From Kondoa malvinella (Eukaryota; Basidiomycota; Agaricostilbomycetes; Agaricostilbales; Kondoaceae): 64,000 nt of DNA. Within the stretch, counting starts at the first letter, position 1. Each line of letters starts with the position of its first letter. Below are positions 1 through 64,000 of the stretch, in pieces. The position numbers and the translations under genes are program-made. The stretch covers positions 2,394,331 through 2,458,330 of the forward strand of contig BCIM01000002.1 of NCBI GenBank assembly GCA_039545315.1, read 5' to 3'. The notes under the pieces are model-generated. The model searched no databases. It saw nothing but the letters and a program-made list of their open reading frames with translations, and was not told the DNA's origin.

Positions 1-2416
1 TGCTTTCTGCGCCAGTACGATTCCGCGAAGCCACTCCCTCGCCCAACGCAAGCAGCGGTTCTAGCCACTCGCTGATGCAGACCTACCTCAATGAAACCTT
101 GTTCACCTTGGCGCCTTCCCTCTCTGAATCTCGCACGCATAATTTCTTGGCGCATCCCAGTGAAATGCGCTTGGAAGGTTCTGCTTTGTCTGCATTGGAA
201 GTCAGAAAGCGCGCGAGCAGCGGCTCCTCTTCGGGATCTTTGCTGGCTGTACTCAAGCGCACCTGCACTCCTGGTGGAGCGAAATTATTGGCAGGAAGGC
301 TGAGTGCGTACCGTCTTGCGTTGTCTTTGATTCGCATATGCTGAAATGCCAGTGTATAGGCACTCCAAGTACAGATTTGCGCGAGATTCACCATCGACTC
401 AACCTGGTAACATCCTTTCTATACCACGCCGACTTGCGGTCAGATCTTAGAGATTGCCTGAAGACTCTCCCGGATGTGCCTCGACTGGTTGCAAGTGTTC
501 AATCTCGTCGCAATTTTCCATCACTCTTCGATCTGGAGGCGTGTCTGCACCTTTGCCACATCATTCGTCTGACTACGAAGAATTATGTAGCGAGTCTACC
601 TGATACCCGTTCCGCGGAAACTGCAGCCATTATGTCTTTCTTTGCCGACTATCCGATATTCGTACAGCTATCAAAGCAAATTAAAGCTGTGCGCACGACC
701 GAGGAAGACAAGGACGATGACACAAGCCTCTACGAAAGGGCGATCCAGCTAAAGGGCACCGAGGGCGCCAAGAAAGGAAAAGAAGTCGAGGGCGCTGAAT
801 GGGCTGTACGAGCAAAGTCCGTTGTCTCTTCAGTGATTGAGTCTCCTGCTAAATAGACAAGCAGTTACAATGAAACCTTAAGGAAAGCACATTTCGCTTA
901 TGAAGCATGTGCTGCGGATTTGGATGGACATCTGGTGTCTATCCAGCGTAAACACAGTTCGTTCCGCCATACTGAACGAAGGAATCTGCTCGTGAACTGA
1001 AAACCTGTGCAGAGCTTCCAAAGGCCCTCCATGTCTCTTACGACAGCAAGCGCAAGCAACCTCTCGTTAAACTCTCTGCAAAGCAAATTCAGCGCTTAAC
1101 GGATACCGAGCTGGTGACTATTGATAGCAACAAAGTGTGGGCTTACACCACATCAGCAGTGAGTTTATTTGCCATTCGGCATACTTGGGTCTCAAGCGTC
1201 ACCTCCGCTCAGCGTATACTACACCTCTGGGAGCTGAAGGAGGCATCTGCCCAGGAGATTGCACAGGCGGAGGGACAGCTCATGAAGGACCTGTACAGTA
1301 TTGTTTGCCTCCTTCACTCAGCGATTCGGTCCAAGCTTACTGTTACGCAATAGTTCGACGCTCACAAAGAATCGCTAGATCGTCTTTGTGTCACACTGAA
1401 CGAATTGGATGTCGCAATGTCATCTGCAGAGCTAGCCGAAGAGCAAAACCACGTGTGTCCTAAATTCGTATCTCGGTATGTGTCTGTTATGGCTGGGTGC
1501 TCTGCTGATGCCAAATTACAAACTTACAGTAACGTCATTGAAATCCTTTCAGGTCGTCATCCTGTCATCGAGTCTGCTCTGATGCGGCGCGACCACAAAG
1601 CGTTTGTCCCTAACGATATTCACCTGTGTCGACAAACGGGCAATTTTGTCCTGATTACTGGACCCAACATGTACGCGATTATCAAAGCCAATAGTACGAA
1701 GAGCTCACATTTCCGCAGGGGAGGCAAGAGCACCGTCCTACGCCAAGTGGCTATCATTGTCCTCTTGGCGCAAGCAGGTCTCTATGTGCCAGCTGGCAGT
1801 GCTGCTCTATCAGTTGTCGATCAAATTTTCACTCGCATCGGCGCTTCGGACGATCTGTTCCAGAACAAGTCCACTTTCATGCAAGAAATGTCGGAGATGA
1901 GTGTCATTCTTAGAAAGGCGACATCGAGATCACTGGTCAGAGGCGAGATACTCTCTTTGGGTTCAGGAGCTCAATTGCTGGCAGGTACTTTTGGATGAAG
2001 TTGGCCGAGGTACCTCTATGATCGACGGGCTAGCAATTTCCACAGCTATCTCCCAATATCTGCTGAAGAACAATGGGCCCAAGGTTCTCTTTGCTACGCA
2101 TCTGCATGAATTAACAACACATCTGTCCGCTGAACACATCAATTTTATGTGCACGGAGGTCGAACAAAATGAAGTAGGTGCACGCACTGTTGCGATGGCT
2201 GTTCTGATTATCTTCTGTCAGGAGGGCATTATTACCTTTGATTATGCTCTGCGCAAGGGTGTCAATGACAATTCTCACGGTCTGCTGACTGCCGAATTGG
2301 CGGGCATACCTGAAGAGGTACTCAGTTCAGCCCGCAAGACGTCTGCAAGCATTTTGGCTACTCAGCAGAAAATGCAACGATTGTTGGAAAGAGAAGAGGG
2401 CATCGCTGGCAGCTGA
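1..2416 (+). CDS. MSH1: MutS homolog, MSH1-like mismatch repair ATPase (5' partial)
   Basis: MutS-family DNA mismatch-binding ATPase; the mitochondrial MSH1 type is the best fit. The window opens inside the gene. Visible parts are the MutS core (LLAVLKRTCTPGGAKLL, then the lever region) and the C-terminal ATPase: Walker A GPNMGGKS is rebuilt across an intron at 1671-1718, then STFMQEMSEMS, the Walker B region LLDEVGRGTS rebuilt across an intron at 1936-1984, and FATHLHELT. It ends EEGIAGS at a TGA at 2414-2416. Introns are about 48 nt. The stretch 857-1400 is poorly conserved and its exon limits are unclear. MSH1 is preferred over MSH2/3/6 because of the GGKSTVLRQVAII and LAQAGLYVPA wording; this is a judgement, not a phylogeny. 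Confidence 0.8.
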
Positions 2417-2571
2417 AAGCTTGGGTCGGCAGGTCATAAGGCAGACTAGAGGCAATAGGCGTCATACAGATTGAGTAATAAACGGTGTCGTTGTACCACT
2501 ACTGCGTCGGGACAAAACATTAGCTTCAACTCAAAGGGCCGCCAGAGACCCGCGTCAATTTAGACATTGCT

Positions 2572-4133
2572 ATGCCGACTGCGAAGCGCGGCACGGTCGC
2601 TGCTGGATGCCCTGTATATTCTCTGGCCTTTATCCGAGGAGGTGCAACAGAGAACGAGGATCGTTTGATACTGGGCGGAGGAGGAGGCTCGTCCAAGACG
2701 GGTGTGAGGAACAAGGTCTGCATATACGCAGTGCGCAATGCATCGCTGGAGCTGCTTCTCGACTCCCCTCTGGCAGAAGGTGATGATGCGCCCATGTGTT
2801 TGGCAACACATCCCAAAGTAAGTCTCGGACCAGGTCTCTTGCAGCAAATCACTGAGAACAACGCAATCACCGTAGACGCGCGAGCTTATTGCCGGCATCA
2901 ATGAAGCGCAGGACGTTCTAGGAAAAGGCAACTTGCAACGTTTTACCATATCAGATAAAGATAGGTATGCTATGCTGTTAGCCAAAAGCGGCAGAGGCTC
3001 ACTTTAGATCAGTACAGTCAGCTTGTCAAAGGTCGGAACAAGTATTGCTTGTAGCGAAAGCAGACAGGAATATCATTATCAGGTAAATCCGCACATCACG
3101 TTTGCCAAAAAAGCTTAAGGGAGTCCCGTAGCGAGCAGCCGTATTCTCCGCAGATGGAACACTAGCTGCCACCGGCAACACAGATGGCAGTGTAAGTTGT
3201 GCTGAGGCAGGCCATTTCTCACAGCGCTAATTTTTACCAGATACGATTGTTGCAATATCCCGATCTAGCTCAGATGGGCGGCAAGCAAGTGACTGGAGCG
3301 GAGGAACTTTATGACATCGACTTCAATCAGGACGGTACCCAAGTAAGTGACTCACAGCTGCTGCGAACTCAGCTGATACTCGCGTAGCTTGCGGTCGCGG
3401 CTTCGCGTTCTGTTACTCTATGGGTCACGCGCGACTTCGGAGAGGCTGACGTCGAACCGCTCCAACGCATTGCCAATCCAACACTTCAGAAGGATATGTC
3501 GTGTACCTTTCGATTCGCTAGGTATGCCGGGATGTCATTTGCTGCTGTATGAACCACAGAACTTAAAGGGACACGAAGATTCGGCCGGGCCGCTACCGCT
3601 GATTTGCTGGTCACTGCCGTCAACGGCGAAGGATCGAAAAGCAGACAGAAAGCCATCGATCGTCAAGCATTTCTCAGTACATGGGAGGCTCGCACTGGCA
3701 AGCTGGTCAGAACGCAGGACGTTGGCAAGCGCCCGATCACTGCTATCGACCTGGCTGCCTCAGGGGCACTCTTGGCAGTCGCCTGTTCGGATCTACGCAT
3801 TGGCGTCTATGATGTCGAAAGTCTTCAGGTATGCTTGAAATCGGATGCTCAATTGATACTGAACCTCTACAGCCCTTGCTTTCGATTGCTGCCGTCCATA
3901 CGTTTCCTGTCACAGCAATCAGATTCAATCCTAGTAGCTCTCTATTGGTGACCGGCAGCGCTGACAACACTGTATCCATGGTCACAATTGACGAAGCTGA
4001 AATGCGAATTGTTCGCCGGCATTCACTATGGTTGCTGGCTGTATTTGCATGTTTGCTAGCTCTGTTTGCGGCATATGCGCAGCAGGACAGCGCGGAAGGG
4101 TTGCGAAAATACTTGCGGCATATTCACAATTGA
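2572..4133 (+). CDS. SEC12: SEC12/PREB-like Sar1 exchange factor (WD40, C-terminal membrane anchor)
   Basis: Probable ER-membrane guanine-nucleotide exchange factor for Sar1, which starts COPII coat assembly. WD40 blades are spread over several exons: VYSLAFIRGGG-like start, ELIAGINEAQDVLG after an intron at 2818-2875, ITAIDLAASGALLAVACSD, then VHTFPVTAIRFNPSSSLLVTGSADN after an intron at 3829-3872. The protein ends in one hydrophobic segment (WLLAVFACLLALFAAYA) followed by a short tail, the type II anchor of this family. Start ATG 2572. The middle exons (about 2965-3600) are short and less certain. The stop codon lies 12 nt from the stop of the convergent SFT2 gene. Confidence 0.75.
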
Positions 4134-4145
4134 AGTCTCAATACA

Positions 4146-4963
4146 TTAAATTGGCAGTAGGCTACTTGCACCCCTCAATGCTATACGTCCTCCAAACTGC
4201 AAGGTGGTGATGCCTCCTCTGAAATAGCGTCTGTGTCAGGCATAGAGAGCCTCTGACGCTATGCAGGACTCACGGGAAGTATGCAACAAAGTAAGCTATC
4301 AGTGCGACCAACTGGACCAGGGCACAGAGTAACGTTGGCAGATAGGCGCGGCGCTGAATGAGACAAGATCGGCGGTGAGCGATATATGAGTCAGATGAAT
4401 CAGCTCGCACCCCAATAGCAAAGAAGAGCGTAAGCGCCAAACTGCTGAAATAGGCGCAAGTAAAGGGTATTCGCTCTTTGCTGAACAGATGCGCCATGTG
4501 TGCCAGTGGTCCTTGAAGCACGGCAAACCTGATTAAATCAGCCATAGCATGTTCAGCATCAGGATGTGCAACACCTTGACCGGAAAACATGTACGCACCC
4601 AAGCATGAAAAGAAGGGAACCCATACTGAACGCAACGGCAAATTTGCGAGGCTTCAGTGCCAGCAGAGGCAAAGTCAGGAATGCGACCAAGAAGCATACG
4701 GCTGCGCCAGCACAGCAGATGAGGAAGCCGAGAAAGCGTTCCCAGCGGGAGAGAGCGAAATATCTACAGAACGGCAATTCTGTCTCAGCGGTGCAAGTAG
4801 ACACAGAAAAGACAGCTGTACGCCTCTTCCTCGTCGCTTCTAGTCGAAGATCTGACGGGGATGTATGAAGCCAAGGACGAAGGAAGCCAGGCATCTTGCG
4901 TCACTGGCTGAGAGTCAACGGTGTCGGCTGTGCTGGCGTTCAAGCCTGGTCTGAACCAACTGT
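4146..4963 (-). CDS. SFT2: SFT2-like Golgi membrane protein (5' in assembly gap)
   Basis: Small four-helix Golgi membrane protein of the SFT2/GOT1 group, linked to retrograde traffic into the Golgi. Exons on the reverse strand: 4822 to beyond 4963, 4599-4763, 4411-4528, 4274-4353, 4146-4218. The cytosolic part reads ASYIPVRSSTRSDEEEAYFA, then LSRWERFLGFLICC and membrane segments GFLICCAGAAVCFLVAFLTL, FSMGSLLFMLGFAVLQGPL, FTCAYFSSLALTLFFAIG and LLCALVQLVALIAYFVAYF. The end is YFPGG plus a short basic tail, typical of the family. The start codon lies inside the run of Ns. Confidence 0.88.
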
Positions 4964-5668
4964 NNNNNNNNNNNNNNNNNNNNNNNNNNNNNNNNNNNNN
5001 NNNNNNNNNNNNNNNNNNNNNNNNNNNNNNNNNNNNNNNNNNNNNNNNNNNNNNNNNNNNNNNNNNNNNNNNNNNNNNNNNNNNNNNNNNNNNNNNNNNN
5101 NNNNNNNNNNNNNNNNNNNNNNNNNNNNNNNNNNNNNNNNNNNNNNNNNNNNNNNNNNNNNNNNNNNNNNNNNNNNNNNNNNNNNNNNNNNNNNNNNNNN
5201 NNNNNNNNNNNNNNNNNNNNNNNNNNNNNNNNNNNNNNNNNNNNNNNNNNNNNNNNNNNNNNNNNNNNNNNNNNNNNNNNNNNNNNNNNNNNNNNNNNNN
5301 NNNNNNNNNNNNNNNNNNNNNNNNNNNNNNNNNNNNNNNNNNNNNNNNNNNNNNNNNNNNNNNNNNNNNNNNNNNNNNNNNNNNNNNNNNNNNNNNNNNN
5401 NNNNNNNNNNNNNNNNNNNNNNNNNNNNNNNNNNNNNNNNNNNNNNNNNNNNNNNNNNNNNNNNNNNNNNNNNNNNNNNNNNNNNNNNNNNNNNNNNNNN
5501 NNNNNNNNNNNNNNNNNNNNNNNNNNNNNNNNNNNNNNNNNNNNNNNNNNNNNNNNNNNNNNNNNNNNNNNNNNNNNNNNNNNNNNNNNNNNNNNNNNNN
5601 NNNNNNNNNNNNNNNNNNNNNNNNNNNNNNNNNNNNNNNNNNNNNNNNNNNNNNNNNNNNNNNNNNNN
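4964..5668. other. Assembly gap (705 Ns)
   Basis: A run of unresolved bases. It hides the start of SFT2 and any 3' flank of ASF1. Nothing can be said about its content; its length may be an estimate. Confidence 1.
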
Positions 5669-5842
5669 TGGCTGCGTGATTGCCTGATCTTCTTGTGAGC
5701 TCTTGCCCTGCTGACGTCTGTCGAGGCTTTACTGATCTATATCATCTTAGATCACTATTTTTTTTCCGGTCTTCAGCTTTGGCTAGCTGGAGCGACGGGT
5801 GTAATGTGGGAAACAGTAATGATGCAACTTGATTTTATAGCC

Positions 5843-6543
5843 TCATGTCCATTCTATGTTGAATCTTGTGACCCGCGGCTTTTCGCTCAGCACATTCCTA
5901 ACCAATCTATCCCACAATGGCGGCTGAGGAGGGAGCTCTAAGCCCCGCAAGTCGTCGCTGTCGTATTCCGTATGCACATAGTACCCGATCCTAACAAATT
6001 CCTTGTCGCGGTAAGAACCTGTGAGCAGTATCACGGTAACGCCAATCAAGTCGTCCGGTTTGATTGTTGAAGGTGCAGGAGGGGATGCCTGTCGAGAGAG
6101 AGAGAGAGAGATTGTTTCGTGAGTAATTGTGTGAAGCAGGAACGCATGACGTGAATAGACAGGTGACGAGGAAGCACGATGCTGAAAGAAACGCCATCTT
6201 CTTAGGGTGCAGCCCAGAGGTAGAAGCCGAGGGAGAGATAGAAGCAAGGACCTACCTCGAATTCGAATGAGTTCACTCCCACTGGTACTGGTCCAACCAT
6301 GCAACTGTCCAGTTCTTGATCATACGAAGAGCTTTCGGCTGAACCGACATAGATGAGTTTCCATTCAATATCTATACACGGGCAGACATTTGAGCCAAAT
6401 ACAGCGAGAGGGTGACAAGTTTAAAAGACGCGACCTTCTGGCAATTCGGTAATGCATTCGAATGTGATTTGAAAGACGTAAGGGTCTGTGAAGCGCGCTG
6501 GGTTCTTGAGAACTGTAATGTCGGATATGGAGATGCACGACAT
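5843..6543 (-). CDS. ASF1: Histone H3-H4 chaperone ASF1
   Basis: Nuclear chaperone that binds the H3-H4 dimer during nucleosome assembly and disassembly. Exons (reverse): 6435-6543, 6256-6371, 5843-6088, giving 156 residues. The conserved core is complete: [17 protein letters not shown], then [49 protein letters not shown] and the end [13 protein letters not shown]. The protein stops at the end of the globular core, so the acidic C-terminal tail of yeast ASF1 is absent. Intron 2 (6089-6255, 167 nt) is the longest here and holds a short GA repeat next to the acceptor. Intron 1 has the unusual donor GTCGCG. Confidence 0.95.
6097..6114. repeat. (GA)n microsatellite in ASF1 intron 2
   Basis: Alternating G and A on the plus strand, which is a CT tract on the coding strand of ASF1, placed directly before the acceptor of intron 2. 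It probably serves as the polypyrimidine tract. Confidence 0.8.
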
Positions 6544-6701
6544 TTATGGACCCGCTTTGGACGTGTTGAGCAATAGATTGTGACTTGTCTGACGCGCGCC
6601 ATTAGAACCAAATACATCCTTCCTAGTCTTGACAGCGACAAACGCACAGTGATGAGGACTCGGTATGGAGAATTGATATCAAGGGCGCGAGTGGTGGTGC
6701 A

Positions 6702-6959
6702 TCACATAAGATGCGTTGTTTCGAAAGCTTGCAGGCAGCGCTCGACAGTGGCCTTAACACACAGACCCTCGTCAGATCTACGCCTGAGCCTAGCCTTGTA
6801 GATACGGTCATCAAAGCTCACAGCACATGGACATGACTCCTCCGTCCTCACGAAAGTATCGCTCTCGAGCAGGGCATACACACTCTTGGAGATCTGGCTA
6901 GGCAGCCTTAACTCCTTCTCCCACTCTCTATGCCTTGAATCCGAGACATCGAAAGTCAT
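6702..6959 (-). CDS. Unrecognised small open frame between MIC26/27 and ASF1
   Basis: An 85-residue frame starting at ATG 6959, in the 523 nt between ASF1 and MIC26/27, same strand as both. The composition looks protein-like (LPSQISKSVYALLESDTFV, later SFDDRIYKARLRRRSDEG) with four cysteines, but I know no family match. The frame is also open upstream to the MIC26/27 stop. It could be a small gene, a 3' exon or chance. The remaining bases between the two neighbours show nothing else. Confidence 0.2.
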   Translation of the reverse strand: MTFDVSDSRHREWEKELRLPSQISKSVYALLESDTFVRTEESCPCAVSFDDRIYKARLRRRSDEGLCVKATVERCLQAFETTHLM

Positions 6960-7066
6960 GGACCTAGACTCAATGCGCGTAGCAATATCTAGCCGTGCCT
7001 GTATGTTGCGAAATCTGGCATTAGCTGCGACGAGAGCGCGGGAGGTTTTGAAAAAAGACAAAGGTT

Positions 7067-7981
7067 TCAAAGGACTTTGTTCACGCTATCACCCTTTCCA
7101 GGCACATCTACTGCCTTTTCGATCCGCTCTACGTTCCCAGGTTGTGTCCTGCCTTCAACTTGGTTTGGCGCCAAATCCCTCAGCTTGACGCCAGACTTCT
7201 CTTGCACGAACCCGCCCAATTCTTTCGCACCCGTGTCAAACTTTGCCCTGATTGTCCTAGTACCTTCTCTTGCTCTGTCCAAAGCCATCAAAGAGTGATC
7301 GTAGGCTGTAGCGTGTACTCTGGCAAAGGCTGGAACATGTGTCGTTTCAAGATCCCAGACCTCTGATCGTACGTTTGCCGTCGTGCGAGGTAGAGCGTAC
7401 AAGGCTGTGGCGAAGAGCAAGGCAGGTGGTAGGGTAAACCGCAGGAGAAAGTTGCCTGATGAAAACGATAGATTTAGCATGTCAACGAGGATTAGACAGG
7501 TTGCAACGTGCGATTGCGCGCCAAGATAGAGCCAGATAGACCTGCTATCCCAACACTTGATCAAATGTTAGCGATGCAACTGAACGCAAAAGAGCGACAT
7601 ACTACAGCAGACCGGGAGTGAGCGATTCTTGAGGTGACTTGATTTCTTTGAGCTTAGCTGTGAAGAGTAGTACGGCCTGTGTGAGACTCTGAACAAGAGG
7701 TAGAGCTCAAAGAAAGGGCACCTTCTGCCTGCCTTTCAGTCTCTATCCATCCAGACACTGCTCGCTGTGCCAGTGAATTGCCTTGCTTGAAATACCCTGT
7801 TAGGCTTTTCCTCAGAGAGCCTATGTGTACTTCCAAGCTGCTGGGCGGAAGAGCGACCAGTAAATTGGGTGTAGCCGGAGAATCGTAGATGGGGAGCTGC
7901 CAAAATACCCCCATGCAATAAGCCACGTCGTCCTGATATGCCAAGACCAAGGCTGACCTTTTCTGTAGATGGCTGGGCCAT
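7067..7981 (-). CDS. MICOS subunit, MIC26/27 (apolipoprotein O family)
   Basis: Mitochondrial inner-membrane protein of the cristae-junction (MICOS) complex. Exons (reverse): 7958-7981, 7722-7896, 7606-7657, 7512-7555, 7067-7455, giving 227 residues. Family landmarks are LPIYDSPATPNLLVALPPSS, the helical stretch HIGSLRKSLTGYF, SLTPGLLVGIAGLSGSILAR, LLRFTLPPALLFATALYALP and DLETTHVP. Intron 4 (7456-7511) must start at a GC donor (C|GCACGT) to keep the conserved ARNRNFLLRF join in frame; the nearby GT gives a frameshift. The start codon is 140 nt from that of ADE13, so the two share a divergent promoter region. Confidence 0.85.
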
Positions 7982-8121
7982 GATTTGGCTGTGTCAAAGG
8001 TAGGACCTCGTAGTTGCAAACACACCAGATATTGCAAAGAATCTATCTCTCTTTCCCCTTCTACCACACTGTGTCGTTGGTCACAGCAAACGCATTCAAG
8101 CAACAGCCTACGCTAACAAAC

Positions 8122-10038
8122 ATGCCGAGCGCTCATGACGCTTATCAGACTCCGTACATACTCTCCTTGTCGGCAATTTCCTGATTCAAAGTTCTCACAT
8201 TATTTGTCTGCTTGTGTATCTACAGTCTATCGAGCCGCTATGCCTCTGCAGAAATGTCGAAACTCTTCTCTTCTGGCGTTCGTTTGCACCAATCTTTGAT
8301 GCGTCTTGTTATAGAGACTTAAAGTGTTAGAACAGATGCGTTGCGGAACTTGGAGAAAGTTATGGCTCAATTTGGCCATTGCAGAGAAAGAATTAGGGTT
8401 GCCTGTACCTCAAGAAGCCATAGACCAAATGAAGAACAATCTGGTCAGTGCAAACACGAAAGCCAAATGTCTAAAGCTAAATGAACCCATTCTCCTTTTG
8501 TGCAACAGGTGCTCGACAGCAAACAGATGGAGCAAGCTGCAATAGAAGAGAAAAAGAGACGACACGATGTTATGGCTCACGTTCATGTGTTTGGTCTGGT
8601 CTGTCCAGCCGCAGCGCCCATCATTCATCTTGGCGCGACTTCGTGCTATGTCACCGAGTGCGTCGCCTGCGATATAGGACTTGCACAGTGTCTCATTACA
8701 ATGACAGCAACGCAGATCTGATCTTCCTTAAACGAGGCATGGAGCTCGTAACAGACAAGCTCGCCGTCGTCATTCATCGACTTTCCGCTTGGTCAGAGCA
8801 GCACAAAGATCTCGCTTGCCTGGGATGGACTCATTTTCAGCCTGCTCAGCTGGTGACTGTCGGCAAAAGAGGTACTTTGTGGTTACAGGTGAGCCAGCTT
8901 TCAATCACCTTTGATCGCACATCTCAAGAACCGCACTCGGTAGGAGCTGTTATGGGACTTGCGCAATTTTCAGAGAGCTCGTGACGATATTGGGTTTCGT
9001 GGTGTTAAAGGCACAACCGGCACTCAGGCCTCTTTTCTCGCACTTTTTGATGGCGATCATGACAAGGTAAGTCGTTGTGATCAGCCATGCGGTCAACACT
9101 GAGCATGCCTTATCGGATCAAAGGTTGAGCAATTGGATCGGCGCGTGTCAGAGCTTTGCGGTTTCAGCTACACGTACCCAGTCACCGGTCAAACCTATTC
9201 TCGCAAGGTCGATGTGGATGTCTTGCAGCCTTTGGCATCGTTCGCTGCAACAGCTCACAAGATTGCTACCGACATACGTCTCTTGGCCAATTTGAAAGAA
9301 ATCGAAGAGCCTTTCGAAAAGGATCAGATTGGATCTAGTGCTGTAAGTGGTTCCGCCTGCATCAACCAGGCACAGTGATGATTTTCCTGCTTTCACAGAT
9401 GGCATACAAGAGAAACCCAATGCGATCGGAGAGGGTGTGTAGCTTGGCTAGGCATCTGATGGTCTTGCAGCAAGATGCTTTGATGACTTCCAGCGTACAA
9501 TGGTTTGAGCGTACACTCGATGACTCGTGCGCTGTGTCTATGCTTCTCTGCATTCCTCCATCTGACAACCTTCTGCAGGGCGAATCGACGAGTGTCCATA
9601 CCTGAAGCTTTCCTCACAGCCGACATCCTGTTGACTCTTCTGCAAAACATCTGCGAAGGTCTCGTCGTCTATCCAGCCATCATTCGCAAACACATCAACC
9701 AAGAATTGCCCTTCATGGCGACGGAAAACATTATCATGGCCATGGTAAAAGCCGGCGGTGATCGACAGATTGTCCACGAAAAGATCCGCGTCCTGTCGCA
9801 CCAAGCTGGCAAAGTCGTTAAAGAAGAAGGCGGCGAGAATGATCTCATCGAGAGGATAAGACAGGACGACTTTTTCGTGCCTATCGTGCCCCAATTGAAC
9901 AGCTTATTGGACCCGAAGAGTTTCGTAGGAAGAGCACCGGAACAAGTCACTGCATTCGTCAAAGAGTGGGTGAAACCAGCTTTACAACCGTATCAGGACT
10001 ACATTAAAGGGTCAAAAGCTGCGGAATTGAGTGTATGA
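8122..10038 (+). CDS. ADE13: Adenylosuccinate lyase
   Basis: Purine-synthesis enzyme (EC 4.3.2.2) that releases fumarate from SAICAR and from adenylosuccinate. Nine exons: 8122-8153, 8226-8277, 8336-8443, 8509-8657, 8708-8888, 8944-9066, 9124-9342, 9399-9526, 9579-10038; 483 residues, close to the yeast enzyme. Visible landmarks are [12 protein letters not shown] at the start, [57 protein letters not shown] and the fumarate-lyase signature [14 protein letters not shown], split by the intron at 9343-9398. All introns are 49-72 nt and all phases agree. Confidence 0.97.
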
Positions 10039-10711
10039 GACTAGACCTGGCATGGTTGGAAGGAGATTGGTCGCGCTATTGGTTTCAGTGTCCATGTAGA
10101 GAAATCGAGCTGAGGCGTAGGCTTTATTAAGCATGCGCCAACGTGATGTTTGGCATACAGTGAATGTCCAACTACAGAAGAACGCGTACATAGCATGGTC
10201 GAAACGCTCGAATTTGTCTTGAATGGCCGCAAACAATTCTTCGACTGCCCTGTCAACCACAGTAATGTCGAGCTCTCGGATCTAGAACGTGTCTGCGGAA
10301 AAATCTATCAAAGAGAATGCATAAACGATGTGAAGATCCGAGGAGAGACACACAGTCTGCTTTGCCGTCTCTTGTAGACCACTGCTTCTTTGATGTCCAT
10401 CAGAACAAATTGCTTGAAGCCAGAAGCAGCCAGCCATTCGCAGAGCACAAGCTCTACCCAAGCCGCTAGCACTTCTTGACTCGCACTGATCATGCAGACA
10501 CCATCTTGCAATGTGATGCCGAACTTCGCAGCATCCGTTCTTCTTCTACCTATGTACTGAAGATTATCGATGCGCAAAAAGGTGTTGCGTGACGGCCGCC
10601 AGCTTCGGTGTAGCAAGGCGGTCGGCAAACGAAACCTGGCTTTCCAAATCTCAGTTCAGTGCGGGGCTGCGTTTTAGCTCCAAGGTGTGCATTCGTGACC
10701 CGTAATACAAG
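10039..10711. other. 673-nt interval with unresolved reverse-strand reading
   Basis: Between ADE13 and the SDR gene. On the reverse strand a frame around 10328-10493 reads MISASQEVLAAWVELVLC and on to GFKQFVLMDIKEAV, and another around 10180-10260 reads VEELFAAIQDKFERFDHAM. These look like exons of one small reverse-strand gene, but I could not find a phase-consistent join and do not recognise a family. Forward frames are also open here. Treated as undecided. Confidence 0.3.
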
Positions 10712-11937
10712 ATGGCTCACAGTGGACGCGTGTATGTTATCACTGGCGCGGCTTCTGGTCAGTCATGTTAAGTTTGGTTTGGTTGATTTGGCCAATCTCA
10801 GCACACAGGCATGGGTCTCGCTACCGCTCTGATCTGCGCCAAGGGAGATGCTCTTGGATTGGGCTTGTTTGACCTCTCCGAAGCTGCGCTGGAGAAAGCC
10901 AAAGCGACCATCGAAGCAGCTGGTAGCAAGACCAAGATCTTGACCTTCCCTGTCAATGTCACCAACGCTCAACAAGTAGAAGACGCTACCAAACAGGTTT
11001 ACGACACCTTTTCTCGATTGGATGGTGGCCTTAACGCTGCCGGTGTTGCACCTGGTTCAGGGAAACGCATACATGAAGTCGAGGACAAAGAGTGGGATTT
11101 TATCACTTCAGTAAGTCTGACAGGCTTCTTGCAGGTGTTTGAGACCAATAACTTGTAATAGGTCAACCTCAATGGCGTTAAGAACTGTATGCGAGCTCAG
11201 TACAAATACCTCAAGTCCGGCGGTAGCGTGTAAGCGGAATGACATGTACGCAAAGCTGTGAGCTGATTATACTTCCGGACAGCGTCAACATCTCTAGTGT
11301 AGCCGGGCTTTTCGGGCAATGGTTCGCCAGTGCTTACGTAGCTTCCAAACAGCAAGTCCTCTTTTGTGCATAGCATAGCTTGACACCTAACCATCAATTG
11401 CAGCGGTGTCGTTGGCTTGACCAAAGTTGCCGCCAAGGTTTGTGCCTCTTCTGAGTCTTCGCATCTCGGTTGTCTGATCTTGCTTCTCGCGCAGGACTAT
11501 GGCGAGCCTATCTCCAGCGTAGTGCTACGTTGTCTGATTGATTCCTGCAGGACCTGACGGTATCAGGTGTAATGCTATCCTGCCTGGCCCTATCCAAACA
11601 CCGTGTGTCCGCTATGTCTGGTACACAATTGCAGCTTACGGTTCTGCAGGCTGTTCCAAGATGGAGTTGATCAAGGTCTGTACACTGCCGAGGCTCTCGG
11701 TAATATGACGGCTCTCAAAAGGTCAGACCATTACAAACACGCATTGACGAGGCTCATTACTTATATGTGCGCAGATGTGGAAAACCAGAAGAGATTGGCG
11801 AGTTTGCATCTTTCCTGCTCAGCCCCGCTGCAAGCTACATTACTGGGTGCGATATACATTGGACAACCCAGTCATACGTAATTGATGCTCGTCTGAATAG
11901 GTTGGCTGGTCTCGCCGACGGTGGCTTTTTAGCTTGA
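10712..11937 (+). CDS. Short-chain dehydrogenase/reductase with a 7-nt microexon
   Basis: Classical SDR, 252 residues, substrate unknown. Exons: 10712-10757, 10809-11110, 11162-11229, 11283-11351, 11404-11437, 11495-11501, 11551-11602, 11650-11721, 11775-11846, 11901-11937. Landmarks: cofactor loop TGAASGMG near residue 12, LNAAG, catalytic S in NISSVAG, YVASK with the active-site Tyr and Lys, then KDYGPDGIRCNAILPGPIQT and the end LADGGFLA. Two introns use GC donors (11352 GCAAGT and 11502 GCGAGC). The 7-nt exon GACTATG supplies DY plus one base of the conserved Gly. Ten exons in 1.2 kb. Confidence 0.88.
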
Positions 11938-12516
11938 GTATATTTCGCCGCCTCTTTGCCGCCTCGGTCAATTGTCACGAGATATGGCTCCGTAGGGCTA
12001 TCTAGAGCAGGCTGTACATACTATATTTTGTTTATGAAATTTCACAACGTTTGTGCACAAATGGTCAGACGATCCCGAAAACATGGGCCTATGAAGGTAT
12101 CTGCATGTTGTACAGTTGCACACAATCAGGACATCTTACATCCCCCATCAGCAGCGATGTTAGAGCCAGTTATCGCACTTGATACGTCTAACGATAGGAA
12201 GGAGACAAGGCTGGCAGCAAATCACGATGTCAAGAACAGAAAACAAATCTCTTGAGATTGGAATGGGAGCTGCCCTGAAGCCTAGAACAAGCTAGACCAG
12301 AATAGAATGAACGCAAGCAGAATAAGGTGCTGCCTAGCACGCGCTGAGACGTGTTAAGCCTAAGTAGGCCTTGAAAGTGCATATAATAATAGTTCAATAA
12401 CAGCATGCAACGCTACGGTGCTGCACACTAGAAAGAGCAGAAGGAGGGACTCGTGTAGATACATCAGGCGCATGAAGGCAGGCAGTAGGCTTTGAGGATC
12501 AGCCAGTGCGGCGACT
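11938..12516. other. 579-nt interval without a recognisable gene
   Basis: The 3' flank of the SDR gene and the left edge of repeat copy A. Open frames are present but show no family motif and no convincing splice structure. Confidence 0.5.
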
Positions 12517-14108
12517 TTCAGATTGGTGATAGACATTTCACAGATTCTCTTTCTTGCCCAAAAAAATAGATGTGATTGGCGCGAGCCCTCCGAAGAGAGT
12601 CGAACCGTTCAAAATATTAGGCGACGCTACCCCCCAGAGGAGAGCAGCCTCTACAAGCCACGACCTGAAGAGCTGAAACGCGTCGCTGTGCAATGGATGC
12701 GGCTTGTAGAGGACATCCACGATGCTTGAGCGCTCGATGCCATCACAAGGTAAGTATGAGAGAAAGCTCGGGTTGCGAGTCTGCTTGCAGGTCAACGATT
12801 CCGGCTTGCCTGCAGACTTGTGGGTTGATCCCTCTTTTTTCTAAGGCTAGGCACGTGAGACTGCCTGGCCCTGTCTTGAGCATTGCCAATTCCAGGTGCA
12901 TAGTCGCGCCAATGCCAGTCAGATGCTGCCCTTAGCGGCTTCAATCCTTTTCCCTCCTCTGGCCTCGCTGTCCCCCGTCGCGTCTGAACAAGTCAATGAC
13001 GCGCTGGATACGCCTTTGCCTGGACATGCTGTCTGCGTGATTGGTCCAATCCCTGCCCATTGTCTGTATCACATTACCTTGAATCATTTGCGCCTTGGAG
13101 CGCTGCCAGAGTTTCCATCATCAGACGACAATGCCACCACATCCTTTCTCGAGCCGTCACAGGTGCTCATCCTGACACCGGATAGAGCTGCGCTACATGC
13201 AAGTATGGTCAATGAGCCAGATGCATGGCTGGCAAAGGAAGGCGGGAAAGGCAATACGCTTCAATTGCTAGATTTGATCGAATTCAAGTGAGACGGTCTG
13301 TATTGTGTGCTACCAACAGGACGCTGATAGAGTATATCAGCATATGCCCTACTCTAGCGCATCTCAAGTTCTGCTTGCAAACGCTTCAAGTTGCCTCGAA
13401 CGCAGCAAGCGAGTCGGACTGCTGCATAGTCTCAAGGTGGCCTTCAATGATCATCGCGCATAATCTTTCAGCGTATTACGCAAATAATGATGCAGGGTAA
13501 GACAATGTCTTCAGCTCTTGTGCCAAACTATGCTAATGTTGTTTTAGCATGGGCATATCGAGCTTTACCTCTGTGATTTCGCTGTTGAAGGACACNTGTG
13601 ACTACATTNCTCAGCAAAGTGGCAGGTCAGTGGCAGACCTTTAAAACCCAGAATGGCTCTGATGTGAAGATCCAGCGCAACGCAGCTTGTCTTGGTGGAN
13701 GANAACCTCGAATCGATCTCCTTACCGGTCATAGCACCTCATCTTCGTTCTTCACCATCCAAAACGCAGAAAGAACCCAGCACGAGATTGCCACGAGAGG
13801 TATCGTTACTGGCATCGGTCGAGCGCTACATTCCCATCAGGCTGGAAATCAGTCAAAGTAAGTTTCTCTCTCTGATCGGCAATACAAATCTGATCTGTAC
13901 CCTGTGAATAGCTTCGACTGAAGACACGGATGCGGGCTATTCGATACTCGACGAAGAAGGCTATCGCTTGACTGTCCATCAAAGCAAAGATTCGCCTGTC
14001 AGCATCAATCACCCGACTTTACCAGAGATCGATATTCCATTCTGGATAGTCAAGAAGCAAGATGAGGAAGGGTTCTTTGCGGGTGATTTGCAACATTATA
14101 GATTTTGA
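12517..14108 (+). repeat. Inverted duplication, copy A (1.59 kb)
   Basis: Matches 37338-38927 in the opposite orientation. Over the right-hand two exons position x pairs with 51446 minus x without indels. The unit holds one five-exon gene plus about 400 nt of its 5' flank; similarity starts near CAGATTGGTGATAGAC and ends exactly at the stop codon. Identity is uneven: about 99% upstream, about 95% in exon 1, 100% over 13488-13928 and about 90% in the last exon. Confidence 0.95.
12923..14108 (+). CDS. Duplicated gene, copy A: unknown protein, possible divergent RecA-like fold
   Basis: Five exons: 12923-13287, 13341-13496, 13548-13625, 13670-13857, 13912-14108; 327 residues. The start MLPLAASILFPPLAS is the first ATG in frame. 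Visible order: a strand-loop GHAVCVIGPIPAH where a P-loop would sit, VLILTPDRAALHASM, PSMIIAHNLSAYYA and LVLVEENLESISLP (two residues uncertain because of Ns). That strand-helix order recalls a degenerate RecA/SWSAP1-like core lacking Walker A, but this is a guess and I know no firm family. Exon 1 to exon 2 is split by a 53-nt intron (13288-13340). The stop is 27 nt from the stop of convergent EMC10. Ns at 13596, 13609, 13700 and 13703 fall inside exons. Confidence 0.7.
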
Positions 14109-14135
14109 AATGGCAAGAGGTTGTTGTGCGTTGAA

Positions 14136-14945
14136 TCAATCCTTTTTTGGCGCGCCCTCTTCCGCTCCTCCCGCTGCACCGGTGAGAATGATGATGACTA
14201 CCGGAAGAAGATAAAGCCAGTCTATTGGATGACAGTGAGATCAAGAATGAGAAGGGGGTCAGATATACAGCTTACATTTCTGGAAGAAGGTCTTTTCTGG
14301 TTCTTTCGGTGATTCCGTTCCGTCATCGTTGATCTTTACATTCGCGGGCGCGTGTAAACGTGGTCTGCTTATTTATCAGGAAAGGTTCAAAGATGAAGGA
14401 TGTACAGGCTTACGCTGGAATCTTGTTGGGATAACTGACTTGCACAGTCGTATTCCATTCAGACCAGCCTGCGAGAGCATAAGAAGCGTCTGCAGGTGGG
14501 TTACAAGCTTTTAAAGGAGCGGAAGTCGTATAACCAATCGAGACTGGATGACCACTTTGCCCAATAGTCAGAGAGATCTTGTCCTGCAAAGTCTCTTTCG
14601 GCCTTGTTCTTCTCATTCGGCACTGCATAGCTCATCAGTTGCCTGTGCGAGGGGAGGGCGAGAGGAACAACTTGCGGCTGGGATACTAGTCATGGGCCAT
14701 TCAGACGCTGGCACATCATCACTTGCAGCCAACAACTGATAGATTTCCCAATTGTCCCTTGTCGCTACATTCTCTGCAGGTCCAGCTTGCAACCTCGCTG
14801 TCCCATTCGCGTCCAATTGCCCTACTGTCCCTCTGACGCTGTATTCCTCTTCCGCGTCGTGCGAAACATGTCTATGCAGGATTTGGATCGCTGCTTGAGC
14901 TGCACAGGCGTACGTTAAGCCTATTGCTGCTATAGAGAGCTTCAT
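14136..14945 (-). CDS. EMC10: ER membrane protein complex subunit 10 (EMC10-like)
   Basis: Lumenal subunit of the ER membrane protein insertase. Exons (reverse): 14676-14945, 14414-14622, 14276-14367, 14136-14221; 218 residues. Features: signal peptide MKLSIAAIGLTYACAAQA, then a beta-rich lumenal region (DKISLTIGQSGHPVSIGY, WNTTVQVSYPNKIP), the linker PEKTFFQKYWLYLLP, one membrane helix VVIIILTGAAGG and a short lysine-containing tail. FxQKYWxYxxP before the helix is the family hallmark. Intron 1 (14623-14675) uses a GC donor, GCAAGT. Exon 3 has two adjacent acceptors (AAG/CAG), which would add or drop one residue. Confidence 0.85.
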
Positions 14946-15007
14946 TTGGAGAAGTCGTTGATCGTGTCCAGCCTTGAATGTCTCTCTCTTTCTTGCCGGC
15001 CAATAGC

Positions 15008-15025
15008 GATAAGGCGGGGCTTATC
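15008..15025. promoter_or_regulatory. Inverted pair of GATA sites upstream of uricase
   Basis: GATAAG, six bases, CTTATC: two GATA-factor sites in inverted orientation, 46 nt before the uricase start and inside the 126-nt divergent region shared with EMC10. Two more GATA cores follow inside exon 1 (15114) and intron 1 (15138). AreA/Gln3-type GATA factors are known to drive purine-catabolism genes in fungi during nitrogen limitation; the link here is an inference from motif and neighbour. Confidence 0.6.
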
Positions 15026-15071
15026 TTGTACAGCTCCTCTCTGATCCGCTAACGACGAACCTTCGCACAAA

Positions 15072-16662
15072 ATGAGCACGAACGTCAAATTATCCGCAGC
15101 GAGATATGGCAAAGATAAGGTGAGTGCTTGCAAGCCGCTTATCGCTATCCAAACAAACTGACAGACAATGACTAGGTTCGCGTACTTCGTGTAGTCAAGA
15201 ATGGGAAATACCATGAAGTAGCCGAATATACGGTGTGAGTCCCTTTCAAGGACTGTCTTCCAACAAATGCTGATGTGACCTCTTAGTCGAGCTCTGCTTG
15301 AAGGGTGCGCGCATCCCTTCAGCTTTACGGGACTCTCCTGACAAGTCTACAGTGATGTAGAGACGTCCTACACCAAGGCAGACAACACAGGTATGCTATC
15401 TAGTCCCCTCTGATACGACGCACCAACTGATAGCTCGAGGCAGTCGTGGTCGCTACAGACTCGTGTGTAGCTCCTCGCGTATGTCTCAGAGCTCATACTA
15501 CTTAATAGCATCAAGAACACTACTTACAGTAAGCCTTCAGCATCCTTCACGACCAATAGACTGATTGTCCTCGCCAGTCAAAGCGAAAGAATCCAAGAAC
15601 GTCTTGCAACCTGAATCTTTCGCTCTAGAACTAGGTACTCACTTTGTCAAAACCTACGCTCACATTCACAAAGCCTTCATCGACATTACCCAACACAAAT
15701 GGTCTCGCATCCCTATTGACGGTCAAGCTCATCCTCATTCTTTCCAGCGCGACGGAGAGGATAAGCGTGTTGTGAGCGTCGAGGTTGATGCTTCGAAAGG
15801 AAAGGATAAGATTACTGCTAAAGTCAAAGGAGGTCAGTGAGACCAGACATACATGTTTTGTTTGGCCTGATGCGCGTCTGCTTGATAGGCATACAAGATC
15901 TTTTGGTACTCAAATCTACCGGATCAGCATTCGAGAACTTTGTCAGGGATGAATTCACCACTCTGCCAGGTTCTGACCTTCTCTTACACTGTCTTTGATG
16001 TTACTGATATGCAGAACAGAGGTCAGCGACCGGATCTTCTCGACATCGGTAGACTGCAGCTACGATCTCGTGATACCCGCAACTGCACTAACGGTAGAAG
16101 GCGTCTCGGACCTAGGCATTCCCTTTGATAAGATCTACCATTCTGTTGTCGATACTACTCTGCGCATCTTTAGTGAAGACGAGAGCGCTAGTGTGCAAGC
16201 TACTCTGTTCGTGTTCCACACTTTTCGTCATTCAGCTGACTGAAATCATGCTGAACAGATACAAAATGTGCGAAAAGATCATTGGCGATAACGAGCAAGT
16301 GTCGGATGTCACTTACCGTCTACCAAACCAAGTGAGTGCTCGTCAACTATTTATCAGGATAAGCAGCTGATCTCTGCTACAGCGTCCGTCTGCTTGATCT
16401 GGGCCGTCCGATATTCTGACTGACCTTTGACAGATTACTTTGCATTCGACATGTCTTTCTACAAAGGCTACAAGAACACCGCTGTCGGCGATGCAGAAGT
16501 ATACATGCCTGTTGCAGCGTGCGTTGATACAATCCCCTCATGTTCAAGTACTGATCTGCTTCCTGTTTCACAGACCAAGGTGAATACTCTTGTGCATGCA
16601 GTAGAAATGAGCTGACACATTTTCACAGCGGTCTTATCACTGCCACCGTCTCTCGTGCTTGA
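15072..16662 (+). CDS. Uricase (urate oxidase) with 14 exons
   Basis: Oxidises urate to 5-hydroxyisourate in purine breakdown, normally in peroxisomes. Exons: 15072-15119, 15176-15234, 15287-15304, 15353-15390, 15444-15462, 15509-15528, 15578-15832, 15889-15969, 16020-16206, 16259-16331, 16383, 16434-16518, 16574-16579, 16629-16662; 307 residues. Landmarks: YGKDKVRVLRV, ALLEGDVETSYTKADN, VVVATDSIKNT, KNVLQPESFALELG, DESASVQATLYKMCEK, RLPNQHYFAFDM, and PVAAPSGLITATVSRA at the end. Exon 11 is one nucleotide (C) and exon 13 six. Without exon 11 the NQHYF motif frameshifts, unless a donor 10 nt downstream is used, which adds three residues. The C-terminus SRA is not a canonical SKL peroxisome signal. 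Confidence 0.93.
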
Positions 16663-16766
16663 TCGCTATCTTTGTTTGCTCGTGTGAGGTTGTCAATTAT
16701 ATGTTCCTTGGATCAATGCAAATGCAATTACCGGTGCTATTGTACAACAAGGTCATTGTTACATCT

Positions 16767-19700
16767 CTATCCGCTCTCTTTCATCTTTACATCTGCATCG
16801 TTCACATCATTCTGAGCTTCGGTCAGACGGCTGCTATTGGTTTCGCCGTTCACTGAACGCTCATCGCTAGGAGGTGGAGGTGGAGAAAGCGCTCCTTTTG
16901 AGACTTCTTCTTCAGGCGGCGGAGGGGGAGGAGCAAGCGCGCTGGCAAGTTGAGTCGCTACGGCGGCATCTTCGCTCGTTCTCGTTCTGTCTGGCGAGTC
17001 ATTCGATCCGTCATCCTCATCCATTGACTGCTCTTCCTCTTCTTTCTCAGCTGCTTCCAACTCTGCCAGCATCGCTGCTGCTGCCTCTGCTTCTTGTGCC
17101 TTCTTAGCCTCCAACTCATTCCTGTCCATCGTCGGCGCGTCTGGCGCGGCTGCGCTTTCTTTCGAGCCAGAAGCAGATGGTTGTGAAGTGATCGATTCCT
17201 TGGAGCGGTGCTTGCTATCCTTTGACGAGCGGCTCGAAGACGACTTGGAACTGCCAGAGATGCCTTTGCGAGCCAACAGCTTGATGACCCAATCTTTGAC
17301 AAAGTGACGAATCTTGTTCTCCTTGTCTGATGAAAGAGTCTTGTACTCTTCGTCGGCATACTTTGACGATTTGGCTTCCTTCTCGACGAGCAGATTGGTG
17401 AGCTCTTGTGCGCGGCGCTTAAAGTCCGTCTTGCCCAATGTCCCTTGAGCATACTTGCTCATAGCCTTGACCACAACAGGAGAGAACAGCTTGAGTACAC
17501 GCTTCTCTTTGGGCAGCTCGGGCTTTGGCTTCTTCTCACGCTTCCTCTTCAGCTTTGGGGCAGCAGTCGAGACTTCTTCTACGGCAGGAGGCGGAGCGTT
17601 AGCAGCAGCGATCGCCTCGGCTTGCGCTTGAGCTTTGGCAATGATGTCGTTCAAGTCAAGACCTGGCTTGTTGGTCTTGGCAATGTAATCTTCATGCACC
17701 CGTTGCGCTTCTTCTTTCGACGGCGGTTGCCAGCGAGTTGTGCGACTTCCGATATGGTAATAGTATTTCTGACCATTGGGATTGGTAGCCGACTGCCATC
17801 CGTCGTAAAGTACGACCTGAACGTTGGATTGACGAGTCGGCGCAGCAGCTTCGTATTTGAAACTTGGAGTACTTGCTTCTGGACTATCCATTCTTGCGCG
17901 TTTGACAGCAAATACAGACGGCTCGTCTTCCAACGCATGCTTCCGAGAGTCTGCTTCGGCGGCATCCTACAATACACCCTGTCGGTAAAGTTCTACGAGG
18001 CGTTAAAGCGACGTACTCTCAAAGCACGTGGGATACGGTAGGCCAAAGCAAGCTCGCTCCATGATGCCAACAACTCCTTCGCAAGCTCCCTGACCTGTTC
18101 TTCCGGCGAGCTCTCGGTAAGCTTCTGTATGGCGGGCTCGATGGTGGTATTTGATAGCTTGTTACGACTGAGCAAAGGCCATAGCTTCATGATCTGGAGC
18201 ACAGGTTGCACTACTCCGATTTGATCGTCTTCATGTTCTTCCAGTAGCATGGCCATCAGACTGAAACCTCGGAGGCGCATGAGCTGACTCTGAACCACTG
18301 GATCTTCCGTAATCATCATTCGAGTGAGCAACTTGGTCAAAATGCGTTTGATAGACGCAGCTTGTCGAACGGCTGAGATGACTTTTGGTGCTTCTTCAAT
18401 CAGGATTGGGCGTAACACAGGCTAAATTATGATATCAGTAACAGAACGGATGCAGAGCGACGACAGAGCTCACGTTGAAATCATCATCCAGCTTCTTGCC
18501 CTTCTTACGACGATTGCCCTTGAGACCAAGTGCTTCCACTTCTTCAGTGATACCGAGAGCTACATCACATGATGAGTCAGGTTCGACAACGGAAAGACGG
18601 GCGCTAACCATCGAGATATAGATCGTCCATGAAGCCAATATCCGTCTGGGTTTTACCGCCAATGAAGCCGATGCAATTGGGTTCTCCGCAATAGCATTCT
18701 TGTGCTTCATGTCTGGTACCATTTTCAGATTGACTTGTACACTGCATATAGAGGGCCTACCCATAGCGATCGACGTTGTAGTTGAAAGTAAGCTCTTCGC
18801 CATATTGCACTTTCCTCTTGGTGAAGATGCCCATACGCAGCCTTCTGCCTACTACCCATTTAGCAACGTAGCAATTCGGGTTGCAAGAATGATTGAGAAA
18901 GCGACCTTTGCCGCCTTTCTTCGTTGCATCGATGAACTGTGTGATCGATCGTGAGCCTGAAAAATAAAATGACACTAGTCCGATAGGTACCTCGTCCTTT
19001 TGCAGCGCCATGAAGTAGAAGTGTCGAATGCCTTCGTCATAGTAGTCTGACATGCGCTTGACAAAATTCTTGTGACCAATGACTTCACCAATGTATTCAT
19101 AGACCAATGCATCCCTTACAAGAGATCAGATGACTTGTCGGTGCACCTCAATGAGACTTACATGGGCAGGTCATCATTCGCCATTACACCATATCCCTTC
19201 TTTTCGGTCTGGACGATTCTCAAAGGTGCATATTGCTTCTTTTGGATTCTGCGGGCACGTTTGAGCTGTGGACGTTTGGGGCGCGATCACGTTCTCACCT
19301 CTGATTCTGACAGTACTTCTTACACCGGCAGTCATCCTTGGGACATTCAACTTGAGTCAAGCGATTGATGCAGCCACTGTCTTCACCACAAGCCCAATGC
19401 GAAGGATCCGTGCCTGTCATGTTCTCGTCAATATGATCTCCTTTGTAGATTGTGGCACTTACCATGATTGTATGTACATTCACACTGGAAAGAATCTTCT
19501 TGCGCTTTAGCAGCACCAATGGACTTGTTTTGGTACGTGCTGGATTCGAGCTCTTCAAATTCGCTCATTGCCTATAATACAGCTTCAGCTCACAATAATC
19601 ATTGATTCAAGTGTACATACCTGAGCTTCTGCATCAGGCAAATCAAAAATAAACTGTCTTTCCTGCCTTCTGGGCGTTCCTGCTCCGCTATCATCGTCGC

Positions 19701-20223
19701 TCTCCTCCTTTTTGGCCTTCAAGCTTTTCCTCAGCACCGTTGGTGAAGTAGCATTGCCTGTCCTCGTTCTAGGTGCCGTCTCTCTTTTCGACCTTCGAGG
19801 CGTAAAGCCATCATCTTGTTCAGCCTTGATTTGAGCGTCCGGAAGAGCAGAAGAAGAGCGAGAAGAAGCTTCAGATTGATCTAGCTGCATAGGTTGAGGT
19901 AGAAGCGACTCGGGGAAAAGTTCAGCTTGTAATTGATCGATTTGTTCAATTTTGGGTTTCATGTCTAAAGAACTGGTTGAAGCGATTGGCTGGTCATAGG
20001 GAGTAGCTGATACAGAGAGCGGTGCAACATCCAAAAGTGGCCCCTCTGCTGTGTAAGATGGATCGTTGACAGTCGGAGCTGGATTCGTTGAAATGCCATG
20101 TCCGTTCGTTGGGTTGCGCTCCGCTTCGATATGCTTCAAAGCGATAGCTCCAGCGTCTGCAGGCTCTTCTGCGACAGCGTTGCCATTCACGAGCAGAGGT
20201 GCAGGATTATCTGGTGCACTCAT
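16767..20223 (-). CDS. SET2: Histone H3 K36 methyltransferase SET2
   Basis: Transcription-coupled H3K36 methyltransferase that rides on elongating RNA polymerase II. In order on the reverse strand: a low-complexity N-terminus ([11 protein letters not shown] at 20223), the AWS cysteines ([18 protein letters not shown]), the SET core ([42 protein letters not shown]), a post-SET cysteine cluster, a helical middle region (about 18000-18420), a WW domain ([19 protein letters not shown]) and the SRI domain ([19 protein letters not shown], then [14 protein letters not shown]) that binds the phosphorylated polymerase tail. The C-terminus is acidic and proline-rich. Convergent with uricase, 104 nt apart. 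Confidence 0.95.
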
Positions 20224-20613
20224 GTTTTGCTGTTCCGTCTGCGATTCTTGGACGCCGACTGCAAGCACCCGATACTATAGTAACTGCTAATCCTAACAAC
20301 TTGCAGCAATCTCTCGAATGATCGGAGCTGATTTACTGCCGAACTTGTTTGACAGCGCGACTTGGTTCAAAGTGTCAAGAACGCAAAGGTCGCAGAAAGA
20401 AAAGCTCGCAAAGCTAAGAGCCAGAGAGACCAGAACTGGCGAAATGGATACAGAGAAGGTGAAGCGGGAATTGAGAAAGTGAGCTCGGGAGGTGGAAGTC
20501 TGAGAACAAGAGACATCCGCGCTTGGAATTACCGACTGGATGTCACCTGCTCTTCCTGCATAATACCAATCTGCCCATTATCCTCCACAAGTAACACAGA
20601 ACAACTGATCCCT

Positions 20614-22279
20614 CTATCGAGCCTTCTTTCGCATTGGTTCGGGGAATTTGAGCTATCGGCATGTACTCAGTGCTATGCTCTATAGAGGCATATCCAAGCA
20701 GCACAGGACTCACGGGTAACGCCAGAACAGCCCTTTTGCGTGTGCGAATCTCCTTTGCTGCCATACCAGATTCCGACAATCGAGCCTTTTCGTTCGAATC
20801 TGGTTCTTCAATCGTGCAACCTAGCGATTTATCTAGTTATAAGGTTTATCAGGCTATCAGTGCTTCTTTGTATCTACTCTAGTGCTTACAGATTTCCGCC
20901 ACACTATTGCTAAAATTTAGCATTGATTGACACAAATGGAGCAATGCTTTCATACCTCTTCACATCCATTTCCAAATCTCGTGCAACCGTGGTCAAATCA
21001 ACAGAGAATTCGTCTATGTGTAAAGTAATAGCAGCAATATATGCTAAAAGTTTGGCTGAAGAAAAAGCAGTCTTGTGTCTATCCACCTGATGAGCACTAT
21101 TCTTGCCCATTTTCAGTAATATGATCAAACTCACCTTGCGGCACTTCTTCCGCCCTCTGTGAAACGATCCAATAAAGCCTCAATCGTTCCAGGCGGCATG
21201 CTGTTCCCTACGCGCCTTTGAAAGGCCTCCAAAGTCAACTCTCTTGCTTTCTTCAACACAAAGAATAACGCCAGATAAAGCAACAAATGAACCGTTTCCC
21301 TCTTGTCCCTATCAACGCGCAAAGCATCGCCATGCTGGAAAATCATTGATCTCAAGCGGTCATTGATAAAAGTACTGGTGCGGTGAGGAAGACTGGCAAT
21401 GACTGCATCGAGGCTTTCCCGTTTTGCTATCCAGCCAATGTGCATGGCGTTCACTTCTTCTTCGGGTGCGAGGAGGTGAAGAGGGTAAACGTCTTCTGGC
21501 GACTCGGCTTCTAGGTTGAGCGGTGGTAGAGGTTTAGCTGCTTTTTCTGCTGTTTTGACTGCTTCGGCTGAAGGAAGGTTGGCGAGAGAAACGTCGAGAG
21601 CGGATTGAAGATGAGGTTGAAGACGAACCAGATCGGCAGATGTAGCGTCGACTTTGTTACGGTCTGCTGCGCGAATGTTGCGCTGGGCTTTCTTGGTGCC
21701 GAAAGTGGTTCCGAGTAAATCACGCTGCTTCTTGCGTTCGCCAATGATTTGTTCTGGTTGGTTGTTGCTTGTGATTGGTGGAAGGGATTTGTGTGCTTTC
21801 AAGCTAGATTTGAGGATGTGTAAAGGAGCTGGTACGACGTGCGCTGTATTGGTCCGCTTATCGTATACAGCTAGCATATACCTGCATGTCATTAGCTCAA
21901 ATATCGCTTGAAGCCGAAATGTGACTAACTCGCAGGAATAGCCAGGATCAAAGTTTCTCTTTTCCGACTCGTCCTCGTTCACCTGCTCATCCTGTTGCTC
22001 GAGATGGTTTGTGCTTTGCCATTCAGTTTTCGACGTTTGGCCAGCTAAGAGGCTTCGTCTCTTCTTGTTGGCAAACACGTTGAAAGGCACGTTGGCAGGT
22101 ATATCCAATGCACCGGCTGTAGCAAACACAGGTCCTCCCTCTGTTTCTGCCAAATTTGCATTCTTGAAGGTCACACCAGTGTGAGGGACTTGAGAGGACA
22201 GGGGCGCTGCTGCTTCGCTGGCTTGTGCACGTTTGCGCTTCTTGCCCTGCGATTGAGACTGAGATTGGGTCTGTGACAT
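20614..22279 (-). CDS. RPA49: RNA polymerase I subunit A49
   Basis: Polymerase I subunit of the TFIIF/TFIIE-like A49-A34.5 module. The start MSQTQSQSQSQGKKRKRAQ at 22279 is preferred; the frame is open further up, but the likely 5' UTR holds an acceptor. The N-terminal dimerisation region (MLAVYDKRTNTAHVVPAPLH) is followed by a basic linker and the tandem winged-helix region (RSMIFQHGDALRVDRD, LTLEAFQRRVGNSMPPGTIE, LLAYIAAITLHIDEFSVDL, SLGCTIEEPDSNEKARLS). The last exon, reached by an in-phase intron after LALP, gives LKFPEPMRKKAR. Expected role is rDNA transcription in the nucleolus. Confidence 0.9.
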
Positions 22280-23211
22280 GGTTGCCCTTCGCTGCTCTCG
22301 TTCAAAACTGTGCTTGACCTGAAACAATGACTTCGAGTATGTGCACCTGTTGCACTCCAGCTGCGCACTGGGTAGGCTATGATGTGAATAGGCGCCATCG
22401 CTATACCAAAGCGGGAAGTCGCTCACATCGAAATGGTGCCCTCAAAGCGACTTTCTGCCAATGCTTCTACGATATCTTCATCTGTCTGTCACAATGCACT
22501 GCAGCAGACCATATAATCCGTACTTCTATGCTTGCTCTCTCTGCTCAGACTTCTTCCGTCTGTCTGAGCTTGTCTGGCATTAACTCAAACTCGAATGCGT
22601 CTGAACGCTCTATGCAGCGGACCTGCACACCAGTTGGCATAAGCTATGCGTCCTTCCCAGCTGTGTTGCGGCCAGCCCGGGTCGTGAGTTGTTCCGTACT
22701 GTCTGCGCACGAGTTCTGCGAATGCTTTAGTCGACATGCGCCTGCAATTGAAGGCCTGAAGTTATGCCAATCGTTGCATTTGTGGCACTAAAATGGTGCT
22801 CTTATTATATCACCATGCTGCTGCACAAGCTTCTACCCTTCCTATCGAATCTCATGCTTCGGCACCTTCTCACACGGGTCTTATCATTATATCAGTAAGA
22901 ATCGCTTGCTGAGATTCAGACGGCTTCAGCGATTTTAGCAGGCCTTATAGACCGAGTACGACCTCACAGAGGGACGAAACGGGCATCGAAATGTTGGATT
23001 GGCATCTCTTGGATTGGCCACATCTGCATGCTTGTTCGCGAGGTGCAGGTTCACTCTTAGCTTATATAGGTAGCACTGTATCCTAGCTTGTATAGACCCA
23101 TCTGAGAGAAGTGTGGCCAGTGGCAGCCAGTGGCTGAATCTCAGCCAAAACACTCAAATCGACTTCTCGACTTCGACCCTCTCTCAACCCACCAACCTGG
23201 CTTTGACATCA
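22280..23211. other. Divergent interval between RPA49 and PRP8
   Basis: 932 nt. A reverse-strand frame from ATG 22737 reads MSTKAFAELVRRQYGTTHD and runs for about 50 codons with protein-like composition, but there is no family match and no supported splice plan. A 154-codon forward frame at 22327-22791 lacks motifs. No tRNA is visible. Promoters for both flanking genes must lie here. Confidence 0.4.
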
Positions 23212-31470
<8,259 letters not shown>

Positions 31471-31606
31471 TCAAGTTGTGCCAGCAGCTTGTGTATTATT
31501 GTATGTATAAAGTAAAAGGGCAATCAATGCATTACGGAATGTTCCAAAAATCGTGTACAAGTCCATACTCTACAACCCTGTATTAATACCATCCCGCTGC
31601 AGCGAT

Positions 31607-32799
<1,193 letters not shown>

Positions 32800-32974
32800 T
32801 CAGGGTATTCAACAGTCAAGGGGGTATAGCAGTTGGTTCGGAGGGTAATCGCTTCAGGTCAAAGGTGACAGAAAATATAATGATGCGCATTCCAATTGTC
32901 CCTTCCGTCCTTCACAAGTCAGAGCCTACTTTCGATAAACGATACTGGCCCTAAACTTGACCATCAACGGAATC

Positions 32975-33509
32975 CTAGACTAGCTTGGTGGCGTCGACTG
33001 GGACTTCTCCAACGTTGGCAGCATCGTTGCGCTCGACAATAGCCAACAGGCTATCAAGAATAAGGGTCAGAGAAGACTTGTGGCATAGTAGACACTCACT
33101 TCTTGAGAGCCTTGTCTTGGGCACCCAATCTGGTATTGTTCCACCACAAGAGGGGAGCGACTTTACTTTCCTCATTAGCGATCAACCATATAACAGAAAG
33201 AAGGCACACCAAAAGCGAAAAAGATGACAGCCGTATCAAAGCCTGTCGTTCTATTAGATCTTTCGCAAGGATGAAGAAAGGACCGACCGTTGAATTCAGA
33301 CCATTTAGTGACTTCACCACGAAAGGCGGAATAGCCTCTTCTGAATTTACCACGAGGTTGATGCGTACTAGAGCGAAATGATGAATAAACTAAGGTTGAT
33401 ACAAGCAGCAGACTTACTGGTAAGTAATGTTGCGAGTCAATTTGGGAACAATCATCTTGTTTTCTACTCTGATGACTTGTCCGATTGTTTGAGCGAATGG
33501 GCGAAACAT
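32975..33509 (-). CDS. Small single-pass membrane protein, probably mitochondrial
   Basis: Four or five short exons give about 115 residues: MFRPFAQTIGQVIRVENKM, then KLTRNITYH, QPRGKFRRGYSAFRGE, the hydrophobic segment FDTAVIFFAFVAPLLWW, then NNTRLGAQDKALKN and LLAIVERNDAANVGEVP with the stop at 32975. The reading needs an intron from GTGTGCC to GTAAAG (49 nt) to join FFAF to VAPLLWW; reading through would stop early. A basic, acid-poor N-terminus plus one membrane helix suggests an inner-membrane protein such as a respiratory-complex accessory subunit, but I do not recognise the family. Confidence 0.55.
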
Positions 33510-33696
33510 TGTTGTTTGGTTGGTTGGTGGAGATGAAACAGCCGCTGGGGAGCGCAAGAACGAAGGAAAAAGCGCTGTAGATCCTTGCGTTGAGGGAGCA
33601 GTGCGTAGAAATGTAACAATAGTCCAGCGCATTGTGCTCGCAGGATGACATAGATGCATTGCCAGATCATACTGCGTGAGATGTCAAGCATGTAGA

Positions 33697-34059
33697 CTAT
33701 AGATGCAGGTGGTACTGACGAGCGTTAATCATGCAGAAGTGAGAAGGAGATAATCGAGCAAACGAGCTATGCAGGTAGGTGTGGAAGGACACAACCATAG
33801 CGAGCATACAATGAGCACTGATGAGGACAAGGGTGAAGAACAAGACAGAGGACAGCCCCAAGAAGAGCAATGCGTGCACCTGTTTTGGAAAAGGCGCGTG
33901 TGAGCATCATAAAGGCAGAAACTCCGAGTTACGGTCTACCTGTCCTAACATGGATGACAACAGAGCTTACCAGGTACAGGGATGTGTTTGGCGCAACAGA
34001 GATGACGCTACTTGTATGGCTGTTTACGATAGAGCAGAATATCGCAATAAGCGCGACGC
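33697..34059 (-). CDS. Unknown multi-pass membrane protein (3' exons only)
   Basis: Two exons fit on the reverse strand: 33971-34059 (VALIAIFCSIVNSHTSSVIS) with a strong GTAAGC donor, then 33697-33879 (HALLFLGLSSVLFFTLVLIS and further hydrophobic residues), ending at a TAG at 33697. The joined frame has at least two clear membrane helices. Upstream exons are uncertain (a frame with HAHLYLYGRM precedes). A forward-strand frame of 129 codons overlaps and cannot be excluded, but it lacks splice signals and motifs. No family recognised. Confidence 0.35.
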
Positions 34060-34374
34060 CTAGCCAGCGCTACGAATTGAGCAGACCAGATACGCATGCG
34101 ACCATACAGATAGAGATGTGCATGAATTTGAGAACAGCAACGGGAAGACAGAAAGAGCTTGAATTGATTTCCAAGTTTGCGTATCGGGCCCTCACAGCGC
34201 AAATGAAATTCAAACAAATGAATGCGATAGAGAGAAGTGCAGAAAGGCAGAGCAGCTAGCACGGATATGAGGAAACGCGCTCTCACAACGCGGCAACATC
34301 GTTCGAGGTCAAGGCATTCTTGTTCTCTGGCAGCCTCTATACCCTCTTCATTGCCACGCAGCGATAGCCAAGCC

Positions 34375-37295
34375 ATGAATTTGCAAGAGATAGCACAGCG
34401 AATTCAGCAGAATGTCCAAGGCGGAAACAGACAATCGCGTTTCTTTGGCGCAGCTCGCAAGGTGCGTCCCTCTTGAGCCTCGCACATACGAGGCAGGAGC
34501 TCATCTGTTGGGACTATACAGGGAGAAAACTATGAACTGAGAGCGGATCTGAACTCGCAATACCCTGATAGAAGGAAAGATGCCATCAAACGAGTCTGTC
34601 ATGCTCTTCATACTTCTCTAGCGCTCTCTCATTCCTGTTTTCAGGTCATTGCGAATATGACAGTCGGCAAGGTTGGTTACCTCCTGTGTGCGCTCTGGCT
34701 GAGCTGATCAAGTCTTGATGCGCGACAGGACGTCAGCGGTCTCTTCCCGGACGTGCTCAAGAATATGCAGACAGAAGACCTGGAGCAGAAGAAACTCGTG
34801 TATGCTCGTGATACATGAAGGAGAAACTAGCTGAACTGGTAGCAGATACCTCTACTTGATGAACTACGCGAAAACACAACCAGAACTCGTCATGTAAGTC
34901 TCCTCCATTCCGTCTTGATGACTACTCGGCTAAGGGTAATGATACAATCTTCAGCCTAGCGGTCAACACCTTTGTCAAAGATACTGACGATCCAAATCCG
35001 CTCATTCGCGCTTTGGCTATCCGCACCATGGGCTGCTTACGCGCCGACAAGATCCTCGACTACCTATGCGACCCACTTCGCAAATGCTTGAAAGACGATA
35101 ACCCATACGTTCGAAAAACAGCGGCCATTTGCGTAGCGAAACTATACGATCTCAAACCTTTGCTTTGCCTCGAGAATGGTTTTGTCAAGATGTTGATTGA
35201 TTTGGTGGCCGATTCCAACCCTATGGTCGTTGCGAATGCTGTTACTGCTTTATCGGAAATTCAAGAAATGATTCATGATCGCCAATCGAGACCTGTGATG
35301 AAGGATGAAGATGGGGAAGAGGAAGATCCAGAGTTGAGAAAGGATGTGTTTCAATTGGATTCGACCGTGTTGAGCAAGTTGTTGATTGCGTTGGGCGAGT
35401 GTACCGAGTGGGGTAGAATCTCGATCCTGAGCGCAGTTGCAAAGTACAAGGCGGAAGATGATAAAGAGGCTGAACACATCTGTGAGCGGGTGGTACCGCA
35501 GTTTCAGCATGCGAATCCCAGTGTCGTCCTAGCGGCTATCAAAGTGCGGCATCCAATTCACGTCTTTTGAATCGTTCTGATGTCCGTCTGCCTTATAGGT
35601 TATCATGATCCACCTTAGAACGATACAAAGAGAAGAGTTCACAAAGCAGATGTTGAGAAAAATGGCGCCGCCTTTAGGTACAATCCATCACGCTTTATCA
35701 GGTGTAGAAAGCTAAAGCCTCTGAATAGTCACACTCGTCTCATCCGCTCCAGAAGTCCAATGGGTCGCTCTTCGAAACATCAACCTCATTCTTCAGAAAC
35801 GCCCAGAAGCTCTCTCATCAGAAATGCGCGTCTTCTTTTGTAAGTACAACGATCCACCATACCTCAAAGTCGAAAAGCTCGACATCATGATCAAGCTTGC
35901 ATCAGAAAAGAATGTAGATACCCTTCTGAGCGAACTGAAAGAGTATGCTTCTGAGGTCGATGTCGACTTTGTGAGGCGGAGCGTGAGGGCTATTGGATTG
36001 TGTGCGATCAAGATTGATGCTGCGGCGGAACGATGTGTGAATGTGTTGTTGGATCTGATATCAACACGGGTCAGCTATGTGGTGCAAGAAGCTGTGATCG
36101 TTTTAAGGGTATGTGCTTGCTCTTGCTTCTCCTTTACTATAGTCTCAGCCTGAAACCGCACAGGATATTTTCCGGAAGTATCCTCATCAGTATGAAGGCA
36201 TTATCCCTACCTTGTGTTCCAACCTAGACGAACTCGACGAACCCGAGGCGAAAGCGGCCTTGATATGGATGCTAGGCGAATACGCAGAGAAGATCGATAA
36301 TGTGGATGAGCTGCTTTCTACATTCCTAGAAACGTTTGCAGAAGATCCATTCATGGTTTGTCGAAAGTTCATCTGGCATCAGCATTGTTGCTGATGTTTT
36401 TGAATTTTGACAAACAGGTTCAGCTACAGACACTCACAGCAGTCGTCAAGACGTTCCTGAAGAAGCCGGATAGCGCACAAGGGCTAGTACAGCGGGTGCT
36501 GAGCCTCGCAACAAAGAACTGCGATAATCCCGATATCAGAGATCGAGCATATGTAAGTGTCTGCGGCTATCATTGCTGCACGAGCTGACTGTGCAAGGCA
36601 GATCTACTGGCGACTGCTCAGTAAAGATCCAGAGCTGACAAAGGTCAGTCATCTCCACCCTGTGTAGTCGATCAGCTCACGAACCCGACACCGACGACAG
36701 TCTGTCGTCCTTGCATACCGCCCACCTATAACACTCTCGCTTTCCGAAATGTCACCCGCCCTGCTAGATGAACTTCTTTCCGAGCTATCATCGCTGGCAA
36801 GTGTCTACCACAAGCCAACAGAAACCTTCATTGGTAAAGGGAGACTCGGTGCCGATGCTGTACAAAAGAAGGCAACAGAGTGCGTTCCGAGCAAGCTTCA
36901 CCGTTGCTGGGCTGACCTCTTGCTTTGGTAGTCGACAAGATGACGTGTCGCGAGAGAAGGCCATCAAAGCTCTCGTGGCTGGACAGCAATCTGAGAATCT
37001 GCTCGACATGGATGACGATCCGCCCATAGACTCTCCTGCAACGACGCAGCAAAGCACGTTTGGAAGCGATTCTTTCAGTCCGACCGCGACGTCAAAGCCC
37101 GCCCCCAATCCTCTGGATGATCTGTTAGGCTTGTTCGACAATGCTGGACTTGGAGGCGGGACAGTTAGCAACGGCAACATTGGGCAGAACTCGTCTTTCG
37201 GTGGCATGATGGACTTCACAGCGCCGTCGAACCCGACAAGCAATAACAGCACGGCTGGGCGCAAAGATGCGGATTTGCTGGCAGATCTCTTTTGA
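34375..37295 (+). CDS. APL2: AP-1 complex beta subunit (beta-adaptin trunk and hinge)
   Basis: Large subunit of the clathrin adaptor at the trans-Golgi/endosome. The N-terminal adaptin HEAT solenoid is complete: [17 protein letters not shown] at the start, [51 protein letters not shown] and [18 protein letters not shown]. It is followed by a Ser/Pro hinge with clathrin-box-like motifs ([21 protein letters not shown] at the end). The C-terminal ear found in animal AP-1 beta is missing, as in yeast Apl2. AP-2 beta is less likely but not excluded. Short introns throughout, including one inside the hinge after KKATE. Confidence 0.88.
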
Positions 37296-37337
37296 ACATT
37301 GCAATCTCCATCGTTTACATTGTACTACGAGGCAGGA

Positions 37338-38521
37338 CTAGAATCGATAATGCTGCAATTCACCCGCAAAGAATCCTTCCTCGTCTTGTTTCTTGACTAT
37401 CCAAAATGGCATGTAGATATCTGGTAAGGTCGGGTGATAGATGCTGACAGGTGAATCTTTGCTTTGATGGACAGTCAAGTGATAGCCTTGTTCGTCGAGG
37501 ATCGAGTAGCCCGCATCGGTGTCTTCAGTCGAAGCTATTCACAGGGTACAGATCAGATTTGTATTGCCGATCAGAGAGAGAAACTTACTTTGACTGATTT
37601 CCAGCCTGATGGGAATGTAGCGCTCGACCGATGCCAGTAACGATACCTCTCGTGGCAATCTCGTGCTGGGTTCTTTCTGCGTTTTGGATGGTGAAGAACG
37701 AAGATGAGGTGCTATGACCGGTAAGGAGATCGATTCGAGGTTNTCNTCCACCAAGACAAGCTGCGTTGCGCTGGATCTTCACATCAGAGCCATTCTGGGT
37801 TTTAAAGGTCTGCCACTGACCTGCCACTTTGCTGAGNAATGTAGTCACANGTGTCCTTCAACAGCGAAATCACAGAGGTAAAGCTCGATATGCCCATGCT
37901 AAAACAACATTAGCATAGTTTGGCACAAGAGCTGAAGACATTGTCTTACCCTGCATCATTGTTTGCGTAATACGCTGAAAGGTTATGCGCAATGATCATG
38001 GAAGGCCACCTTGAGACTGTGCAGCAGTCCGACTCGCTTGATGCGTTCGAGGCAACTTGAAGCGTTTGCAAGCAGAACTTGAGATGTGCTAGAGTGGGAC
38101 ATATCCTGATATACTCTATCAGCGTTTCTTTCGTAGCACAATACAGGCCGTCTTACTTGAATTCGATCAAGTCTAGCAATTGAAGGGCATTGCCTTTCCC
38201 GCCTTCCTTTGCCAGCCATGCATCTGGCTCATTGACCATACCCGCATGCAGCGCAGCTCTATCCGGTGTCAGAATGAGCACCTGGGACGGCTCGAGAAAG
38301 GATGTGTTTGCATTGTCGTCTGATGATGGAAACTCTGGCAGCGCTCCAAGGCGTAAATGTTCCAAGGCAATGTGATACAGACAATTTGCAGGGAGTGGAC
38401 CGGTCACACAAACAGCATGGCCAGGCAAAGGCGTATCGAGCGCGTCATGGACTTGTTCAGACGCGACGGGAGACAGCGAGGCCAGAGGAGGGAAAAGGAT
38501 TGAAGCCGCTAAGGGCAGCAT
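37338..38521 (-). CDS. Duplicated gene, copy B: unknown protein
   Basis: Exons (reverse): 38157-38521, 37950-38105, 37821-37898, 37589-37776, 37338-37534, with exon lengths identical to copy A, so 327 residues and an intact frame. The intron 1 acceptor is the CAG before GATATG; the nearer AG would frameshift. Compared with A, exon 1 has about nine amino-acid changes (for example CVIGPIPAH to CVTGPLPAN) and the last exon a similar number (ILDEEGYRLTV to ILDEQGYHLTV). Ns at 37743, 37746, 37837 and 37850 mirror those of copy A. Convergent with the AP-1 beta gene, 42 nt apart. Confidence 0.7.
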
Positions 38522-38927
38522 CTGACTGGCATTGGCGCGACTATGCACCTGGGATTGGCAATGCTCAAGACAGGGCCAGGCAGTCTCACGTGCCTAGCCT
38601 TAGAAAAAAGAGGGATCAACCCACAAGTCTGCAGGCAAGCCGGAATCGTTGACCTGCAAGCAGACTCGCAACCCGAGCTTTCTCCCATACTTACCTTGTG
38701 ATGGCATCGAGCGCTCAAGCATCGTGGATGTCCTCTACAAGCCGCATCCATTGCACAGCGACGCGTTTCAGCTCTTCAGGTCGTGGCTTGTAGAGGCTGC
38801 TCTCCTCTGGGGGGTAGCGTCGCCTAATATTTTGGACGGTGCGACTCTCTTCGGAGGGCTCGCGCCAATCACATCTATTTTTTTGGGCAAGAAAGTGAAT
38901 CTGTGAAATGTCTATCACCGATCTGAA
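37338..38927 (-). repeat. Inverted duplication, copy B (1.59 kb)
   Basis: Reverse-strand copy of 12517-14108, about 23 kb away. The right end (37338) is the stop codon of the copied gene, and the left end is lost near 38927. The flanks of the two copies are unrelated. No terminal inverted repeats, target-site duplication or transposase frame are visible at either edge. Confidence 0.95.
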
Positions 38928-39315
38928 GTTGCTTCCCTGGCTGTTTCTCGTGCCTTGCTGCCTGCTCAAGTATGCCATTGTCTCTACACGAGTACCTCGT
39001 ATGATGCTCTTTCTACTGTGCAGCGTTTGCTCTGCAGCAGCCTTCCCACGCGTGATGTCGTTGCTTTTCATGCTTGTTGGATGCCCTGTTTTCGGCCCTC
39101 ACTATTTCTTACATGAATCCTGTTCACGCCCGTTGTCTCTTTGCGGGTGATTCCTACTGCTCTGCCACTGTGCAGCACGGTGCTTGCTCTTATTGCACAG
39201 TCATTCCATGCACTTTCTTCCACCTTTGCTTCTCCGTCATACCTCATCCTCGCTACGGCCAGCACACCAGGCAGCGCTACGTAGACTTTGCCCACAAGGC
39301 TTGTCATGATCCGCT
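38928..39315. other. 388-nt interval, nothing recognised
   Basis: Unique sequence left of copy B. It is pyrimidine-rich with several chance frames. A reverse frame runs from 39071 into the upstream part of copy B, but copy A has no equivalent start. Confidence 0.4.
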
Positions 39316-39576
39316 TTGCTCATCGATCTCAGTGGCCTCTCAGAGCTGATGATAGCAATCAGTCGCAGAGATCGCCTTTCTCCCACTGCGTCCTACCGTT
39401 TGTCAACAGCAAAATTGTGGATGCAGCTGTCTCCGAATCTTCAAGCGACTGACGTTACCTTAAGCTTCGACGGCCGGACATTCGCAGTTTACAAAGGTAA
39501 GCTTCTGGTCGCCTCAGAATTCGCTCGACACATGCTAGACAGGCAAATTGTAGGTCTAGCCCTCTGTAGCTCATAG
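39316..39576 (+). pseudogene. BTB/POZ-like fragment
   Basis: The frame contains ATDVTLSFDGRTFAVYKGKL followed by LVASEFARHML, which follows the BTB core pattern (DVTL, G-x-F-x-V-x-K, L-x-x-S-x-F). It stops shortly after, at 39576, with no continuation of the roughly 100-residue fold in the next exons that I can find. Either a remnant or one exon of a gene whose other exons I missed. Confidence 0.4.
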
Positions 39577-39741
39577 AAGATTTCTAGATTGAAGTCATAC
39601 TACAGGGTCTTCATTGTCACTAAGACAGCTGACATCTGCTCCCATTGTTCTATCGACGGACTTCGGCCTTGGCTGCTCTGGAAGCCTTCTCCCAACCTCC
39701 AACTTCCATCGACTGAATCTCAATAACGCTATCCTGCTCTG

Positions 39742-40164
39742 ATGTCATCATCGTCGTCGCATCCGGCTCCGTCATCAGCATGTATTCCGCGGGTACCTCC
39801 GGCCACAAAAGCTGAATGGGTACAGCGATTGTAAATGCACGTTGCGTCACTCGAAGCCATCGAAGAGACGATCTATTCACATGAATACAAGAAGCAAGGC
39901 ATTTTAAACAACATGGAAGCTCGTAACAAAGCGAAACAATCGATTCCAGCCTATGAACAACAGGCTTTGGCAACACTCAATGAAGCGATTGCGAAGGAGG
40001 AGACAATTCGGCAGACATGGAAACGGACTTTTGAGTCGGAGGGAGTGCGGTTCAAGAGTTACGGCATGGAGAAAGATTGGAAGGCTGTGCAAAAGGAGTA
40101 TAAGGAATGGCAGGCTCGCAAAGTAAAGGAATACGGCCTGCAGGGCACTAATTCCAGCGCCTAA
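39742..40164 (+). CDS. Unknown small helical protein
   Basis: Two exons, 39742-39819 and 39895-40164, give 115 residues. The N-terminus is Ser/Pro-rich (MSSSSSHPAPSSACIP), followed after the intron by a charged helical region: QGILNNMEARNKAKQS, EQQALATLNEAIAKEETIR, WKRTFESEGVRFKSYGMEKD and WKAVQKEYKEWQARK. Two adjacent acceptors (AAG/AAG) would vary the join by one Lys. No family recognised; a mitochondrial or structural role is possible. The helical half is clearly protein-like; the start is less certain. Confidence 0.45.
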
Positions 40165-40459
40165 TCTGTAAGTCTCTTGTCTCGAGCGCTTGCTTTGACA
40201 TTAACATGTTTGATGTTTCACTTGTCAAACAGATCAAGCCAGGATAATTACGATCGATGCGTGACCTGCATTATCCAATGACCTTGCCTTAGTGATTTGC
40301 ATATGCTTGTAAAGGAATCATTTACTATGATTGCTCTTCTTCTTGTACTGTCACGTAATCGTTGACCCGTTCTGCTCTCGTAGGATCGCTATTATATAGC
40401 CAGCTCATGCAAGAAACAATAAGGCCCCTTCTGCCAAAGCCGGCTGTTTTCTCTCTTGT

Positions 40460-40633
40460 CTAGTTGCCATCGTGCGGCTGGATGTAGAGGGAGCTCCTTT
40501 CCGTCAGATCAGAGCCAATCTCGAGGTGTTTCATGTGCAGACGATATTGAACGGCGTCTGAGGAGATGAGCAGCAAGTCTGGGCGTCCTGGTGCAGCGAA
40601 TGCATGTTCCTGTTGTTGCGCTATAGACGGCAT
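40460..40633 (-). CDS. 57-residue BTB-like small open frame
   Basis: Complete frame ATG to TAG on the reverse strand: MPSIAQQQEHAFAAPGRPD, then LLLISSDAVQYRLHMKHLEI. The pattern PDLLLISSD-x-V-x-x-R-x-H-x-x-L resembles the first strand-helix of fungal BTB domains, but the frame ends before the rest of the fold. Likely a remnant or a BTB-derived small peptide. Bases 40634-40944 and 40165-40459 show nothing else. Confidence 0.35.
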   Translation of the reverse strand: MPSIAQQQEHAFAAPGRPDLLLISSDAVQYRLHMKHLEIGSDLTERSSLYIQPHDGN

Positions 40634-40944
40634 GGTAGTACGGAAGAAAGGAAGGAAGAGACGAGAGTAGCTAGTGAGCAGATTCTATGCTGCGGCCGCC
40701 AAATTGGCTTCATTTGTTGGGTTCGGAGGTAGAGCGGTATAACAGAACATCAGGCATTGTGCAGGCAGATGAACGAGAGGAGCCTCGCAATAGCAGGATA
40801 CGAGACGGAACAAGAACAATGCACGTCACTGTCTTGATCCAACCTTAGACATCCGCTGCTCAGCTCGAGACGTCGGACACTGCACATCGAGGAAGATACC
40901 CAGGCCTTGCATCGCTTGGATGATACCTCAGACCAGTTCATGAG

Positions 40945-43900
40945 ATGGAGCACATACGCGCTTTTGTTAATGACTTTGATCCTCCGCCTGGCACGCCTAT
41001 CTCACCGCCGAATCTAGCTCGCGCAAACTCTTCTGCAAGCTTATCAGCGTCCACAAGGGGTCCGCCAGTCGAACGACCACCTATTCATCGAAGATCCACA
41101 AGTTTGACGAGCGAGAATGCAGCGGCTTTCGCTGAGGGAGCCTTCTCTAGTCTGCGCAAAGGTTTTCGTTCAGGCGCTAGTCATGTTACAAGAGCTGGAA
41201 GAGGCAGTATAGACCTCTTGATGTCCCCATCGTCGCCCATCCATGAGATTTTGAACTCTCCCTTTGGCACTCCGGCAGCAAGTGCATACATGGCTGGCAA
41301 TCACATCTACGCTCCGTCTCCTGTTCGTGATCGAGAACCTCCTGCTACCTCCAGACTTGGTCTGCAAGAACCTACTTTTGCCTTGGGTGACGAAAGCGCA
41401 AGCGTCACGCCGGCAAGAAGCAATACTCCAGCTATCAACGCGGATGGCAACATAATCAATGTAGAAGACATACAATATGCTATACTGCCTCCTGAGACAC
41501 CTAGTCGGGTACAATCAGCTGTGGACTTGCCTTCACTAGACAAAACCACTCAAGTTCCACTGCCAGCAGACCAGCCTGGACTAGATCTATCTCGCGCTTC
41601 CGCTCTCCTCCTCGATAGAACAGCAGAACATATCGATGACCTCACCTCCGGCCCTAACAGCGCAGTCGAACCTCCTCCATTTCATCCACCAGTTCCTGAA
41701 GACGTAGCAGAAATGTCTGCAGCAGTGCACGAAGCCATTAGGAACCACCCCCCTCATCAACCTACACCTCTGAACGGTCATCTTGCTTCCCGAAGACCTT
41801 CACTAGCAATCGATATACCCGCTGCTCCTTCCTTCCATTTCGAAGACATCGATATAAATCAAGCCGGTCCAGAATTAGCACATGTTCCATCTACTATATC
41901 AGAAGTCTCTGCGGATGAAAGGGAAGGCGAGGCTTTAGCTCATTACCCTTCCACCTTTTCGGCTTTCAGCGAAGCTCCAAGTGCTGGAACCGCTGGTATG
42001 GACGACGAAAGCGATAGTCCTGAATATTGGCAGGCTAGAAGGATGACGGCAGATAGCCTGGAGCCTATGCAGAGCGAGTCAGAGCTTGAGCCAGAGCAAT
42101 CATCTGAAGCGGAATCCTCGGAAGCGGAAGGACCAGTTGAAGACATCGGTCAAGAGACGCCTTCATTACAAGCATCCTCGCGAATTGAAGAAAGGCCTGC
42201 TAGTCCACCAGCTTCTAGTCCGCCGGCAGAACCAGAAACTGCAATGCCCAGTCCTGTGCCTTCTCAAGCTACTCTCGACATACAAGCAGCCAACGAGCTT
42301 TTCAAGCAGCACACAACCTTATCTAGCGGTCTCAACGACTTACCTGCGCTCGAGTCGTTCCTTCGGGCATCAAGTCATCAAACGCAGCAACTAGAATTAC
42401 TTCGGCGACAATTAGATCGTTTGTCGTTATCACAATTATAGTAGATCGGACACTGATTATTGTACCACAGAGCAAACAGAGCGTACAAGTGAAGTTCGAG
42501 ACACGCATCGACTAGAAATCGCTTCCCTTCAACAAGAACTCGACAACCTCCGAAAGACCGTTACTGGCCATGCAACCGAAATGGCCAAAGCCAACGCGAC
42601 AGTGAAAGAAGAGGAAGAGAAGCGAGCGAAATCCATCTCGTTGCTTAAAGCCTTACGACAGAAATTGATGAAAGCTGAAAGCGTGCGAGAAGAAGCAGAA
42701 AAGAGTGCTGAAAGAGAAAAGAGCGCCTTGGTGGCTGAGCGATCTAAGTGGGAGTCTGATGCGTTGGGTCTGAAAGCCGAAAAGGAGAATCAGCTAAACA
42801 GGTTGAGGATGGGCTTTGAGCGGGAAGTGAATTCTGTTCGGGCTCAATATGAACGTGAAGCGCAAGCCAAGAAGGCTCAAGTTGAGTTGGAGGCTGTTAC
42901 GGCCAAGGCTGCTCAAGCAAGAGACTCAGCCGCAAAGGATGCGAGATTGAAAGAGATGGAAAGGAGGGTCAAGCACCTAGAAAAAGAGCATGATCAGCTG
43001 TTCGAGGCCAATCAACGAATCTCAGCTGATCTGGAAGCGAGCAAAGAAGCCAACGCATCGCTCGAAGCTCGATTATCGGAACGCGATCTCGAATTACAAG
43101 AATCACATAATCGGGAAGAAGCGGCTCAGGAACAGCTTCGATCCTCTGCTCGTGCTACACCTTCCGATGAACCATCTCCATCCGCTACCCGCGCATTGTA
43201 TGAAGCAGAAGCCCGACACGCATCTCGAGTAGCAGGTCTCGAAGCGAAAATCAAAAAGCTCGAAAAGGACAGAGGCGAGACTGATGAAGAGATGAGTCGG
43301 AATATGGAGCAGAGGCTGAATGAAGTTGAACGAATGCGAAGAGAGATAGCGAGAAGAGACGCGGAGTTCGAAGAGCATTCGAAGAGCGCCGACGAGAGAC
43401 AGCGAAAAGCTGAAGCTATCGAGAACAAGGTACAAGAGCTCGAAGATCGCGCAAAGGGTCTCGAAGGTTTGCTTGAGCTTAGTAGGGACGAGACTACAAG
43501 GGCGTCAGATCGTTTGGTGAGTCGCAATATCCTCTATCATTGACTAGCTAATTGTTCATGCAGGAATCTGTTCGCGAAGAGATGCATGATCGAGATGTCC
43601 GGATAACAGAGCTCGAAGGTCGCCTGGAAGAGGGTCAACAGCGAGAGAACCAGTTGCGAACATCCAATAAGGTGAGTCTGCGTTATCTGTCGTGAGGTTG
43701 AGCTAAAGTCATTACAGACCATGCGGGACGAGCTTCGGAAAGTCCAAGCTGGCATCCTCTCTTCGGAAAAATCACGAGGTCCAGGAGTGGGCTACTTCAG
43801 CCACTACGCGTCCTCTTCCTCGAATCTACACAGCAACGGTTCCACAGCTCCTTCCACACCATTACCGCAATCCGTGATCTCCCCTCCGCCTACTGAATCT

Positions 43901-44174
43901 ACATCGAGCGTTCCTTCTGCTTCGTTGGGATCATCTGTTTCATCACTAGCCAGTACAACAGAAACGAAAGAAGAGGAAGCGATCAATTTCGAATACATAC
44001 GGAATGTGATATTACAATTCCTGGAGCATAAAGAAATGAGGGTGAGCTTTGCTACTCTTTATACTGATACGGAAGCTGAATATAGTACAGCCGCATTTGG
44101 TCGGTGTGTTGGGTGTGATATTGCATTTCACACCTCAAGAAACGAGGAGATTGACTAGTAAAGCAGGTGCATAG
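40945..44174 (+). CDS. Golgin with C-terminal GRIP/GRAB-like domain (RUD3-like)
   Basis: Coiled-coil tether of the Golgi. N-terminal about 500 residues are disordered and Ser/Pro-rich (MEHIRAFVNDFDPPPGTP), followed by a long coiled coil (KANATVKEEEEKRAKSISLL onward, about 400 residues). The C-terminal module is NFEYIRNVILQFLEHKEMR, then, after an intron at 44043-44091, PHLVGVLGVILHFTPQE and TRRL. That end matches the Arf-binding GRAB/GRIP type of RUD3 and GMAP-210; IMH1-type GRIP is the alternative. Ends at TAG 44172-44174, 86 nt from the convergent GCV3 stop. Confidence 0.8.
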
Positions 44175-44260
44175 TATGTAGATAGGTTGTATAGAGATAC
44201 CAAAGCATTGATCACACAGAGCGAAGAAAGCCAGACCAGACAAAGAACTTGGATGATGCA

Positions 44261-44937
44261 TTATGAATCGCTTTCTCCTTCGCAGTGCTTCTTGTACGCG
44301 TCTGCATCCATCAATGCCTGCATTGAGTGTGAGTAGATGTGCATTGCAAGGATAGAGTAGCGCACCTCCAACTCTTTCCCGTCTTCTACTTTGATGCGGC
44401 ATAACCAGCCTGGCAACAAGTCAGAGGATCCTCGGTGGATAGAATGATAAAGCTCACCATCCTTTTCCGGACTCTTGTTGAGCAATCCAGGCTTATCATT
44501 CAGCATCTCGTTGATTTCATGGATGACACCGCTGATAGGTGCATATATATCTGAAGCCGCCTTGACAGATTCCACGGCACCAATTTGATCTTATCCCCAC
44601 ACACAAGATATAAGAACTTGCCCTGCCGTAAATAGTAGGAGAGCTGACCCTTCTGTTCCACCTTCTCGCCCTTCTGAGGCAATTCAACAAAAACGACGTC
44701 GCCCAGTGAATTTTGAGCGTAATCTGTAATGCCCATGGTGCCAATTGACGTGTCTGAATCAAAAGAGACCCATTCGTGCGCTTCAGTGTATTTTAATGCT
44801 GTTCCCGCACATCAGCCTAGGACGACATTCAGATTGGAACAGACTGAACTTGTTAGGCATCGGATGGAAGGAATGCAGCGTGGGCGGAGGCTCGCACGAG
44901 CTAATGTTCTGGCTGTAGGTCGAATCAAGCTGGTCAT
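44261..44937 (-). CDS. GCV3: Glycine cleavage system H protein, mitochondrial
   Basis: Lipoyl carrier of the glycine decarboxylase complex. The first exon encodes an Arg-rich targeting peptide ([19 protein letters not shown]). After an intron comes [39 protein letters not shown], the lipoylation site [15 protein letters not shown] (Lys in VKA), [16 protein letters not shown] and WLCRIKVED. Stop at 44261. The start codon faces that of the formin gene 131 nt away. Confidence 0.95.
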
Positions 44938-45068
44938 GGTCTTTGAACACAACACAACAACATCACGTCAATGCCACGAGGGCCCTACATAGGAGGTGGT
45001 CAATGCGGCAGAAAGGCCTGTTGTCAAGAGTCGACGACGCAGATCCTCTATAACCTGGCAAGAATGCA

Positions 45069-48000
45069 ATGCGCGAATCTCTGTTCGAAGTCTTGTTGCC
45101 TGATGAAAGTGTCCGAACTACCTTTTGCTCTGAAGACGCAACGCTCGCCAGCTTGGTCTCTCGTTTGTTGAAAGAAGATGGGCAAGAGATTGTACTGGCC
45201 TTGTTGGATTCGAGTAATGAAGCTGCTATACACAAATCGGAACTATGGGCTATACAGAAGGTCATCTCGAGCGATCCTGGCAGAATATGGTCTGAAGAGG
45301 AACTGCATGAACTCGGTGATGGTGAGTCTACACGGCTCATACGACTGAGTAGGGCTGATGGGAAATGTGTCAGGCTTGGCCGACTCTGACACTCTACTCA
45401 AGCAACTCATACCCAAATCAGCTGAAACATCAAATCGACCTACAGCGCAAAGGCAGTTCTCAGACTTCAGCCTATCCTCGCACTTACACAAACCTTTTCT
45501 TCGTTTGGTCTACCTCCCTTATTGCCTCAATGTGACATTCGCAAACATCCCTGAAATGCCAGAAGGTTTCCAATACACTCTCTTTGTTGGTTCTTCTATG
45601 ACGATTGCCGACTGCATCGAAAGCTTGCTCTCTGATTTCGGTATCAAAAGGACTGTTCAGCAAGGAGCTAAAACTGCTCGGATTGAATATGCTTTTGAAC
45701 TACCTGGTCGTGATCAAGCTATCCCAAGCAACGAGAAGATCATGACACATCTAGGAGATGCAAGAGCTATGGGTCCACCTTATCACGTTCGGTTCACTTT
45801 GTCAAGGGATTGGTTCGCTCGACTAGGAACAGTAGCCAATGGGTTCACCAAACTATCTCGGAGACCTACAGTCGTCAGTCGGAATTCTTCAGATGCGACT
45901 AAATCAAGCTGGAGACCTTCGTCCATGTTTGGCTTGTGGAATTATCCGACACTTGAAGAATCAGCTGAAGAGGAAGATGAATCAGCTGCTAGTACTTTGA
46001 AAGGCTCTTCACCTCAATTGAATACAGCTAGTTCTAGAGCTCGTACCACCAACAGTGGATCTCGTCTATCGTCACTCTTTGACTCTTGGGCGCCTGCAAG
46101 TCCAGATCCAGCTTTGACTAAATCGCCTAAACCTGATTCAACCCGTCCTTCTCGATCTCGAATAGTCTCTGAACCAATCTCGATGAGCAACTCTCCCGAT
46201 CTCAATACTTTGAAAATCTCATCACCCCAAGCGCTAGGCATCACTTTTGATACTGAAGAAACAAGCCTAGATGACCAATTTGAACAACTCATGCTCAGTC
46301 TAGGCATAAAACAAGATTCCAAAGCTGGCATGCGATCCCTTTCAGAGGATAGAAAACGTTTCCTCATCAACCAACACCAACAACAGACCATGACTCCTTT
46401 ACGACCTCAACAAACTGGTCCTGCTCCATCAAGCGAAAGTACATTATCAAACCTCAAACGCATGTCTTTAGCTACTGTTGGTCTATCATGGGAAGAAGCA
46501 CCAACTACTCGAACGCATTCACCCGCTAGTTCGATAAGTAGTTTTAATGCCGTGTCGACCCTCCCACCGCCTACAACATCAGAATGGACTTCATGGTTCT
46601 CTTCAACTTCTGCAGTGGAAGAATCACCAGCTTGGTTCGTCAGTATGCTCAAGGGTGGTAAAAATGGAAAGATTTTAGTCAAGCATTTGATTAGTTTGAG
46701 AGTGAGATTAGCTACGGAGCCTTTGGTTTGGATGCAAGAGTTTGTTGAGGTGCCTGTGGATGGGGTCAGAAGTCTGGAAGGTTTGTTGGAAAAGACTGTG
46801 GGGAAACAAAAAGTTGAGATGGGCGATTCGGTTGAAGCGATGCAATTTGAGTGTATCAAGTGTTTGAGGGTGTTGATGAATACTGAGGTGTGCTTTACAT
46901 CTAAGATGGAAATCGTAGCTGACAATGAAGGTAGATTGGTTTCGAGCGCGTCCTTTTAAGCAGTCATCTGGTCACCACAATCGCCTACTGCCTCTTTTCA
47001 ACATCAAACAAGCTCAGATCACAAGTAGCAGACCTCCTCGCTGCTCTATGCATGCTCTCCTTACAAGACGGTCATCGAATCGTCCTCGCAGCACTATCCG
47101 ATTTCAAAGTCGCGCATGATGAGAAATTCCGCTTCACCTATCTTATCGATAGTATTCTACCTAAAGATGATCTGGATGAGGAAGAGCTCAATACTGGTGT
47201 TTGGGAATATAGAGCTGCTGCTTTGTCGTTGTTGAACGCTTTGACTAATTCGCCCGAGGAGTTGGAAGAAAGGATCGCATTGAGGGAGGAGCTTAGTAGA
47301 AGAGGTTTGAACGAAGTCATGACTGTAAGTTATCGGTCGACGATGGAGAAGCAGAACTGATAGACTTTCCGGTAGGCACTAAAATATTGCGGGCCGCCAG
47401 ATGCAGTATTGACGCAGATGAAAGTCTATGCCGAAGAGAAGCAGGAAGATCAGGAAGACCTGCATGAGCGTACAGTGGGTAGATCGAGAGATGACGAGTA
47501 GGTTGAGATGCATGAATAGAGTTCGCTTGCTCAAGTCTGAACAGGTCGGCTGGAATACCGCTATCAGAATTGATCAGGCTGGCTCAAGAGCATGAAGACC
47601 TGTATCCTATATTGGTCGAGACGGTCAAGAAGTACATTGCCATCTTCGACAGGCAGATAGACGGGTGAGCTCTTCGTCTCTGTGTTCCAAAGGGCTACTA
47701 GATTGAAGCGGATCGCAGGTCACTCAAAGAAGACCTGCTGACCATCCTGGACAACTTTGTTGCGCATGCGAGTCATCTCGAAAACTTTGATGAAGGCTGG
47801 CGGACCTTCATGCGGCAATACCTGACATCTGTCCAACACATAGTCGGCCAGCAAGCCATTATCCGCTCGTCTAAAGTCTCTGATACCGCTAGTGTGCCTT
47901 CCAGCTTCATTGAAGAGCTGGAAGCACTTCGAGGCAAAGTTGAAGAGCTCAGCGATGAGGTGAAAAAGTCACAAGCTAAATACAGCGACATCTTCTGATT

Positions 48001-50921
48001 GTAGTGACAGAGGACTGCTTTGCGGGCGGAACTTAACGACCGGATAGCGGAGACAAACACCCTTCGCTCGTTGCGTGCAGAAGGGACATCACCTGGTCGA
48101 AATAGTATAGTAAGATCGTCTTGGTCTCCCTGAACTCTACGTCTGACTGAGAGTGAAGCGTGGTGCACGATCTGGCGAACAAGAGGTTTGTCTACCAGAC
48201 ACTACAAGGAAGCTTAAGTGTACTGAGCAACTTTGCAGAATTTCTCGGGCGTCATTCAGCGGCTAGTACAGAAAGAAAAGCAAGTGCTACAACTACAAGC
48301 TGAAGTGGATCGGCTGTCGGCTTCAGGCAAGCGCGCGGAGGATGTGAGTGGCTTTGATTGTTAACTAGGCCATTGCTGACTCTATTATAGCCTGACCTTC
48401 TTAAGAAGGAGAGGGCTGAGCGGAATCGACAATGGACGACCTTGATAGAAGAGATCACTCAGCTCAAGACCAAGGTAAATGAGACGCGCCGGAAAGCAAA
48501 GCCTAGCTAATTCGAGGACAGCTCATCGACTCGGACGCCATCGTTGCCCAGCGACAGAAGGACATTGTCTACCTCAAGCGAGCTTTGGAGTCGGTGTACA
48601 CCAGATTCCAGAGTAGTCTCAGTGCAGCAGAAGACATTAACATTCCTGCCGCCGAGACTACCACAGACGAATTGGTGAATAAGTCAATGGAGGCTTTGAA
48701 TCAGCGAGAAGAGAACGTCCGAACTTTAGAAGCGGAAGTCGCATCTCTGAAAGCTCAGCTCGCCTCGCAGCAGAAACCAGACAGGACACGGATGGTCAAC
48801 GCTCGTAAGATTAGCGGTCTTGTTGCGCAACATCGACCTGCTCCATTACCGCCAGAAGAATCTATAAAGGAAGACGTTGCCTCAGAGAGCAAAGCGATCG
48901 TCTCCCCAGTCAATTTGGAACCCTCTTCGTCAAGCAGTGTTGCTACTTCGATAATACCTCCTCCTCCGCCTCCACCGCCTTTCATGCGCGCAGCTAGCAG
49001 CCAGATCGCTCAAACAGCTCGACCCGCTGTCAAATCGACGGTCTCTGCTCCATCCATGAATCAAGGTATAACAATCCCTCCGCCGCCACCGCCTCCTGCT
49101 CCTTCATCTATACTCATGTCTAAGCCAATAGCGATCGCACCAACACCACCACCGGCACCTCCTTTGATGTCTGTCAAACCCGCTATCAAATTGCCGCCTG
49201 TCCATATTACACCGGGTGTCAAGATGAAGCCATTCTTCTGGAACAAGCTCGCTGCTCCCACCGTTCAGAAAAGTATATGGGCTGATATCAAACCGGAAGA
49301 CCACCAAATCGATTTTTCACAGCTGGAGACATACTTCTCAGCAAAGCCAGCTGCACAAAGCAAACTCGTTCCAGATATGAGCAAAGCAAACACAGCCAAA
49401 GTACAGCCAAAGACCTTATTGGATATCAATAGAGCCACCAACATTGGTGTCGTGCTAGCTCGTTTTCGGATGCCAGCTACGGCGATTCGGGATGCTATTT
49501 TACGACTAGACGACAAGAGAATTTCTCTGGACATGTTGAAGGCAGTCAAGACCATTGCTCCACAACCTGATGAGGTGAATCCTGCAGTGAACCTTTTGTG
49601 AATTGTCTTAAGTCTCTGTGGTAGATCGAGACCATACGAGCCTACACTGGAGACTTCAAAACACTATCAGCTGGCGACCAACTTTTCAAAGAGGTAATTA
49701 CTTTTTCGTGTACGTTCAAAGCGACAGACTGACGAACGATCGAATTACAGATTGCAAGTATACCCCGACTCAGCGAGCGCCTGAGCTGTATGATCTTCCG
49801 ACGTCGCTTCGAGATGGATCTAGAGGAGATCAAGCCAGAGCTTACCATCCTGCGAGCGGCAAACGATGAGCTGCGCAGCTCTGATGCTTTCAAGAAGCTG
49901 CTATCGCTCATTCTTGTGATCGGAAACAATCTGAATGCCTCTACATTCCGCGGGAATGCGTCCGGATTTCAGCTAGAAGCTCTATTGAAGGCAAGTGTCG
50001 CCTCTCGCTGTACGCATCGCTTGCTAATGACGTGAAACAGCTTAAAGACCTTCGGGCTAGCAATACCGGTTCTAATACTCCAACGCTGCTACATTTCGCT
50101 GTACAACAGATCCAGAAGCTAGATTCAAAGCTCATGGACTATCTCGTGACCATGCGACATGTTGAAGCAGCTTCTCGAAGTAAGCCTCACCGTTACGTTG
50201 CCGGACTCATCTGATCATCGATCAGTATCCATCGCCTCGCTCACTGCTGCTTCAACTGCTTTTGGGAATAGCTTTGCTCAACTCAAGCACGAGTTACAAG
50301 TAGCTAAGAAGGCACCTCGAATACCTGGTGATCGCTTCACGGATGTGATGGAGGTAGGTCAGTCCCTCTATCATTATCGATGACCGCTCACAGAGAATAT
50401 CTTTAGACCTTTCTCCAAAGCGCAGCTCCAGCTGTGGAAGTCCTTAGGGGCCTAGTCAGCGCCATCGATAAAGATCTCCGAGATCTAGTCATCTACTACG
50501 GTGAAGACCCAAGCAACACTAAACCAGAAGATGTCTTTGCTACAGTAGTCACTTTCGCTGGTTTGCTACATCAGACATCGGATGAAATGGCAGAAGATGA
50601 ACGGAGGAAAGCGAGGATGGCTGCTCCGCGAAAAGGTGCAGCGTATGAGGTGAGTCTACTTCTCAATGACCTTTTGGTCTATGTTGACGGCAGATCTCAC
50701 AGGCCAAACCAAGCACACCGGCTCGGCGGATGGATCAGGCTCGCTCACCCATGCGCGCAAGGAGACGAGAAGCCTCTTCAGACGGACGCAACTCGTTAGG
50801 CAAGAATGGGTTCGACCAAACACTGCGGCATTTACGCGCTGGTGCTCGATTCGGCAGCCGGAGAGAACGGGATCGACCTTTAAGCAGAATCTTCTTGGAT
50901 GGTGCGGGTGGTAGAGGGTAA
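45069..50921 (+). CDS. Formin (GBD/FH3-FH1-FH2-DAD)
   Basis: Actin nucleator and elongation factor, about 1600 residues in many exons. In order: Rho-binding GBD and FH3 armadillo region (MRESLFEVLLPDESVR to LNEVMTALKYCG), a helical dimerisation part, a coiled coil (DLLKKERAERNRQWTT), three proline runs forming FH1 near 48955-49175 (PPPPPPPPF, PPPPPPPAP), FH2 (KMKPFFWNKLAAP, NIGVVLARFRMP, LILVIGNNLNAST, VIYYGEDPSN) and a DAD-like C-terminus FDQTLRHLRAGARFGSRR. The DAD plus GBD pair implies autoinhibition released by Rho GTPase. First-exon choice is tentative; frames upstream of 45069 are closed. Confidence 0.92.
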
Positions 50922-51029
50922 ATATGCATGTTCAGACTGTATTATTCCTGTATTTGTATCAACGACGAAGACTGTACACCGGACCCCCTTTGTTATTATA
51001 CAATAATCCACATTCCCTTAAATGACCGT

Positions 51030-52212
51030 TCATGCAGTAGTTGTAGGTTGATTCTCTACAGCGCTTTCTAGTAGAGGAGCGTCGGCTGCTCTTTTGAGGT
51101 GAGCAAAGCGTTCATCGCAGACTCGCTTGATTTGTGGCCATCTGTCACACGAACCTCCGAGGTGAGCCACTGAAAAATGGCACAACAGAGGATCACTGAC
51201 ATTATTTTCGAGGTAGAACCAGAGAAAGTGAGTAGTTTAGGTGGGGCAGATGAAAGCTGGTCCTGGGCTGCATAGTATTGCAGCATGGGTTCAGTATTGT
51301 GATGGAAGGTTTCTAGGCGTTTGCGAAAGGTGACCTGTCATCATCTTGTGAGATCAGAATAGGGATACCGAAAGATGGACGCACGACATTATCATCTGCG
51401 CGTTTTGATCTATGTCACAAGGTCAGCAGGTGTGAGCATAGATGGGATGATACGTACAGAGCTTCACCTGTCAGATCGTCGAATCCGGCTCTTTGAGGTG
51501 GGTTGAAGCCTGTATTGTACGTCCTTCCAGACTGTGTGAAACAACTCGCTGATCAGACTGTGAAGCTGAATAGCAAGAGTTGTTCCCAACAGGTTTATGA
51601 ATCCATCGACCCTCTATCCGCTCCAGGATGACTTGATCAGGTACGTCCAGGTTGATGATCATATCCAGAGGTTGGTCTATACTGGCAAGATGTTGGTCCA
51701 ATGCTGTTGGTGTTTTGTCAGAACCAAGAATAGCCGGCCTTGCTGTGAAGCATACCTTGAGCTTGCGCGACAGTGCGAGGGTAGCCATCCAATATCAGAC
51801 CCTGTACCTTCCATCAGCAAATAGCTAAGACAGCAGAAGTGAACATTACAGCCAAATGCCTGGACCGATCAAACTCCCCATGCACCAATTCTTGCATAGT
51901 CAGATCCGGGACCAATCCACCTTCTTTCATTATCTGTGCAGCTTCTTTCCCCAACGCCGTATTGTCGTTGACTTGCTGTCGCAGAATATCGCCAGAGCTA
52001 ATCATGGTCATCCGGAAATCTCGCATGAGTCTGCAACCCGTGTAAGCAACTTTGACGTCTCGCGTAGGTGTAGAAACTGACGAAGTACTGTGTGTGCCTT
52101 TCCCACTTCCAGGTGCGCCTATGATCAAAGCTCGAACAGCTGATCCAATTTTGTTGGGCGTGTAAGCGACTGTAGCGAGCTTTCGCTGCATGATGATTGC
52201 TGTTGCTAGCAT
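51030..52212 (-). CDS. Adenylate kinase family, mitochondrial type (GTP:AMP phosphotransferase-like)
   Basis: Nucleoside monophosphate kinase. N-terminus MLATAIIMQRKLATVAY looks like a mitochondrial presequence. P-loop GAPGSGKGTH, then SLMRDFRMTMISSGDILRQQ after an intron that skips a stretch with no counterpart in the family, LILDGYPRTVAQAQ, DMIINLDVPDQVILERIEG, RWIHKPSGRTYN and FNPP. Variable lid without four cysteines. Ends LLESAVENQPTTTA at 51030. AK3/ADK2 is the best guess; a cytosolic AK is less likely because of the leader. Same strand as the hydrolase upstream, 164 nt away. Confidence 0.88.
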
Positions 52213-52376
52213 GGCGTGAATTTGGCTGGGCGAACAGCTGGCCTAGCACAGGCAAGACGAGTCGGGTTGCTCGCTTATCGGCAAGGTCCTAAAAGTGATA
52301 AGCGGGAGAGAAACAGGGTCACCTTCGGCCAGCCGAGATATACATGATAGGAATATGATAGGCTTGATTCATGCGA

Positions 52377-53227
52377 TTACAGAGTTCTCACCTCATCTAC
52401 CAACTCTTGCACCGACTTGACTGGTCCATAAAAAGTCATGATATCCTCAGCGCGTTGACCGAGATGTTCTCGTTTCGTATAGACGCCATCTCTAACCCAG
52501 ACGATATCAAAGTCTACGCCGCGAATCAGCATCAGTCATTCCAGGGGATGAGAACATGCCATTGGCAATACCTCCGAAAGCACTTGATAAGCAACGGACG
52601 ACGTCCGCTTTGACACCGGTGATGAGGACTGTAGTGATGCCCGATGTGCGCAGTCGGTCAGCTAGACCAATTTCGGAGAAGCAACTAATAGGAATGGGTG
52701 AGGTAAGGGGGATTATTTACTCGTAGTGTTTCTTGACTATACATTCTTCAGGTTTGGCTAGCGCTTCTAGGTCAGGTAAAAGCCTGAAACCTTCTGAGCC
52801 GACTAGGATGGTGCTTCCTGTGGCGGGATCAGTATAGTGGGATATGCCGAACCAAAAGACATGCCATCGCCTGTGAGTTTTTTGTCAGTGGATACTTTGC
52901 AATGCATACAAGCATACCTGCTAAGCCTTGGTGACGAGGCACGTATTTCCTATTATCCTCAGGCGACTTCTCGTAACCCTGTCGTCACGTTCAAGCAAAT
53001 CTCCTAGTCAAGGTCGTGAAACTCACATTCTGCGGAAACAACACTGGCAGTCCTTTCGCCTTGTACGCTTTGACCAAAGGCAGCAAACGTTGTTCCAGCT
53101 TTAACGTCTCTTCTACTGATTTGTTGCCTTTGCGATCACAGCCTTCACGCTGCATATCAATGACGAGCAAATATGATTTGAATAAGTCATATTGCGCTAC
53201 GAGAGCTCTGCGAATTGCATCTGCCAT
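52377..53227 (-). CDS. Isochorismatase-like cysteine hydrolase
   Basis: Cysteine hydrolase fold of unknown substrate (nicotinamidase/isochorismatase superfamily). Visible: MADAIRRALVAQYD, LLVIDMQREGC with the catalytic Asp, GLPVLFPQN, TGSTILVGSEGFRLLPDL, EECIVKKHY with the catalytic Lys, and VLITGVKADVVRCLSSAFG, where the Cys of RC is the probable nucleophile. The last exon is DFDIVWVRDGVYTK and on to SVQELVDEVRTL. The GVxxxxC spacing is slightly unusual, so activity should not be assumed. The final stop (52377) may instead lie past another intron. Confidence 0.7.
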
Positions 53228-53848
53228 GGTTTACGAAGAAAATGAGGAAGCGAGGTTATGCGGCAAGGCAGTGTATGTAAAGACCCAAGCAGACGTGCAC
53301 TGCTGAGCGGAACGCCGTCGTGAAGCATACAGGCCGTACGAGAATAAGAGCAGTAGAATGCAGTAGCAGGATAGCAGCCAGAAAAGAAAGGCCTGATGGA
53401 TATTCGACTTGATACAGCTTGACCCGAACGATGTCCTGAATACCAGCGAGAGCGCAGCAAATATGATACAGAAGTGGAACAGCAGACGAGCAGACGCAAA
53501 ATAGCTCCAAGGAATTCCGTTTGGCTGCTCAAAGCAAGCCTGTCGAACGCAAAAGACGAGAGTCGCTTGCCTTATCGCGGTGTGTTGCAAGATGTTAGAC
53601 TGTTGCCCAGGAATGTCTTTTGTCGACCCAAACAGGGATCTCTGTCCTCTCCCTTTCGCCGGTCTAACAAAAGAGTGCCAGTGGGTCAAAGCGCAGAGAA
53701 GATGCTAGTGTCCGGTGCTGAGCAGATCTCTCTCTTCTGCTTCCGAGCATCCATCTGTGTCTTCTGTCCTGTCAAGTCTTCTGTCAAGTGAAACCTACTT
53801 CGACTTATAGCGCTGCCTCGCTTCAAGAATTCATTGTTTACTTTCAAG
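53228..53848. other. 621-nt divergent interval with hydrophobic chance frames
   Basis: Between the hydrolase and cupredoxin starts. Two overlapping reverse frames (53231-53689 and 53256-53510) are long and hydrophobic, but start next to each other in different frames and show no motif or splice plan; probably non-coding. Confidence 0.35.
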
Positions 53849-54698
53849 ATGATTCCAAAGACACTGGTATACCTGTTCTTACAAGCCATGCTCTTGTTAT
53901 GCTGTCAAGCGGAGGAGATTAGGGTGGAAGTAGCGCAAGAGGTGCTGGAGTTTACGCCGAATCAGATCACGGTAAGTCTGTCGACATCCGCTATTGGCAT
54001 TGTATTGAGTGTCATCGCAACATGCAGGCTTCAGTAGGCGATACGATCCTCTTCGTCTTTTATCGAGATCGAACAACGGTGAGTCCCATCACCATTCATC
54101 TTCGACACTGGTCTGATAGGAAAACAGCTGTATCAAAGCACTTTTGAACAACCTTGCGAGTGAGTGCATGGTATCGATCGGGTCTTCCGTTTGACTCGCC
54201 GATTGCGCTCACAGGCTATACAATAACGCTACCTCCGGAGAGATCGGTTTCCAAACGAATCTAGTACGGCAATTCACAAGCAATACAACAGATTTGCGTA
54301 GGTCTTCCATCGTATAAGCTGACTAATAGCTTAGCGGATGCGGAGATTCTACAGCTACTCGAATATTGGAAATTACCGATCCAGATCCAACCTTCATTTT
54401 CGGAAACAACGCAGGACAGTGCCACGAAGGCTTTGTATTTGCTATTAATCCTCCTCTGATGTGAGTTAGCCTTGCTTCTAATGAGGATACCTGTCTGATG
54501 AGTCAATAGAGGGAACACCTATGATGCATTCGTTCAGCGCGCAACGGAAGGAGTGGTACGTCTGCCTGACGTCTTTGCGGATTACATCGCTAAAGACTCG
54601 GCTTCATTGTACAGGAGAAGAGCGATGCTTTCGAAACGCTGCATACTTCTGCGTTATTGATCTCGTTGGCGATACTGGTTGGAGTGAGTTGTATGTAA
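53849..54698 (+). CDS. Secreted or membrane-anchored cupredoxin-domain protein
   Basis: Fungal extracellular serine-rich/cupredoxin family. Signal peptide MIPKTLVYLFLQAMLLLCCQ, then the cupredoxin strand pair EVLEFTPNQITASVGDTILF and VFYRDRTT, LYQSTFEQPCELY, the motif GNNAGQCHEGFVFAINPP and GNTYDAFVQRA. The last exon ends in a hydrophobic stretch (SALLISLAILVGVSCM) that could be a membrane helix or a GPI signal. The Cu-ligand Cys/His pair QCHEG is present; the first-His position (HSVVQS in relatives) reads differently, so copper binding is uncertain. Six or seven exons, all with short introns. Confidence 0.72.
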
Positions 54699-54828
54699 TC
54701 GGTTTGGCCTTCTATTGTGTTGTACAGTGCATTGTACATTCATCATACCGTACCATAGCCTGGTCCGCTTGCTATCCACTTCGCCTGTTCGTCATAACCA
54801 CGACGTCGTCTCTAAAAATACTTTCAAC

Positions 54829-56190
54829 ATGCATCCAGCTATCAAAGCAGGCAATGTCGCGCTCAGTCGGTGCTTCTACTATATGCTAAACTATTAGCTT
54901 ACTGTAGAGGGCGCGGACAGTCACTGGTAAAGCGCTCCTCCCACCTGTCGAAATTCGCTCAAATGCATTAACAGGTTCAGCATATGGCGGAATCGGATTC
55001 GCAGTAGCTAAACGACTCAGTGGTCATGGAATGAAAGTCGCTTTAGCCGATTTCGATGGACCTAATCTACAGAAAGCGGAACAAACATTGTTGAAAGCTG
55101 GTGTTCCGCGAGAGAACGTCTTCATCCACAAGACTGGTAAGTCTTCGTACAGCTGGGGGATAAGCTGATGCGTCTGCTAGATGTCTCGAGTCTGGAGGAA
55201 ATGAAAGCGCTGGGTGATGCGGTGTTTGAGAAGTTTGGTGGTCAGCTTGATTTCTTGCATCTCAACGCTGGCACGGGCGGCTCGTCTACTTGCACTTCAA
55301 CGGAGGGCTGGGAGAAGATTCTAGGTGTGAACATGTTTGGTGTGATTTATGGAGGACAGGCGATCGCTTCGAGGATGATCGAAGGTCGGACTACGCCTGG
55401 TGTGAGCTTTCAATACTACAGGAGGAGCACTCTGATGATGTTCCAGGCTATAGTGATCACTGGCTCGAAGCAAGGTAAGCTACAGGAAGGCTATATGGCA
55501 TCGAGCTGATGGGTAATGAGTGCAGGCATAACCTGTCCGCCTGGATCTGGACCGGCTTACAACGTCTCAAAAGCGGCAGTGAAGGTATACACTGAGAATC
55601 TAGCTCATGAAGTTTGTCTGTATGATCTACCTTTGGGCGCGCGCTGACGGATGGATAATAGGTCAGACAGAAGACCGATAAAGTCTCCGTCGCACTTCTA
55701 GTACCGGGTATGGCAACGTTACCTCTCTAAAATCTCGCTCATACTATTACAGGTTGGGTCCACAGCAAGCTGACGACCAGAGGTAAAGGTGATATCGACT
55801 CAGTCGCCAAACCTGATGGTGCTTGGACACCTGATCAAACTGTCGATTATATGTGAGTGTTCTCTATGCACAGCAAATCGCTGCTCAGTAGATTTTTAGG
55901 ATGGAGAAGCTTGAAAAGGGCGATTTCTACATTATTTGGTTTGTCTCGATCAGATGGTCTGAACAAAGCTGATTCAGAACAGTCCCGACAACGAAACATC
56001 AGAAGCTATGGACGTAGCTCGTATGAAGTGGTCTGCTACAGATGTAGTGGAGAAGAGACCTGCTCTGTCGAGGTATGTCATCTCCGCTGTAGGCCATTTC
56101 GATCGCTCACAAGAGCTGCCGACATACAGATGGCACCCGGACTACAAAGAACAGTTCGAGGCGCACATGAAAAGGGAAACGGGAGCTTAG
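54829..56190 (+). CDS. Short-chain dehydrogenase/reductase with a 6-nt microexon
   Basis: SDR of unknown substrate. Exon 1 54829-54865 (MHPAIKAGNVAL), exon 2 54921-54926 (TCACTG, six nt), exon 3 from 54975 (SAYGGIGFAVAKRLS). The joined text NVALITGSAYGGIG restores the cofactor loop. Later LNAGTGGSS, IVITGSKQGITCPP, the catalytic YNVSK, VALLVPGWVHSKL and a C-terminal extension to DYKEQFEAHMKRETGA. Plain SDR folds end earlier; here an extra 60 residues follow. Stop 56188-56190, 38 nt from the convergent gene. Confidence 0.85.
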
Positions 56191-56228
56191 AGTGCCCGCA
56201 CAATGTCAAATTTACAAGATGTTACAAG

Positions 56229-56911
56229 CTACTTCGACATGACCCATACAGCAAATCCTACAATTACAAGCCAACCTCCGCCCATCAGTGCCGCTATTGA
56301 TATCTCCTTCGCGGATCTTGGCTCAACAGGCGCGTCTACTTGAACAGGCTTCATCTGCCCAGTAGGAGATAGGCCTAGTTTCTCTTCTATGGGTTTCATT
56401 ACTCGCAAGTAATGTTCATCTGGTTCTATCTTGTCTTTTGTCGTGCGTACATCCACTCCATATCTGTCTGATCTCAGCTCTGTCGATGGAAGAACATCTA
56501 TCGACCTACTCCGCTGCAAGCTGATCCATTAGGATTTTCGGACTGATCTCATACATCTGACAGCTCTCATACAGCATCCCACACATGAGCAAGACAGCTC
56601 TAGGACTTCTGTACGCTTCTGCTATTTCCCTCATTGCCTGTCCAAGGAAATCAACTAAACATCTCTCATCTCTCCTTTTCGCTCACCCTAAACTCCTCCC
56701 CTGTGCCCTCATAGCAAATAGCAGCCGCTCCATCCGGTGTAAGGATCGCGTAGTCTACCTTCTGACCTTGTAATTCAGGCGCTTTCTCTAGTTCAATCAT
56801 TGCGTTGATGCGGTTCACCATGGTCAGGGAAATGGGTGCGAGACCTGGACCTGGTGAGGCTGACACATCGTGTGTAGGGACTATGTAGCTTGGTTTCTTC
56901 TTGCTGGGCAT
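56229..56911 (-). CDS. Tail-anchored protein of unknown function
   Basis: Three exons give about 195 residues: MPSKKKPSYIVPTHDV, LTMVNRINAMIELEKAPELQ, VDYAILTPDGAAAICYEG; then AMREIAEAYRSPRAVLLMCG after a 49-nt intron; then, after a 46-nt intron that removes an in-frame TAG, VLPSTELRSDRYGVDV, EPDEHYLRVMKPIEEKLGL and one C-terminal helix ISIAALMGGGWLVIVGFAVW. If the second intron is retained the protein ends at LMDQLAAE without an anchor. Tail anchor in the ER, mitochondria or peroxisome is inferred. No family recognised. Confidence 0.6.
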
Positions 56912-57762
56912 GCCTGTCGCTGATCAAAATATCGTGCCTTCTCATCAGACAACGACGACGACGAGGAGCAAGCCGTGCACTCTGTGCGACTGCGATACAA
57001 GACGGTCTTGCAGTTCCTATGTTAGAATGATATCAATGCAACTCCATCACAGCCTCTACTCGCAAGCAATGTCGCTTTTTGTTGCTTGCACTATCGAGTC
57101 TCCTCAAACAGATCTCTTGTGTCTTGCGCCTTAGTAAAACCCATCAACAACGGCCCTTCTAGTCCTTGCCAATGCTACTGAATCATCCGAAGATGCCCGT
57201 CAGAACAAAGGAATTCGCTTCATTAGTCTGCGCAAGATTGCCCCTAATGCAGCCTAATGCCCTGGACCTGGTCGCCTACTGCGGCACCTAGCAACTAATC
57301 AATTGCACTTCCACCGCTGCTTATTATCTCTATCGACGAATACCAGGCGATCGATACTGTTATCATGCAAAGACTATGCTGATCGAATCGCCTAGACAGG
57401 CGCAAGGCCGCAGCACAGCTTTGTACAGGCCAGTCGCGGCTAGATGACCATCTTCATATGATTGGCTATTGGCCAGCGTCCGAATGAGGCTGCGTCAGAA
57501 GCCTTGTCCGCATGATAGAATACAGCGAGCTGCCGTTCTTTTGCTTCTCTTTCCTGACCAGCATTCTTTCCATCTCTCCCTTCCTCCCTCTCTCTTTCGT
57601 ACGTCCTTGGAGCCTTGGAGCCTTTTCCGACTTGACATCGCCGGGGTTTCTGCATCTCTGCTGCTTCTTGCGGCCCAGAAGTCACCTTCTTCCGATTAAG
57701 TCAAAGCTGCCATCCAGTCTTGACAGGATTCCAGCGGACTTTTGAGCCTTTAAAAGCACACA
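56912..57762. other. 851-nt interval without a recognisable gene
   Basis: Upstream of the Clr5-like gene. It contains CCAAT-type text (ATTGGCTATTGG, 57461-57472) and pyrimidine-rich tracts near 57560-57610, suitable for a promoter and leader. Two chance frames overlap at 57469-57745. Confidence 0.4.
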
Positions 57763-59791
57763 ATGACGAACTTTAAAAACTACGACCAACTAAAGATCAT
57801 TACAGAAGGGGTACGTCATTCGCTCGCGCAAGATTCGCGAGTCTGAGCTGCATAAAGGCAGAATCCAATGAGTCTGTCGAAGCTATTCGACGCAAGCTGA
57901 AAGCGGTCGACTGTGATCTCACAACAAAGCAGGTCCAGGTACGCCTCCAAGTCGAATGCCTTACAGTAATGAAAAGTGTCTCTGTTACAGAATGCAAAAG
58001 GACGGCGCCGCTTTAAAAATAAGGCCGAGGTAAGTTGCATCCCATGCCGAACAAGCTGCTAAGCTGTCACGGCAGTTCGTCACACCTTGTCTTTGGTGAT
58101 TGTGTTGACAAACGGTTTCAGGATAACCCCACTGTCGGTTTTCAGTCGCACTGAGGTTGCGGCTGTCATCGAGCGAGGGGTCACTTTTACAATTGATACT
58201 TGTAAATGTGCTGATACCGTCATTAGGTGAAAAACGGCACCACTCTTGAGGGACTGCGTCAGGAGTTGTTAAATTTGGGCTTCGAAATATCTCTGGCACA
58301 AGTGCAGGTAAGCTATTGCCACCTCAAAGTTAACGATCAATCGATAACAAAAGGTTGGGATTCCAGCGCAAGAAGGTATATGAGGCAAGCAGGATAACAT
58401 CGTCTGTGTGCACAACCCGAGCGCCAGCCTCTCAAGCTTAGGGCAGCAGCAGAGCCAAAAATTACCAAGAAGGCGATCTTTCCGAGCTGCACCGCTTTTT
58501 GGTTGACGAGGAGCGTCTAGTAGCATACCATCTTTCTCAGGTAAGTACTTCTCGAGCGAGCAACAGTAAACAGCAAACTCGTTACGCACTAGAATCAAGG
58601 ATTTGCAACAATTGCCCTCTATGTATATCAGCTTGCCAAGTCTAGAGGAATCACAAACCACTCGCCGGATCCTGCCAATCCTGCCGAGCGTGACTACGTT
58701 TATGATAGATCCCATTTCGAGGTATGCTTTATCTGAGGCGCATTTTGCTTCGCATTCATTTTGCTTTTGTGTCCAGCACGATCTGGAGCACTACAGGTCG
58801 CTGCAGGCCAACCGTGTGTCGCATGACCTCGTTCTCGAGCCCAATCACAGCTGGTCACTCACGAACGTCGCTCACTACGCGGGCAATCGCAACAAGCATC
58901 GCAGTCTGCTGGACGCTGTTCATGTGGCTCGTCAGAGCTATGCTACCGAGATGAAGGCTGCTGCTCAAGAACCTGATGGGCCAGATTACTATCAGATGAA
59001 TGTGGTGACAGCAACCCATTGTTGCTTTCGCTTTTTTGGCTGAATTCCACCGATTACAGGATCACCCGGTCGTCAAACCTGTACATGAACAGATCCTTAA
59101 GAAGATAGACCGAGAGGCTCGAGCAAGAAAAGTTGTGTACTCTGATTCGATGAATGGGCGCCGCGGCTATTATAGCGAAGGCCACTCGAGGGTGAGTCCC
59201 TTTACTTTACTGGAGTCTGCTTCTCATTCGCTAGCAGGCCGGCAATTTGTGGCTATTTGGCGGAGACACCATCGATTGGTTCTTCCAGCAGGTGAGCTTC
59301 TCCGTGATTCGGTTGCACGGACAGCAAGCTAATCTTGACGCATGCTGAAATAGTTCGCCAATCAAGCTAGCCCTCTCGATGACACAACATTAGCGCAGCG
59401 CATCAGAGATTCTGCTATTTGGCATAACTGCCCACATGTCCTCGATACCTTCTACACCCACCACACTTTTGGCCTTTTCACTGCAAAGGATGTCGCAGTA
59501 AGTGAATTATTTGGCTGTCTCCGGTAAATACCTAACATTTAGGGACAGTTCATTCGGGCTCAATGGATGGAGAAGCATCTGTCAGTGGGCAAGCGCCGTA
59601 TTACTCCACTTCAGTCAGGACGCCCAGACAAACGTCTGGCTCTTTCGGAGAACATCACCATCGATTTATATCATGAGCTTTCCCTTACATATGTCATATA
59701 TATCAGAATGCTTTTCCTTGTTATCATCTTGCGCTGCTGTAACCTCTCGTCTCGTGCTATTGCCTCAGCCAGCTGGAGAACAGTCCAGTAA
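57763..59791 (+). CDS. Unknown protein with tandem Clr5-like helix modules
   Basis: Starts MTNFKNYDQLKIITEG at 57763. Two modules follow. Module 1: ESVEAIRRKLKAVDCDLTTK, QVQ, then NAKGRRRFKNKAE. Module 2: TTLEGLRQELLNLGFEISLA, QVQ, then RKKGSSRAKNYQE. Both have 27 plus 13 residues with an intron after QVQ at phase 0. The pattern (L-x-x-L, G-F, S-x-x-Q-V-x-R) recalls fungal Clr5 helix domains. The rest (about 300 residues: SHDLVLEPNHSWSLTNVAHY, GNLWLFGGDTIDWFFQQ, FYTHHTFGLFTAKDVA) is unfamiliar. The intron at 58030-58226 is long and may hide an extra exon. The last 40 codons are hydrophobic and may not be coding. Confidence 0.55.
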
Positions 59792-60937
59792 ATAATGACA
59801 GGCAGAGGAACAATTATAGCATTGGCCATGCACAGAGAACAGACTCTAGTCAGATCGGCAGATAGATCCCGAGCTGTAGGCAAAGCCATAGCAGGGTCGC
59901 AAACTCGCCTTCATCACATAAGAATCAAAAGTAAAGAGGCTGCGAGTCAGAGTAGTCCGACTACATTTACCATCAGCACAACGCAAAAGATACCGAGAAG
60001 ACACGTACATCGAGTTAGCCAAGGAGTGTGGCCATCGCGCAGTGAGCTAAAGCTATCGTCCGCTTCGATCAAAGCAGGACGACAACGATCCCCGCGCTCC
60101 TTCCCAACCTCCGGCTTTCCTCCCTGATCTCGCTTCAAGCGCCAACACTTGGAATGATCAAAACCTATCACAGCTCTCCTTCTAGACCATCGCCTCATAT
60201 TCTCACGGAATAAAAACCGATCATTTCTGGATTGCGTCCCTCCTGAGAGGGGTCATCAATCCAGCCCAGCTGGTATTGCTGATAGAATAATGGAAGACGA
60301 AAGACCAGAGTATCGTAAAGCTGTTTGACGGCGACGAACAAGGTTCTGCGCTGTGAGCTGATGCGCTATAAAGCTGCACCAGTGCACGGCAGAAAGCCTT
60401 GCGTACTGTCCGTATACGGGCTTCGCGCAGAGTGAGCTCCTGCTAACCCTAGGAATGTCTTTATTTGATCAAAGAGCGAGGATAGGCGAAATGAGAGAAA
60501 GAGCCAGAGGGATAGATTTCTGGTGAAGCGCGCCGACTTTTGACAGTCTTTCCTGCTAGACCGATGGCCGAAGGGGGGATGATGATACTCGGACCTTGAA
60601 AACAAACCCGTCAGCTTGCTCATGTTGAATAATTCAAAGATAGCTCACCTTCCCACTCTCGAGATAGGCTGTGTAGGCCAGTGTGTAGACTGTCAGGTCA
60701 TGCTCTTTGAGCTACACACGTAGCAAGAGAGACGAGCACAAACGAGTATGAGCGATCTTGACGCGCAGCTTTCCATGATCCCAAAGCAACAGGAATCGCA
60801 TCCCGCGCAAAGGCGAGTGTGGAGGGCCAGACGAGCTCAATGAAGAGCTGAACCGCGCGCCTTTGACAGCAGCGCAAATTCTGACATGTCCGCCGACCAA
60901 GAACAAGGGGTGTCGGATTTTCGACGACTCAGAGTGA
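59792..60937. other. 1.1-kb interval, no secure gene
   Basis: A reverse-strand frame at about 60000-60198 (LTRCTCLLGIFCVVLM) ends at a good GTAAAT donor, and a further frame at 59671-59860 holds a hydrophobic stretch (ANAIIVPLPVIIYWTVLQLA). A small membrane protein is conceivable but I could not close a full reading. 60366-60906 holds chance frames only. Confidence 0.3.
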
Positions 60938-62697
60938 CTACATTTGAACTTTGTACAGAGCCTCTATGTCCACTCTTGCTTCTTCTGCTCGACAGTTGAC
61001 GCGTTCTACGTAGCGCAAGGTACCTTTATCCCGCAAGACTAGAGTGAGGGTGTTTCGAATGACTTGAGCTCTCATCAATTCCCCATCCTCTTCGCTCTCT
61101 TCTCCTGATCCTGCATTGGTGCCATTTGTTTCTCCATCAGCATCATCTGCTGCTTGCTTTGCATTGAGTTGAGCTCCCGTATTCGAGACTGAATCGGAAT
61201 CGGCTGAAGAGGTATAGACGACTGCTCCTCCCCATGATGGATCCCATTCTCCCGGACCGAGACAGAGGATCGCATCTAGACCTAATGGATCGAGCGCGTG
61301 ATCGTGAATCATTGTCTATCGATCATGCGTTAGCTTTGAGCGCTTTGTCCGGAGACGAAACAAGACAGAAGGGAGAAGAAGCTTAGACAAAGATGAGAGC
61401 TAAACAAAATTTGTAGGAAGACGAAGAGACCAAGCAAGACGAGAGAAAAGGACTCACATAACAACCCTGCCCAAATTGCCTAACCATAGCCCTACACCTC
61501 GGTTTCTCCTCTCCTCCAGCCCCAGTCAAGCTCTTGATGAAGTCCCATCCCTCCACACTGGCGAACCAGTCCCTAACTTTCTCCAACACTCTTCCATTTC
61601 GTAATGTCCTAAACCTCCTTACTGAAGCCGGACCAATTTCATCAGACCATTCAGCATCCAAAGAGGAAAGCAGATTCGGGTTCACAAAGTCCGATAAGGT
61701 CAATACAGAGGATTCGATGAATTCGGCCAGTAACAGATCGCGTTGAGAGGGATCTCGGTATTTGGGATTGATGAGTTCTTCTGTTGACGATGCGTTGGGT
61801 GTCAGGGACAAAAAGTTTCGTATTGCCAGTCGGCTGGAAAGAGGACCATGAAACCAGCCAGAGATGGATAACCTGAATCGACCTTCTTGTGAGGTAGTCA
61901 CTTCTCGGACTTCGTGGAATGAGGAAGGAGTGACTTCGAATAATGCCTGTCGAGTCCAGAACCGTACATTAGACTAAGCTGAAGCAGATTCAGAAGACTG
62001 ACCATTCTATTCCATTTAGGTGCGACGGAATGTTTTGATTTGCCTGGATTACCTCCCGCATCACTACACCACATCAGTATGATACGGCAAAAGTAATAAA
62101 TTAGACACACAGATCAAACAATGCCAATTCCCCTCCATCTTCCTCAGACCAATCCTCGTCAACCAAATAAATGATGAACGCAATCCTCCTCCCTTCTTCA
62201 GCCGAAGTGATATCATCATCATGACAGCCTAACCAATCGCCTCTTTTATATATATGGGAAGACATGTCGACTTTGCCCGGTGTGAGGTCGACGCCCGTTG
62301 CATCGGTCAAGAAGTTTGTGAATTCGCTTGAATACAACTTGGTTCTTAGTTGAGCTATGGGTGTATCGATGGATGTAGATAGATCGTTGGTGCCATAGTA
62401 GGAAAAGAGATCTGATTGTCGGTGGTAATAAGGCTGGGAGAGCAGTTCATGTTTGACTTTGGTTAACAATTCAGGACTGAAGAGCTCATTGAAGACGATA
62501 GAAGGGAAGGGAGCATGCGAGACGGTGACTGAAGCAGTGTCTAGAGCTGTGACAGAGTTGAAACTCGTCGAGATGACAGAGGCAGATTGGAACAGAGCAG
62601 TCTCATCAGGGAAGACAGAATCAGAAGAAGAGGAGGATAGTTTGAGCTTCTTTTTGGGCCTTGTACTGTCTTGCAGCTCAGAACTTGGCCGTGTCAT
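60938..62697 (-). CDS. TPA1: TPA1/OGFOD1-like prolyl hydroxylase
   Basis: 2-oxoglutarate/Fe(II) dioxygenase that hydroxylates a proline of ribosomal protein uS12 and affects translation termination. Nuclear-type basic N-terminus (STRPKKKLKLSSSSSD), then FPSIVFNELFSPELLTKVK, the metal motif GCHDDDI with H-x-D, RRIAFIIYLVDEDW, GGELALFD and the distal HG in SISGWFHGP. The second, catalytically dead DSBH-like half follows: LLAEFIESSVLTLSDFV, RQFGQGCYTMIHDHAL, then an acidic insert (ADDADGETNGTNAG) and TLTLVLRDKGTLRYVERV. Start ATG 62697 faces VMA1 68 nt away. The last codons before 60938 are less certain. Confidence 0.88.
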
Positions 62698-62765
62698 CGA
62701 TATTTGCTTGGGCGAGGTCGACACCTTGGTTGCTCTTAGACATCCACCCGCTTCTCAGTTTCAAC

Positions 62766-64000
62766 ATGGCTGTGAGCGACAAGGTGGCCACTGCTATGTT
62801 TGTAGCTAAACGCGGCTACTTGTCTCACAGGGAGCGATGCAGAATGCCAAAAAGACGAAACGCATCAGCGGCACGTCCCCTTTCACCTCCTTCGCTCAAC
62901 AGGGCACACAGGCTAATACAAGCTATGTGTATACACAGATGAGGTGCGCAAGGATCAATATACTCGTTTGTAGCAACAAGCTAATATGGACATGTGCGTT
63001 AGGAGAACGAAGAGGTCTTTGGTTCAGTCTTCTCTGTCTCTGGACCGTACGTACCTCTGCTACGCTGCTCTATAGCTGTAATCCTGATATTGGATTGCGC
63101 AGTGTCGTGATTGCAGAACATATGGTGCGGTCAGACGCTATGCCACTTCAGCTTAGATGCTGATAATACAGTCTGTCCGTATAGGCTGGTGCTGCTATGT
63201 ACGAACTGGTCAAGTGAGTACTCTCATCACCTTGGCATACGTGCTTGGGTTCATGTGGGAGGTTCACAGAGTCGGACACGATGAGCTTGTTGGAGGTTGG
63301 TCGATTCAGCTTTCTCGCTGTTTATCAGCTAGAGCTTTTCTCGACGAACAGAAATCATTCGTATCGAGTCCGATAAAGCTACGATCCAAGTCTACGAAGA
63401 GGTCCGTTTTGATGAGAAGATGAATCATGTAGATTGCTGACCCTTTCGTTCTCGGACAGACTTCTGGCATGTCAATAGGTGATCCTGTGCTGAGAACTGG
63501 CAAACCTCTATCCGTCGAGTTGGGTCCAGGTCAGTGAATTGACTATCGTGCGCAGTGTAGGGCTGAACGTATCTGGTACTGACAGGTCTCATGGGTAACA
63601 TTTACGATGGTATCCAGCGACGTGCGTCTATCTGAGCATGTCTATGCACCCACGCTGTATATTCACGCCACGTATAGCCCTCAAGTCCATTGCCGACAAA
63701 TCCGAATCCATCTACATTCCTCGAGGCATCAATACCAACGCTCTAGACCGATCCATCAAGTGGGATTTCACACCTACCGACTATAAAGTAGGCGACCACG
63801 TCTCGGGAGGTGACATTTTCGGTACCGTTTATGAAAACTCGCTTTTGCACGATCACAAGATTATGGTCCCTCCTCGTGCGATGGGTACTATCACCCACAT
63901 TGCCGAGAAGGGTTCTTACACTGTTGAGGTATGATCTCTTGCTTTACTATCATTTGGTAAGGTGTTAAGAGATTGACATCAGGACGTGGTATTGGAAACT
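62766..64000 (+). CDS. VMA1: V-type ATPase catalytic subunit A (3' partial)
   Basis: ATP-hydrolysing subunit of the vacuolar proton pump. Exons in the window: 62766-62771, 62831-62870, 62939-62943, 63003-63046, 63103-63124, 63185-63213, 63270-63295, 63352-63401, 63460-63529, 63586-63621, 63678-63928, 63983 to the edge. Joined start [20 protein letters not shown], then [70 protein letters not shown] and [20 protein letters not shown]. Exon 1 is six coding nt, exon 3 five nt (ATGAG), and intron 2 has a GC donor (GCACGT). The P-loop and any intein site lie beyond the window. Confidence 0.93.

Follow-up and report, generated by a model that had tools for sequence, protein, structure and literature searches.

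The window, the whole stretch of 64,000 nucleotides that was analysed, lies in a genome assembly of 19.09 Mb in 20 contigs and contains a uricase (urate oxidase) gene, for which a spliced model was built by hand from the sequence. The gene, the part of it under study and a formin gene of the same window are as follows.

15072..16662, plus strand: uricase gene, from ATG to TGA; 14 exons, 307 amino acid residues
16259..16331, plus strand: exon 10, 73 nt, ending in ...CTACCAAACCAA (LPNQ), phase 0
16332..16382, plus strand: predicted intron 10, 51 nt, GTGAGT...CTGAT...ACAG; 99th percentile of the 739 introns predicted outside uricase
16383..16383, plus strand: predicted exon 11, the single nucleotide C, base 1 of the CAT codon of His267
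16384..16433, plus strand: predicted intron 11, 50 nt, GTCCGT...CTGACTGAC...ACAG; 85th percentile of the same 739 introns
16342..16433, plus strand: rejected alternative, a single 92-nt intron with donor GTCAAC (donor score 0.25), judged unlikely
16434..16518, plus strand: exon 12, 85 nt, opening with AT-TAC (the remainder of the His codon, then YF)
16519..16573, plus strand: intron 12, 55 nt (spliced model, splice scoring)
16574..16579, plus strand: exon 13, a 6-nt micro-exon, ACCAAG (spliced model, uricase alignment)
16580..16628, plus strand: intron 13, 49 nt (spliced model, splice scoring)
45069..50921: formin gene with Drf_GBD and Drf_FH3 domains and an FH2 part similar to the DAAM1 and mDia1 chains

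Another purine enzyme, a predicted adenylosuccinate lyase (Lyase_1, ADSL_C), is encoded at 8122-10038, 5 kb from the uricase gene. The window also contains an inverted duplication of 1.6 kb (12517-14104 and 37342-38927; 96% alike, approximately 23 kb apart), which carries two copies of a predicted gene of 325 amino acid residues with no Pfam match (one copy was scanned). Positions 13596, 13609, 13700 and 13703 are single N's that have their mirror counterparts at 37850, 37837, 37746 and 37743, so the two copies were probably hard to distinguish during assembly. The run of N's at 4964-5668 is an assembly gap or a masked stretch, and the output of the gene finder is meaningless there.

The predicted uricase matches Pfam family PF01014 (237 bits) and is colinear with the Aspergillus flavus urate oxidase chains in PDB. 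In the model the reading frame of 924 nt is interrupted by 13 introns, all GT-AG, of 46-56 nt and 667 nt in total. The boundaries of intron 8 (15970-16019) are based on colinearity with homologues; its donor, GTTCTG, scores -3.31, below that of every intron that the gene finder predicted outside uricase. Exon 13, of 6 nt, is not mentioned in the preliminary description of this DNA. It encodes Pro296 and portions of Ala295 and Ser297, where the Pro and Ser are each conserved in 119 of 121 aligned uricases (the query and 120 listed of 3761 matches), and its bordering introns are at the 76th and 78th percentiles of the 739 introns predicted outside uricase. Skipping of exon 13 would remove two residues and leave the frame intact. 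The protein ends in SRA (16651-16662) and not in SKL. In the same 121 sequences (query plus 120 listed of 3761 matches) the C-terminus is SKL in 2, AKL in 18 and SRK in 25; given the SRA end and the rarity of SKL among the aligned uricases, no canonical peroxisomal signal is apparent.

The preliminary description had placed two complete-looking introns on either side of a single base, C16383, and this arrangement is exact in the sequence: CAA ends at 16331, ATTAC begins at 16434, and the GT donors, branch texts (CTGAT and CTGACTGAC) and ACAG acceptors of both introns are all present. The effect described for the reading frame likewise holds in the sequence. Joining of CAA, C and AT-TAC, said to restore NQHYF, gives LPNQHYF (with N265, Q266 and H267) in an open frame of 307 amino acid residues when both introns are removed, and removal of the 102 nt in one piece breaks the frame, as had been stated. 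The base at 16383 is flanked by AG and GT (AG-C-GT), and both flanking introns, which are predicted and not cDNA-proven, carry the full splice signals of the host genome. The base is needed both for the frame and for the conserved motif. AG-N-GT occurs once in the 102-nt stretch, with N being the C that the frame requires. Between 16340 and 16429 there are 24 single bases, all C, that could supply the missing base; one of these, at the midpoint, is framed by AG and GT.

In the uricase alignment, of 121 rows (the query and 120 listed of 3761 matches), PN.H[YFCW] is found in 120 of 121 sequences including the query. The Asn is invariant (121/121) and the His is present in 120 of 121, the exception being P0111, which reads NNAL at the motif; no column of these 121 sequences (query plus 120 listed of 3761 matches) has an insertion between the Asn and the His. 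N265 and H267 align with Asn254 and His256 of the A. flavus enzyme (the numbering is offset by one, by our own reckoning). K14, T59, Q239, N265 and H267 are all present and align with Lys10, Thr57, Gln228, Asn254 and His256, where Gln228 is taken by us to be one of the functional residues. Retention of these five residues argues against the possibility that the gene is dead or mis-spliced here and that functional uricase is not made, as do the remaining 13 exons and 11 introns, which give an open, colinear frame of 307 amino acid residues once the C is counted; a dead or mis-spliced gene is thus exceedingly improbable. In A. flavus urate oxidase the catalytic water is located between Thr57 and Asn254, and His256 is a hydrogen-bond acceptor from Lys10 (PMC7792999). 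An insertion between the equivalents of Asn254 and His256 would land within the active site.

The closest homologue among the matches listed, P0001, shows a full-length identity of 89%, also has 307 amino acid residues and reads LPNQHYF; the next named matches listed are from basidiomycetes, at approximately 63% identity. A tree built from 60 of the 121 aligned rows joins the query to P0001 (support 100/99); P0029, a sequence of a Cyphobasidiales MAG, comes next (support 99/77, not starred), which makes the source probably a pucciniomycotine fungus close to the Cystobasidiomycetes. The JGI contig that encodes P0001 has a length of 1026 nt. As the 924-nt frame and 667 nt of introns amount to approximately 1590 nt, this contig cannot carry the present intron set. 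P0001 thus looks cDNA-derived, though its source may instead be an intron-poor gene.

Splice sites were scored with a gene finder trained on 200 kb of contig 2 and the window, with the plus-strand introns of uricase excluded from training. The final splice model is based on 720 introns (median 51 nt, 5-95% range 45-61 nt), which are predicted and not cDNA-proven, and percentiles refer to the final set of predictions outside uricase, 739 introns. Since training seeds were limited to 62 nt or less and donors scoring below 1.0 were dropped, percentiles for length and donor in part reflect these filters. Total scores are 21.6 for intron 10 (99th percentile of the 739) and 19.2 for intron 11 (85th). 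A plain 102-nt intron is at the 20th percentile of the same set, mainly owing to its length. Few training introns (4 of 720) share the GTCCGT donor of intron 11, although the GT-N-N-GT pattern is found in 416 of 720. The one-nucleotide exon was called by the gene finder at all three cost settings without homology; at every one of these settings it misparsed the uricase gene in two further places.

Splicing alternatives were enumerated for donors at 16262-16459, acceptors at 16290-16499 and introns of 36-170 nt, while the remainder of the gene model was kept constant. There are 551 possible GT-AG parses (69 single and 482 paired), of which 89 are open to the natural end. One of the 551, that with the one-nucleotide exon, keeps PN.HY, and it also has the top splice score, 14.8 versus 3.9 for the runner-up (11 nats; 551 parses). 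When GC donors are allowed (127 single and 2022 paired parses) it is still the sole parse with PN.HY and is first, 14.8 versus 4.9. Because of the length and donor bias in training, the ranking was repeated without the length term; the parse with the one-nucleotide exon is first in six of six combinations (two models and three intron costs), by 4.7-5.8 nats.

An alternative already raised in the preliminary description is one 92-nt intron with its donor 10 nt downstream, at 16342 (GTCAAC). As had been stated, this inserts three residues: Val-Ser-Ala would stand between Asn-Gln and His, giving NQVSAHYF, with the 10 nt GTGAGTGCTC retained in the mRNA. The frame and the histidine are preserved by this intron, and the homology-supported intron 8 of the same gene has a weaker donor (-3.31 versus 0.25), so a weak donor excludes nothing by itself; both donors score below those of all 739 introns, for which the floor was 1.0. 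The total score of the 92-nt intron, however, is at the 6th percentile, and when length is ignored it ranks 9th to 28th of the 89 open parses. It would bypass the GTGAGT donor 10 nt upstream and would break an active-site motif that is uninterrupted in 120 of 121 aligned uricases (the query and 120 listed of 3761 matches). At 92 nt it also contrasts with the 46-56 nt of the 11 undisputed introns of the gene; among 172 seed introns, for which lengths of up to 99 nt were allowed, 125 are 62 nt or less and 12 are at least 90 nt. Two arguments are not relied upon here. That the 16342 donor is too weak was withdrawn as an argument on its own, given the donor floor of 1.0 and the -3.31 of intron 15970-16019, and the statement that introns of this genome are 45-61 nt is partly built in, as seeds were capped at 62 nt. 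Use of the 16342 donor is considered highly unlikely.

A stwintron (nested twin intron), in which the external intron has a splice signal interrupted by an internal one and no base is kept, would likewise account for adjoining introns in a fungus and for consecutive removal reactions. It would, however, be removed overall as one contiguous stretch. Every contiguous removal of at least 20 nt with any boundary letters was examined (start 16262-16439, end at or before 16499), and none of the 23,229 yields PN.HY or PN.HF, so an mRNA encoding the motif cannot arise through a single intron or a stwintron. A stwintron at this site is almost certainly not the explanation. Nor is the site a ratchet point of recursive splicing, where AG and GT are juxtaposed (AG/GT) and no base is kept; the sequence here is AG-C-GT.

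The contribution of chance was estimated from 20,000 shuffles of the 102-nt stretch in which 8 nt at its start and 26 nt at its end were fixed and the middle was randomised. A one-nucleotide exon with both introns scoring at least as high as the weaker real intron was found in none of the 20,000. At a looser cut-off (both introns at least 15) there were 48 of 20,000 with a one-nucleotide exon, and 130 of 20,000 had any frame-restoring micro-exon of 1-16 nt. When 264 kb were read in both directions, there were two AG-N-GT junctions flanked on each side by an intron of 40-65 nt scoring at least 15. One is the uricase junction, where the weaker intron scores 19.2; the other (L019, position 4439) reaches 15.1 and is unused in the gene predicted there. 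The uricase AG-C-GT junction between two introns is more than chance. This bears on the proposal of a single 102-nt intron with a one-base assembly error and no micro-exon. One missing base beside the junction would indeed repair the frame, but the intron would be roughly double the size of the gene's 11 undisputed introns (46-56 nt) and would have to contain, by chance, a central AG-C-GT with intron-like halves, as in 0 of 20,000 shuffles. Such an error is very highly improbable.

A second one-nucleotide exon, A47520, was called by the gene finder in the formin gene, between introns scoring 13.5 and 13.0. This call is false: the homologue P0121 (HERTVGMARDDTSDVPLSDLIRLAQEHE) shows that the stretch is coding, and the true parse has one 47-nt intron, 47498-47544, giving HERTVGRSRDDESAGIPLSELIRLAQEHE. 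It follows that an ab initio call of a one-nucleotide exon is insufficient by itself, and what counts in the uricase case is the agreement of the ab initio call with homology. Touching introns with zero bases between them were also called, at about 3051 of L018 (plus strand) and about 1006579 of contig 2 (minus strand); these are likely to be longer or misplaced introns.

The interpretation of C16383 as a one-nucleotide exon, made in the preliminary description, is well supported by the genomic sequence, and it is preferred over the alternatives given there by homology, by the enumeration of parses and by splice scoring with or without intron length. C16383 is very probably a genuine coding exon of one nucleotide, with two normal, short, intron-defined introns removed successively to give CAA-C-ATTAC, and we infer that the cell produces this mRNA. 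The spliced junction would then read ...AACCAACATTACTTT...; the junctions ...CAAGTGAGTGCTCATTAC... and ...CAAATTAC..., and CAAGTGAGTGCTC joined to ATTAC, would be incompatible with it.

As the introns are short, splice sites probably pair across them, in which case the size of an exon would matter little; such pairing has been demonstrated in fission yeast, and a case for it has been made in filamentous ascomycetes (PMC6616335). Under such intron definition, introns 10 and 11 would each be recognised as one unit and excised successively. The acceptor of intron 10 (ACAG/C) and the donor of intron 11 (AGC/GTCCGT in the precursor) share bases, making simultaneous binding unlikely. Intron 10 would be excised first, changing the context of the second donor from AGC/GTCCGT to AAC/GTCCGT, a slightly better site (its score rises from 4.41 to 5.05 once intron 10 is gone), and intron 11 would then be excised from the new junction. 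There is a modest preference for this order, since intron 10 is among the best-scoring introns of the sample and its removal improves the donor of intron 11. With the reverse order, intron 11 first, the acceptor of intron 10 is unchanged and the mRNA is identical. In the enumeration, skipping of C16383 gives a frameshifted mRNA. The serial route suggested in the preliminary description is plausible. A stronger proposal is that the order is obligatory, with the overlapping donor and acceptor permitting one removal at a time and the first removal improving the second donor, in a ratchet-like process that leaves one coding base of the active site. This is a tentative possibility, somewhat short of an even chance, and would be, to our knowledge, without precedent in the Basidiomycota.

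An origin of the pair by duplication of one intron has no support, as the similarity between introns 10 and 11 is reached by 26% of 2000 random pairs. A search of the genome with 115 bases around the intron pair, by a method that skips common words, returned the self match only, and comparison of the locus with viral contigs (viral sequences only) gave no match.

One-nucleotide exons were described as very rare at the outset, with plant APC11 as the precedent. The rarity stands; APC11 is not the sole precedent, since the nuclear cases presented with RNA proof also include VPS55 (PMC8831610) and Fusarium CYP621A (PMC12940212, 2026) in addition to APC11 (PMC4674806). Like the uricase, CYP621A, as described in PMC12940212, is a fungal nuclear gene with an AG/GT-flanked base that is essential for the frame and lies in a conserved protein motif. 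It encodes an ascomycete P450, the base is G, the middle base of a Gly codon, and RNA reads are available, whereas in the basidiomycete uricase the base is C, the first of a His codon, and the exon is predicted from genomic sequence. The intronic stretch is 139 nt in F. graminearum (PMC12940212); in uricase it is 102 nt, split 51/50. The one-base exon of Arabidopsis APC11 is also frame-essential; it is an A in a plant gene, within an intronic stretch of 422 nt, and is experimentally proven (PMC4674806). Older annotation of APC11 wrongly took in 10 nt of intron, resembling the 16342 alternative here, and Guo and Liu suggested intron definition with sequential removal, the same combination as proposed for uricase (PMC4674806). 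The VPS55 exon of land plants similarly lies between two introns, has a conserved donor GTRAGT and is reported as proven by RNA-seq and RT-PCR; some transcripts lack the micro-exon through intron retention (PMC8831610).

More distant parallels are found in fungal mitochondria, where in Ophiostoma and Ceratocystis one base separates two introns (PMC12308204); these are group II introns of the mitochondrial rnl gene and involve no spliceosome. A mitochondrial one-nucleotide exon is also reported from placozoans (PMC5436844). Stwintrons and ratchet points share with the uricase pair a stepwise removal, one splicing event before another, but keep no junction base, unlike uricase, which keeps one (PMC6616335, PMC8605326). 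No one-nucleotide exon of a basidiomycete was found in the PMC literature searched, where papers on micro-exons in basidiomycetes were checked by title and the start of the abstract. The kind is thus already known and the uricase exon is a new, predicted example of it. Annotation pipelines are likely to overlook it, as is reported to have happened with APC11 (PMC4674806), VPS55 (PMC8831610) and CYP621A (PMC12940212).

If the prediction is correct, it would point to independent origins of such exons in intron-dense fungi, the present one lying between two introns of about 50 nt each, at an active-site histidine of a well-studied enzyme. The uricase gene would also provide a compact substrate for tests of the way in which the spliceosome deals with splice sites that have bases in common.
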